This document shows, piece by piece, positions 1 to 64,000 of a stretch of DNA of 64,000 bases; position 1 is the stretch's first letter, and each line of letters begins with the position of its first letter. This stretch comes from Amphiura filiformis (taxonomy: Eukaryota; Echinodermata; Ophiuroidea; Amphilepidida; Amphiuridae). The notes under the pieces were generated by a model. The model did not search any database. It was not told the origin of the DNA and saw nothing but the letters and a program-made list of their open reading frames with translations. The stretch lies in assembly GCF_039555335.1 (NCBI RefSeq), contig NC_092642.1:18897151-18961150 (forward strand). Direction: 5' to 3'. Both the position numbers and the translations under genes were made by a program.

Positions 1-140
1 CGGTCATTCATAACAGTACATTGTAAAAGGTAAATACAACAATTGATTAGGAACGAAATAATTTATAGATACTCGTACTGTTATTATTATTCACATATTG
101 GTGAATTTCATGTTGACGATGTAAGATGCATCGATCATTA

Positions 141-240
141 GGGGCTGTGCAATAATTATGACTCCCCGGGAGTAAATTTACAAATGGCGTGCTTTTTTAA
201 AGGATTTTTTTATTCTATTTTAATCTAAACATAACGAATT
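141..240 (+). mobile_element. Terminal fragment of a PIF/Harbinger-type element
   Basis: A TTA trinucleotide at 138-140 is followed by GGGGCTGTGCAATAATTATG, the same end that bounds the complete element at 46880-48553. The start with GGGG after TTA fits Harbinger-type termini (3-bp TTA target duplication). I found no matching right end, so this is a solo end, perhaps cut by the element that starts at 262. Confidence 0.4.
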
Positions 241-261
241 AGAATGGGCCACATATATTTA

Positions 262-1277
262 CAGGGTGTCCCAGAAAAAAATACCGAGTGAATAAAGTTG
301 AACGCAAGTCGAGATATAGACATCAGAATAAAAAAAAATTAATGCAGCGTATAACCTATTTTATTGTGCATCACCTACGAAAATTTTATTTGATTCGGTT
401 GACTGGTTGCGACGAAATTAACGATAAGCCGCGCATCAATGCAGTTCATTCCAATTTTGATCAACGGGCGCTTAAATTCATACTCGCTCACCGCTTCCAA
501 AAGTGTGTGTATCTCATTAAATTTAGTCCACATTATCTATTTTATAATCCGAGACGGTGTTTGGTCATTCATGCTTTCACAGAAGATGAATAACAGTTTG
601 TCCGAGAAAACTTTGATTTCTGCAATTGGAAGCTTTCCAACTTTAATTCTTTAGGTTGTGCAAATAAGTTGTAAGAATGACAGTGATCAAGTGCTTACAG
701 TTTTACGTATGATTTTTGACACCATGCAACATTAATGTTGAAGTTTAAAAGATTTAAACTTTGCATTACAATTTCTTGGAAATATTTCAAAAACATTAAT
801 GTGTGTGAGAATTTTTTAAGCCAGCTGAAATTCTTTATGCAATAATTCTTTATGCAACATTTATAGCAACATTAACGAAAAAAGAACTTTACAAGTACCG
901 AGCATCATCTTACATGAAACCTGTCACTTTCGATATCGTGCAGGTTTTCAAATTTGACCTAATTAAATGTTTTGTAAGGAATAGATTGATTAAAACAAAA
1001 TGGATTTCACAGAACAAAATATGAAGCCTATTGACAGTTAACCACTGCGCATTGTGTTGCATGATCTTTCTTTCAAACTTGGAATGAAGTGAATTGACAC
1101 ATGCGTTATGTAATCGCTCATTTCTTCGCAATCAGTCAACCGATTCCAGTAAAATTGACGTATATGATGCAGAATAAGATGGGCTACACGCTGATGTTTA
1201 GATGTTTGGATTCTGATGTCTATTTCTCGACTTATGTCCAAATTCATTCGCCCGGTAATTTTTTATGGGCCACCCTG
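262..1277. mobile_element. Non-autonomous DNA transposon with long terminal inverted repeats (mariner-type ends)
   Basis: The left end reads CAGGGTGTCCCA and the right end, on the other strand, CAGGGTGGCCCA. TA dinucleotides flank both sides (260-261 and 1278-1279). The inverted arms are about 220 bp long and diverged. Ends of the CAGGGTG type with TA target duplication are usual for Tc1/mariner-like MITEs. The short frames inside lie in the arms and are not genes. No transposase is visible. Confidence 0.65.
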
Positions 1278-1607
1278 TACATTTGCTATAAAACATTATT
1301 ATCTTAATGTTTATACTCATATCTCTTTCAGTATTGATTTTTTTTAAACACTAAATAACACTAGTTCAGGTTATTCATTCTTGTCTTCTCTTCCAATGCA
1401 GTCAATTATAAGAATAAAATACCCCTGTTTGGAAAACAATCCATTAAAGAATTAAATATGCAAAGAATATAATAGAATAATTCTGTTCCAACCCCCCATG
1501 ATATACCATTGACTAACAATAGTAACCGAAATGGTAAGCTAAGATTTATTCCTTATTTATTCGAAATCAACGATTTTACATCTCTCCCACTACAATAGAC
1601 ATGCTTT

Positions 1608-1988
1608 AGCAAACACAAAACGTGTTTAAAACGTTTTAAATTGTTTTTTTTTTGTGCTTTTATAGTTTTGGTAAAAACATCTTAATAACACCAAATTTCG
1701 GGTTATATAGAGGTCGTGAAAACGTTTAAGAAAGTTTTGTTTAAAAACATACTACAAAAATATTTTTAAATGTTTTCAAAATGTTATTGAAAAAGATTAT
1801 CTGCAAACATTTTTTGCCAAATATTTTGTAAATACTTAAATAACGATATGTTAGAATGTTTGCATTAAGTTATCAAAAAATGTCTTTGAATGTTATGCAA
1901 ATGTTTTATACCCTTTATATAACCCGACATTCAAACGTTTTCTGGAAACCTTTTGCGAATGATGTCGAAAAAATTTTGTGTTTGCCGG
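1608..1988. mobile_element. MITE-like inverted-repeat element
   Basis: GCAAACACAAAA at the left and TTTTGTGTTTGC at the right form terminal inverted repeats. An inner inverted motif (CGGGTTATATAGAGG and TTTATATAACCCG) also pairs. There is no coding capacity. The target duplication was not resolved. Confidence 0.5.
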
Positions 1989-3169
1989 GATGCTGTTACA
2001 ATTGTTTTAAAGAAGAAAATTTTATCCAAACGGTTACATTTCAGCACATCACATTGAATGCTTTGCTAAACCCTTACTATGACTATCCATACATCACACA
2101 ACATACACACAACAAATATAGCATTTTGGTGTCGGTTTATTGCTGCCAAACGAGAAGCACACACTGTGCCATGCTATACAGAACTAGGATATCATGCCTA
2201 CGATAATACAATAGGGCAGCCTACCACAGGAATCAACGTGATAACTAGGGGGCTGAACACAAAAAAACTTGAACACAATTTTTTATTTCTTATTTTTTAT
2301 TTTTGTTGAACAAGAAAATCTGAGGGCATAGTACTTGGCTCCTGCCTAGGCTATCCCATGCCAACGTGGTGTTGATTCCTTCCTTCCCGCTATAAACAAT
2401 CTTAATCGACCAAAATCCCACCCGAGACTAAAACTGGCTTTAATAAAAATATTTACTAATGATTCTAAACAATCATGCTTCTGAGAAGAAGCAACTTGAC
2501 ACACACTACTTAAATTCAACTGCGCAACAGAATAGAACGTGTTGCCGTGATAGAAACCGAACCTGAAGTGAGGTTACTCACGCACTCTCCCACACAGGAA
2601 TAGTCATACTATTACGTAACGCAAAGAACATCAATATAATCTTATTCGGGGCTCTCAACCGAATATATTTTCATATTTTGGTTATATTTACATCACATTG
2701 AATATTGGTATTAAATTAATTAAATTAAACCTAAGTTGAATATTGGTATTAAATTAATTAAATTGATCTTTCAAATGATTTTGTGCTGATGTGCGCGAAA
2801 ATGACTTTCATCGCTTAGAATCAATGCTGAATTGGTCAATCCGGCACTCCGCTAAGGTGGCGCCCATGCGTGCAGGGTGCCCCCCCCATATCATCGCTAC
2901 GCCACTGGCAAAGTGGATTCTTTAAAGGGAGTCTCCGGCAATCATAACATAGTATGCATTTTATGTTAGAAATATAATTTTCAAGCACGAATCACATGGT
3001 TGGTTTTATTCAAAACTCATATTGACCATAAAAACGAATAAAAACAGTTGGCTCTCGACACGCGATATTCAAAATTCCCGCGCCGAAATTGTCCAAGTGC
3101 AGTAACGTAATGGTTGTTTGTGCCTTCATTGTATAGACCTTTTCAAATTGAAGTTTTCCGGAGTTTGTT
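1989..3169. other. Gene-free stretch
   Basis: No credible gene. A 29-bp unit is repeated directly at a 38-bp period at 2698-2765 (core TTGAATATTGGTATTAAAT). A CGCTACGCCACTGG motif near 2900 resembles the end of a decayed transposon. Confidence 0.5.
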
Positions 3170-3292
3170 ATGGATGACCCCGTTTACAATTCCGGGTCAT
3201 CGACGCTAACGCAAATGCAACTATTACGTTTGAACACAAATCTGCGTGAAATACACGGTCAAGCGTTGGGTATGGCTTGTGCAACAGATTGA
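3170..3292 (+). CDS. Short ORF of 40 residues, unrecognised
   Basis: An ATG-initiated frame encodes 40 residues with mixed, non-repetitive composition (starts MDDPVYNSGS, ends GMACATD) and then TGA. It lies in one of the few parts of the first 10 kb that show no inverted repeat. It could be a first exon, a peptide ORF or chance; I see neither a clear splice donor nor a family signature. Nothing supports a function. Confidence 0.15.
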   Translation: MDDPVYNSGSSTLTQMQLLRLNTNLREIHGQALGMACATD

Positions 3293-4189
3293 TATTTATA
3301 TTGCGAAGACCAAATCAAACGTGCCGCAGACGACAAACATTTGCATTTTTCTTTCTTTTACAGTCACATTGTGACTGGTGCCAAATAGTGGTAAGTGTTA
3401 GTTCAACACCTTTAGAAAATATTTCTCTCCGATAATATGGGCATTAGCTGCATAATCCCTGAGACCCGCCCCAACATTGAAATATAAGGTATGGGCCTGG
3501 GGAAGGATGGGATACAGCACGGAGTCTGTACTTCAAAACATGGTTCACTCGTAATACCATTGGTATGGCATAAATTTGAAATGTTTTAGCAGAGTGTGTC
3601 ATCTATTTTATTTGCTGATGGTAGCTCCTGCATGCTTGAGGTGATGGGAACATTGTACATGCATATATAGGGAGAAAATGTCTCTAGTGCAGCAGTGGAA
3701 ATGCTGTATCAGGCTTGTTGAGAGGATCAAAAAGGTCATTCTGGTCAATGGTGTACAATATTAACGCCAAAAGATTGAATATTTTTTGCTTAAAGCTGGT
3801 ACAAAGACCCGGGACAATATATTTCTTTATGCAGTTATTTTATAATAGCAGTTTTCACAGATTTTCATGCAACTTTGAAACTCTTTGAATGAGTTGGGTA
3901 GTTACCAATGTATTTGTGCCTAACACCGTGTCTACAATCCTTTCCATGCTGATTAGCCCTAATGGACCCCAACTGGCAGACCTGATGTCAGAACAGCATG
4001 GGAAGGATTCAATCAATCTTTTGACGTTAATACTGTATTCCCTTGATCAGAAGGGTTTTTCTGATCCTCCGATCAAGTCTGGCATATAGAAAGCATTTTC
4101 ATCATCAGTGGACATGTCTCCTCTATGTTCCCATGCATAATAGTGTTCCCATAACAGAGTAGTGGAGATGAGTCATCCCACCAGAAGTA
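3293..4189. other. Gene-free stretch upstream of the LINE remnant
   Basis: No recognisable exon or bounded repeat. The 66-residue frame at 3889-4089 matches nothing I know. The stretch may be decayed 5' sequence of the LINE that follows. Confidence 0.35.
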
Positions 4190-5410
4190 TTAAAGAGATG
4201 TGACCTGGATGACCTGGTGCCAGGATTTTGCAACGATGCATTTCTGAAAGAAAGAATGCCTGATATCAATGGTCTATTCTTAACATAAACAATACCAAAG
4301 TCAGGAGGTCATTACCGTGGCATCAGCCTATCCTCAATAGTGGCCAAAACCTTGATACTATAGGTTGATACTCTACAGTATAAGACCTAAAGTTGATGGA
4401 CTTCTGAGAAACAACCAGAATGGTTTCAACGAGTGGGAAGAACTACTGTCAGCCACATACTGGCTCTTAGAAGGATAATAGAAGGATCTAGGAGTGAGGC
4501 CAAAAATCTACCAGCCTTTATAACATTCATTGACTTCAGAAAAGCCTTCGACACTATTTACCGAGGCAAGATGCTACAAATCCTCATAGCCTGTGGACAC
4601 TATTGGAAGGTCATAAACTACAAGAAAACCAGAGCCAAAGTGTTCTCCCCTGATGGAGAAACTGAGCTGTTTGCCATCCTAGCCGGTGTTCTATAAGGAG
4701 CTATCTTTGCCCCGTATCTGTTTGTGCAGGGAAGTGCTAGACTATGCCTTGAGAATGGCTATAGATGACAAGGAAGAAGCACTATTTCAGCTAGAAAGAA
4801 GAAAGAACAGACGAGATGGGCCAGAAGTGGTAACACTTCAGACCTGATGACAACGCCCTCCTGTCATAAGAAATAAAACAAGCTCAGGAACTGCTACAAA
4901 GGGTAGAAACATCAGTCGGAAGAGTCGGCTTAAAGAGGAATGCCACCAAGACAAAGTCCATGTCTTTTAACCAGGATCAGTATTAAAGTTAACATCAGCA
5001 CAAATAATGGCAGAAAGCTAGATGAGGTGAAAGACTTCAAATACCTTTGAGCATGGATGGCTAGCACAGAGCATGATGTCAAAACACGCAAGGCAGCAGC
5101 ATGGAGAGTATGCAACAGCCTAAGCAAGATCTGGGAGTCTGCTCTACCGTGTCCACCAAAGAATTTCAAACTGCGGGTCTTCAGTGCAACAGTCATGAAA
5201 ATGGAGTCTGTGTTAACATATGGATGCGAAGCCTTGAACCATAACTCCCAAGAGCTGGACGGCTGTTACACCCGGATGCTTAGGGCAGTGTACAACATCA
5301 ACTGGAAGGAGCACATAAACAACAAACATGACAAAGAGATCCGAGAAAGGAAAACACATTTCGCTGGGCACTGCCTCAGGAGCAAGTGTGACCTGTCGCC
5401 AACCTGATAA
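4190..5410 (+). mobile_element. Decayed non-LTR retrotransposon (LINE), reverse transcriptase part
   Basis: Fragments of one reverse transcriptase appear in order across shifting frames: a fingers segment around 4300-4345 (reads GGHYRGISLSSIVAKTL), palm motif A (TFIDFRKAFD, near 4523-4552), a degraded motif C near 4838-4864 (RPDDNALLS where YADD is expected), and a long C-terminal part at 5057-5407 with LTYGCEALNH, LDGCYTRMLRAVYNINW and FAGHC. This C-terminal layout is common in invertebrate endonuclease/reverse-transcriptase elements. Stop codons and frameshifts break it repeatedly, and no endonuclease domain is visible, so it is dead and 5'-truncated. Confidence 0.8.
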
Positions 5411-5421
5411 AATTCAGTTCA

Positions 5422-5944
5422 GGGGCACTCATAATTCACGGACGTCTCTGATTTCAAAGACGGGTCTGCATGTGATATCACATACTTCGAGCTTTGTTGA
5501 CAACTGGGCACTCGATGCAGCACATCGGAACGAAGCTGAGTGTATTAGCTTTCCTATGTTTAGCAAATATCTACCTGGGCAAAAATTAAATTTTTACAAA
5601 TGGTCCCAGAACACACTTAGATTGCAATGGCCAAAATCAAATGTTTTGAAGTAAAAAAATCCCAAGAGTACCTGAGCCTGCGTTCTAATATATGAATTGG
5701 ATAGTAAAATTAGCAGGCACTCAACTTGGACTAGCTACAACCCTGATAAGGCCTACTCACAAAATTATTCCCACTGCGCTGGCACGTTCAGCAAAATTAC
5801 TAATATCGTTTGCGACTGGGTTTTGAAACTAGTGAGTATCTGATTTATGAGACGTCTCTGAAATATGATATTGTTATGTGACATGTGACATGACGCTTCA
5901 AGAGTATTTGATATCAGAGACGTCCGTGAATTATGAGTGCACCC
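5422..5944. mobile_element. MITE-like element with terminal inverted repeats
   Basis: CACTCATAATTCACGGACG at the left is mirrored by CGTCCGTGAATTATGAGTG at the right, and the match runs inward past GTCTCTGAT. The two shadow frames inside read related peptides because they lie in the two arms. It sits directly after the LINE remnant. Confidence 0.55.
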
Positions 5945-6724
5945 AATTATATTGGGCACCCAAACCTGGAACAAGAAACCAGACTACCGGTACCCCTTTA
6001 CATTATCATGATTATGTATAGATGTACTCAATCAAGACATCGAACCAGGGAAGTGCCGGTGGCATTTCCCGGACTAGAAGCATCTGACCTTGGAATGGTA
6101 ATGCAGGACAGGGGGATACGGAAAACCACCCGGAAATAAGCAATATGGGATTTTAAGGCATTTTGAAAAAAGCGCACTCTATCATTGTTTTTCGTTTACA
6201 GAAATGGACTTGAGTCAATATTACACCATATTTGCAAATAAAATAATATAAAAAATCTCACAATAACTTCAAATTGCTAGGCCTATATTAAAATGCCATT
6301 ATATAGATTCTGGCGGCCATTTTGAAAAAAGCGCCCTCACCACTTAACCAAGGGTCGACATTTTTGCAGGCAATTCCTATACGGATAAGATTTCCGCAAA
6401 AGTTGTCTCCAAAAATCCCTGGGGAGGGTTTCGATTTCTAGCCCAGGGCCTAACAATGAATGCAAAGGTGATCATGGTGATTGTGCCCGCAATGCCCACT
6501 CTCTCTATGTAAACACACCGATGTACATTCCTTTTAACCGCCTTTTACAAAACCCGAACATGAATTACTGTAAATACAAAAGCTTTCTTTTTCATAAAAA
6601 TTGCATATTTTCTGCTTCAAACATCGATTAATGTCATGCAGTAGTTCACTTTCCCGTTTGAGATCTTGTCTTCCAAATTAAGAAATTTGTGCTTTAGATT
6701 TATGTCCACTTGAAACAATTAATG
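5945..6724. other. Gene-free stretch
   Basis: No credible gene. A short motif (TTTTGAAAAAAGCGC) occurs twice, near 6160 and 6330, suggesting a decayed repeat. Confidence 0.4.
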
Positions 6725-9700
6725 TGTCGATTCCTTCACTATGACTTTAGACTATGCCATAATGCCATAGTCGATTTTTGATAAAAAATACGTTATTAAT
6801 CATGATGAACGCATTCAGTTGAACTCGAAATTATACTGATATTTATTACATCAAAATACTAGTATAAAATAGTTATGAAAAAGTTTATATAATTATATTT
6901 GTGACAGTAAAAGTAAAGTATACGTAGGCTTATATTATTGAATGCAACATATCATAATGGCATAACTATAATAGCACTTCAGTACTGAACAATTCTAATT
7001 TTAGAATCTGCCAGTTTATTACGAGTTAAAAATAGACTTTCACTTTTAAGCAGAACTTTACCCAGGGACTTCGTTCTCTAAAACACACTGTCAATCATAC
7101 TTGTTTATCAATCAAATCTAACCACAAGACTAAGCATGGTGGTACACAGGGGCGGACTGGTGGTTTTAGGCAACCGTGGCAAATTTATTAAGACCAGCCC
7201 TATTACTCAGATAGAGCGCAGCGAGCAAGCGAGCGTAGCGACTAGCTTTATGGGGTCCAGGGGCCCGCGCAAGGGCCCTGGTAGGGTCCAGGGGCAAAGC
7301 CCTGGTGGGGGTCCAGGGGGCGAAGCCCCCGGACAACTAAGGGTTTTAGCTATTCGAGGGGTCAGGAAGCCCGGATTTGACAACGATTTCTGAAGCCAAA
7401 TTCCATTTGTACAGACTTGAAATATTCTTTATCCATTGTCACTCACTTGCAATAATCAAGATCAAACCAACAGTTATTCAATTTATAAGTAGTGTGCATG
7501 TTTTATGTTTTGACTCATTTGCACACATATAAAATTACATCTTTGCAGAACTGTGTTATCATATCGTGAGTATAATAATTTCAATCATTAAAAGACAAAT
7601 GCTAAAAATTGTTTAGGCCTACTGGGTAAAGGTTAATAGCAACTTTTTAAACTATTGCGATTTGGTAGTTCACAGCATCTAGCGAATGGTAGTGAGCTTT
7701 GGCAAAAATTGCATTGATCATTTCATAGCGAGCGTGATAAAACTCCACAGTGGCGTAGATTTGTTTTTGACATTGGGGTTGGAAAAATATTCTTGAAATA
7801 GCACCTTTTGGCGACATAAGTTTATTGTACAAATGCGCGCAAAACGCACAGACATTTTTGGCATATTGAAGCTAAACTGGTGATGATGCAGTGGAATAAA
7901 TTCGCGCGAAGCATGAAAAAATTGACACTTTTAGGCTAAAATGGCCAAATATGAGATTGATTTGGTCAGAAACTCACATAGGCCTACAGGTGTCATCATG
8001 GGGGGCTTGTATGGACCATCCCTTTTAAAATATTGGGGGGGGGGATTTATCCCCCATCAAAAGGGAAAGAAATTGGTTTGAGTATTGAACTGAGTAATGT
8101 CAATGTGGCTGTAAGTATTATGTAATGTAATCCCTGCATTACAAGGAGCACCCCAGCCCAGAGGTTTTCGAATGACGGTCTAGCCGTGCTAGTTTTGACA
8201 GCTGATGGTGGTCCAAAGGGCCAAAAGCCGGGAGGTGGGCACTCACTAAAAATGAGTGAAGCGATGTGCGTGCAGTGCGGCCACAACCCACATTAACCCC
8301 CATTTTTCAACTCCCTCTCACTCAATGACCACTTTTTTTTTTTTTTTTACTGAATTACTGAACTCCTCACTCAATGACCCCTATTTTTTTTTTCCTGTCA
8401 CAAGAAGACCTCCCTTTGTAAAGAATTTTTGACAAATTTCTGGTAGTCTTTTACCGTTGTTTCTAAAAAAAAATCCCATTTTGATGACTTTTGAAAAACA
8501 ATTATCAAAAATTTGTCAACTTTTATATTTTGACCCAAGTTTTGTCCCAGTCTCACTGAAAGAACCCAGTAGGCCTCCTTACTGAATTACCCCCTTGGTT
8601 ATATGGCGTCGAAGCTCTCACCAAAAGACCACTATGATAGCATGTATAGTTTCAAACTGGTGTCCCATGTCCGCACATCCCGTCACTTCGAAAGTCGAGT
8701 GCCTGTAGGCCTATCAGCCCCTATTTCTACAGGCCTTAGGCCCTATCACTATGCAGACAAACAGCGAGCACACTGTGTAGGCCCTTATATTACTCATCCC
8801 CCTCAATGATCCCCCTCCTTTCTTCTCTTTTCCTTTCTTTCTCCTATGTCTGCCTATATACCAAAAGCTCATATCGGCCCTAGCCTCATTCCGCAGCCGC
8901 AATGAAATACCAATATTCCATTGACAGCCGGCCCAATATTTTGCTGTTGGCTTAAAATTTAAAACTTTTACTGTATCGCATCTAGAGTATTGGCCTTTTG
9001 CTGTGTTTACGGTCTAGAGAATTGATTCAAAAGGCCATTTGTAGGCCTAGGTGATGCCGCGACGGTGTACTAGTGGCCGGCCTATAATAGCTTAGTGGTA
9101 GGGCCTATAGGTCCTACCTTAAGCCCTAGGGCCTATGTCTTGGGCCTTACGCCTTCGGCTCAAGATACTCCTTCACCATTCTCTCCCCTTTTCTTCTATT
9201 TTCCCTTTCTTTCTCCTCTTTTTCCTTTTCTCTCTTTTTCTTTTTTCTCCCCTTCTCCTTTCTTTCCCTTTTTCTTTCTTTTTCTCTTCTTTTTGAGCAA
9301 CCGGCCCTGAGTGGCCCAGAACCAAACGGCCCATGTGGCGATCGCCACAACGCCACAGTGGCCAGTCCGCCCCTGGTGGTACAATACGCGCTAGATGCGT
9401 ACGTTCATCCACCAACTTTCGCGCCACAGCGCCGCATTCCAAAGATAGATGTGTACCATGCATAGTTAATGGTAATGGTACGTGTCGGTTTAAACAATAA
9501 CGAGATCTGGGCGACCAATCACAAGCCAGATTCACTTAAAGATGCATTACATCATGACCAATTTTAGTCAGTAGTCCCCGCAGTAGTCCACTTGGGAAGC
9601 TAACATACAGAGGGTACGGTGACTGAAAAGATGATCAGTTGTGAAAATCTATCATTATTGTGCACAAATTAATTAAATCGGAGTTTCAAGCTTAAATGCA

Positions 9701-9770
9701 ATATCCAGAGTATGCACAATCATGACAATGGGCAAGTGGACTACGGAGTAGTTTACTATGATGACTTGGA
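6725..9770. repeat. Segmental duplicate A, interrupted by a hAT-type element
   Basis: The flanks of the element (about 6740-7138 and 9384-9770) match, in the same order and orientation, 44930-45720. Shared landmarks are AATCATGATGAACGCATTCA, CTGTCAATCATACTTGTTTA, GGGCGACCAATCACAAGCCA and AGTAGTCCACTTGGGAAGCT. The paralogue lacks the 2.2 kb insertion and so approximates the pre-insertion state. Confidence 0.65.
7147..9375. mobile_element. Complete non-autonomous hAT-type element, copy 1
   Basis: The element starts CAGGGGCGGACTGG and ends CCAGTCCGCCCCTG. It is flanked by the perfect 8-bp direct repeat GTGGTACA (7139-7146 and 9376-9383), the hallmark of hAT transposition. It is 2229 bp long and has no transposase-like frame. 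Inside are a fragment resembling the TTAA MITE of 36633-36993 (about 7650-7760), a poly-T/TGACC segment and a 130-bp pyrimidine tract before the right end. A close second copy lies at 32206-34296. Confidence 0.85.
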
Positions 9771-10251
9771 CGATAGCCAACCTCAAATTCATGGATACCT
9801 AAAGGTGTTAGACCGCAATCAAGGAAATTAATGTTGGCACACTCTGGCATACTAAATGTAAATCGCCACCCCTCTCCCCAGTTCAATGTTGATGAAAGCA
9901 CTTTTTCCATTGAGCTCTCCAGGCTCCCCAACATTGATTGAGGGGAATGGGGGAGGGAAGGGAAAGGAGAAGATATGTACTTCTCATCAAACATAGTTAC
10001 ATTAATGTCACTGAACTATCAGAGCGGCAATTAAGAGTTGCAACATATTGTCAAGGTATGACAACTATTAATTTCGTTGCATGCGCCTGATGCATGAATA
10101 AATTTTGTGTGCCGACAAATCGCCCTTGCAGGTACATACACTCTGCTTGATTTATTTTGCAATTGATACTGCGATACTCCTAGGTCATTACGTTTGCACA
10201 GTATTTTTGTGGGAACTGAGATTACACCAACCCTATCCAATTCTGAACAAC
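9771..10251. other. Gene-free stretch
   Basis: No credible gene or bounded repeat; the 100-residue minus-strand frame at 9692-9994 has no family signature. Confidence 0.35.
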
Positions 10252-10430
10252 GAGATTTCACGAAAGGACATTAGTTCAAACCTGCCTCCAGATTCCAGAA
10301 GACATGATGTGTACATAAAGCACAAAACCTTCCCCCAGTTGGAAGTGATATTGACATATTTGCTTTGTAATTGTTCCATGCATCATACCTTCTGGAGGCA
10401 GATTTGAACTAATGACCTTTCGTGAAATCG
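10252..10430. repeat. Short inverted repeat
   Basis: About 40-bp arms: GATTTCACGAAAGGACATTA on the left pairs with TAATGACCTTTCGTGAAATC on the right, around a loop of about 100 bp. Probably a MITE. Confidence 0.55.
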
Positions 10431-10434
10431 CCCT

Positions 10435-10815
10435 ATATGAGGAATGTCCTGATTTTTTTTAAATTTGCAATATATACAAATTTTATGAAAAATTATTAAA
10501 ATTTGATATTTTATAAAGAGTTGATATTTAACAGTCCTCGCAGTCAAAATCTAATGATATGTACTTATAGTGTATGTAGCCAACAATCAAGTGAATATTT
10601 TGACCTTTGATATTGAAGATAAATTTATAGTTTACTTCGAGGACTGTTATATCACAAAAATATCAATTTTTAATCATATGCCATAAAATGTGTATTAAAT
10701 CACGAATTTAACAAAATCAAAATATTTCATATCAGGACATTCTTCGTATTCAGAATGCAATTCGATGTCTGATGTACTCTCATGTCCCACAAAAATTACT
10801 GTCCAAAAGTTGCTA
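10435..10815. mobile_element. Degenerate copy of the palindromic TTAA MITE family
   Basis: Shares ATTCTTCGTATTCAGAATGC, TCTCATGTCCCA and the inner TTTAACAGT / GACTGTTATAT motifs with the complete element at 26942-27597. The outer ends and target sites are no longer recognisable. Confidence 0.5.
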
Positions 10816-11385
10816 ACAGAGCCATTAAGGTGAACCATAATATTAGGGATAACCATCAAAATTTCATGTTGCCCTATTGGTACAAAAGATTGTTTTCTGG
10901 ATAGAACTCATCAATAGAAGTATTTTGGTGGTTAAATGGTCAAAACTTTTCGAATTATGAATTTTCAAAGTTTCCCATTCTGACTGGTCATTGGAACGAA
11001 ATAAAATGACAAGGTCCAAAAATATAAATTGGGAGCAAAATTGGCATAAGCATATATTTACCTTTCTATATTTCTTTATTTTAACATATATGCAAACATG
11101 AAACAAGCATATTGTGAAAGTATCAAAGGGTTTCTTATGAAATGGCACTTTACTAGTCAATGGCATAAATTATTTTTTTTCTTTTTTTTCATTGAAATCA
11201 TGCATTTAGAGAACATTTTGCCAAAAATCATCCAAGATGGCCGATATGGCACAAAATCAAAATTGCACTAAGTCCAGGTAAACTTTTTTTTTCACAACCA
11301 AAAATTTCAATGTTATTGGGTTTAATATGACCAATTAGTAGGTGTATGCAAATAAAATCTTAAGTGTCATTGAAGGTCATTGACT

Positions 11386-11600
11386 CATTCACAACAATAG
11401 AGGTTATCCACTTCACTCATCATGCTCATATGTGTGACTTCTAACAAAAGGCGCTGGTTCCAGTAGTATTCTTCATTCAAACCAATTCAATGCACGACCT
11501 CAGAGTTACCTGCATGACTTTCGTGGGCTATTTTGAAACAGTTATGGTTGCACATTCAGGTACTTCTTTTGAAAGTTCTAAACAAGGTATAGCCAGCAGC
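11386..11600 (+). repeat. Interspersed repeat, second copy inverted at 52290-52476
   Basis: Starts ATAGAGGTTATCCACTT and includes GACTTCTAACAAAAGGCGCT, CTATTTTGAAACAGT and CTTTTGAAAGT. The same landmarks occur in reverse complement at 52290-52476. Family unknown. Confidence 0.5.
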
Positions 11601-12319
11601 AAGTTGTAGATGTATTATAGGCCTAAATATAAGAAAACGTTTAGGGTTGAAATCAGGTGAAAATACATCGAATGGGCACGAAACTTCACATTTATGTTCA
11701 GAAAGGTGTCTTCTTAGCATGATTCGAAAGGAGTATGGAAATTCCAAAGGGAAGCTGGTGATTTAATTTGTAACTCGAGATCTACTTGTTCAATTTTTAA
11801 CCTTTTTACAGAGGGTATGATAGAGGTATTACTGGCAACTCTGCCAAATTACAGCTCAGTAGGCCACGTTTTTCACCTGAAATTATTGACATGGATATTT
11901 TGTGCCATTCTTGAGCAGTGCTGAACTCAGCCACTGGAAATTAAGCGCACTGTGGCGATGGACCAATTTTGACTCGCACTTACAGGAAAATGAAATAAGT
12001 TACGTTGCTGTAATTTGCAAGATAGTTACAAAATATAATTGGCATTAACTTCCCCAATTTTTACAGAAAATATTGAAAAATAAAAAGAATGAGATCAATT
12101 TAGAAATGTCTGTGCAAGCAGTGCACAGTTGAGCTCCCTGCATGTCTATGGGAGTGTTCTAATCAAGTTGATGGTTCATTGGTCATCCCTAATAATATTA
12201 TGTGTCACATGTGCCTGACAAACTTCATGCATTTAATTCATTTCGGGAATTCTCACAACCCAATAACAACTCAAAAACACTTGTTATTACATTCTCCAGT
12301 AGATTCTGGCAATATATGT

Positions 12320-12325
12320 TTTATT
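12320..12325 (-). promoter_or_regulatory. RPL17: Poly(A) signal AATAAA of RPL17
   Basis: AATAAA on the minus strand, about 90 bp after the predicted RPL17 stop codon at 12416-12418. Spacing fits a short 3' UTR, as is usual for ribosomal protein genes. Confidence 0.5.
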
Positions 12326-12415
12326 TCTTCCTTTGTTTGTTTCTGTTAAGCGTTGTGTGTACCCTCTTTATAAAGTTGGTTTTGTTTCAGTTCTATTCAT
12401 GTGTAGTATAATGAT

Positions 12416-12554
12416 TTAATCCCCTTGTTGCATCTTCTGTTTTGCCATCTTCTTCTTGGAGACCTTCTTCTTCTTCTCCTCCTCTTCGGTTTGGGTACAA
12501 CTTGCTCCCTCTCTGACATGATGACCTCAATGTGGCATGGTGAGCTCATGTATG
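12416..12554 (-). CDS. RPL17: RPL17 terminal coding exon 6, frame broken by one base
   Basis: Opens with [18 protein letters not shown] and VVPKP. After that proline the given frame runs into an arginine-rich tail and stops at 12397. With one more base near 12487-12488 the frame reads glutamates then lysines, as family tails do, ending at TAA 12416-12418. The 12397 stop is the alternative end if the deletion is real. Confidence 0.85.
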
Positions 12555-15500
12555 CTGTTGATAGAAAGAAGAAATGGGTTTGTGTTAAAGAGGTGGCAAT
12601 TTGTTTATTAATCAAGGGGACAATCAGAGACTTAAAAGGGCATTTTGTGATCCACAGCATCATCCTCCACTTTTCTCAAAAAAGTTGAGATTTTTATATC
12701 ACTGAAACCTCTGGCTAGATAATGTTTATGTACAAAACATTTCCTGCAGATTAATTTGTTTGGCAAAGATATCGTGAGATTTGAATTGTCAATGGAGCAG
12801 TGTAATACACATAATCATACATAACTCACAAACGCAAAATCGGAATCAAATGAAATTTTGGGAATAAGCTTTTTTCGTGCATATCTACAGAAAAATGTCA
12901 TAAAAAGAGAATGCTAGGATCACGAAATACTCCTAAGTACAAAATGTTTACGTAACTATCCAGATTATTAACAAGCATATGCCAAGTTTATCATCACAGT
13001 TCATGCTTGATTATTTAATGATACATAACAGGAAAAAAAGTGTCAATCCCAGCTCAGACTCCTCAAATTCTTATATTAGCCATGGATTCCTAATTATGAT
13101 CAGGCCAAAATTCAGCACACCAGGAAATATATTTCAATTTCTGCTTCCTGATACGCACCTGCAAACAACATCTATTCAAATAGACCTGATGTTTTAATTA
13201 GCACACTGTTTTACCATGTTTGACTTCATACTGGATGATGAACAACATCCATTTCATAAACAAATTAATGATTATATATGGCACCTCCGACCTTCCCCAC
13301 TCAAAGCATGTTAGGATCAAGGAGTTCATTTTGAATATACTCCAATCGCCTTCAAGGATATGCATATAACCAGAGAAGATGTAATAAAGAGGAGGGTCAA
13401 CGGAATTATATCCTTGAGATAATCCCGTAGGTAATCCAGTCACATCTATTCATAGTCCTTTATTCTCAAGTAGTTAGACATCCACTTGAAATATCCTATG
13501 ATGTTATGTGTGTGACCGCCCATGGTTGACCAATTTTCACTCAGAATTGAAAATATTTCCCATGTTTCTATAAAGAATTTGTTAAAAAGTATGAAACGTG
13601 TGTGTTAAGGACCTGCTGCTTGGATGGGATACCACATGTGGGTAATACAAGAAAGAAATCGAGTGCTGTAAAATTTCCCCCAAATCCACCTTTTTTGTAA
13701 ATATATAAATTTCTAAAGAAGAAATTTTTAGGATTTTTTAGAGAAGTGATGATTGTTGATCATTTCTATTTTATTATTTTATATATTTTCCTGTCATTTC
13801 CTGCCAACCTAATAAAGATATTCTGATAATTGATAACATTCTTTATCTTAAATAATAGAGTCTGAAAGTGGCAACAAGTAGCAAAAATTATAATTTGCCA
13901 TAGAACTTCAGTCATATTTTATCTGAAATCTGACAAGATGACAGGGTCTGTATGCATGCTGTGTATAGCATGATGACATGCACACACTGACCTATCCCTA
14001 AAAGCAGTTAGCTGCAACTTGTGTATCACACCCATCCCGGGTTCAAACCCTATTGTGGTATTCTATTGTTAAGCAGCTAAATAGGGTGATTCATCATTTA
14101 CTTTGAGTGTGACGGTCTCACATATTTTGTTTGAGGATAGCTTGATCAACCTCCTCTTTATTACATCTTCTCTGATATAACTTACGATTGATACGTCCAT
14201 GGGCTCTGTATGTCCTTCTCCTCATTTTGGGGGCTGCGTTGACCTGAATGTGATCAATCACCAAGGAATCTACATCAAGACCCTGTATAGAAAACACATC
14301 ATATCATGTTATTAATAAATGATACTAGAAAAGGTTCGATTAGATCAACTATGAAACTCAATTTGATTTTTATGATTAGGTACGGTCCGTACGGACATTT
14401 AATGTCTTAAACTAAAAAAGGTATTGGTTTAACATTAAGGGGGGTACCACACTCCTGTAGTTGTAGTCCTTGCCCCTATAATATACATATCTTACTTGTC
14501 ACCAATGTGCTATAATTTTTGAGAAAAATGCAAAAATAGGCACAAAATTGGGCAGGGGTGTAGTACCCCCTTAAACATTGTGTGGATTCCGTGTTCACCT
14601 GCCAATCATGTGGATAATGATTAATGTAATTGTAATTATCATTTCAGTTAAGCGATAGCCTTGGTAGTCAGTCAGATCTGCAAGGTGATTTACTCACGTT
14701 TTAGTGACATTTCACCACTTCACTAGTGGTTTCATCTGACTGACCAGTCCAATGAAACCACTAGTGTAGTGGAGAAACATCACTAAAACGTGAGTAAATC
14801 ACCTTCGTTTTTTAGTTGGAATTGTTTAAAACGAACAAAAAAATACAACTGTTTCATCAACTTTCCTAATGAACTTGTTCAAGGATTTAAGCCATTCTCA
14901 ACACCCAAAGTCACGGTGCATAGCACATTGCATTGTATGTTTGTGTGGTCAAGTTTTGAATTTTCAGTTGTTGAACTGCAATGTCATGCAAATATTAGTC
15001 GGTAAGAAAATTTGATATATAGTATCCACTATCTGGCAGACTGGCACAAAGCTCTTTTGTTGCTCTATCGACTGACTCGGACTAGTTTCGAAATAACATC
15101 AAGCACTGAGGCCCTTGGTGATATCTTATTTTGCAGCACGGATTAAGCACTTTTTGAATAATGACAAAGTTTCTTAGAGAAAATACAAATACTTTGCTTT
15201 ATTCATTTTGAGTTGAACACCATGCATGGTCATTCTGCTTCCTTATTCCCAGATTGGCACACACAGGAAACTGACAGATGCAAACAGGCCCATGTCTCTT
15301 TTACTAGGACTGTGGGACAGTGTTAGCCTAACTGCCTTAGAGGTGGCTTACCTGATTGACAGCCTGATCACCCACTTTACCTCATCAAAATGCATATTTT
15401 GGTATCAGGTGAAAGCTCATATAATTTTTCTCATTACCTTGAATTCAGGCGTTCTAAATCAGTATATTTCTGAAGAAATCATCACAAAACTGGCAGATAG

Positions 15501-18500
15501 ATTAGTCTCGACACAGTCGACTGTGGCATACCATGTTTGAGATCAGACTAATTCAACAGTTTTTTGATGATACCTTTGGAAATACACCAATTTGGAACTT
15601 CAATATTTTAATGAGAAAAATAGGATTTTGGTATCAGGTAAAAACTCATATTTTTCTCATTTACCATATTGAATTCAGGCGTTCCAAATCAGTATCTTTT
15701 AGAAGAAATCATCACAAAACTGTCAGATTAGTCTCGACTGTGGTATACTAATTCAACAATTTTTGATGATATCTTTGGAAATACAGATTTGGAACTTTAA
15801 TATTTTAATGAGAAAAATTGGGTCTTTCATTTGATAACAATATATGATCATGAGGATTATCATTTTAAAAACACTGTAGACTACCAGTACCAGTATGAGT
15901 ATCAAGCTGTATAAATGTCAGTAATTGCCCAAGGCATTAGTCATATTTACAAGAAACATTTACCGTATTCATTCCAATAAGCGCCAGGGCGCTTAACAAA
16001 ATCATTTTGAGTGGGCGCTTATTTTTTACATGGTTTACCTAATTTTTCCGTAAGGGCGTTTATTAGAGACAAATTGGCGTAGGTTATAAAAGGGTCCAGA
16101 GACATTCTAGTAGCTTTTCTGATGCAGAAAATGTATTGCAAGTTTACACAGGACTTGTAGTCCTCCAGCTATTTCACTGTATCGATGTCTATCTATCACT
16201 TCAACATTAATGGTACCCTTTAGTAAATTGAAAATACCCTGGGTGGGCGCTTATTGGGGCATGGGCGCTTATTGGAATGAATACGGTACATGTTCTTTTT
16301 CGCATGAATGCTCCAAAGAGACAACATTTTATGTTATACTTAGGTTTTCAAAATTAGATTTTCCAAATATATGGGGTCACCTTCCCTTAAATCATACATG
16401 ATACAATTAACTACACCAGAGAAACACACAAATTGTTTCATGTTGTTTATAATCACCTTGTACTCAGCGTTGCTTTCAGCATTTTTGAGGAGTTGCAGCA
16501 GAAACTCGGCACTCTTCTTTGGCCAGCGACCTTGTGTGTGACCCCATGCTTTAGCCTGTAAGAAGGATACAACAGAATATGAAGGACTGAGGTTCAAAGT
16601 CAAGTTTGGGGCATGAAAACTTTCCTGGGAAGACTTAAAACAATTGCATGGGGCAAATCATTACAATGTACCAATTGTACATAATGGCATCTTAAATAAA
16701 AAAACCTTTGAAGCGAATTTGAGTGATTTAGTACAGATACACATTTTTATCAACTGATATTGTTGCAATTATCTCTGCTGTATGAGATGTCCACATTCTA
16801 ATGCTTTTTATAACAGATTTCCCCCAATTTAGTTAGACGAGGCATTGTTGGTCCAAGCAACCTAAAATTGATTTTCAATCTAGATCAATATATTATTGAA
16901 AATTAACACCTTGATGTTTTGCAAAAGTTCATTCTACAAATCGTATATTTTGCAAACTTGCTTAATTTATTGTTGTTCCGTTTTACAAAAGTGTTGTTGT
17001 TTCAGCCCTCTTTAAAACGTAACTCAAGAACCGCAGCACCTTTAAAAGTATATCTGTCATATTTGAATTCTTCTACACGCTCGCTATGAATTGAGCAATG
17101 CAGTTTTTGCTATAGCTCACTACCATTCATAATATGCTGTGAACTACCAAATCACAACCGTTTAAAATAATTAATAACCTTAAGGTGGTACTACACCCCC
17201 TGATAAAATTGTGACAAATTTTGCATTTTTCTCAAAAAATAACTACACACTGGTAATATTAAGTTGTGTATATTATTCAAGGAAATTTCAGTCAATTCAA
17301 GAGAAGTGACCATTCTAGCGCTACCTCTTTTCTTATCATAAATAACATACCACTTGTCTTCAGTCACTGAAATTCCAGTGTGAATAACTGGATTCCTTGC
17401 CCCTATACATAACTTTTGTTACCAGTGTGTGTTATTATTTTTTGAGAAAAATGCAAAAATAGTCAAATTTTTCAAGGGGTGTAGTACCACCTTAAGCTAA
17501 CCCGACTACATTTTTCACACAGACTTGACTTACCTGTGCTTTGCGGCCTACACCACCATTGAATCTTCTGAAAGGGACACACTGCTTCTTTACAATTACA
17601 TCGTTAAGGAAGCGTACAGCCTTGCGGATATGCATGCGCTTCAAGCACTTGGCTGTTTCACGAGTGTTCTAAAATGAAATGGTAAAAAACATTTATTAAT
17701 ATTATCAGCTTTTAATGTTAGTCTCCACGGCAGCCAGTTTGGTTCTGATCCCTCCACACAAACAGTCTGCCAATGGCCACTTATACCGCCGTTTCTGATT
17801 GGCTACGCGCATGTAGCTGTAGAGCTGTACATACGGGAACTTGATTGACCTCAGTCAGTGTGGCGAGATGGCGGGTCAAAATTGCTCATGAATAATTAAG
17901 TAGCCGTCTAGCCGATCGGCGAATTGAAAGCTTTGTTTGACGCCAAGCGGATGGCGTCGTCAGAAAACCGTTAGCCAATCAAAAAGGACCAGTTCGTCAT
18001 CATTGGCAGACTGTTTGTGTGGAGGGAGCGTACCCAAACTGGCTGCGAAGGAGACTACTTTTAAAGTGTGTGATATTGTGTAACATCACATACCTAAGTA
18101 CCAATAAGATTGCAGGTATTTTTTAAGTATTTAAACATGTAGATTCTAATACTAATCCTTGATGAATTAAGCAAGGAAAACATTGGAACAGTAGGGATCA
18201 GGCTTCCCGTTAGTGTGCGTCATTAAATCCAGGCAGCGTATTTTACAAATTTGGACGCAAATTCACATGGCTAATCAAGTATTTTGCGTCCATGTCACAT
18301 GCATTTGGACGCAGACAAAACTTCGAAATTTTATCATTAATTGATGATAAAAATAAGAAATTTTTATTCTTTTATATTTTAAGATAATAAAAGCCCCAAA
18401 ATTTTGACCCACCTGCTGAGAATTGAAGTAAATTCTGCAATATTTGTAAATGCAAGCGTCAGAAATCGTGCACTTTTTGCATGCTTTCGAGCGATCGCTA

Positions 18501-18927
18501 TACAGCTGTTTTGTTTACAAGCAAGCGCGTGCCGCTAACGTCGCGGTGTTTATTTAATTATTTATCACAACCTGACAATATTCAATTTTTAATATTTTAA
18601 GTTTATTTTCTCATAAATAATCTAGGTTTCCTTTATTAGTATTATTATTACGATGAATAAAAGCAATTTTAAAGACAAAATCCAAATGATAACCCTTTTT
18701 ACATTATTATTTGTGGCAGCGCCGTGTGTTTTAGTTTTGTAGCATCAACAGCACGTTAATTTAAAAATAGAAGCGCGAAGTGAAAGTACTGAACGAAAAT
18801 TGCTCAAGATTGACAGACTTTGCTCATGTTTTTGCACCTGTTTTTGACCACGTTTGGACCAAAACTGACACAGAAATGAGAAAAATTATCATAGCGAATG
18901 GAGATGGAATATCACGCTGAAATGCAC

Positions 18928-18959
<32 letters not shown>

Positions 18960-20649
18960 TCAACATTTGATGAGGTGTAGACCGAGAATGCGTGTGTATC
19001 GTCATAATCGTGAATTTCAGATGGGCGCTTTAAAAAATCTGTCTGGGCGCAAGTTTTTGCAACCTCGTCAGCAAACTTGCGTCATTACGGACGCACATTT
19101 TAAAACCTTAACGGAACCCTGGTAGGGATTGAACCAATGCACATCAATGATCATGATTGATCACATTATTTAAGGTTAAGGGGGAATGAACTACACTTGG
19201 TTTCAGAGAAGAACGGCAGTCCTTTGCTCAGATCGAAGTGAGTGCCCTGTTGATGAGCGACATACGCTAAGCTTGGTTTGTGCCGACCAATGTTTCGACG
19301 CGTAATCAGCCAAATCAGATTACCGCATCTGTTGCTATGAATGTCAGACAATTGAATAAGCCAATCAGAACCCCCACTTCAGTGTTTACGCTGTGCACAC
19401 TTTCAAACTGTAAGCAAGTGCCGTTCTTCTTGGGCAGAAACTTGAACCACTTACCTTGAAGTGCACCCTCAAGTAGGAACCCGGGCCTTGCAGGCTGATG
19501 GTAAAAAGAAATTCAAGGATTACATTATTCATTTGCACACAACAAGCAAACATAAAAGATCATTGGAAGAGTACAGATGCAAAATCTGATATGCCATTTT
19601 GAACTTTACAACAGAAGATAATTTGAAGAGTACTATGCAAAAACTGATCATAAATTCAGCATAATACACAATTGTTTGAGTAGCGGGCTGCAACATTTCA
19701 AGGTGATTTTAAATATGATTAAAAGTAGCACTAGCAGATACTTTATTTTTATTGGTTCTCAATTTTGAACAATTATGTTTCAAACATTCCTTCTGAATTG
19801 TCAAAATATTATTTTATGTTATTGCTGGTAGTGATATATCATCTGCAAAGTTCACAAAGGTGAAATGAGATGGCTATTTTGTCCCAAAATTACACAGAAA
19901 TGTATCTTTTTATCATTTGCTTTAGCATTTCAAACAGTTTCTTTGTGGCTGTAGGTGGAAATAATATGTGACCCCTCGGCACAACTGAGCCCTGAAGTCG
20001 CCAATCATCATTTTTGAGATATTCAACCAAAATATTCTGCTTGAAATTAGCTTTAAAATGATGTATATCATGTCTATAGTACTTGACATTTAAGTAGTGA
20101 AAAATCAATAAAACAGTCAATAAATCCTTTGTTTCCTATTGTTTATTGTTAAGTTCGATGGAGCATATCTCAATAGTGGCACTGGCGACATCCGGGCTCA
20201 GTTGTGCCGAGGGGTCACATATGTGACACGATCTGGTCCATGGGGGACAAAGGCGGCAAATTTTATGGTGAAAATATGGAGTAAAAAACAATAAAATACA
20301 TAAGAAAATAGACCTCAAAAAACTTCAAAACTTCAGAACCAAGTATGCTAGACCTTCGGTGTTTTCAGTAAATGATAGCCTATTGTATGTATAATGTAAT
20401 AATTACAGTAACTCAATACCAGCTCATGTGACATATGGAGGCCAATAATTAGGCATGGCAACTTTTAATCACAAGTAAATCTAATATTTGAAAAAGGGCA
20501 CAATATGGTGCTCAGCCAAATGTACCCTGATTGTAAAACAACCTGCAAGTGTGTACACCCCAGGTATGGCAATCATCCAATTAGTTTTACAATGATGGGA
20601 GCAACTTACATTTGGTAGCATTATCCGGCTCGAAGGAATAGCGCGTCAT
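12416..20649 (-). CDS. RPL17: Ribosomal protein uL22 / RPL17 (60S subunit), six coding exons
   Basis: RPL17 (uL22) is a cytosolic large-subunit protein that lines the peptide exit tunnel. The coding exons, in order on the minus strand, are 20610-20649, 19455-19494, 17534-17668, 16457-16555, 14186-14282 and 12416-12554, all with GT-AG borders. Together they give about 183 residues, against 184 in mammals, and follow the family from start to end: N-terminal [15 protein letters not shown], the [16 protein letters not shown] block, the [12 protein letters not shown] block, [23 protein letters not shown] and a lysine-rich tail. Two one-base deletions break the frame as given: near 19480-19482 in exon 2 and near 12487 in exon 6. 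Every other codon is conserved, so assembly error is as likely as a pseudogene. Introns are retained, so it is not a processed copy. An acceptor just before the start codon implies an upstream 5' UTR exon. Confidence 0.93.
12662..13370. other. RPL17 intron 5, distal part
   Basis: Intron sequence with no clear repeat ends. Introns of this gene host C/D-box snoRNAs in mammals; I found no convincing C/D box pair here. Confidence 0.4.
13371..14174. mobile_element. hAT-like MITE in RPL17 intron 5
   Basis: The element has terminal inverted repeats CAGAGAAGATGTAATAAAGA / TCTTTATTACATCTTCTCTG and is flanked by the 7-bp direct repeat ATATAAC (13364-13370 and 14175-14181). CAGAG/CTCTG ends resemble hAT. 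A tRNA-like B-box motif (GGGTTCAAACCC) lies near 14039. Related copies: 52546-53804 (nearly complete) and 46483-46755 (left part only). Confidence 0.75.
14186..14282 (-). CDS. RPL17: RPL17 coding exon 5
   Basis: 32 codons plus one base: [19 protein letters not shown], then [13 protein letters not shown]. The donor GTAAGTTATAT is followed at once by the end of a transposon (CAGAGAAG), so only 11 bp of original intron remain before the insertion at 13371-14174. Confidence 0.95.
14439..14570. mobile_element. TTAA-target MITE, short copy
   Basis: Flanked by TTAA (14435-14438 and 14571-14574); ends GGGGGGTACCAC / GTAGTACCCCC. Family shared with 17184-17491, 27950-28293 and a half copy at 21112. 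TTAA targets are typical of piggyBac and Kolobok elements. Confidence 0.7.
14682..14805. repeat. Near-perfect 124-bp palindrome
   Basis: AAGGTGATTTACTCACGTTT pairs with AAACGTGAGTAAATCACCTT, and the inner CACTAGTGGTTTCAT pairs with ATGAAACCACTAGTG. Lies in RPL17 intron 4; probably a small MITE. Confidence 0.75.
15398..15835 (+). repeat. Tandem duplication of about 215-230 bp
   Basis: Two adjacent units share TTTTGGTATCAGGT, GAAGAAATCATCACAAAACT, GATTAGTCTCGAC and TTTAATATTTTAATGAGAAA-type motifs. Sits in RPL17 intron 4. Confidence 0.7.
15961..16288. mobile_element. MITE with ends CCGTATTCATTCCAATAAGC
   Basis: TA-flanked element; the left end CCGTATTCATTCCAATAAGC is mirrored by GCTTATTGGAATGAATACGG at the right. 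GGGCGCTTATT repeats several times inside. Intronic in RPL17. Confidence 0.8.
16457..16555 (-). CDS. RPL17: RPL17 coding exon 4
   Basis: Exactly 33 codons, phase 0 on both sides: [18 protein letters not shown], then [15 protein letters not shown]. Acceptor CTTACAG; the donor GTGATT is non-optimal but still GT. Confidence 0.95.
16832..17179. mobile_element. TTAA MITE (GTAGACGAGG family), worn left end
   Basis: Same family as 36633-36993 and 59991-60355, with landmarks CACCTTGATGTTTTGCAAAA, GTTGTTGTTTCAGCCCTCTT and GAACTACCAAATCACAA. Its right TTAA (17180-17183) is also the left TTAA of the next element. Confidence 0.7.
17184..17491. mobile_element. TTAA MITE (GGTGGTACTACACCCC family)
   Basis: Terminal repeats GGTGGTACTACACCCC / GGGGTGTAGTACCACC, with TTAA on both sides (17180-17183 and 17492-17495). 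Subterminal TTTTGCATTTTTCTC is mirrored at the other end. Confidence 0.8.
17534..17668 (-). CDS. RPL17: RPL17 coding exon 3
   Basis: Exactly 45 codons, phase 0 on both sides, from [17 protein letters not shown] through [20 protein letters not shown]. Acceptor TTTTAG, donor GTAAGT. No defect. Confidence 0.95.
17721..18055. mobile_element. MITE with ends GTCTCCACGGCAGCCAGTTT
   Basis: GTCTCC with CAGCCAGTTTGG, and CCAAACTGGCTG with GGAGAC, form outer inverted repeats; TCCACACAAACAGTCTGCCA pairs with TGGCAGACTGTTTGTGTGGA. Lies in RPL17 intron 2, close to exon 3. Confidence 0.75.
18199..19121. mobile_element. hAT-like non-autonomous element with 8-bp target duplication
   Basis: A perfect GTAGGGAT direct repeat (18191-18198 and 19122-19129) flanks ends CAGGCTTCCCGTTA / TAACGGAACCCTG. 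923 bp, including a 26-bp T run near 18928-18953. Inner GTGCGTCATTA and TCATTACGGACGCAC also mirror. Lies in RPL17 intron 2. Confidence 0.75.
19178..19440. repeat. Imperfect inverted repeat next to RPL17 exon 2
   Basis: AGAAGAACGGCA near 19206 is mirrored by TGCCGTTCTTCT near 19420, with about 200 bp between. Possible MITE. Confidence 0.4.
19455..19494 (-). CDS. RPL17: RPL17 coding exon 2, frame broken by one base
   Basis: Begins SCKAR in the frame set by exon 1 and ends SYLRVHFK in the next frame. The family sequence between them needs one more G: GCCCGGGTTCC is present where a run of four G is expected (19480-19482). Acceptor ATCAG and donor GTAAGT are both good. Confidence 0.85.
19975..20221. 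mobile_element. Palindromic MITE with ends TATGTGACCCCTCGGCAC
   Basis: TATGTGACCCCTCGGCACAA on the left is mirrored by TTGTGCCGAGGGGTCACATA on the right; arms of about 55 bp, TA at both borders. Lies in RPL17 intron 1. Confidence 0.75.
20610..20649 (-). CDS. RPL17: RPL17 coding exon 1
   Basis: Encodes [13 protein letters not shown] plus one base (phase 1), then the donor TGTAAGTTG. The bases before ATG read CTCTCTTTCAG then ATTCTGGCAAG, so a polypyrimidine acceptor lies 11 bp upstream of the start codon and the 5' UTR is split, as is usual in ribosomal protein genes. Confidence 0.9.
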
Positions 20650-21111
20650 CTTGCCAGAATCTGAAAGAGAGAGGAAAGCATTAATATAAGAAATGTTAAA
20701 CATAACAATAATAAGTATTTAGGCCTAAAAATAGTTTGATTGGCATAACCCAACCGACTCTAAAAATGCGATTTACAGCTTAAAATGTGTGTGTGAAAAA
20801 AACCAACGATTTATAGCCACTGGCCCTGGCCAGTAGTTTTCTTGTTGGGCCAGGAGATTTTCCATCTGGTTGGGATTTTGGCATATGAATTTATAACATG
20901 TTACAATATTAGAAACACAATGAAGAAGAATCTGGGCCAGTGGAGAAGCCCTTGGGGTGGGCCAGCCTGAAACCTACCCAGCTGGCCCGAAGGCCAGCAG
21001 ATTATTGCTCCTTACCTTATGTCTACCCCTGTGAACTGGGCCTGAAACTGGATTCCCCCACGATTTTACATTCATGTTTTCACTCAGATAACAGTTTTAG
21101 CTCATTAATAA

Positions 21112-21215
21112 TTTCCTGGGGTACTACACCCCTGGCCAATTTTGTGCCTATTTTTGCATTTTTCTCAAAAATTATAGTGCATTGGTGACAAGTAAGATAT
21201 GTATACAGTCTGTCT
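21112..21215 (+). mobile_element. Half copy of the TTAA MITE family
   Basis: GGGGTACTACACCCCTGGCC, TTTTTGCATTTTTCTC and TTGGTGACAAGTAAGATATG match the left half of 27950-28293; the right half is absent. Confidence 0.55.
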
Positions 21216-21842
21216 TAAAAGTACAAACCAAATCTGTGCCATCGGTGGTCGATGCTTTGCATCACACGCGAGCGTGACGCATAAAGAGACAAATTGAGAG
21301 AGAAATTGACAGCGGAGGATCTGAAGGACACACCGATTGTTAGTTGTCAATCATGAATTGCCGCAACATATTAATATTTTACTGCATGGCATTCCGCAAG
21401 CACCAAGACAAATTATGCCGTAGTTTTCCCAAGATCATCTCATATGAAGTAAGCTGAATGCGATCTGTACTTTTGTAACATTCTGATCGCTTTTGATCAC
21501 CTATTATCGGCGAATTTGCTTGAAAACACGCGAGTTCATGTTGTGTAAACATAATTAGCATAGACACAAATGAAATTACGATGCAATACAATGCAATTTG
21601 AATGCGCAGCAGATCTATAGAAATAATGTTGCCCGGTTTTATGCAGAATTAGACCTTGTCTGGGTGTATATGAAAACCACATGACATAGTCATAGTCACA
21701 GACATGAACGCAGAAGTGGTTTTTTTTAAAGTGCAATTATAATATAAAGTTCATTCAAATTGAAATAGCAGGCCTTTGCAACTCGTATACTAGCGCAATA
21801 CAAAAAGGTGGCAACAGCGTCGGCTTTCCCTGTGTATTACTC

Positions 21843-21906
21843 TGCGCTTATATGGCGTCGCCAACAGGCACCAAATTGATTCAAGGGCGGCGCCATATTG
21901 GAAAAG
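21843..21906 (-). promoter_or_regulatory. RPL17: Candidate RPL17 transcription start (TOP motif plus YY1-like site)
   Basis: On the minus strand the sequence reads CTTTTCCAATATGGCGCCGC from 21906. A C followed by pyrimidines and a nearby AATATGGCG (YY1-like) is the usual layout of ribosomal-protein gene starts. The 5' UTR exon demanded by the acceptor before RPL17 ATG could begin here, 1.26 kb upstream. The donor is uncertain (GCAGA then GTAATA at about 21840). Confidence 0.25.
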
Positions 21907-22279
21907 TAAAGAAAAATGCTGCTGCCACCACGATAGTACTAAAAGCTAGGTAAAAAAAATATGCGTAGTGCTGTGGAGACTTATGCTATTTAAAGAAAAA
22001 TGCTGCTGCCATCTACATCCACATGTTGCAAGCGTGACGATCGCTGACCTCACATCGAAGTTGCAAGTCCATCGCACTGCGTGCTCTATTATACGTCCAT
22101 GGATATAGTGTATGAGGTGAGCATGGTGAATCCTCAATGTTTATCTCCCAACCCAAGCAAAGGATTTAGTGCATACGCAACCACATTGCAAAACTGCTTT
22201 TTGCATGATCACTTCAGCCTTCCATGCTTCATGGCCTTCATGCTTCATTTTGCACTCTCTGACATGAAGGGATGATCAG

Positions 22280-23687
22280 GAAGCAACCTCCCAATAATTT
22301 CACCAGAAAGCCAAGCGATTACTAGCGGCAGTGCCAATCCGGCTTGTTAAACTTAAAGGGGTGGACAATAAGGGTGTGAGTGAGTCCGGAATTGAGTCCC
22401 GCCCGATAATCCTATTACCCAGGCAGGAAGTTTTTTTTTTAAGGTTTTTTTTGGTTTTGTAGTGTCTCTGGACCTGGACCTATTATGCTAAAATAGTCAA
22501 AGTTGGTATGATATTTTTCATGTTTTGTTTTGACTTTTGTATAGAAACTTTCTACCGTTGGAAAAAAAATTCACCAATTGCATTTAAAAACAATATTAAA
22601 ACTAAAAACGCAACAGCGATTTTTTTTCAACTGTACTTAGTCTGTAGAAAGTTTTTATAAAATGTACAATCTATTCTAACTTCAGGCAAGGAAAACAAAT
22701 CATACCAACTTTGCCGCCTCTTGGATGAAAATGGAATAAGTTCTTCAATACATTGTAGCTGTAGTCACAGATGCAGCATGATAGTCAGTCATTATCTTTT
22801 GGTCGTTATATGACTATCATTTGAGGGACTGAGTTGTTATAATATATTTTCCGAGGAGCAATTTCAGACAATAGCTGGGGATTAGTGGGGCAGAGGTTAT
22901 CTTTTGAATCCTTTCATGACCACTGAAGCATAGTCAAGTCTGTCAAGGACACTCGGCACAAATTGAAAGACCATGTCAACTCTCGACAAAAGAATACATG
23001 CATGTCAGGTCATACTACAGTTTGGTGTTTGTTATGACACCAATTTGGTGTTTGTTATGCTCCTCGAAATTAGTACCTTACAGTCTATGTCTGATGCAGC
23101 ATCTGTAAATTCGCAGATATCTGTCATTCTGTGTATTCACAGATCTGTGTCTTGGACGGCACAGTTAGTAGGTAAATTCAAATTTGCCAAATTCAAACTG
23201 CATCATTTTATATATCAAATCAAAGCCCTTGAGTAAACAAAGCCAAAACTGAAAACCATTTTTTCATAGCACTTTCCGTAGCAAAGTTACATCTTGTCAA
23301 AGATTGACTTTCATCAAAAAGTTTCAGCTAGCAAAATCCCCAAAAGCGGCATTTCGGTGTGTTTCTAGATCTTAGTCTCATTATGATAGCAGCTTTTTTA
23401 ATGGAACTGCTATCCAAATCCTCTAAAATTCCATGTCGAAGTGCGGTGACTTATCACCATAAAAAATCATATATTCATTATTTGGGTCAAGTGAAGTATA
23501 GAAAACATATTTATGTACGTTTCCTTCTTCGGCCAGTTGTTTTAAATTTCTATGTAAATATGCATTGACATTGTCGGCGAATTTGGCTGACTAGCAAATG
23601 TGTTAACTAAGGTTTGCCTGGGTTACCTACAGTTTATAGTGCATGTGAATTCACCAATCGGTCCCCAGGATCGGGGCGTTTACATGT
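22280..23687. other. Gene-free stretch
   Basis: No credible gene. Parts of 22430-22740 look like a worn inverted repeat: AAAGTTGGTATGAT with TAGAAACTTTCTAC on one side, GTAGAAAGTTTTTATA with ATCATACCAACTTT on the other. Confidence 0.4.
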
Positions 23688-23695
23688 TTAATACT

Positions 23696-24451
23696 GGCGA
23701 TCTTTTCTTTTAGACCACCCGAGCTATAATAGGTCAAAATTACTTATTTATCAAATTAAACTTTCGCATCAAGGTTAAAAATGTTTTTAGCTATACAAAC
23801 ATACCTTTTATTTCATCAAACAAGCTTTATTTTGTTCCAAAATCGATGTTTTTATCGCTATTTTTGACATAAAAAGAGCCAGATGCAAAACCAGTGATGC
23901 CAGCTCCAAAAGCGTTCACAGTAGCACAAGCGCTTGATGAACGCTTGTTTTGACGGTAATTTACGCTAGCGTATCGTGCATTTTCAAGCGCATTTGGCAG
24001 TTTTTTACTGCGTGGCGCAATTTTGCATTTATCATGTTTATTCAAGATGGCGAATTTCTCGAAAAAGCGTGCTGTATTTTTCTAAGAAAATTCTGTCATT
24101 TCGCTGAATTCTTTGCCACTCTCCACTCATCTGATCATCTTTTCATGTGACGGAAGTGATGCTGATTTTATGAAGGTATGTTCTTTGCATTTCGATTATT
24201 TTTAAATGTTTTTGAGACAAAAACTTCACAGCAGAATAACCGTTTTTGCTTGTTTTAAAAAAGTTGTTTTGACCTTGTTTTTTACCCCATAATTTCCCTC
24301 ATTTATCGAAGCCCTGCCCTCCTTCAAAAACATTAAACCTTGACTTCAAAGTGTTTGGCAACTGTTTAACCTTGATGCAAAAGAAAACCTTGATGCAAAA
24401 GTAATATTTTAGTCCCTATATAGCGAGGGTGGTCTAAAGGAAAAGATCGCC
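23696..24451. mobile_element. 756-bp DNA transposon relic with 8-bp target duplication
   Basis: TTAATACT stands on both sides (23688-23695 and 24452-24459). The ends are GGCGATCTTTTC / GAAAAGATCGCC; the inverted match continues through TTTAGACCACC and again at GCATCAAGGTTAAA. An 8-bp duplication with GG-starting ends suggests Merlin or an unassigned group rather than classical hAT. No transposase is visible; a motif AAGATGGCG and a GACGGAAGTG (ETS-like) motif lie inside. Confidence 0.75.
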
Positions 24452-24459
24452 TTAATACT

Positions 24460-26033
24460 AATAGGGGTTTTTATTCTTACATGTTATAGCTGCCTTGTGG
24501 AAGTACAGTGTTATAATAACCCTAACCAGTGGCAGTGCAGAAGGCAGCTATTACCATGATTACATGTAATTTAAATAAAACCCCCTAAAGTAAAGAAATG
24601 TCGGGATCGGTCCGTACTGAAATTGAGAAAATATTAGTAGGTACGACTTGTCTATATGTTGTACTACTACAAATGTCATGGACTACTAGACGTTCGCCTT
24701 TCGTATCTCTTTCCTTGTTGGAAAGGTATAACGTTGAGGAGATAGGAACATGTCACGAAGATCCGGGACCTACTCTGCCATGTTTGGCTGAGTAACAGTA
24801 CATGAACACGGTCTTTTGTGCCTATGTAAATTAGTCATTGTGTAAAGCTGTGTTTATACCCATGGGTTACTCATCATCAGACTGAATCATTGTCGCTAAC
24901 TACGACGTTGACCGACAGAGGGATTCAATATAGGCCTACGTGTCGCAGATGATGGTGGATGCGATATCGCTATTTTTGACGTCGCCATTGGATTAACACA
25001 TAATCATGAAATCTTCACAAACAATTCTAAATTTGTTATGTGGTGTCAAAGCAAAATTATCTTACTCTAAAACCGTTGGGGTTCTGCAAAGTACCCCACT
25101 GCAAGTATGTTAATTGTCCATTTATAATCGCTAACCGTGTATTGTGAATGGGGCTGTCAGCCCTGTATCTTCGCCAGCATCGTACGTCCGTGTTGCGTGT
25201 CCTATGCCGCCTGACGTGTCGCTTTCGAAAAACAGCGAATCATGCGCATGCTCAGCAGGCAAATACGACGGCGATTTAGTGCACTGATCATGCGTGCGAT
25301 TCAGGTTTCTGCAAAAGCGATTGAGTATAAATGCATCTTTAGAAATGACCGGCGATTGTGTGTTCTCAAGTGGGTTTTATCATGTTAATTAGTGACCTGA
25401 CACACATTTGTATTGGTTCGCTCAAGCATTGAAATGCTGTCACTTTTTGTATTGGATCGTTCAAGCATCTCCAACAAATTTTTCAATGTAAGTGCCTCTG
25501 GCCCTAGAAGTAAAAAACGGATACTATGGCCAGAGTTCTAGGGCTATGGACTACTGTCCCCTTCGACAGACGCGAGAAATTAGCAAGTACAATACATGCA
25601 AGAGCCCCAATCGTGAGAATTCATGGTATTAAATGCATTAAACATGTGCTGATGTGTCGCTGTGCTGAACATGCAATTGCATGATGAACAGGATTATTTT
25701 AGTGGATAATCAGTGTTTGGGGCCCGATTTAGTTTCTTTAACTTCCACGAATCGCTATAACAAAACAACAAAATCCCTCTATGTATTATATCTTATGGAC
25801 ATTAGGAACACTCGCTAGTAATATCCTGGTTATTAAACCTTATTTGTTAGGTAGATTTCATGGATTATTTTGCTAATGAATCGCATGTACTGACCACTGT
25901 AAAACCAGCAATGGACGAAAAGATCGGTGCAAGGAATTCTGGGAAATATTTTAGCGCCCTCTCTTGTTTGTGCTGCTGAGAAGAGCTCAGGTAGTGTATG
26001 TCGTACTTCATTACACTTTTATTGAGGATCGAG
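24460..26033. other. Gene-free stretch
   Basis: No credible exon or bounded repeat recognised. The frame at 24598-24795 has no family signature. Confidence 0.35.
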
Positions 26034-26036
26034 TTA

Positions 26037-26887
26037 GGGAGTGTTCATAAATACTTTGGTGGGGCGGGGCCGGGGGGAATTTGGAACCTCGAACGTCAAA
26101 ATTTTTTTGAGCCCCTAAAGAAGAAGTCCAGTAAATCCAGCACCTTTTGCCGACAAAATAAGTTTGGTACAAAGGCGTGAAGGGCGCAAAAACATTTGCC
26201 ATAGTGAAGCTAAGGCCGTATAAAATTAATGTTTTGGTTCTCGCCCCCTCCCTCCTCAATTTCTGGGATTTGTCATATTTTTATTATTTTTTATTTTTTA
26301 GATTTTTCAATATTTTAGACTTTGGAATGATTTATGAATTTTTCATACATATAAATAAGTTTATTAGAGAACAAGGATCATTTCCAAGTCTTTTTGTGGT
26401 ACTTTAGGGGGTTTATCCCGGGATCTCAAATAAAAAAAAAAAAAAAGTGCCTCATCGTTTCCTCGAGCACTGTTGGAAAAGACCGAAAACTACTGACAAT
26501 GCTGATTTTACATTGAAAAAACAAAAAAAACAAAAAAAACAAAAAAAAACCTCCTCCCTCATCAACTCATGAAAATCCTCTGGACGAGAACCAAAATATT
26601 AATTTTATATGGCCTAAACTGGTGAAATATAGTACAAAGTGGAATTCATTTGCGCGAAGCGCCAAAAAATTAGCACTTTTTAGTTTAAAATGACCAAATA
26701 TGGGTTTAATTAAGAAATAAAGGGTAATGCATTGTCCTTTACACGCAAATAATGTGTCCGAGGCAGTAAAACGTAAATAATGGGTGAGGCGCACTGAATT
26801 TTTTGATCCCCTTTTTAGGACCCAAAATTTGTTTGATCCTCCCCCAATATTTTCCTACCCCACACCAAAGTATTAATGAACACTCCC
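26037..26887. mobile_element. PIF/Harbinger-type MITE (GGGAGTGTTCATAAATACTT family)
   Basis: TTA target duplication at 26034-26036 and 26888-26890. Ends GGGAGTGTTCATAAATACTT / AAGTATTAATGAACACTCCC allowing mismatches. Relatives: 55600-57129 and 59313-60529. Confidence 0.8.
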
Positions 26888-26941
26888 TTATTGAGTTATG
26901 CTGTGCTCACTGCCGCTCAGTACTATTAAACGAAGATTTAA

Positions 26942-27597
26942 GGGCTGGGGTATGAACGTTTGGACAGTATTTATTTTGGGACATCAGAGCACATCAGACA
27001 TATCGAATTGCATTCTGAATACGAAGAATGTCATTCTGATATCAAATAATTTTGATTTTTGAAATTCGCAATTTAATACACATTTTATGGCAAATCATTA
27101 AAATTGATATTTTTGATATTTAACAGTACTTGAAGTAAACTTTATAAATCTGATGATTTATACTTAAAGTGTATGTAGGTGGGATGAAAAAGCCGACGAT
27201 CAATTGAAAATTTTGACCTTTCGTATTGAAGATATGGATTTTTTTCCCAAAACACCAAAAAAATTAGGTCTTTTTGGGAAAAAATCCATATCTTCAATAT
27301 GAAAGGTCAAAATTTTCAATTGACCGTCGGCTTTTCCTCCCTGCTACATACACTTTAAGAATATATCATTAGATTTATATAATTTACTTCGGGACTGTTA
27401 TATATCAAAAATTTGAAAAATATCAAATTTTATAATTTGTCATAAAATTTGTATTATATTGTGATTTTCAAAAATGAAAATTATTTGATATCAGAAAGAC
27501 ATGCTTCGTATTCAGAATGCAATTCGATAGGTCCGAGGTGCTCTCATGTCCCATAAAAAATACTGTCGAAACGCAATAAACGCTCATTTTAGATCCC
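26942..27597. mobile_element. Fully palindromic 656-bp MITE with TTAA target
   Basis: TTAA at 26938-26941 and 27598-27601. The two halves are reverse complements almost throughout, with a centre near 27255: GGTCAAAATTTTCAATTG and CAATTGAAAATTTTGACC flank AAAAAATCCATATCTTCAAT-type motifs. A single strand would fold into a hairpin of about 300 bp. Degenerate copy at 10435-10815. Confidence 0.85.
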
Positions 27598-27601
27598 TTA
27601 A

Positions 27602-27945
27602 GCCCCCCGCCCCAAATGTTGTTGTTGTTGTGTTTCCCTCAAAATCGGGCGGTCGATTAGGCCTATCTTTTTTTGGGGGGGGGGTTGAGTTAGCAAACCA
27701 ACTAATTTGGGGGGGGTCAACTGCAACTTCAACCCCGCGTAAATACCTTCAGTTTTTCTTTCATTAATCGTTGTCAATTTTGACTACTGGATACTGAAAA
27801 ATATTGAGGCCTATTTGTTAAAATTGGGGGGGGGGGGAGCATTCGAATATGAAAGTGACGTACCTGTGCCCACCAGCGTACGAAACTATGGTAATGTCAA
27901 AAATGGGGTGATTTTGTATATGGGAGTACCCAAAATTTCACATCA
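27602..27945. other. G-run-rich spacer
   Basis: Contains several runs of 8-10 G (near 27675, 27710, 27825) and (TTG)n near 27618. No gene. Confidence 0.4.
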
Positions 27946-27949
27946 TTAA

Positions 27950-28293
27950 GGGGGTACTACACCCCTGCCCACGTTTGTGCCTGTTTTTGCATTTTTCTCA
28001 AAAATTATAGCGCATTGGTGACAAGTAAGATATGTATATTATAGGGGCAAGGACTACAACTACTGCACTGGAAATTTTATTTCAGCACAGACAGCAGTTG
28101 TGGAGTTACAGTCAAAAATGAGGGAAAACCAATATTTGATCAATAACTACTTGCCTTGAGTTGCTGAATTTTCAGTGCAGTAGTTGTAGTCATTGCCCCT
28201 ATAATATATATATCTTACATGTCACCAATGCGCTATAATTTGTAAGAAAAATGCAAAAATAGACACAAAATTGGCCAGGGGTGCAGTACCCCG
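27950..28293. mobile_element. TTAA MITE (GGGGGTACTACACCCC family), long copy
   Basis: TTAA at 27946-27949 and 28294-28297. Ends GGGGGTACTACACCCCTG / GGGGTGCAGTACCCCG; long inner mirror including TTATAGGGGCAA and GCCCCTATAA. Confidence 0.8.
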
Positions 28294-28544
28294 TTAACAA
28301 TCAAAAAAATTTTTTACCTAATTTTACAGCACAAAATAGGCAAAACTTTTTTTTTTCTTCAAAATGCGCCGAAATTTCAATTTTGAGGACTAATTGTTCA
28401 ACAAAAAAAGGGGGGGTTATACAGTGTAGGCTATACTGAAAAAAAATGTGGTCATTGGGTGTAGGAGTTGCCAAAAATAACGGGGTCTTTTCATGGGGAC
28501 ATGACGTATGTCACTGAATGTAGTTTTGCAGGCCATGCCGTGTC

Positions 28545-28720
28545 CTTCCTATACTAAAAAACACAAAGGTACGAATATTTCCAAACATCTAAATTAGCTA
28601 AAATTTTTAATAGGATATGTTTGTAGAGGTCACACGACAATGGTGAGAGCGCTGTGTATTGCGTATAGGAAAATGAACAGTTAAACTGCGGTATGTCGCC
28701 AAACTGCAAGACTTTCTGTC
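28545..28720 (+). repeat. Interspersed repeat, inverted copy at the right edge of the window
   Basis: GAATATTTCCAAACATCTAA, GTAGAGGTCA and TATAGGAAAATGAACAG occur in reverse complement at 63790-64000. The full element extends past the window. Confidence 0.6.
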
Positions 28721-29565
28721 ACCGGTAAAACTGAAGCATCCTATGTATAAAAGAATATGAATATTAACTGTACATCATATATAACGATTCGTGATACTCA
28801 AGCGTGCTACACTTTATGTAGTTTAGGAGGCAGAGAATTTAATTTTAATTTTATATACGCCAAAATATTTTTTAATTTAGCGAGAATGACGACAGAAAAA
28901 ACGTTCAAAATTCTATGTAAAAATTACATTAGACCCGCCAAAGATTATTGTTTAGTTTTTATAGTAATCTAATCTTTTATTTTCTGAAATAAAATTTAGG
29001 GTCTAATGTGGATTTTTTTATATAAATGAAAAACCCCAGAACGTCGATTGACAAGAAAAATGGTTGGCTCCATACTGATCTATATGGCACATGCAGTCCC
29101 GAGAGTCAAAATCTATAATGTTTTGGGCATGTATATAGGCCCATGTATTGTCGTATTTATGTAGGCCTATGTAGAACACGCTATTATGAACAGTTAAGCG
29201 TTATGATACATATTAACGTTTTTAAGTAAATGTTAATTTCAAAATATGCTACGTTTTCTGTTTTTGCTTGTCACGTGGTATGAAGTTGCGATTATATGTT
29301 CAAATAAGTCTCAAGGCGGCCAACAAGTCAGGTAGACCAATATTGCTGTATCCATAACAGCGGCGCGGCGTGGGTTCGAGCCCCACCTCTGCCCAACTTA
29401 AATTACTTCCTTTTTTAAATTTCATATTCGGGGGAAAATTCATATTAGGGAAATGTGGCTGGGAGAATTTATGTATGGCGTAGGGAGGAGTGGTGTTAAA
29501 CATAGTGCAAATCTGCCGAATTAGACAACCTTAGCCAAAAACTTTCAGAGGGTATGTACAGGGGG

Positions 29566-30225
29566 GGTTAGCAATTGAATACATGAATACAAAAGCCACC
29601 TAAGTCCATGCGAAGTTATTTTGAGAGAAAAACCCGTGTATCATTTTAATTCCTTCAGTTAGATTTACCTGGTCAATATGGTAAGTTTTACGTGCAAATG
29701 AGTGGATTAACCTGTATTAGGTATGACGATTAGCATTTCAGGGACTTCGTGGGGTTCATTTTAAATTTTGGACTTAGGTGGTTTTTTGAATCATATACAA
29801 AGACAACAATGTTAGAATGAGATTACCACTAGTAAGATAATACAAAATAAAGCACAACGGTATGTATAATGTTGATAAGCATTCTGCCATGTAGGGCCTA
29901 ATATAAACCACACACTTTCCTTTATTAAACCCATTTTTTGTTCAAAAGTCATTCTCTAGCAATGAATGTGTTACAAGTGGACTTTTATACATACTGGATT
30001 TCAATCAATGTGTTACAAGACTCAAATCATGGAATTGGGTGATTCTTTCAAACATGCTATTTTTCACATGCCCAATAGACACAGAGAATGAATTTGAGTT
30101 GTTCTTTCATGCATATGACAGGCCTATGTATAGCAACAATTTCCCACGCTTAACTCAATTTGGCCAAAGTATATGGACTAAGGTGGCTTTTGTATTCATA
30201 TATTCAATTGATAATTATTTTTTCA
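29566..30225. mobile_element. MITE-like inverted repeat
   Basis: TACAAAAGCCACCTAAGTCC near 29590 is mirrored by GGACTAAGGTGGCTTTTGTA near 30175; outer CAATTGAATACATGA mirrors TCATATATTCAATTG. Confidence 0.5.
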
Positions 30226-30256
30226 TTGCTGCAGTAATTTTTGTATACATAACCAG

Positions 30257-31260
30257 GAGAGCGGGGAGTGTTCGCCCTATTTTTTTCTGACCAGCCTAGC
30301 GATGTCAATTTTATGGTTAGGGATGACCTGATTAGCCCATGTGAAAGCCCTACGTCTTAGCTATATACGACCACAATCCCAGAACTATAGGCCTTACAAT
30401 AGCAACAGGATAGAGCAAACAAAAAAGTTTTGCAAAGTGGCGAACTTGCCCCATATTGGGGCAGGTTCGCCCATGTGGTGGGGTAAGTTCACCCTAATCA
30501 CAAAAAAGGTTTAAACATTGCGTAACAATAACATATTCCATGCAAACATTTAGCAAGAGTATACAGGGCATTCATTCTCTTCGGGGAGTCACTAAATTTG
30601 TTGCAGGGGTCGGGGCAGGGTAAAATGTAGGGGTCCAAAGTGAGCTTAAACGTATCATGTTTACAATTTCGGGGAGATTATGGATTAGGACATAAACGGT
30701 GGTATGAGTAATACTGATACCACATAACTTTAAAAAACATGCTTTTCAGTAGTTTTACCTTGTTTAATGGTATAATTATCAATATTTTGCATAATACGCG
30801 GATGGGGCAGGTCCGCCCTCCAGTTTGGGGTAAGTCCGCCCGGGGAAGATATAGGGCGAACATGCCCCATCCTCAAAAGGGCGAACGTGCCCCTTGTGCA
30901 CATTTGTGTATTTTCTTTAGGGTATGCAAAATACAAATCGAATAAGGAGTTTATAACTGCATTAAATCTTTAACAAATCCCATATGTTCCCAACACAGAT
31001 TTCCATTAAAACCATCTGTATTTATGTATCAATGATAATACAACATTATTAATGCAAGAAAAATTACGTTTTGGTGTAATTTTTTTGTTTTGGCTGCAGA
31101 TTCGATGGACACGCCCATATATGTCGCGTAGATAATGTGAGAAGTTAATAATGACCTATGTCACCTAATTTTGCAATCACCAAATTCCCCGATATCCGTA
31201 GTGCTGAGAAACAAGGGGTGGGCGAACCTGCCCCTAGGGCGAACACTCCCCGCTCTCCCC
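30257..31260. mobile_element. Element with ends GGAGAGCGGGGAGTGTTCGC
   Basis: GGAGAGCGGGGAGTGTTCGC at the left, GCGAACACTCCCCGCTCTCC at the right. Inside, variants of GGGCGAAC..TGCCCC recur near 30455, 30800-30900 and 31210. No target duplication was resolved. No coding capacity. Confidence 0.6.
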
Positions 31261-32205
31261 CACATATATAATATTTGTATACATTTTGTAAAATAATACA
31301 CAACTCCAATATTGCCCGGGCAATATTGATCGGGTATAGAATAGAAATACCACTATCTTGTAATATTGCATACAGACAGACGAATCGAATTTCACGCATT
31401 CCTACTCCTCAATGACAGCCATGTAAGCTCATTTAGCTGGGTCCCCGCCGAGTATATCTCACCTGAAATGTAAAATGATGCGTCCGTGGCGGGAATTTTA
31501 AACTGCATTCTAATACCCGTGTTACACGTAGACAAAAGAATGATGAAAGTTTACAACACAATACAATATAACATCGATTTTTAAGCGGATTTAATCAACC
31601 CAATTGGACAGTCACAACACCAGTTTGGTGCGCTGGGGACCCAGTAATGGCCGAATGAAGCCACTTGGCTCGTTTTATTCGTCGACATGTCGAATGATAC
31701 ATACACAAAACATAATCAATTTTGAATTCGTTCACGTGCCTTTTTCTTATAAGACGGTCTGGATTTTTGCAATTTATAGTAAAGGTCCCCGAAGTTTCTT
31801 TTAGATATTAAAAGATTGGATTCCCATAAAGACAAAACAGTAATTTTTACATAGATTTCTCATATCTTTTCGGCATTTATTTTTTTATTAAATTCAGAAA
31901 ATATTTTGGCGTATGTAAATTGAAATAAATTTATCTGACTTCTAAACGACACCAACTGTACCACAATTGGGTATCGCGAATCGTTATAGGCCTATATGCA
32001 GTTAATATTCGTATATACCTTTATAGTTTATACATAGGATACAACAAATATTTCATTGAAAATCCGCCCACTCGGCTATTTCAAAAAGGCAATCAGACTT
32101 CCTCAGAATGTGCAATATCATTAGCATTAAAGTCAAGTTATTTTTTTACGCATTTTAAAAACACTTGGCCCGATGACGAATGCCGCCGTGAGTTGGCATG
32201 ATGGC

Positions 32206-34296
32206 CAGGGGCGGACTGGTGGTTTTAGGCGGCCGTGGCAAATTTATTAAGACCGGCCCTATTACTGAAATAGAGCGCAGCGAGCGAAGCGAGCGTAGCG
32301 ACTAGCGCATGGGGTCCAGGGGCCCGCGTAAGGGCCCCTGGTGGGGGTCCAGGGGGCAAAGGCCCCGGACAACTAAGGGTTTTAGCTATTCTAGGGGGTC
32401 AGGAAGCCCGGATTTGACAACGATTTCTGAAGCCAAATTCCATTTGTATAGACTTGAAATATTCTTTATCCATTGCCACTCATTTGCAATAATCAAGATC
32501 AAACCAACAGTTATTCAATTTATAAGTAGTGCATGTTTTATGTTTTGACTCATTTGCACACATATAGAATTAGATCTTTGCAGAACTGTGTTATCATATC
32601 GTGAGTATATATTCAATCATTAAAATACAAATGCTAAAAATTGTTTAGGCCTACTGGGTAAAGGTTAATAGCAACTTTTTTTAAACTATTGCGATTTGGT
32701 AGTTCACAGCATCTAGCGAATGGTAGTGAGCTTTGGCATTTTTGGCATATTGAAGCTAAACTGGTGATGATGCAGTGGAATAAATTCGCGCGAAGCGCTA
32801 AAAAATTGACACTTTTTAGGCTAAAATGGCCAAATATGAGATTGATTTGGTCAGAAACTCACATAGGCCTACAGGTGTCATCATGGGGGCTTGTATGGAC
32901 CATCCCTTTTAAAATATTGGGGGGGGGGGGCTTTATCCCCCATCCCCCGGGAACTACGCCTATGAGTTGAAACATCTAGGGAAAGAAATTGGTTTGAGTA
33001 TTGAACTGAGTAATGTGGCTGTAAGTATTATGTAATGTAATCCCTGCATTACAAGGAGCACTCCAGCCCAGAGGTTTTCGAATGATGGTCTAGCCGTGCT
33101 AGTTTTGACAGCTGATGGTGGTCCAAAGGGCCAAAGGCCAGGAGGGGGGCACTCACTAAAAATGAGTGAGGCGATGTGCATGCAGTGCGGCCACAACCCA
33201 CATTAACCCCCATTTTTCAACTCCCTCTCACTCAATGACCACTTTTTTATTTTTTATTTTACTGAATTACTGAACTCCTCACTCAATAACCCCTATTTTT
33301 TCTTTTCCTGTCACAATAAGACCTCCCTTTGTAAAGAATTTTTGACAAATTTCTGGTAGTCTTTCACCGTTGTTTCTCAAAAAAAATATCCCATTTTGAT
33401 GACTTTTGAAAAACAATTATCAAAAATTTGTCAACTTTTATATTTTGACCCAAGTTTTGTCCCAGTCTCACTGAAAGAACCCCCTTTTGAGGCCTCCTTA
33501 CTGAATGACCCCCTTGGTTATATGGCGTCGAAGCTCTCACCAAAAGACCACTATGATAGCATGTATAGTTTCAAACTGGTGTCCCATGTCCGCACATCCC
33601 CGTCACTTCGAAAGTCGAGTCAGCCCCTATTTCTACAGGCCTTAGGCCCTATCACTATGCAGACAAACAGCGGGCACAGCCCTTATATTACTCATCCCCC
33701 TCAATGATCCCCCTCCTTTCTTCTCTTTTCCTTTCTTTCTCCTAGGCTGCCTAATACCAAATGCCCATACCGGCCCTAGCCTCATTCCGCAGCCGCAATA
33801 AAATACCAATATTCCATTGACAGCCAGCCCAATATTTTGCTGTTTGGCTTAAAATTTACAAATTTTACTGTATCGCATCTAGAGTATTTGGCCGTTTGCT
33901 GTGTTTACGGTCTAGAGAATTGATTCAAAAGGCCATTTGTAGGTGATGCCGCGACGGTGTACTAGTGGCCGGCCTATAATAACTTAGTGTTAGGGCCTAT
34001 ACCTTAAGCCCTAGGGCCTATGTCTTGGGCCTTACGCCTTCGGCTCTCGGACCTATGCCTTAGGCCCTAGGGCCTATGTCTTAAGATACTCCTTCCCTAT
34101 TCTCTCCCCTTTTCTTCTATTTTCCCTTTCTTTCTCCTCTTTTTCATTTTCTCGCTTTCTCTTTTTTCTCCCCTTCTCCTTTCTTTTCCTTTTTCTTTCT
34201 TTTTCTCTTCTTTTTGAGCAACCGGCCCTGAGCGGCCCAGAACCAAGCGGCCCATGTGGCGATCGCCACAACGCCACAGTGGCCAGTCCGCCCCTG
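32206..34296. mobile_element. Non-autonomous hAT-type element, copy 2
   Basis: Same ends as copy 1 (CAGGGGCGGACTGG / CCAGTCCGCCCCTG) and collinear inside, with small indels; 2091 bp. The left flank is ATGATGGC and the right flank, four bases away, TTGATGGC, so the target duplication is only approximate. Confidence 0.8.
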
Positions 34297-34319
34297 ATTA
34301 TTGATGGCGTAGTACAGTT

Positions 34320-35599
34320 ACACGCAGTAGAGCTGGAACAACTCCAGAGGGTTGCTGTCTGGGTAGCTGGGTCCATTTTTGTGGCGCCCTCTACGGAGGC
34401 GCCACAATATATATGCATGACTTTGTGAAAAGCTTCTAATTTCACTCTTGCTAGATTGACTTCGCAATTGTTTTGCTAAAATTATGCCCAGCTCAGAAAT
34501 AAAACCACAATTTGCTTGGATTTTATTTTATTATTGTTTTCTGATATGCACGGGATAAAATGGTGAGCGTATATTCTTTGTTTAAAATACAAAATTAGGA
34601 TTTATAAAAACACCAAATAAATCCTGACCTTTGTATGAGTTCACCCAGTTTACCGTGTGCCTTAGAACCCGATAGACGGTGACATTTGACCATACACTAG
34701 GATCCACAACATGCTCATCTATCATGGGAACAGTTCTTAAACCCTAATACATTTGTACATTCATCCTTTGTACACAAACTCATACTCTGCAACTTGAGGT
34801 CAAATTTTGCACTATGATTATGTAATTGAGGTTATTGGACTATGCCATTGGGATGAGACTCTTGTGGTCCATAGTGATATGATCAATTAACGAGGCCTAT
34901 TAAACTGATGGCTTTTGTTTGCTAATTACCATAGAATCTATATAGCGGTTATTGCCAAAGTTACAATATGGTGGCACAATTGGGCGGCAAACTGCATGCA
35001 AACAACACGGCATATTAATTATACATGTTCTACATTGTTGTATTTTAAAACACTGACGACCAAAATTTAAATGCCATGATTGGATCATGGAGGTAGTACT
35101 AGCTACTACCTCCATGATTGGATTAAGTAAATAACTAAATCCTGTTATCTACCCAGCAATGTTTGCTTATCTTAATAAACTGTAGTGTAAAATGGTTCAA
35201 GACAGAAAAGGCAAACAGACAGAAATTTAGAGTTTTAAATTAGAGAGTTGACAGGAAGTTGTAAGAGTTAAATTGTTTTGGATATGATTGGTGTAAGCGC
35301 GAAAATGTTGAATGTCAGATCAAAGTCATCCGAGGTGAATTCAGTAATGTCAATCACAAATTGTTACAGGTCATTTGAGGTGGACTATGTTTATATTTGG
35401 ATTGTCAGAACACCTTCCCCAATCAAACACATTTCTCTTGCATTTGATCATCTTCTACTCTTCCCTAGAAAAATCATTATAATACCAAATCTACACACCA
35501 TGGAATTCACCATATCACGTCCAAGTTCACATTGGGCGCCACATTCCTTTTTAAAGGAATTTTATTGAGACAGAGGTTAGGTGATCTAGATTGGCTGTG
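34320..35599. other. Upstream part of segmental duplicate B
   Basis: 34325-34375 (CAACTCCAGAGGGTTGCTG, AGCTGGGTCCATTT) matches 48599-48640, and GAGACAGAGG with TGATCTAGATTG at 35571 matches 49103, placing the start of the P450 duplication here. Also holds a GTGGCGCC / GGCGCCAC hairpin (34381-34405) and a 13-bp-arm palindrome around 35086-35116. Confidence 0.5.
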
Positions 35600-35850
35600 C
35601 TGTTCATTAATGTCAAAGAGTCAAGGCTGCATTGAGGGCATAGATTTGTTCTGGCAAAAGTGGAAGTCAATGTCATGGAGTACAATACAAGGGGGCGTGC
35701 CTAAGGTACATGTCAGTGTGCACGTATACACATGTTGGATGCATGTGGTAGGAACTAAATCTTTCGTGATTTTGAATACTCCATGTGCGTTTTCTTTTTT
35801 TTCTTCTTTTTTTAAAGAACATTTCCATTGTACCAGAAACTGCGCCAACC
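35600..35850 (+). promoter_or_regulatory. Conserved 5' flank of P450 copy 1
   Basis: About 250 bp upstream of the start codon are shared with 53836-54111 before copy 2, with small indels. Best kept are AATGTCAAAGAGTCAA, GTTCTGGCAAAAGTGGAAGT, CAATACAAGGGGGCGTG (35683-35699) and CAGTGTGCACGTAT. The GCGTG core recalls xenobiotic response elements, but that is only a suggestion. Promoter and 5' UTR are expected here. Confidence 0.45.
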
Positions 35851-36219
35851 ATGATATCACTCTTTCAGTATTATCCTACCAGCTTGACTTGTATTTTCAC
35901 TTTCATAGTGATTGCATTAACTATATATTGGTGGAATAAGTATCAGCGAGAACCAAGTCGTCTACCTCCCGGCCCATTTTCATGGCCTATAGTTGGATCA
36001 CTGCCGTCTATTGCTGTTCAGTTATACCGCTCTGGTCTGCGACTACCGGCATTTTACAACAAATGGGTCGTCAATTTGGTCCGATTTTTACAGTGAATAT
36101 ATGCGGCGTTAATATTATTGTCTTAGGGGACTATGCAAGGATTAAAGAGGCGTTTCAACATCCAAACTTGAGTGACCGAGCAACGAATAACTTAGGAACC
36201 AAATATCTAGGTGGAGATG
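35851..36219 (+). CDS. P450 copy 1, exon 1
   Basis: Codes the anchor, the proline-rich hinge and, after a frame change at 36052-36055, FGPIFTVNICGVNIIVLGDY up to GGDG; donor GTAAGC. In the given frame translation ends shortly after, at 36096. Copy 2 is 95 percent or so alike and reads through. Confidence 0.85.
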
Positions 36220-39200
36220 GTAAGCGCATGGAAAATTTCAAACAATTAGGCCTATAAAAACATTTTTAGACATGCTTTTTTTCTTTCTAAGAATGCCTAT
36301 CATAGCCTAGTCTGATCTAGCTTAGCCTCGGTTCGAGGCGTCTGGGCTCTGGGATGGTGTTTTTTTTAAATTTAATTTTTAATTTTCCTTTTTTCCCCCT
36401 TGTTTTTGTTTGTTTTGTTTTTGCTTCTCGATTTATTTATTTTTATTCAGGTGTCTTCATACCCTGTCCACCCACCTCTGATCTGTGCATGATAATATCA
36501 GATTAGTGATTACTACCTCTTTTCGTTGTCATGGTTCTGAGAGAAAATTGCTGATTCTAACCAGTTGTTATGCCTTACATGTAGGCCTACTCTCAACACT
36601 GAAAAGTCAGTCTCGTTAACCGGGCTCGTTAAGGTTATTAATTATTTAAAACTGAAGTTGTGATTTGGTAGTTCACGGCATCTTACGAATGGTAGTGAGC
36701 TTTGCCAAAAATAATGCATTGCTCAATTCATAGCGAGCGTGTAGAAGAATTAAAATATCACCGATATACTTTTATAGGTGCTGCGGTTCTTGAGTGAAGA
36801 GGGCTGAAACAACAACACTTTTGTAAAACGTACATAACTAATTAACAACAATAAATTAAGCAAGTTTGCAGAGTATAAGATTTGTAGAATGAACTTTTGC
36901 AAAACATCAAGGTGTTAATTTTCAATAATATATTGATCTAGATAATGAAAATCGATTTGTAGGTTGCTTCGACCAACAATACCTCGTCTACCCTTAAACA
37001 CAGTTTTGCAGTGTTCTATTCCAGGTTCTATGGTGAAACGAGCATTCTTTCACACAATGCCAGTTTCCTGCATCATGTAGGAATAAGCAGGTGTATGACG
37101 TGCATTCCCTAAATTCAGTAAATTTTCATCGTCAACCGTGTAATTGAATGGGATTATTTTGACATTTTAAAACGCTTGAAATATCACAAACAAATAGGCC
37201 TATGTTGATAAATAATATAAACACAAGCTAAAACTGTTAATGGGGTTCGATAATGAACCCCACAAAACTAACCGAGTATATGGAAAATGCCATACGGCCG
37301 GGCGGTTTCAAGAGTTGCCGGCTCGATCATGTCATCCGCCGCCTGGGAATAAGCAGGTCTATATTGTTGTACTATTGGGTCATGACCAAGTTAGTCAGAC
37401 GAATCTCCGTGGCTATATTGTATTAACCATGTTAACAGGTTTCTTCAACAAAAGGTGCACGATTCCTATTGCACTCAGAACTTTAGTCACCAGCTTCTAT
37501 TGTTATTGTCAGAAGTTGGGTCGGTCGGTCGGGAAAAGTTTTTTTCTTCTTTTTTTTCTTATATCGTTTTTTCAAGTACCAAAAGTATAATGTGAAGTAC
37601 TTGTTTGCATGTAAAATCCACTGGCCAAAGTATTTGCACCATAGACGAGAACAAGCAAACAACTTTTTTTCTTGGCCTTATAGTTTTCTTCTGACATTTT
37701 ACTGAAAAATGAAACTTATTGCTTTTTATTTGGCCGAGAAAATTAATTTTAAATTAAAAAGATGTAACTAAAAAGTTTGCTCATTTCAACACCAAATTCG
37801 ATCGTGTGTATTGCCTCATTAAATGACGGAGTGAGCCTTTACAACAATAGTTATCGGTTGACTAGAGTTCTGAGTGATTGCTAAATTCAGTTTTTTGGCG
37901 ACCCAATTCCAGTGGCGTAGGTTGGTAGCGCCCGTACAGTGTCATCGCCCCGATATCTTCATGGCAGAAATCGCCATGGTAGGTTGAATCCACCGCCACG
38001 CATGGCCATTTTGTATCGACCTGTTTAATAGTTTTGAGTCGCATTATGGGCCGAAGGACATCTGACTAAGGCTACTGACAAAAGCCCCGATTAGGCCGGT
38101 GACTGACCTCGCTGTGTGTGAGTCGAGCATGGTACGCCATAGGTCATATGCTTTTAGACTACCTCCACGATTGGCCTATACACTGCGCTATATAATTGGG
38201 CACATATAAATCAGAATTATTGTCAGTTTTTGACTCAAGACGCAAACTTCTTTCTCAAGACGCAAGCTAACGACTATCATATCTGTTCAAAATATATATT
38301 CAAGTGCAAGGAACCATATCTGGTTTCTTTATACGAAATTATTTAGGGAGATATTCATCATTTTCTATCCCGGTATCCAAAGATTTTCGTCTCATATCAA
38401 ACTCGTGCATAGCACATTCGCGTGTATTGATCGCGGGTATTGATTTTAGTATCTCTGCTGACAAAGTAATTATTAGCCAGACGATGTCGGTGTGGCCGGG
38501 ACAAGAAACTTCAAGTTCCAATTTCTCGGGAACCGTAATTGCGATTTTTGTGGAATAAAAAGTATGCGAAAAAAACCATCTGCTCTTTTACCTGGAATGA
38601 CAATGAAATATGACTATAAATGGGTGTTTTTGATGAGGGTTTCCCTTATTTAATTCACTGAGTCGCCTTTTATAGTACGCGGTTGCTGAAAATGAAAATT
38701 TACCAGCTTGAGGAGTTGTACCCAAAATTCAGGTCGTCTGGTCCACGGGTTCGAATCCAGTCATTAGGACTAAGTCAAATCATGTGACGGGATGTCACTC
38801 GATATCTCACCGTATAATTTCTATGGGGTCGAGCATCGGATATCGGGCCGGATATCACTCAAGTCAGTCGCCTCATTTCACCGTTCACATCGAGTCACAT
38901 GCAGTCATGCAGACCCGTTGCAACTCTCCGAACTGCAGACTATTGAAGCCGGCAGTCACCAACAATCAACCAAATTTTATATAATAGGCCTAGTTGTTTT
39001 CCTATAGAATCAAAAAGCGGTTACAAATTGTGTTTCAATAACCATTAGTGTTTGTTTCTTTATTTGTTTCTTCTTTACCATGGTTCCATATTCAGAGGAA
39101 AATTTGATACCCCTCTGTTCTTTCACATGGCCCAGCAATATAAAAAAGCTTAAAAATACATTTGATTAAAATAACCAAGTATGTGATAAAAACATAATTA

Positions 39201-42200
39201 AAACATCGTAATTGTGTACAAGTCTATATACTGCGCCAAAAAGTATCCTTACACTTGCACCACACAATTCTGCACATTTAACACTGTTTAATTATGACAC
39301 CCCATTGAATCCAATGCAGTCTCGAGAAGTAAAGCATTTGATTCGAGGAAGGTACAGTTTTAATAGTGACAAACTGGTCTATGTGATCGGAGCATGCGAC
39401 AACGATGCACAGCCGTTATGGACAACACCGGTGTGGTCACACAACATATTGATGGATCAAAAGAACTTGAACAAAGGGAACTAAAGAAAACCGAAACAAA
39501 ATAACTGAAAAATAAAATAATAGTTGTGAAAAGTACAGAAGAGAAGAAAAAAAACTGAAATAAAAACTTACTGCTTTTTAAAGCAGTAAGTTTTTATTTC
39601 ATTTTTTAAATAAAGCTTGGCTGGAGAAACTGGATTTGTTGCGTTTTTTGGAATCTTTTCGCCTTGTATAAGCCAGTTTGTCACTTCTAAAACTGGACCT
39701 TCTTCCAATCAAATGCTTGTACAGGATTAGAAAGTGCATTTAAAATAGTTTTAAAAGTGGGATTGTGTTTCCAAGTGCATATTGGGATACTTATTGGCGC
39801 AGTATATATTATGTAAAATAATGTTTCCACTAATTAATGTATCTCGTCTATTACAGGTATTGGTGGTTCGTCTGGAGAAATTTGGAAGCGACAACGTAAA
39901 TTCACACACACTACATTTCGTAATCTCGGTCTTGGCAAATCTTCCTTTGAGTCCATTATGATCACTGAATGCCAGGAACTCGCCAAAGAAATCACACGTC
40001 ATGGCAACGATCCCTTCAGTCCCCAGATACTATTTCCAAATGCATCAGCTAATGTGATTTGCTCGTTTGCATTTGGAAGGCGCTACGAGTACACGGATGT
40101 CGAGTTTCAATTTTTACTGAATTCTATCGACAAGATTGAACAACGCATACGAGAAGTAGCTGCTTTACCACTTCTCTTACCGATTTTCCAATATATACCC
40201 ACAAGAAGAAGACACCAGTTAGGCAACGACCTGACAGCACTTGCACAATTCGTAGATAAAATAGTCGAAGAACACAAAGTCAATTTCGACCCAGAAAATC
40301 CTCAAGATTACATTGATATATTCATGAAAGAAATCCAATCTTCAAGAGATGGTTTACTTACTTATGGGAATCTTCGAGGGACAGTTACTGGTCTGTTCTT
40401 TGCAGGTGCTGGTACAACATCAAACACAATGAGATGGGCTATTTACTGTATGCTAAAATATCCGGATGTACAAATGGCGGTGCAAGCAGAATTAGATGAA
40501 GTTATCGGTAACGAACGCATGCCTATCATGTCAGACAAGGACTCTCTTCCGTTCACCATGGCCACTATTCTAGAGATCCATAGATTCGGAAGTACCGCAC
40601 GATTTGCACCCATGCACGTAGCATCGTGTGATGTTGAACTATGTGGGTATCATATACCTAAAGGATCTTATTTGCTGGCCAGCCTATGGACCGTGCATCA
40701 TGATCCGAATATATGGACTGATCCAGAAGAATTCAAGCCAGAGAGATTCCTAAATCGAGATGGGAAAGTGACACGACCAGCGGAGCTTATCCCATTTAGC
40801 ATTGGTAAATATATATAAAAAACAACATTGTAATATTCAATGTCTACAGGGTGTATCAAAACGATTGGTACCCATCAATATCCAGTGAGTATGGACAAGA
40901 CTGTTCCATCAAAATGCAGCGTAACTCCAACTTATTTGTAGATTTATAATTATAACAAACGACCATAAAACTATAATGTTATTGTAGCCATTTCCAGAGG
41001 ATCTAAAGTTGAATTTGGAAGAAGCAGGCGTTTCATTAGAAGACAAAGTTGATGGGTACTAATCATTTTGATACAGCCTGTATAAAGCAAAACATTACCT
41101 ATAATTTGTAACCAGTGGTTGACGGTCAGATATTTTACATACTATATTGTCTTCGAAAGTGTTTGACGTAAAATGTGAATTAGCATCTTGCATCGTTGAT
41201 CAGTGTTCTTTCAAACAATTATTTTACACCATATCCCGACACACCCCAATTAATATTTAGCCCAAGCGGGTTATGCAGACCCCTTCCAGACTAGTCTTGA
41301 TATTTTTCGAAAAAATATTCCATACTAAATGTCAAGTCTGTAATATTCGGGGTGGGTAATTACGTCACGATTCAATTGGCGGTATATAGCATCTCATTTG
41401 ACCTATTTCCGAGATGGGCTGGGCTGGACACGCCCGCACGCCGAGGGGTGTACTTTTGCTGTCGGGCCTGTAACTTTGTTAAAATACATGCCCGACTGGC
41501 GATTGGGGGGGGGGGCATTTTGACGCTCATAGTTGGCAATTAGCTTTAAAGGGCCAATTTTATGCGCTCTTCACGTAAACTAATTCTGTTCTACTTTTAC
41601 ACCATAAGCCCCTTCTCAAACATTTTCTAACCCCACACCACCCCTCTCATGTCTTAAAAAACAAGTCACGAGCAGGGCACACATCTAAATGGTTAACTGT
41701 AACATTTAACTGCTACGTGTATTCAAACTTTTAGACTATCTTTTTCGCATTGTAACATTATTTCCGGAAAAAAATCGGGCTTGTAAAATTTCTGTCGGGT
41801 GTGTAACTTTTTTAGATTTACACGCACAGTGGCTAGTGCCAAGAAAGTTAAGCTCCAACTCTGTTTACGGTCACTAGGGTTATGTTCCAGGGAGCACTAT
41901 TTGACGATAACGCAACTTTGCATTATAGTTCAATTACCATATCTCTCACTCTAGTGACCACTGACCCGACGCGACATATTGCCCTTATACACTCTCACCC
42001 ATTTGCATTCTATACTCTCCTCTGCAGGTCGTCGAGTATGTCCAGGGGAGTCCATAGCCAAGATACAGATCTTCATTTTCTTTACCAATCTGCTACATCG
42101 ATTTACTTTCATCTATCCCGATGGTGCCGAACCGTTACCAAGCGTCGATGGGGCACAGCCTATACCTGAATTTCTAGTTACAGCAATTCCTCGCTCCTGA
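35851..42200 (+). CDS. Cytochrome P450, CYP2 clan, copy 1 (three exons, one frameshift)
   Basis: P450s of this clan are ER-anchored heme monooxygenases of the CYP2 kind (steroids, fatty acids, xenobiotics); the substrate cannot be told here. Exons 35851-36219, 39857-40804 and 42028-42200, joined in phase 1, give about 496 residues, normal for the family. Visible parts: N-terminal membrane anchor (about residues 12-28), hinge RLPPGPFSWPIVGSLP, C-helix WKRQR (133-137), I-helix AGAGTTS (306-312), K-helix EIHR (363-366), PERF (418-421) and heme loop FSIGRRVCPG with Cys444. Two oddities: exon 1 has four T at 36052-36055 where copy 2 has five, which breaks the frame; and the I-helix has Gly where CYP2 enzymes have Glu or Asp. 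The start at 35851 gives a standard anchor; an upstream in-frame ATG at 35785 is possible. Functional or not depends on whether the deletion is real. Confidence 0.9.
36633..36993. mobile_element. TTAA MITE (GTAGACGAGG family) in P450 intron 1
   Basis: TTAA at 36629-36632 and 36994-36997; reverse orientation relative to 59991-60355. 361 bp, no coding capacity. Confidence 0.75.
36998..39856. other. P450 copy 1 intron 1, remainder
   Basis: No exon seen. 37370-37440 (CATGACCAAGTTAGTCAGAC) matches 58365-58420 and 38721-38790 (CCAAAATTCAGGTC, AGTCAAATCAT) matches 60583-60640, so the intron is part of the duplication. A 17-bp hairpin (ACTTACTGCTTTTTAAAGCA) lies at about 39566-39600. Confidence 0.5.
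39857..40804 (+). CDS. P450 copy 1, exon 2
   Basis: 948 bp open throughout, from the C-helix region to PFSIG; acceptor TTACAG, donor GTAAAT. Carries the C, I and K helices and PERF. One very large central exon is unlike the nine-exon vertebrate CYP2 genes and resembles intron-poor CYP2U-like layouts. Confidence 0.95.
40847..41080. mobile_element. TA-target MITE in P450 copy 1 intron 2
   Basis: Ends CAGGGTGTATCAAAACGATT / AATCATTTTGATACAGCCTG, TA on both sides. The orthologous copy is at 61781-61999, so it inserted before the duplication. Confidence 0.75.
42028..42200 (+). CDS. P450 copy 1, exon 3 (heme-binding)
   Basis: Acceptor CTCTGCAG, then RRVCPGESIAKIQIFIFFTN and the C-terminal strand to TAIPRS and TGA. 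Completes the FxxGxRxCxG signature begun in exon 2. Confidence 0.95.
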
Positions 42201-42255
42201 TGTCAATCGTTCCGATTGCGATAACATAATGGTACATTCTCTATGTCCTTTAAAG

Positions 42256-42773
42256 CCCAATATGCGCAAGTTATGTAAAGTCTGTACAAAAAGTATCTCA
42301 GCTGTTATAAACACGCCTATAGATTCAGAACAAATAATTGCTTTCACAATATTTCAACATAGAGAGAAGGATGATTTATTTACGCATTTTGATACCACAT
42401 TCGTCAAATGTCGTTCAATGTTAACAACACAGTAGTGCTTTTACAGAACATACCCGAATTTAAAAGTTGCAGTTTACAGCGATCAATGGTTATAATGCCA
42501 GCACTGTAAACACGTAAAGCCCGCCATTATCTTCGTGCTTACTTCAAATCACAAATAACGGCAACTTTTAAATTGGGGTATTTTTCTTTCCAAACACTGC
42601 TGTATTGTCAATATTGAACAAAATTGGACAAATGAGGTATCAAAATGCGCGTGAATAAATCATCCTTCTTTTTATGTTGAAATATTGTGAAAACAGTTAT
42701 TAGTTCTGAATCTATAGGCGTATATATAACAGCTGAGTTACTTTTTTGTGCAGACTTTACATATATTTTGGCT
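42256..42773. mobile_element. Palindromic 518-bp element just after the P450 copy 1 stop
   Basis: TATGTAAAGTCTG and CGCCTATAGATTCAGAAC on the left are mirrored on the right; inner ATAAATCATCCTTCT and AAGTTGC motifs also pair. It begins about 55 bp after the stop codon and so probably lies in the 3' UTR. Confidence 0.7.
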
Positions 42774-43017
42774 TACAAAATACAAATTCAACATCTTTCA
42801 GTCCTGCAGAAGAATAATATATGAAGTTTCAACATTCCATTTTGATGGAGAATATGGCGATGCGGATTTGTTGCAACATCCGCCTTTAAGGGCCGGTTTC
42901 TTAAAGCATGGCTAGTGGTTAGGCTTCCTAAGCCACCAGGCTTAATCCCAATTAGTCCTATATACCAGTACTTACAAAGCATTGCTGAGCTCAGTAGACC
43001 ATAAAACTGTCCTCCTT

Positions 43018-43174
43018 AGTATCTTTGGAAAGAGCGGTAATGTATTCAATCTATGATTGCAGACATATGCCTACATGTGATGAGTGCAACCTGCTTGTGG
43101 TGCCGGGCGATATATTCAAAAAATGTATCCACATATTTATACTATGGTAGTTAATCCTGTTACATCACCTACGG
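43018..43174 (+). repeat. Direct repeat, second copy at 45939-46096
   Basis: About 157 bp nearly identical to 45939-46096, from TTAGTATCTT to ACATCACCTACGGCG. The two copies bracket segmental duplicate A'. Confidence 0.75.
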
Positions 43175-43341
43175 CGAATAGGCCGTCTTGTTTTCAGGTA
43201 CAGTTACTCCACAAACCTGGCCAGCTGATCAGGCCAATGATGTTAGACCTTTTATGGAAACAGAGCAAAAAAAAACAATCCTGTGCAAACGTTGCTATAT
43301 CCGATGCCTTAAGAAATTTTGAATTTGGTGTTAACGACCGT

Positions 43342-43416
43342 TCAATATTACGCTAGAGGAGGGTGGATTTGTTAGAGACTGTTCAATATTACGCTAGAGG
43401 AGGGTGGATTTGTTGA
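43342..43416 (+). repeat. Tandem duplication, 40-bp period
   Basis: GTTCAATATTACGCTAGAGG followed by AGGGTGGATTTGTT occurs twice in succession. Confidence 0.8.
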
Positions 43417-43545
43417 CGAAAAAATCCCCTGGCTGCTAAAAAATTTCAATCACATTTTCGATCACATTCCCGCCTCATGTATCAAGTAAAAATTCAGCTT
43501 CCCCTGCAAAAGTTAGACACAGAAATAATTCAGATTCCCCTGTTC

Positions 43546-44075
43546 CCGGGGGGGGGGGGCACTTCCATGACAGATATGCATCATGTGCCTCGGGATAGAC
43601 CCCTTTTTCAAACCGGCTTGTACCCAATGACCCCTTTTTGTGTTATGGTCCTACCTATTACCCAATGACCCCTTTAAAAAATCATGTACTCAATGACCCC
43701 TTTTCTATTTCCTGCTATACCCAATGACCCCCTTTTAATTCCCAAATTTAGGTGGTATTTGTGTTCTCCTCCAGAAATAATGAGATTTTTCACATTTCCA
43801 AGGTGGCCAAATTGTTTTACGCAGTTTGGCACTTATTTATGTATACTTAATGATACTATTTTGGCAATCCTGTACTCAATGACTCCCATTTTACTTTTTG
43901 TTACCCCAATGACCATCCTTTTTTCAAAGTTTCATACCGAATGACCCCATTTTTATTCAGGTTGTGTACTGAATGACCCCATATTTTGTAATTGTACATT
44001 TGACCTGAATGCCCCCTACTTTTAACATGGCCGAGGCACATCCCTGCCATTCCAGATAGGGAGTGCCTCCCCCGG
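43546..44075. mobile_element. MITE-like element rich in CAATGACCCC
   Basis: Ends CCGGGGGGGG...GCACTTCC and GGGAGTGCCTCCCCCGG are inverted. The motif CAATGACCCC(T)n recurs about eight times between them. Similar motifs occur inside both 2-kb hAT copies. Confidence 0.5.
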
Positions 44076-44079
44076 ACCC

Positions 44080-44929
44080 CTGTTAAAACGTAAATATTGA
44101 ACGGTTCCTTGGAAATATCGGTATATACGATATGAAGTGGTTCGATAGTTGTTAACAATGCATCTTAAAACCATTATAACATTTGCCGAGGAGGACGCCC
44201 TCAATATTTTTCAAAACTCTGTTCAACGGTTTATACGACTGTTACGTACTTTAGTAAACTAACATACCCTGCAAAAATTAAGACGCTAGGTGCTGTAGTT
44301 TTGTCAAAATCCGAGGTATTGAATAAAACGCAGGAACCGTCGTTTTATTACGATTGAATTATTAGTCGAACGCATACACGATCATGTTCATAACACAGTA
44401 CGTACATGGCGTGCGGGACGGTGATCTACACAACAAAAAGATCGTACCATAACACGACCGAAGGAGTGATACGTATTGACGACATTGGCGCTGGTAGTAA
44501 ATTTCTATTTTCTTTGCTTTGTCTTAAAAGTTCGGCTCAAAAATAAAAGGGGATACATCTGACAGTAAAAGCTAACATTTTATGGCAAAGAAATGCTATT
44601 ATCTAGTTAAATGTTATAATATTGCTTTAACTAAATGTACACATTTTTGCACAAGTGAGCTATCACACTGAGAGACTTCCCGCTTGGTGCTATTGCAACA
44701 CATTTTTGAGCCAAATTTATTACATTCCCTGGTTAGTTTTAAACAACAACATTTCAGGACGTACATTCTTGCTGACAGACAGTACATTAACGGGATCTTG
44801 CAGAAATGATTGGAGAAATTAACGAGTTGTAATTAAAATATTATTCCATCTTCTCTTCAGTACTATAATTTTGCCTTGAATCTATGTTGTATATATATAT
44901 ATATATATAGGCCGTAGAAGTGATGATGT
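44080..44929. other. Gene-free stretch with a TA microsatellite
   Basis: No credible gene. An AT dinucleotide run of about 22 bp lies at 44889-44910. Confidence 0.4.
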
Positions 44930-45720
44930 AACAGGATTAACTATAGACTATACCATAGACGAATTTTGATAAAAAATATGTTATTATTATTTAATCATGA
45001 TGAACGCATTCAGTTGAACTCAAAATGGTCAAAAAGAGTTTATATAATTAGATGATTAGTGACAATAAAAGTTATCAAATGCAACATATCTTGCATGGTT
45101 AAAATGGCTCATTTTTTGATAATGGAATGTACCAGTTTATTGATCGCGAAAACCCTAGTAAAAAATCCGACTATGTACATTGAATTTTAAGCAGAACTTT
45201 ACTCCGGGACTTTGTTCTCTAAAACACACTGTCAATCATACTTGTTTATCAATCCAATTTAACCGCAAGTACTAAGGCGCTAAATGTACGTCTATGCACC
45301 ACGAGAGTTTAACTTTCGCGCCACCACAAACGTGCCGCAAATTACATAGAGTGTTGTGTACGATGTAGTTAATGGTAATGGCACGTGCCTGGAGGTTTTA
45401 AACAATAGCGAAATCTGGGCGACCAATCACAAGCCAGATCCATTTAAAGATGCATTCCATCATGGCCAATTTTAGTTAGGCCAGAAATTGGCCTAACACT
45501 CCATAGAGTCCCGTGTTAAGAATCTTAACCGCAACCCAAAGTAAGTAGTCCACTTGGGAAGCTAACAAACAGAGGGAGTATGGTGACTGAAAATATCAAA
45601 TGTGAAAATCTATCAATTGCACACAAATTAATACAAATCAGCGTTTTATGCTTAAATGTAATAGCCATATGCAAAATGGGCAAGTGGACTACGGAGAAGT
45701 CTAAATTAACTACCATAGCA
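44930..45720 (+). repeat. Segmental duplicate A' without the hAT insertion
   Basis: Collinear with 6740-7138 plus 9384-9770. Where duplicate A carries the 2.2-kb hAT element, A' runs straight through near 45285. Confidence 0.65.
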
Positions 45721-45857
45721 ATATTAGGTGAATACAATTTTTGAATATATCGCACTGCACTAAGTACGTTCACACGGTATCTCTGCACTGAACCATAGAT
45801 GTCAAGTCCTCGATCGTAGTTCTATAGAACATTCGTAACCACTCGCACCTGTAAATT

Positions 45858-45926
45858 CGTGTTCACACAGTCGGACATAGGTCACTTACTGGTAATAAGT
45901 CACTTATGCCCGACCGTGTGAACACG
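45858..45926. repeat. Short palindrome
   Basis: CGTGTTCACACAGTCGG / CCGACCGTGTGAACACG arms continue with AGTGACTTAT-type motifs; probably a small MITE. Confidence 0.6.
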
Positions 45927-45938
45927 ACTTAAGATTAG

Positions 45939-46096
45939 TATCTTCGGAAAGAGCGGTATTGTATTCAATCTATGATTGCAGACATATGCCTACATGTGAT
46001 GAGTCCAACCTGCTTGTGGTGCAGGGCGATATATTCAAAAAATGTATCCACATATTTATACTATGGTAGTTAATCCTGTTACATCACCTACGGCGT
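45939..46096 (+). repeat. Direct repeat, first copy at 43018-43174
   Basis: Shares GTATTCAATCTATGATTGCA and GGGCGATATATTCAAAAAAT with the first copy. Confidence 0.75.
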
Positions 46097-46482
46097 TGTT
46101 GATTGTTGAGTTGTTGACAGTTGAAGTCTCCAGCCAGAACACATACTAAGCTTTGGTCTTGGAGATGAGGCGTTCCAGATGTTTGTCGTACCAGTCTATG
46201 GTAGCCTTCTTTGGATGACAAACAAGCTAAAGAAGCACGGCGCCACTCTTGGTAAGGCCATCAAGACTGAACAAGAGTGAGCAAAGGCTTGATCTCTGTG
46301 GAATAGAGGCATTGATGGATGAAGTGTCAGGCTGCCTGGTCAGACTGACTGACATGCAACATTGATATGATGGCTTTATCGGACAAATAGTTCAGTTGGC
46401 ATGATAATTCGCTGGCGTAGTGCACGTTAGAATATGACCGTTGCTAGGTTAACTGCATGGCTCACGCTTTCTTAGTTTCGAA
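46097..46482. other. Unassigned stretch
   Basis: Higher GC than its surroundings and free of inverted repeats. A minus-strand frame near 46150-46220 reads KKATIDWYDKHLERLISK, which I do not recognise; it could be an old exon or element relic. Confidence 0.25.
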
Positions 46483-46755
46483 CAGAGAAGATGTAAAGAA
46501 AGGAGGGAGAACGGAATTATATCCTTGAGATAATCCCGTAGGTAATCCTGTCGCACCTATTCATAGTCCTTTATTCTCAAGTAGTTACACATCTACTTGA
46601 AAGTAGCCTTTGATGTGATGTGTGTTGCCGACGACGGTTGATTAATTTTCACTCCAGAATTGAAACCATATCCAATGTTTCTATAGAGAATCCCTTGAAA
46701 GTATGACACGTGTGTGTTAAGTACCTGATGTTGCTCTGAAGGGATACCACACGTA
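46483..46755 (+). mobile_element. Left part of the CAGAGAAG hAT-like MITE
   Basis: About 270 bp matching the left end of 52546-53804 (GGAATTATATCCTTGAGATA, GGGATACCACACGT), then unrelated sequence. Confidence 0.7.
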
Positions 46756-46879
46756 CTTGAACCAGTAACCAATGGTTACTAACGTGCATCATGCACTACG
46801 GCAGCGAATAGCCTCTGAAACACCCTTAGCTGCCACCTTGGAGCAGACGCACTTGTGTCGCAGGTTCCATGAGGGTTTA

Positions 46880-48553
46880 GGGGCTGTGCAATAACTATGA
46901 GCCCTGGGGAGGGTAAAATGGGGGAAGAATTTTTGGCGAGCCGAAGGGGGGCAACAATTTTGGCCAGCCGAGAGGGGGGGGCAAGCGATTTTTGGCACAC
47001 ATTCATGGGGCGTCTTTTAAATAAAACGCTCTAATAAAAATTCGCTTTAAAAGGGAAAGCCAGCCTCAAAGTAGAAGAGGTCTTGTAATTAGTTTTGGAC
47101 AATGTGAAAGGCATTTATACGATCAAGCTTACAACTACATGACAGTCAAACAAAACATCAACGATAAGAACATGAACAATGAAACAGCAGAAAACATTAA
47201 TTCCTAATCTCATGTCAACTCTTTTAATTCATTACTCCAAATTGTTCTGGTCTGGTTTTGTTTTTTTTGTTGTTGTTTTCTTTTGTCTTTTCAGCTTTTT
47301 ACCCACGATATCTCAATTTCCAATTTTGTAATACCAGAACTTACGAACTCAATATCTTCGCTCAGGAATGTCCGATTTCACTGCTTTCGATATACCACTT
47401 CACAAATACACTGCCGGTTTGAGTTAACTTACATGTACATTTTATTTTAAAATAACTTAATTAATTCGCAATGTATAGTTTAAGCCTACTATATTATAAT
47501 AGATAGTGGCCAGCACATTTATAAAGGACTGGTTACTCACTACAATCTTCACTCTTAAACTGTGTTTTTCTGCATGTTCTGAATGTGCTGATCATGTTGA
47601 TTGCTCCTGCGAAGCTATGGACATGGCATCTTACCATGCTTACCTACTCCATTCTATAACAGTCTGCCTAGTGCCTTGTGTGTTTTCTCTTCAATCATTT
47701 TGTTGAATGTAATTTTATGAATCAAATAGTTATGTGTCATTTTATTTATAATAAAGAAGTTATTAAATTAATAAAGTAAGACAATTTATTTATCTATAAG
47801 TGCATGTCAAATGGGGTACATTGTTCAATACTATAGGCATACATGCATTAATTATGCCCATATTATAGCTAGGCCCTAAAAACTTTATTTTGCATCGGAT
47901 TTTTCCCGTTGAAAAGACAAAACTGTCTTTATGATAGCAACCATTTCATCAATAACATTTTGAGTCATTTTTATCCATAAAACGACACAGGATATGATAG
48001 ATAACTACTTTCACATCAATATGGTCCATATGATCACAGATTGTTGAGAATCTGTGATATGATCCGGGGATATGATGAAGATTTTGATTCTATAGATCTG
48101 TTATAAACATGATATCACGCTGTTCAGTGGTCAAGGAGTAAGGTGATGTCAGATTTTCTTCTGCTGACCATATGATGCTGTATATTAACTATTATTGTTA
48201 CATTTAGGCCTATACCTAGAACTTTTTAAAGTCATAATTAGTTCAAACATAACTTTGGTAATACTCACTCGTTTTCATTCGTTGAAACGGCAAAACATAC
48301 TTACTTTTCCTTACAAATCGAATAACAATAATTTTAAAACATTCCACCTCAAAAAGTAAAATAAAATAATTCTTACCAATACCAATAAAGTTAATCTCTT
48401 GAGCATACAAACCCAATCTCAGAAATAGATACCAGCCCGCGTATGGGCTGGCGAAAAGGCTTAGAATTTTTGGCAGGCCGAGGGGGGGCGATATTTGGCG
48501 GGCCGTTCGGAAATTTTACCCTCCCCCAGGGCTCATAATTATTGCACAGTCCC
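46880..48553. mobile_element. PIF/Harbinger-type element (GGGGCTGTGCAATAA ends)
   Basis: TTA at 46877-46879 and 48554-48556. Ends GGGGCTGTGCAATAACTATG / CATAATTATTGCACAGTCCC; the mirror goes on through GCCCTGGGGGAGGGTAAAAT-like sequence and GGC(A/G)GGCCGAGGGGGGGC. 1674 bp with no transposase or DNA-binding frame. Confidence 0.8.
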
Positions 48554-48643
48554 TTATAGGGCAAATGCAATTGCGCAAATCTCATCACATTGCATGCATT
48601 GGAGAGCTGTAATAACTCCAGAGAGTTGCTGGGTCCATTTATG

Positions 48644-49101
48644 GCCTCGTATCCACACAGACAACAAACCGTAGCGGCCACTAAGCAAAACAAAGGTTCG
48701 TTGTCTGTGTGGCAGGTCACATGGGAAAAGGTGAACATGGATCAAGGGCACACGCCACAAGGGAACAGCCTATGGATACGAGGCCTAAGGAACCGTATCC
48801 ATAGGCTGTTCATTGTGGCGTGTGCCCTTGTTCCGTGTTCACTTGTTCCCATGTGACCTGCCACACAGACAACGAACCTTTGTTTTGCTTAGTGGCCGTA
48901 ACCACAGGCTCGTTCCCTTGTGGCGTGTGCCCTTGATCCATGTTCACCTTTTTCCCATGTGACCTGCCACACAGACAACGAACCTTTGTTTTGCTTAGTG
49001 GCCGCTACGGTTTGTTGTCTGTGTGGCAGGTCACATGGGAACAAGTGAACACGGAACAAGGGCACACGCCACAAGGGAACAGCCTATGGATATGAGGCCT
49101 T
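48644..49101. mobile_element. Foldback element of four nested copies of one unit
   Basis: One unit of about 100 bp (GTGTGGCAGGTCACATGGGA, GGGCACACGCCACAAGGGAA, CAGCCTATGGAT) occurs four times: plus near 48655-48785, minus 48794-48897, minus 48909-49013, plus 49013-49101. Outer ends GGCCTCGTATCCA / TGGATATGAGGCC are inverted. The first and third units pair over about 110 bp almost perfectly. It sits inside the 5' flank of the second P450 duplicate. Confidence 0.85.
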
Positions 49102-49177
49102 AGAGACAGAGGTTGGCTGATCTAGATTGACTGTGTTGTCAATAGAGGTTATCCGTGTTCTATAAGCTGCATATCCT

Positions 49178-49766
49178 ATCTACCAAAAAACGTTTCAAAA
49201 CGTAAAAAGGGGCCAAAGTTTAAAAAATCTTTCCTGTGTGGCTTTTCACCCTTTTTTAAACTTGGTCCCATTCAGTATAGTAGTAATTTCTACAATTAGG
49301 TTTAAGACTGTTCAAAAGCATAGGCTATGTATTATCAAAATCATTTGAAGGTTTATGTTTTATTATATTGCGTGTTCATAGAGAGTAGTAGATTATTATA
49401 TATACTTAGCAAATTGACTGTCTGTCAACTTGCATATAGGCCCTACATCTGTACATGAGGCGCAGAATCGCACAAGACGATGAAGAATTTAACAAAGTGA
49501 GTATTTGCTACTTATGCTTAAATCAAAATACATTATAACGTCTTTACGGAAAAACTTCAATCACGCACGAACATTAATTCATTTACTCTACAAAATTAAC
49601 AATGACAACTAAGAAAACAAACAAGTAGCCTAAAGATGACTTCATATGGGTCTTTCATAAATTTCATAAATGGGACCAAGTTTAAAAAAGGGTGAAAAGC
49701 CACACAGGAAAGATTTTTAAACTTTGGCCCCTTTTTACGTTTTGAAACGTTTTTTGGTAGATATTA
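49178..49766. mobile_element. MITE-like element with 95-bp inverted ends
   Basis: ACCAAAAAACGTTTCAAAAC on the left is mirrored by GTTTTGAAACGTTTTTTGGT on the right, and the match extends through GGCTTTTCACCC and AAACTTGGTCCCA. Confidence 0.75.
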
Positions 49767-49792
49767 ATTCTTTTTTTGAAGTAAATGGTTAA

Positions 49793-49960
49793 TGGTTCTT
49801 TGTAGCCCTGCGGGGCAAACTAGTTGGATATCCATATTTCGGGATGAGTGGTTTTTTGAAGCTTCGAGGGGCAAACTAATTGGATATCCATATTTCGCAG
49901 TTCGTGGTTCTTTTTAACCCTGCGGGGCAAACTAGTTCGATATCTTCATTTCGCGGTTAG
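49793..49960 (+). repeat. Minisatellite, three units of 56 bp
   Basis: Units start at 49793, 49849 and 49905; each has TGGTT, a GGGGCAAACTA motif and GATATC(C/T)(A/T)(T/C)ATTTCG. Single-base differences only. Confidence 0.85.
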
Positions 49961-50645
49961 TGGTTTTGACGACCCATAACCACCCCAATCAGCTGCATGG
50001 GGTAAGAATTATTTAAAAAATTAATAGCTGAACCCAATAGTTCAGCGAGGGACTGGAAACGACATATTGATGACTATATATAGAGTGTATTCAATAAACC
50101 CAAGCAGAACGAGAGCTGCTAAGTAACCGTTATCCATAACCATAAACACATGCATGATCAGACAACGAGTGTTCAATTTCCTCATAGCTTCCCACGTTGT
50201 ACACACGTCAGTCGAATTTGGCGGTGTTGGTTTGTTAGCCCTCAAAGCTATAACATCGTTCACTTTTTGTTGGGCCTCACTGTAATAACATAAAGATCAG
50301 TCTGATCAGTGTGATATCATTTCAAGAGGTCACTTCACATGATTAAGCTAAACAGCCTAATTCGGCCCTGATTTGGTAAAATGATCTAACTTGAAATTAA
50401 AATCGCTGTTTCGAGAAAAAGAGCTTTAAAGTTTGAACACTTGACGTTTTTCTTTTGAATAAAATAAATTATGAAACAGATCTAATGTCTTAGAAAATAT
50501 ATAAAGTCACTGGCTTTCTCCAAACTTCAGGTTCAGATCACTAGCGTTGGTTGAAGGAACAACATACAATCAATCAATCAATTTATACATACTATATGCC
50601 ATTACGGCACCCTTGCTGGCCCTGATAGCATTGGACTTAATGTCC

Positions 50646-50879
50646 AATTTTCTGCATTCAAACTTTAATTTCCTTTCTTTCTCCCCTTCTTTCTTTCTCT
50701 CTTTCTTTCTGACCTCCTTTCTTTCGTTTTTCTTTCTTTCTATCATAGGCCTACTTTCATTATTCCTTTCCTTTTTAGTTCTTTTTCTTTTCTTTATTTC
50801 TTTCTTCTCTTTTCATTTTCCTTCCTTGCTTTTTTCCTTTCTTTCATTCTTTCTTTCTTCCTTCCTTTCTTTCTCTCCT

Positions 50880-50951
<72 letters not shown>

Positions 50952-51240
50952 TTCTTCCTCTTTTTTTCTTTCTTTTTCTTTCGTTCTTTCTTTCTTTCTT
51001 TCTTTCTTTCTCTCTTTCTTTCTTTCTTTCTTATTTTCTTTCTTTCTTTCATAGGCCTACTTTCATTCTTTCCTTTCTTTTTTCCTTTCTTTATTTCTTT
51101 CTTCTCATTTCGTTTCCTTCCTTTCTTTCTTTCCTCCTTTCTTTTTTTTTTTTTTTCTTTTTCTCTTTCTTGTTCATTCTTTACTTTGTTCCTTTATTTT
51201 CATCAGTCTCTCTTCCTCTTTCTTTGCATTTCATTTAATA
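50646..51240 (+). repeat. Pyrimidine tract, (CTTT)n microsatellite
   Basis: About 600 bp almost purely C and T on the plus strand, with a long clean CTTT run at about 50877-50953. ATAGGCCTACTTTCATT occurs twice inside, suggesting a duplication of the tract. The 232-residue frame over it is a low-complexity artefact. Confidence 0.9.
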
Positions 51241-51244
51241 TCTA

Positions 51245-52289
51245 GAGTTTGTCTGCGACTGCTTTCGCTCGCGCTGCTTTAATTTGCGTGTTGCGCCATT
51301 TCTAGTACGCACCTTTTAACATCGCGTTTCTCATTTTTATTTTCCGCGCTCGCAGACATTCTCTATTTTGCTTACTTTGATAAAGCACTTTTGTACGAAA
51401 TGTCAGTGTATAATTTTATATTAAAACATCGTTGAACAACACGATGTTCCAAAGGTTAATGAACGAGAATGAAAAGAACAGATTAACTTTATCATGTTTG
51501 TCTCCCTATGCATGAGTGCGTATATTTATGGCCTTTACAATATTTCCTTATGTTCTTGTTAGGTATGGGGTATTATTAAAATAAAAAATAGTTATATTAA
51601 ATGAAATCCTGGCATAAATAAATCGTCTTCATTCAATTGTGCTCTCTCTAAAGCAAGTAGAAATAGCTTGTACACTTTCAACATGGGAACACGTTTTGAC
51701 GTATCTATAATTAGTAAAAAGATGTAGCTCAGCGGCCAGCCAACAAAAAGAAAATGTCTATAGTAGGCCCTTAGCTGGCCCTATACGTGAAACAAGATTT
51801 TCTCTGAATTGGCCGTATTTTACGTGTAAGAAAATCAATCGCATTATCGTGTTCACTCAAAATTTAGAAAATAAATGGGTACTTCTGGGTTGGGTATCTA
51901 TAGATTGTATAGAATTTAAGTATGATATATTTTCGATGGTAAATATATTTCACTTTCAAAGTTTGTAGTTTTCCGAATTGCAATTTCTGAATATTATATA
52001 AAAGGTGAGAATAAGACTATAAATGTAAGAGTATGGGATAATTTTGATTGTTAATAAATGCGAAACGCCGGCGGTAGACATCAGCAATATCAGGGATTGC
52101 CGCGATTCTTGCAGTAGCTTTTATGAATAGAATACAATAGTGGATACAATAGCGGAACAATAGAGCTCTCTTACGGGCAAATAAACCTCGTCGCGTTTTG
52201 CTAAATTTCACTTCTTCTTTTTCATGAACTAACCGTTATTTTTTTAAACTTGTGGCAAAACTTCGACCGAAGTTTTTAATGAACGACTG
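51245..52289. other. Gene-free stretch
   Basis: No credible exon or bounded repeat seen. Confidence 0.35.
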
Positions 52290-52476
52290 CTATACCTTGT
52301 TTAGGACTTTCAAAAGAAGTACATGCATGTACAACCATGACTGTTTCAAAATAGCCCGCCAAGAGTCATCCAGGTAACTCCGAGGTCATGCATTGAATTG
52401 TTTTGAATAAGGAATACTACGGGAATCAGCGCCTTTTGTTAGAAGTCACACATGAGTAAAGTGGATAACCTCTATA
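52290..52476 (-). repeat. Interspersed repeat, inverted copy of 11386-11600
   Basis: Ends GTGGATAACCTCTAT; same landmarks as the copy downstream of RPL17, on the other strand. Confidence 0.5.
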
Positions 52477-52545
52477 GTGCAGTTACCCGGCAGCTTACGC
52501 ATTTTGTCCGAAACAATGCCAGATTCTTGGGTACATTGTACACAG

Positions 52546-53804
52546 CAGAGAAGATAAGGAAGAGGAGGGTTAACAGAATTATACAATTGAGATAATCCCG
52601 TAGGTAATCCTGTCGCATCTATTCCGAGTCCTTTATTTTCAGAGAAGATGTAAGAAAAGGAGGGAGAACGGAATTATATTCTTGAGATAATCCCGCAGGT
52701 AATCCTGTCGCACCTACTGTATTCATAGTCCTTTATTCTCAAGTAGTTACACATCTACTTGAAAGTAGCCTTTGATGTGATGTGTGTTGCCGACTACGGT
52801 TGATTAATTTTCACTCCAGAATTGAAACCATATCCAATGTTTCTATAGAGAATTCCTTGAAAGTATGACACGTGTGTGTTAAGTACCTGATGTTGCTCTG
52901 AAGGGATACCACACGTGGATACTATAAGAAAGAAATATAGTTTTGTAAAGATTCCAAAAAAATCCGCCCATAACATTATATTAATTATTTAGGAGAGTGT
53001 TTTAGGATTTTGTTAGAAAAGGGATTATTTTTGATCATATATATTTTATTGTTTTATGTATTTTCCTGTCATTTCCTGCAAACCTAATAAAGATATTTTG
53101 ATAATCGAAAATAGTCTGTATCATAAATCGTAGAGGTTGAAAGTGTAACCAAGCGTGCAAAATTATTATTTGCCATGGAACTTCAGTCATATTTTATCTG
53201 AAAAATTACTGCATGACAGGGCCTGTATGTATGGTACGGATAGCATGATGACATTCAAGCACTGACCTGTCCCTAAAACTAGTTAGCTGCAACTTGTGTA
53301 TCACATCCGTCCCGGGTTCAAACCCCATTGTGGTATTCTATTGTTTAGCGGCTATAAAAAAAAAGCGCAGTGATTTTATAGTGCGCTACGCACAGTACAG
53401 GCACAACGCCTAGACGTTGATCCACAAGCCTCAGCACACTTTACAGGTTGTCGCTGACCACTATGGCCCCACATCATTCCATAAACCATTCAACAACAAT
53501 TCAGGGACTTTGCAGCTTCAAGAGCGCACACCCTAGACATTCCACAAATAACCATCGCAACCAGGATCCGCTCCCCGAGTTTCGTACGGGTTACAACGAG
53601 ACAAATTAGCAGTGAGTTCCTTGTCCAAGGGAATTTCAAGCTAACTCAATTTTTCCACGAGAGCATACTAGGCACCACCAGGGTTCGAACTCGCAACCTC
53701 TCGCACCATAGAGGGTAATGCATCATTTACTTTGAATGAGCGGTCTCACACATATTTTGTCTGAGGATAGCTGGATCAACCTCCTCTTCCTTACATCTTC
53801 TCTG
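52546..53804. mobile_element. CAGAGAAG hAT-like MITE, copy with nested SINE
   Basis: Ends CAGAGAAG / CTTCTCTG as in 13371-14174. The first 95 bp are repeated in tandem (52546 and 52640 starts). A tRNA-derived SINE (53346-53712) is inserted near the right end. The tRNA-like GTCCCGGGTTCAAACCCCAT motif lies near 53310. No target duplication was found. Confidence 0.7.
53346..53712 (-). mobile_element. tRNA-derived SINE
   Basis: Read on the minus strand it starts with GAGAGGTTGCGAGTTCGAAC (B-box GAGTTCGAACC) and ends with ATAAAATCACTGCGC and a run of nine T. The sequence it interrupts is continuous in the relative at 14080. Family name not assigned. Confidence 0.6.
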
Positions 53805-53835
53805 GTTTACCCCAACTTCACCAAGCGTAAAATGT

Positions 53836-54111
53836 CAAAGAGTCAACTGCATTGAATGAGGGCATTTTGTTCTGGCAAAAGTGGAAGTCAATGGCATAGA
53901 GTAGCCTACAATACAAGGGGGCGTGGCTGTCACCGGTATACACATGGTATATACGTCAGTGTGCACGTATTGCACATGTTGGATGTGGCAGGTAGGAACT
54001 CACACGTATTAGAATGAGCTGTCGTGATCGAAGATCGTGATTTTACGGAATACTCCGTGTGTGCTTTTTTTTTTAAAGAACACAACCATTATACCAGAAA
54101 CTACGCCAACC
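53836..54111 (+). promoter_or_regulatory. Conserved 5' flank of P450 copy 2
   Basis: Counterpart of 35600-35850. The CAATACAAGGGGGCGTG box is at 53909-53925; a short duplicated stretch (ACACATGGTATATACG) is inserted before CAGTGTGCACGTAT. Confidence 0.45.
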
Positions 54112-54481
54112 ATGATATCACTCTTTCTGTATTATCCTACCAGCTTCACTTATATTTTTACTTTCATAGTGTTTGCATTAACTATATATTGGTGGAATAA
54201 GCATCAGCGAGAACCAAGTCGTCTACCTCCCGGCCCATTTTCATGGCCTATAGTTGGATCACTGCCGTCTATTGTTGTTCAGTTATACCGCTCTGGTCTG
54301 CGACTACCGGCATTTTTACAACAAATGGGTCGTCAATTTGGTCCGATTTTTACAGTGAATATATGCGGTGTTAATATTATTGTGTTAGGGGACTATGCAA
54401 GGATTAAAGAGGCGTTTCAACATCCAAACTTGAGTGACCGACCAACGAATAACTTAGGAACCAAATATGTAGGTGGAGATG
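54112..54481 (+). CDS. P450 copy 2, exon 1
   Basis: 123 codons plus one base, open, from MISLFLYYPTSFTYIF to KYVGGDG; donor GTAAGTAAG. Five T at the site where copy 1 has four. Confidence 0.93.
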
Positions 54482-57400
54482 GTAAGTAAGCGCATGACAA
54501 ATTTCAAATAAATTATATGTGAAAATATTTTTAGACATGTTTTTTTTAAAGAACGCCCGTCTAGCTAGTGCACGAGACACTGAGCTGAATGCGTGCCTAT
54601 TGAACTTGGAACTTGAGACAAACGTTATGATATTCACAGAGCTGACCGTAACTTAATTTTATTATAACCAGATCATAGATTGGATATAAAATATATAAAT
54701 ATTATAGATTGGGGAGGCTGGGAGACGCGTGAGTCGGGCCCGGGGGGAGGGGGTATGCGGAGATGTTGTTCTCGACCTGTTCTCGTCTTCTCGACATTGT
54801 TTAATGGGCTGTGGAGGGGTGCGACAATTCTAGGATATTGATCACATTGATGGGAGAAACATATATTCTATTTTATTTTTTCTTCGACCCTTTTTGACAC
54901 GAAAAAAACACCTTGGGTTGATTTTCAAATAAAAAAAGTGCGGAACAGCTGCTTTAAAAAGAGTTGTAGCTTGTAGGTTACGAGTACTGCACTCTATACT
55001 GATTTGAAATCATTTTGAAGCAACCAGTGTAAAATATCAATATCATACTTCAGATTTTTAAATTTTTAAATTAAAAAAAGATCATCTTTGACCGATGTTT
55101 GAACTACTTTTGTACAAACGTAATCGGACTTTTTGACCCCCTCCCTCCGTAACGAAATAGGACTTCATCGAACTTTTGGGTTGTTCCCTTGTATATAGGA
55201 CACTTTGTATAATCGGAAATATTCATGTAGTTTCATTGTATTTGAATCTACTTAGTGCTCATCATATGCATAGGTCGCCAGTATAAAATATGAGTCGAAT
55301 TTATAATCTTTCATGACATGCATGATATAGGGAAGTACTTGACCAGAAAGCTGAACTTTCGAAACTCGAGCGAGTGTCATCAGAGTATAAAGGGGAATAT
55401 TGGAATGTCATCTTTGCCTAGGAAAGATCTTACAGCAGTCCTCAGAGTCAGTTCCAATAATTGAAACTCCTGGCTCCGACCGGGAGTTCCAACAGGTACT
55501 GGGGGTGTGTTTGTATGTGTTTAATGTGCATTCACATACACACTTTAATAATAGCCGTCGGTACGAATAAATCGTTGCTCCAAAAATGACTGCAAATTAG
55601 GGAGTGTTCATAAATACTTTGGTAGGGGGGCTGGAAAATATGTAGGGGGTCATACAATTTTAGGAGTTCTGAAGAGGGGGGTTAAAACAGTTTTGGGTGT
55701 ATGAACAGGGGGGGGTTAAAAAGTTTTTGGGCACGTAGAGGGGGGGGTGTAAAAACTTTAGCAACATTAGTCCTGAAGCAATCATATAAAATAGCCTGAT
55801 GTTCTCCTACAACCAGAACAAAAGTTCATTCCAGATAAGGCCCTTCACAATTAATTCTTAGTTTCCTGTTTCATGGTTGAAAACAAGGGATGAGGCAACT
55901 TTTAATTATTAATTATTAATTATCTTTTATTTTCTTTATTTTAAAATAAGTAGTCGCAACCTACATCAACCCGTTTCAACAAGGGACAAGCATTTAATTA
56001 TTTTACAACTATGTTTGATTTTATACATAAGTAATGGTACAGTTATGTTCTTTGTTTATTCATCATAATAGTTGATATGATCAAAGTCAGAAGGTAGCAA
56101 ATGGGAGTCATTTAAAGTTATTTTCAAAGAGAAAATCCAAAATATAAATAAAATAATTAAATATTTTGCAATTCTCTACTTTGGACGCGGGCGGGAAACA
56201 GGAAACTAAGAATCAATTGTAAAGGGCCTAAGGGCATTTGATCAGGTCCTTTATGTATTTTGAAAAGTCATTCAATATAAGTATGAAGTGTTAAAAATTG
56301 TCTTGTTGTCTATAACTTAATTTTGAGGCTTGTGTCAGTTCCTTCTGATCTGCTCTTTTAATCACCAAAAGACTGCAAAAACTTTGTTCTTCTTTAGTGT
56401 TGACAATTTTTACAATAATGTTTCATGCAGTACAGATTATTAATTTATTATCAACTAAATCATGTTGCTTTACAATTATAGGCGGAGGAATCTTGGAGAA
56501 CCGGGGTACACGTTTCCACCCCCTTGGGGGACATCCCCTAAAGATCCTAGTAGGAGAAAAAAAACCAATAACTGCCCTATGCAACTTTTTTAGCACATCG
56601 AAAAGCACCGTGTTTTGGGCCCAAATAGGCTAAAATTGCCCAATTTTGCGCTTCGCGATCACACGAACTGGCCCAGCAAATAGCAAAACACCCCATTTCG
56701 GCAGTAGCGTAGCCAGGGGGCAAGGGGGGAAAGTGCCCCATGACAAAGATGAATGAAAAATGAAAGATAAAATCTGGAGGGCAAAGGAAAAGAATAGTGG
56801 CAAGGAACCCCTTTTCCACCCAAATTCACCCTGATCATGGGCCAAAATAAAATACAAAACGTTTGCGCGCTGTATGCGCACTGTATGCGCACATTGTCAC
56901 AATAAAATAAAGGCATTTTCATCCCCATCATGGGCGAAAATAGTGTACAAATGAGGGGGGGGGGTCAAAATAGTTTTGAACCTAATATGAGGGGGGTCAA
57001 AAAAGTTTTAGGTCCATTAAGAGGGGGGGGGGCAAAAAAGTTTTGGGTTCGCGAAGAGGGGGTTAAAAATTTTCGACATGAAAAAAAAAATTTCCAGCCC
57101 CCCCCCCCCAAAGTAATTATTAACACTCCTTACACATTTGTAATCATTTTTCACCACAAAATATGATATGAAAACACAGGTGAGCAATGTATGAATATAT
57201 GGAGAGGTCAAACAGGTTGGTAATTATTGTCAATATTAATATTTTGCGACATTTATAATGAAAACAATTAACACTGAAGACACCCTATGGCACCTTCTAC
57301 AACTTGAGAACAAATTTGTAGTTACTACAACTGCATCAGAGTAGGTTTCTTTCACCTTGAAGGCAAGTAATAAGGGCTAACTTTCCCCTAGGCCATCCAA

Positions 57401-60400
57401 TATGCCATGAATTAGTAGGACTACAACTGGTATCCACTGCTCAGTTTATACTCCTATTTCCACATCTATTATTTTTATGTGCGCAATTCAGCACAGTGGC
57501 TAAAAAGTAAACACGCGATGTTGTCCTGCGCTGCGCTTACTTTCCCCTGGTGATAACCAAAAATCATTTTGCAAATGATGATAACTATTTTTTTTCCTAG
57601 ACTGAAGAAGCGTTTACAAATAATTTTAAAACTACAATTTTAAAAACGCTAATTACCCATAATCATTGGTGTCTCATATACAAAATATTAGAACTTGCTG
57701 TGAAAATCTTCCAAAATTTCCTATTTTACCTACCAAACCGGATGTTGGCAAGCCTGTTGTATTGCCAAGAAAATGGTGATGTCGCAAACGAACTCGGAAA
57801 AAAAGATGAAGAAAAACCAAAAAAAAAAAAGAAAAAATCCCGACCCCCCCAAAAAAAAAAACTGCAGTCAGATGTTTATTGCAATCTTGTATTTAATTTG
57901 ACGTCATATGAGTTATGACTCATGAACATATTCAACTCCAAAAAGCTCGGGTTTGGTTTGATTGAAAGTTATTTTATACATATCCGCGTGACGCGCGCGA
58001 AATTGGATGTGTTTACCGAATGTGTGCGTATTTACACAGTATTAGACAAAGGAATATTTCTTTTTTTTCCTTTGAGTTGTCGGGGGGGGGGGCTACCCCG
58101 TCAGGCACGCCGCTGTTATCAAATGCCTGCATTATACATGTAATGTACCGGCTATACATCAATAATCTATTTTAAAACATGTTTAGTATTCACGTTTACA
58201 AAGTGAAGGCAAGAATATGTCCCGGAATGTGTCAAGAAAATTTAGAAAGGGTTGAGGGCCTGGCTATTAATGCTATTACACGTTTTGCAGTGTGAGACGA
58301 AGTACCAGTTTCTTGCATATTTCAGGTAGGAATAAACAGACCTATTGTTGCACTAAAGGTCATGACCAAGTTAGTCAGACGAATCTCTGTGGGTATTTTA
58401 TTATTTACCATGTTGAGGTTGGCAAGTATTTTAAACTGTTGCGATTTGCTAGTTCACAGCATCTTGCAAATGGTTGTGAGCTTTGGTTCTTGAGTTATGT
58501 TGTAAAGAAGCTTAAGAGGGCTAAAACAACACCACTTCTGTAAAACGCACATAAGTTACTCATTAACAACAATAAATCAAGCAAGTATACGATTTGTAGA
58601 ATGAACTTTTGCAAAACATCGAAGTGTTATTTTTCAATAATATATTATTTTAGATAATGAAAATCGATGTTTTGGCTGCTTCGACCAATACCTCGTTTCT
58701 TCAAGGTGCATGCTTTGCTTTAGGGGTGGTGCAATAAATGTGTACCCCCGGGGTGGTGAATTATAGGGGGGCAGGGGCAATGATTTTTGGCAGACCAAAA
58801 GGTGGGGGGGGCAAACATTTTGGCAGGTCGAAAGGGGAGGGGCAAGCGATTTTGGGCAGGTCGAAAGGGGGGGCAAGCGATTTTGGGCACAGATATTTTG
58901 GGCACCATTATTTTATTACGCCCTAAAAAGGTGTAGGAAAACATTAGGAACACGTTAAAATATTTTTCCAAATTTCCTGCTCGCTGCGCTCGCATTATAA
59001 AGGGTTCACAAAAAATAACTCCCCCCTAAAATTACAAAACATTTCTTTGCATAACTTGATATACATTTCATTGATTTAAACAATTTAAAAACCTGTGAAT
59101 AAAGGAATTGTTTTTCTATCCTCCCAATGTTCTTTCCTCTAAAAATCTCAGTATGTAAAGGGGGGGGACGTCAAAGAGGGGGGCAAACGTTTTTGGCACG
59201 TCAAAGGGGGGCAAAGATTTTTGGCACGGCCAAAGGGGGGCAAGCGATTTTGGCAGACCACTTTGAGAATTCACCACCCCGAGGGTACACATAATTATTG
59301 CACAACCCCTTAGGGAGTGTTCGTTAATACTTTGATGGGGGGGGCCAAAAAGTTTTAGGTATTTTGAAAGGGGGTGCCAAAAAAGTTTTCCGCTTTAAAA
59401 CCCAACATTACAAACATGATTATGCACCAATCTGATCAAAAACTGGAAAAAATGCAACTAAATCAAGAAAATATTGTAAATGAATTGGATTTCTTTGCAC
59501 GTAAACTGCACACTTTATTTTTCATTGCAGACTTATATTGTTCGCATAGGCCCATGGGTAGATTTACCATAGGGCAGAGTGGCCACAGGCCCAGGTGCCA
59601 ATGATCTTAGGGGGCCAAAACTGATGTGATGTCTGTGTACGTGTGTGTGATTTTGACCAAATTAATCTCATATTTGACCATTTTAGCTTTTTGCATACTA
59701 AATAAGTTCCAATTTTAACAATATTTGACCATTCAAGCTTCCATATGGCTAAATGTTTTTGCGCGGTTCGCGCGTATTTGTACTATAATGATAGCCACAG
59801 ATCCAAATTATCCTGCTGTCTATGAACCGCCAAATAAATCCTCTATTTCATTTATCCCTGTAAAATTAGATAAACACCCTGATTTGGGACAAAAGTATAA
59901 AATGAAAAATTCATTGTGCTTGTAATACATGCGCAATTGTCCCTCAATGACATGTGACCCATACCACACCACTGGAAACAACACTATTAAGGGTAGACGA
60001 GGTACTGTTGGTCGAAGCAACCAAAAAAATTGATTTTCATTATCTAGATCAATACATTATTGAAATTTAACACCTTGATGTTTTGCAAAAGTTCATTCTA
60101 CAAATCATATATTTTGCAAACTTGCTTAATTTATTGTTGTTAATGAGTTATGTACATTTTACAAAAGTGTTGTTGTTTCAGCCCTCTTTACAACGTAACT
60201 CAAGAACCACAGGACCTACAAAAGTATATCTGTGATATTTGAATTCTTCTACACGCTCGCTATGAATTGAGCAATGCAGTTTTTGCCAAAGCGCACTACC
60301 ATTCGTAAGATGCTGTGAACTACCAAATCACAACAGTTTAAAATAATTAATAACCTTAAGTATAATGTTTGTTATACAATAATGGGGGGGGGGGGTCCAA

Positions 60401-61728
60401 AAGTTTTGTCTGCCAAACGAGGGGGTCAAAAAAGTTTGGCGGTCCATTAAAAGGGGGGGTCAAAAAGTTTTCGAGCGAAAAGTTGAGGTAAACCAGCCTC
60501 CCCCAACCAAAGTATTAATGAACACTCCCTTGGTAGTTGCTGGAAAACTTACAGCCTGAACTGCCAGGGTTGTGATGAGCCACCAAAATTCAGGTCAACT
60601 AGTCGAGTCAAATCATTTGGACTAAGAGACGGGACTATTTTGGGGGGGGGGGCTGGGTAGTTGGGGTCGTGAAAAAAATTAGCACCTCGGTGAAGCAAAA
60701 TTTTTTTTTTTTATTACTCCTCGGTGAGAATTTTTTTTAATTACAAAATTAACATACGTAACTACCTATCTCGTCTTTTACAGGTGTTGGTCTCTCGTCT
60801 GGAGACATTTGGAAGCGACAACGTAAATTTACACTCACTACATTTCGTAATCTTGGTCTTGGCAAAGCTTCCTTTGAGTCCATTATGATCACTGAATGTC
60901 AGGAACTCGCCAAAGAAATCACACGTCATGTCAATGATGCCTTCAGTCCCCAGATACTATTTCCAAATGCATCAGCTAATGTGATTTGCTCGTTTGCATT
61001 TGGAAGACGCTACGAGTACACGGATGTCGAGTTTCAATTTTTACTGAATTCTATCGATAAGATAGATCAACGCATACGAGAAGTAGGTGGTTTACAACTT
61101 TTATTACCGATTTTCAAATATATACCCACTAGAAGAAGACAGCAATTAGGCAAAGATCTGACAGAACTAGCACAATTCGTAGATAAGATAGTCGAAGAAC
61201 ACAAAGTCAATTTTGACCCAGAAAATCCTAAAGATTACATCGATATATTCATGAAAGAAATCCAATCTTCTGGAGGTTTACTTACTTATGGGAATCTTCG
61301 AGGGACAGTTACTGGTCTGTTCTTTGCAGGTGCTGGTACAACATCAAACACAATGAGATGGGCTATTTATTGTATGTTAAAATACCCGGATGTACAAATG
61401 GCGGTGCAAGCAGAATTAGATGAAGTTATCGGTCACGAACGCATGCCTATCATGTCAGACAAGGACTCTCTTCCGTTCACCATGACCACTATTCTAGAGA
61501 TCCATAGATTCGGAAGTACCGCACGATTTGGACCCATGCACGTAGCATCGTGTGATGTTGAACTATGTGGGTATCATATACCTAAAGGATCTTATTTGTT
61601 GTCCAGCCTATGGGCCGTGCATCATGATCCGAATATATGGACTGATCCAGAAGAATTCAAACCAGAAAGATTCCTAAATCGAGATGGGAAAGTGACACGA
61701 CCAGCGGAGCATATTCCATTCAGCATTG
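54112..61728 (+). CDS. Cytochrome P450, CYP2 clan, copy 2 (exons 1 and 2; partial at window edge)
   Basis: Tandem paralogue of the gene at 35851. Exons 54112-54481 and 60784-61728 are both open and join in phase 1, giving 438 residues up to PFSIG. It has the anchor, RLPPGPFSWPIVGSLP, WKRQR, the same I-helix AGAGTTS with Gly in place of the acidic residue, EIHR and PERF. It is one residue shorter than copy 1 (SSGG for SSRDG). The heme exon is not in the window: intron sequence homologous to copy 1 runs to about 63780 and predicts exon 3 some 600 bp or more further on. Intron 1 has grown from 3.6 to 6.3 kb through insertions. Likely the working copy if the copy 1 deletion is real. Same reaction class as copy 1; substrate unknown. 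Confidence 0.9.
55600..57129. mobile_element. PIF/Harbinger-type element in P450 copy 2 intron 1
   Basis: TTA at 55597-55599 and 57130-57132; ends GGGAGTGTTCATAAATACTT / TAATTATTAACACTCC. Long G-rich subterminal arrays (GGGGGGTCAAAAAAGTTTT type). 1530 bp; a further insertion with GCGTAGCCAGGGGGCAAGG lies inside near 56707. Confidence 0.75.
57133..58429. other. P450 copy 2 intron 1, middle
   Basis: No exon seen. 58320-58420 matches 37350-37440 of the copy 1 intron. 57808-57861 is A/C homopolymer-rich, so the frame over it is not a gene. Confidence 0.4.
58430..58700 (-). mobile_element. TTAA MITE (GTAGACGAGG family), shortened copy
   Basis: Contains GTTCACAGCATCTTGC, AGAATGAACTTTTGCAAAAC and GACCAATACCTCGT in the same order as 36633-36993, with an internal deletion and no clear TTAA ends. 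Confidence 0.6.
58723..59309. mobile_element. PIF/Harbinger-type MITE (GGGGTGGTGCAATAA ends)
   Basis: TTA at 58720-58722 and 59310-59312; ends GGGGTGGTGCAATAAATGTG / TAATTATTGCACAACCCC. G-rich subterminal repeats of AAAGGGGGGCAAGCGATTTT. Confidence 0.8.
59313..60529. mobile_element. PIF/Harbinger-type element abutting the previous one
   Basis: Starts GGGAGTGTTCGTTAATACTT directly after the TTA that closes 58723-59309 and ends AAGTATTAATGAACACTCCC at 60529. Its right target site has decayed to TTG. A TTAA MITE (59991-60355) is nested inside. Confidence 0.75.
59991..60355. mobile_element. TTAA MITE (GTAGACGAGG family), intact copy
   Basis: TTAA at 59987-59990 and 60356-60359; GGGTAGACGAGGTACTGTTG at the left, AATAATTAATAACC at the right. 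Confidence 0.75.
60784..61728 (+). CDS. P450 copy 2, exon 2
   Basis: 945 bp open, acceptor TTTTACAG, donor GTAAAT. Differences from copy 1 are mostly conservative; I-helix, K-helix and PERF motifs are unchanged. Confidence 0.95.
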
Positions 61729-61780
61729 GTAAATATATATTAAAACAACTTTTGTAATGTTCTGTAATGTTCTATATCTA

Positions 61781-61999
61781 CAAGGTGTATCAAAATAATT
61801 GGACACATGATATCCAGTGAGTATGGGCAAGACTAGCTGTTCCATCAAAATGCAGGTTATTATAGATTTATGTAACAAAAGGACATAAAATTATAAATTT
61901 TAACCGTTCAAGAGGATCTAAAGTTGAATTTGGAAGAAGCTAGCAGGCATTTCATTAGAAGACAAAGCTTATGGGTACTAATCATTTTGATACAGCCTG
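61781..61999. mobile_element. TA-target MITE in P450 copy 2 intron 2
   Basis: Counterpart of 40847-41080 at the same intron position, with one changed base in the left end (CAAGGTG). Confidence 0.75.
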
Positions 62000-62029
62000 T
62001 ATAAAGCAAAAGACATTTTCTGTTATTTT

Positions 62030-62640
62030 GGTCTATTGCCATTTGGTCTAATACCATTTTGTCTAATTCCCGTTTAGTCTAAATTCAATTGGTCTATTAT
62101 CAGAAAGGCTAATTGCCACTTTAGTCCAATAATTATATAGTCTAATGTCCATTTAGTCTAATATTGTTTGGTCTAATAACCCGTATGTCTACTAACCATA
62201 TAGTCTAATAACCATTTGGTCTAATATTTCTTTAATAACCATTTGGTCTAATAACCATTTGGTCTATTAACCGTTAGGTCTAATACTCGTATGGTCTAAT
62301 AACCAGTTAGTCTAATACCATTTCGTCTATTTATTAATAAAGTAAATGCTTGTAAGACTAAATGGTGTGTAGACCAAATGGGTATTAGACCAAATGGCTA
62401 TTAGACCTATTGGTTATAGATCAAATGAGTATTAGACTAAATGGTTGTTAGACTAAATGGTTTTAGACTTATTGGTTATTAGACTAAATGGTTATCAGAC
62501 CAAATGTTTATCGGACCAAATGGATAAAGGACCAAATGATTGTTGGACGTAGTGGATATAGACCTAATGGGTTTAGACGAAATGGATGTAGACGAAATGG
62601 ATATTAGACCAAATGGTATTAGACCAAATGGCAAATCCCC
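62030..62640. mobile_element. Transposon-like inverted array of a 17-bp unit
   Basis: The left half repeats variants of TTTGGTCTAATAACCA about 17 times; the right half repeats the reverse complement (TGGTTATTAGACCAAA) about as often; they meet in a short AT-rich centre near 62335. The 8-bp direct repeat GTTATTTT flanks both sides (62022-62029 and 62641-62648), as after transposition. Terminal TTGCCATTTGGTCTAATACC is mirrored at the right. Lies in P450 copy 2 intron 2; absent from the copy 1 intron. No coding capacity. Confidence 0.85.
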
Positions 62641-62701
62641 GTTATTTTATTTATTTGTATGTACTGTACAGGGTGTCTAAAAACATTACCTATATCATGT
62701 A

Positions 62702-63562
62702 CAGGGTGAGTCAAAAAAAGTGCAATAGAGAAAAGAATCCATTTTTATTTAAGAATCGAGTTGAATCTTTTAGGTTTTAAAACATTTTATACATAACATA
62801 TCCATTAGAGATCATGTGTGAAAACATCAAGGAATTAGCATTTACCGTTTTGTTTTATGACACATTTTATAGCGATACCCAATTTTAATGTTTGTCCAAG
62901 AGACATCTAAAATTTGAATGTCAGCCCACTCTGTGTAAGGTAGATTTGGAACAACTGCCACTTTCTTAACCTCATTAGCATTGAAATAAAATGAAGCACC
63001 CAAAGTGTTATTGTCCTTGGTCTTGTTTAAGGAGAAGAAACATTATTTGATGTTATTTTCATTTTTCCTTTACTTTAACGATGTTTATTCTTTATCAAAA
63101 ACATATAAATTTGTAGGCGGGTTTTTCAAATGAAATGCGCGCAATTTGAAGTGGAATGAATTACAAAATATCAAGTAAGTTGGACATATTGGGGTTAAAA
63201 AAAACTGGAGTTGGAGTCGAGTGAGGTATGAAGGACTTTTTTAGAAAGTTTGTTTGAACAGAAAAAAAAGTAACGCAAAAATCAACCTTATTTAAGCAGT
63301 AAGTTTCAGAGCTGGTGCTTTTATCGTGCAGTGTGTGCTCTCATTCAAAATACATGGTACCTCGTGGACAAATAATGAAATTGGGTATCGCAGCAAAAGG
63401 ACTCACACAAATTAAACGGTAGTAGCGAGTCACGTCATTTTTTCACAGAAGGTGACTATTGAGTGTGGCATTTATAACAACTTTCAATAATGGGAAAGTT
63501 CAACTTAGTTTTTACATAAATATCGATTCTTTGCTCTATTGCACTTTTTTTGACTCACCCTG
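62702..63562. mobile_element. Young mariner-type MITE in P450 copy 2 intron 2
   Basis: Ends CAGGGTGAGTCAAAAAAAGT / ACTTTTTTTGACTCACCCTG, TA on both sides, followed inward by GCAATAGAG / CTCTATTGC. Sequence on either side rejoins copy 1 intron sequence (ACATTACCTATA, then ATTTGTA), so copy 1 is the empty site. Confidence 0.8.
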
Positions 63563-63569
63563 TATATGT

Positions 63570-63789
63570 AATTTGTAGACGGTCAGATATTTTACATACT
63601 ATACTGTCTTCGACAGTGTTTGCCGTTAAAAGTGAATTAGCATCTTGCATCGTTGAGATATGACATATCAGTGAGGTTTGGTTAATCAGGGATCTTACTA
63701 AAATATTCGGGATGGGCGAGTGGCATTACGTCACGATTCAATGGGCGGTATATAGCATCTCATTTGACCTATTTCAGAGCATACTGCAG
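63570..63789 (+). repeat. P450 copy 2 intron 2 sequence homologous to copy 1
   Basis: GTCAGATATTTTACATACTA, GAATTAGCATCTTGCATCGT and ATAGCATCTCATTTGACCTA match 41125-41405. Copy 1 exon 3 begins about 630 bp after the last landmark. Confidence 0.8.
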
Positions 63790-64000
63790 TTACTGTTCAT
63801 TTTCCTATACACAATACACAGTGTTCTCACCATTGAGGTATGACCTCTACAAACAGTGTATGTTAGAGGTATATGGCATTTCATAGTTAACGTCACTGTG
63901 TGAAAAATAACCGTCCAATATTTATTGTTAGAAATTATATAATTTTGTAACATGTCCTACATTTTTAACTAATTTAGATATTTGGAAATATTCGCACTTT
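63790..64000 (-). repeat. Interspersed repeat running off the window
   Basis: Inverted counterpart of 28545-28720 (CTGTTCATTTTCCTATA, TTAGATATTTGGAAATATTC). Inserted in P450 copy 2 intron 2. Confidence 0.6.

Follow-up and report, generated by a model that had tools for sequence, protein, structure and literature searches.

The sea urchin TU elements are foldbacks whose outer domain holds 15-bp tandem repeats and whose duplications are 8 bp long. According to an excerpt of the Tetris paper (PMC4079207), foldbacks of sea urchins had been reported in 1983. In Aedes aegypti, 14 Mutator-like families with 8-9-bp duplications are described in the excerpted account, and 10 of the 12 Mutator-like families with long terminal inverted repeats (TIRs) hold subterminal tandem repeats of 9-15 bp (PMC5225508). 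One of these, Muta1, makes duplications of 8 or 9 bp and has 145-bp TIRs that comprise a 10-bp end motif and nine copies of a 12-bp repeat; the repeats are spaced by 3-4 bp, giving a period of 15-16 bp (PMC5225508). In the same excerpts, Muta1 is termed a type 2 foldback by its authors, over 300 non-autonomous derivatives are putatively assigned to it, and in yeast it mobilised natural copies that are non-autonomous (PMC5225508). In Muta5 an 8-bp terminal motif is followed by about nine tandem copies of a 15-bp repeat, and many non-autonomous derivatives in which the number of repeats varies are described in that account (PMC5225508).

The TIRs of Tm1, a Mutator/foldback family of root-knot nematodes, start with 7-bp ends that do not match each other, followed by 13-15-bp repeats in varying number; the flanking duplications are 9 bp long, as excerpted from its description (PMC3169594). 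MITE-like copies make up 30 of 39 in M. incognita and 12 of 22 in M. hapla; in the same excerpt these average 431 bp and carry no genes, and paralogous empty sites were found (PMC3169594). For Galileo of Drosophila, the THAP domain of the transposase is reported in the excerpted text to bind tandem repeats inside the long TIRs (PMC3688188).

The locus described here was found in Amphiura filiformis, in a 64-kb stretch of DNA that was analysed as a whole and is referred to below as the window. It is very probably a non-autonomous, gene-less foldback DNA transposon, whose terminal repeats are arrays of a 16-bp unit and which has no middle domain. Its features, and those of the genes around it, are as follows.

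39838..41199, forward strand: paralogous P450 exon and colinear intron without the element, from BLAST and alignment
60762..61728, forward strand: P450 exon preceding the element (60762-61754 gives Pfam PF00067, E 6.5e-79)
62022..62029, no strand: left 8-bp direct repeat GTTATTTT, a putative target site duplication, matching 62641-62648 exactly
62030-62640: whole element, 611 bp, two head-to-head arms forming a near-loopless hairpin
62030..62335, forward strand: left arm, 306 bp, 20 units (the end ones partial) of the 16-bp repeat, consensus TTTGGTCTAATAACCA
62036..62059, forward strand: outer 24 bp identical in both arms, left copy, TTGCCATTTGGTCTAATACCATTT; longest perfect arm-to-arm match, in register
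62330..62341, no strand: 12-bp palindrome TTTATTAATAAA at the arm junction, read from the sequence
62336..62640, reverse strand: right arm, 305 bp, 20 units of the 16-bp repeat TTTGGTCTAATAACCA in the opposite orientation
62611..62634, reverse strand: outer 24 bp identical in both arms, right copy; longest perfect arm-to-arm match, in register
62641..62648, no strand: right 8-bp direct repeat GTTATTTT, matching 62022-62029 exactly

The two arms join at the 12-bp palindrome TTTATTAATAAA without a spacer or loop domain. A first-pass annotation of this DNA had given the unit as 17 bp, which was a miscount: the unit spelled out there has 16 letters, and Tandem Repeats Finder returned a period of 16 for both the left array (18.8 copies, 62039-62329) and the right array (18.4 copies, 62343-62631), with some units being 15 bp long. 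The two opposed arrays that it described were found as stated, and its count of about 17 units in each direction was replaced by 20 per arm, with the partial outer and central units included, by wrap-around alignment to TTTGGTCTAATAACCA. In this alignment the units abut directly, are diverged and have no unique spacers; a CRISPR array was rejected on these grounds, and the CRISPR-like look once ascribed to the locus has no support. When TTTGGTCTAATAACCA was sought with up to three mismatches, 17 matches were obtained in the 64 kb, 16 of them inside the element, against a chance expectation of 1.40 for the whole window (100 shuffles, largest 6). Folded as a single DNA strand, 62022-62648 reached -143.2 kcal/mol, compared with -48.6 kcal/mol (sd 3.5) for 20 shuffled versions (z -27); together with the lengths of the arms, this bears out the hairpin of about 300 bp that had been proposed.

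Of the marks of a MITE, among which is a high copy number, the element shows a length of 611 bp, inverted ends and no listed open frame of 80 codons within it; one copy is present in the 64-kb window. Like a foldback, it has long terminal inverted repeats composed of short tandem units (opposed arrays, period 16); foldbacks are also flanked by a target site duplication of fixed length, and on this one copy the duplication is exact at 8 bp. A search of the literature with the unit sequence as a text string returned papers that were judged unrelated by their titles and abstracts. Exact patterns from the element gave 0 matches in viral and prokaryotic contig collections, a result that is uninformative for an animal element, and Rfam gave 0 families at the gathering score over the whole window.

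The 8-bp flanking direct repeat noted in the first-pass annotation is exact, abuts both ends of the element and extends no further than 8 bp. In random flanks of the same composition, an 8-mer common to 30 x 30 flanking bases occurred with a frequency of 0.021, and an 8-bp repeat within 2 bp of both ends with a frequency of 0.0015, although the latter figure flatters the result because the ends were partly picked using the 8-bp repeat. Each end consists of six outermost bases followed by the 24 bases that are identical between the arms; the next-longest perfect match from arm to arm is 18 bp and is out of register. The mirrored ends that had been claimed are thus borne out by the 24-bp match, which is presumed to be a conserved terminal recognition sequence, TTGCCATTTGGTCTAATACCATTT. 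The terminal six bases are GGTCTA on the left and GGGGAT on the right (other strand), so that only the two terminal Gs agree.

The element sits in the intron that follows the P450 exon at 60762..61728. The open frame of this exon extends to 61757 and a GT donor was seen by eye at 61729. As the heme-binding exon of the other copy lies near 42027, the array would be intronic provided that this gene copy continues past the window. The neighbouring P450 gene is of animal type; among solved structures its best match is chain 5e58 (E 5.8e-52), which marks it as CYP2-like. The long middle exons of two tandem CYP2-like gene copies lie at 39838-40815 and 60762-61728, with first exons at 35968 and 54229. 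A heme-binding exon is visible near 42027, in the gene copy with its first exon at 35968; the first-exon frame at 35968 meets a stop in translation and the frame at 54028-54486 is open.

The exon copy at 39838-40815 (PF00067, E 4.4e-79) was compared with its counterpart over 969 aligned bases, of which 94.6% are identical; in the intron next to it, identity is 90.9% over 265 aligned bases, with 46 gap columns. By BLAST, 60767-62028 matches 39840-41107 at 90.0% and is colinear with it, and 63575-63656 matches 41118-41199 at 92.7%. The paralogous intron is therefore colinear up to the left edge of the element and has no such array: between the colinear blocks the paralog has 10 bases, and the window copy has the foldback and a further element at about 62701-63568. 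The left alignment ends at 62028, inside the 8-bp repeat, and reaches base 41107 of the paralog, with five of seven aligned bases identical. At the right junction no counterpart in the paralog was found for the 31 bases at 62649-62679, and the 15 bases at 62680-62694, AAAACATTACCTATA, repeat 41089-41103 of the paralog exactly (score 30; best of 500 shuffles 26). The unmatched 31 bases and the 15-bp duplication imply more than one event at the right junction, and the site is not clean to the base. As read from these alignments, the paralogous site supports insertion; loss from the other copy could also explain the absence of the element there.

Other repeats lie close by. The further element at about 62701-63568, to the right of the foldback, has arms at 62696-62933 and 63329-63568 that are 72.6% complementary, and it is also absent from the paralogous intron. 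Its ends, CAGGGTGAGTCAAAAAAAGTGCAATAG, which we take to be mariner-like, each have a TA beside them by eye. To the left, a MITE-like stretch at 61779-62003 with ends TACAAGGTGTATCAAAAT and TATACAGGCTGTATCAAAAT has a counterpart within 40840-41083; being present in both P450 introns, it is older than the gene duplication, unlike the foldback. At least eight other nearly loopless palindromes were seen among the 25 entries listed for the window, at 26957-27573, 42272-42763, 27946-28297, 17179-17496, 48653-49103, 15545-15734, 14682-14805 and 45854-45930. Several of these eight look like hairpin MITEs, those at 17179 and 27946 have the common ends TTAAGG..GTACT.CACCCC, and 48653-49103 contains copies of about 106 bp, some in tandem and some inverted. 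Going by these eight other loci in 64 kb, loopless palindromes are thus common in the A. filiformis genome. Among the palindromes listed, the element at 62030 is the only one in which an array of short units was found.

In an end-to-end alignment the arms of the foldback are identical at 228 of 314 columns (72.6%). When each unit was paired with the unit of the same number in the other arm, units 2-19 were more alike than expected by chance (P 0.010 for identity and P 0.017 for shared variants, 20,000 permutations), and realignment of these units gave a similar result for the mirror register (P 0.015, 1,000 shuffles). The signal comes from the outer units. Units 2-10 in mirror register scored 59, compared with 42.5 (sd 5.7) for shuffled order (P 0.007), and the register was undetectable without units 2-4 (units 5-19, P 0.14; units 5-13, P 0.15). 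For the inner units 11-19, the true register paired no better than shuffled order (P 0.61), and the earlier statement that every unit can pair in several registers is in this respect a fair one. The outer part of the arms is thus ordered alike, and the inner part is without trace of a common order; the inner half lends no support to inverted duplication of a whole arm followed by even decay. In the right arm, units resemble their neighbours beyond chance (lag 1, P 0.007 for shared variants and 0.029 for identity), and in the left arm they do not (lag 1, P 0.53 and 0.94). Within the unit, GTCTA (columns 5-9) departs from the consensus in 17 of 200 cells and column 13 in 22 of 40. The unevenness over the 16 columns gives a chi-square of 69.4 (15 df), a value that overstates the effect as units are not independent, and gaps were scored as departures. 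This uneven conservation is no more than suggestive of a binding site, for which such a pattern would be expected.

The transposon reading rests on the 8-bp flanking repeat, the mirrored and conserved ends, and the colinear paralogous intron that lacks the element, and on these same grounds the mobile-element interpretation of the first-pass annotation is upheld. The equality of the arms (306 and 305 bp, 20 units each) also supports it, as do the mirror register of the outer units, the uneven conservation within the unit and the published parallels. Against it stand the single copy seen in the 64-kb window, the right junction, which is not clean, the paralogous target, which matches the duplication at only five of seven aligned bases, and the expectation that 30 x 30 flanking bases will share an 8-mer 2% of the time. 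The register that vanishes without units 2-4, the lack of a transposase family in the 10 open frames scanned and the chance that the paralog has lost the element also count against it. If the transposon reading is correct, a transposase made elsewhere in the genome would bind the outer ends, the repeated units would probably serve as extra transposase-binding sites, and the element would move by cut-and-paste with an 8-bp staggered cut. From what is generally known of such sequences, growth of the unit array within a terminal repeat may have been by slippage or unequal exchange, and loss of the interior of a larger element may have produced the palindrome, for example through abortive gap repair that joined the terminal repeats at the 12-bp palindrome, which is AT-rich.

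Between the arms 27% of columns differ (72.6% alike), and between the paralogous introns about 9% (about 91% alike). With the arms so much further apart than the introns, the copy most likely landed with its arms already diverged, provided that the paralog never had the element and that rates were similar. Only the ends of the element look constrained when the two arms are compared.

A different origin would be a local minisatellite that turned into a palindrome where it lay: it would have grown by slippage, and half of it would then have been flipped, or copied the other way round at a break, with no transposition. Freely turning-over arrays would show the absence of register seen in the inner units (P 0.61) and the resemblance between neighbours seen in the right arm (P 0.007 and 0.029), and the element is single in the 64 kb; however, such an origin fails to predict the exact 8-bp flanking repeat, the 24-bp match between the outer ends or the equal arms, the left arm lacks the similarity between neighbours (P 0.53 and 0.94), and the colinear paralogous intron holds no seed unit. 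We consider it improbable. It is much less probable still that this is a satellite-like hairpin kept for a role in the host, such as an intronic source of double-stranded RNA or a regulatory array. The position in a P450 intron and the stem of about 300 bp would suit such a role, but the arms mismatch at 27% of columns, nothing in the inner half points to selection for pairing, the paralogous gene does without the element, and palindromes are common in the window (eight other loci among the 25 entries listed). A further reading, also improbable, is a foldback family consisting of nothing but two equal-numbered arrays of a transposase-binding unit set back to back, in which an active process keeps the number of units equal and the transposase is not of the Mutator type. 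Conversion between the arms, or copying of a hairpin intermediate, could maintain such equality; the count of 20 + 20 units and the conservation confined to the ends are compatible with actively equalised arms and do not amount to a demonstration of them.

For the foldback transposon, the transposase that would move it is likeliest to be of the Mutator/Phantom type, to which we give about an even chance. The 8-bp target duplication lies within the 8-10 bp given for this type in the excerpted source (PMC5225508). Merlin is the next candidate, and it is possible, if rather unlikely, that an element of this same kind owes its movement to a Merlin-type transposase and not to one of Mutator type. 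Merlin elements are described in the excerpted account as having terminal 5'-GG, TIRs of 24-462 bp, duplications of 8 or 9 bp and, in some cases, internal tandem repeats (PMC8101967); here both ends begin with GG, the duplication has 8 bp and the arm lengths are 306 and 305 bp. GG ends and a length of 8 bp are weak marks, however, and it is for Mutator foldbacks, and not for Merlin, that the excerpted sources describe a TIR built as an array after a short end motif. Since GG ends with 8 bp fit both Mutator-type and Merlin elements, the ends do not decide the superfamily. After Merlin come P, hAT or another superfamily with 8-bp duplications. The window has 13 open frames of 120 codons or more; 10 of them were scanned against Pfam and no transposase family was found in these (three were P450 and seven gave nothing). 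The other three fall within a CTTT repeat. At 50673-51199 there is a CTTT-type microsatellite with about 129 units and 73% matches.

With this element the foldback class gains a compact case that has no loop, and the paralogous intron without it serves as an internal test that supports insertion. The arms diverge by 27% and the introns by about 9%, a contrast which suggests that a foldback may be mobile even when its arms already match poorly. Movement with diverged arms would mean that perfect pairing of the hairpin is not required, and suggests that the ends are what counts. The picture of how foldbacks are built is unchanged by this element. Its body had been called unusual in the first-pass annotation, a description at odds with the published array-built foldbacks, which in the excerpted accounts of Tm1, Muta1 and Muta5 include short, gene-less MITE-like forms. 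Judged by analogy of anatomy, the array-built foldback architecture is one already known from Tm1 and Muta1.

The likeness to Tm1 lies in TIRs of short units and in outermost bases that are not mirrored; as excerpted, Tm1 differs in its 9-bp duplications, its different unit and its 7-bp asymmetric ends, and the repeat numbers of Tm1 differ between its two ends, whereas 20 units are present in both arms here (PMC3169594). With Muta1 and Muta5 the element shares duplications in the range of 8-9 bp and a short terminal motif before the tandem units, but in the excerpted account their TIRs of 145-151 bp flank a transposase gene or filler, whereas the arms here are about 305 bp with no middle; the likeness noted is one of anatomy (PMC5225508). 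Galileo and Tetris have in common with it a foldback anatomy and tandem repeats inside long TIRs; in the excerpts seen of their descriptions, the units of Tetris are about 220 bp, and Galileo belongs to the P superfamily and has TIRs of over 1 kb (PMC3688188; PMC4079207). The terminal GG, the 8-9-bp duplications and the internal tandem repeats of some families recall Merlin, although a TIR made wholly of tandem units is not described for Merlin in the excerpted account (PMC8101967). The sea urchin TU elements are very close to the element described here in unit length, array-built outer domain and 8-bp duplication, and may be closer to it still than Tm1 or Muta1; unlike it, they carry an inner domain and a middle.
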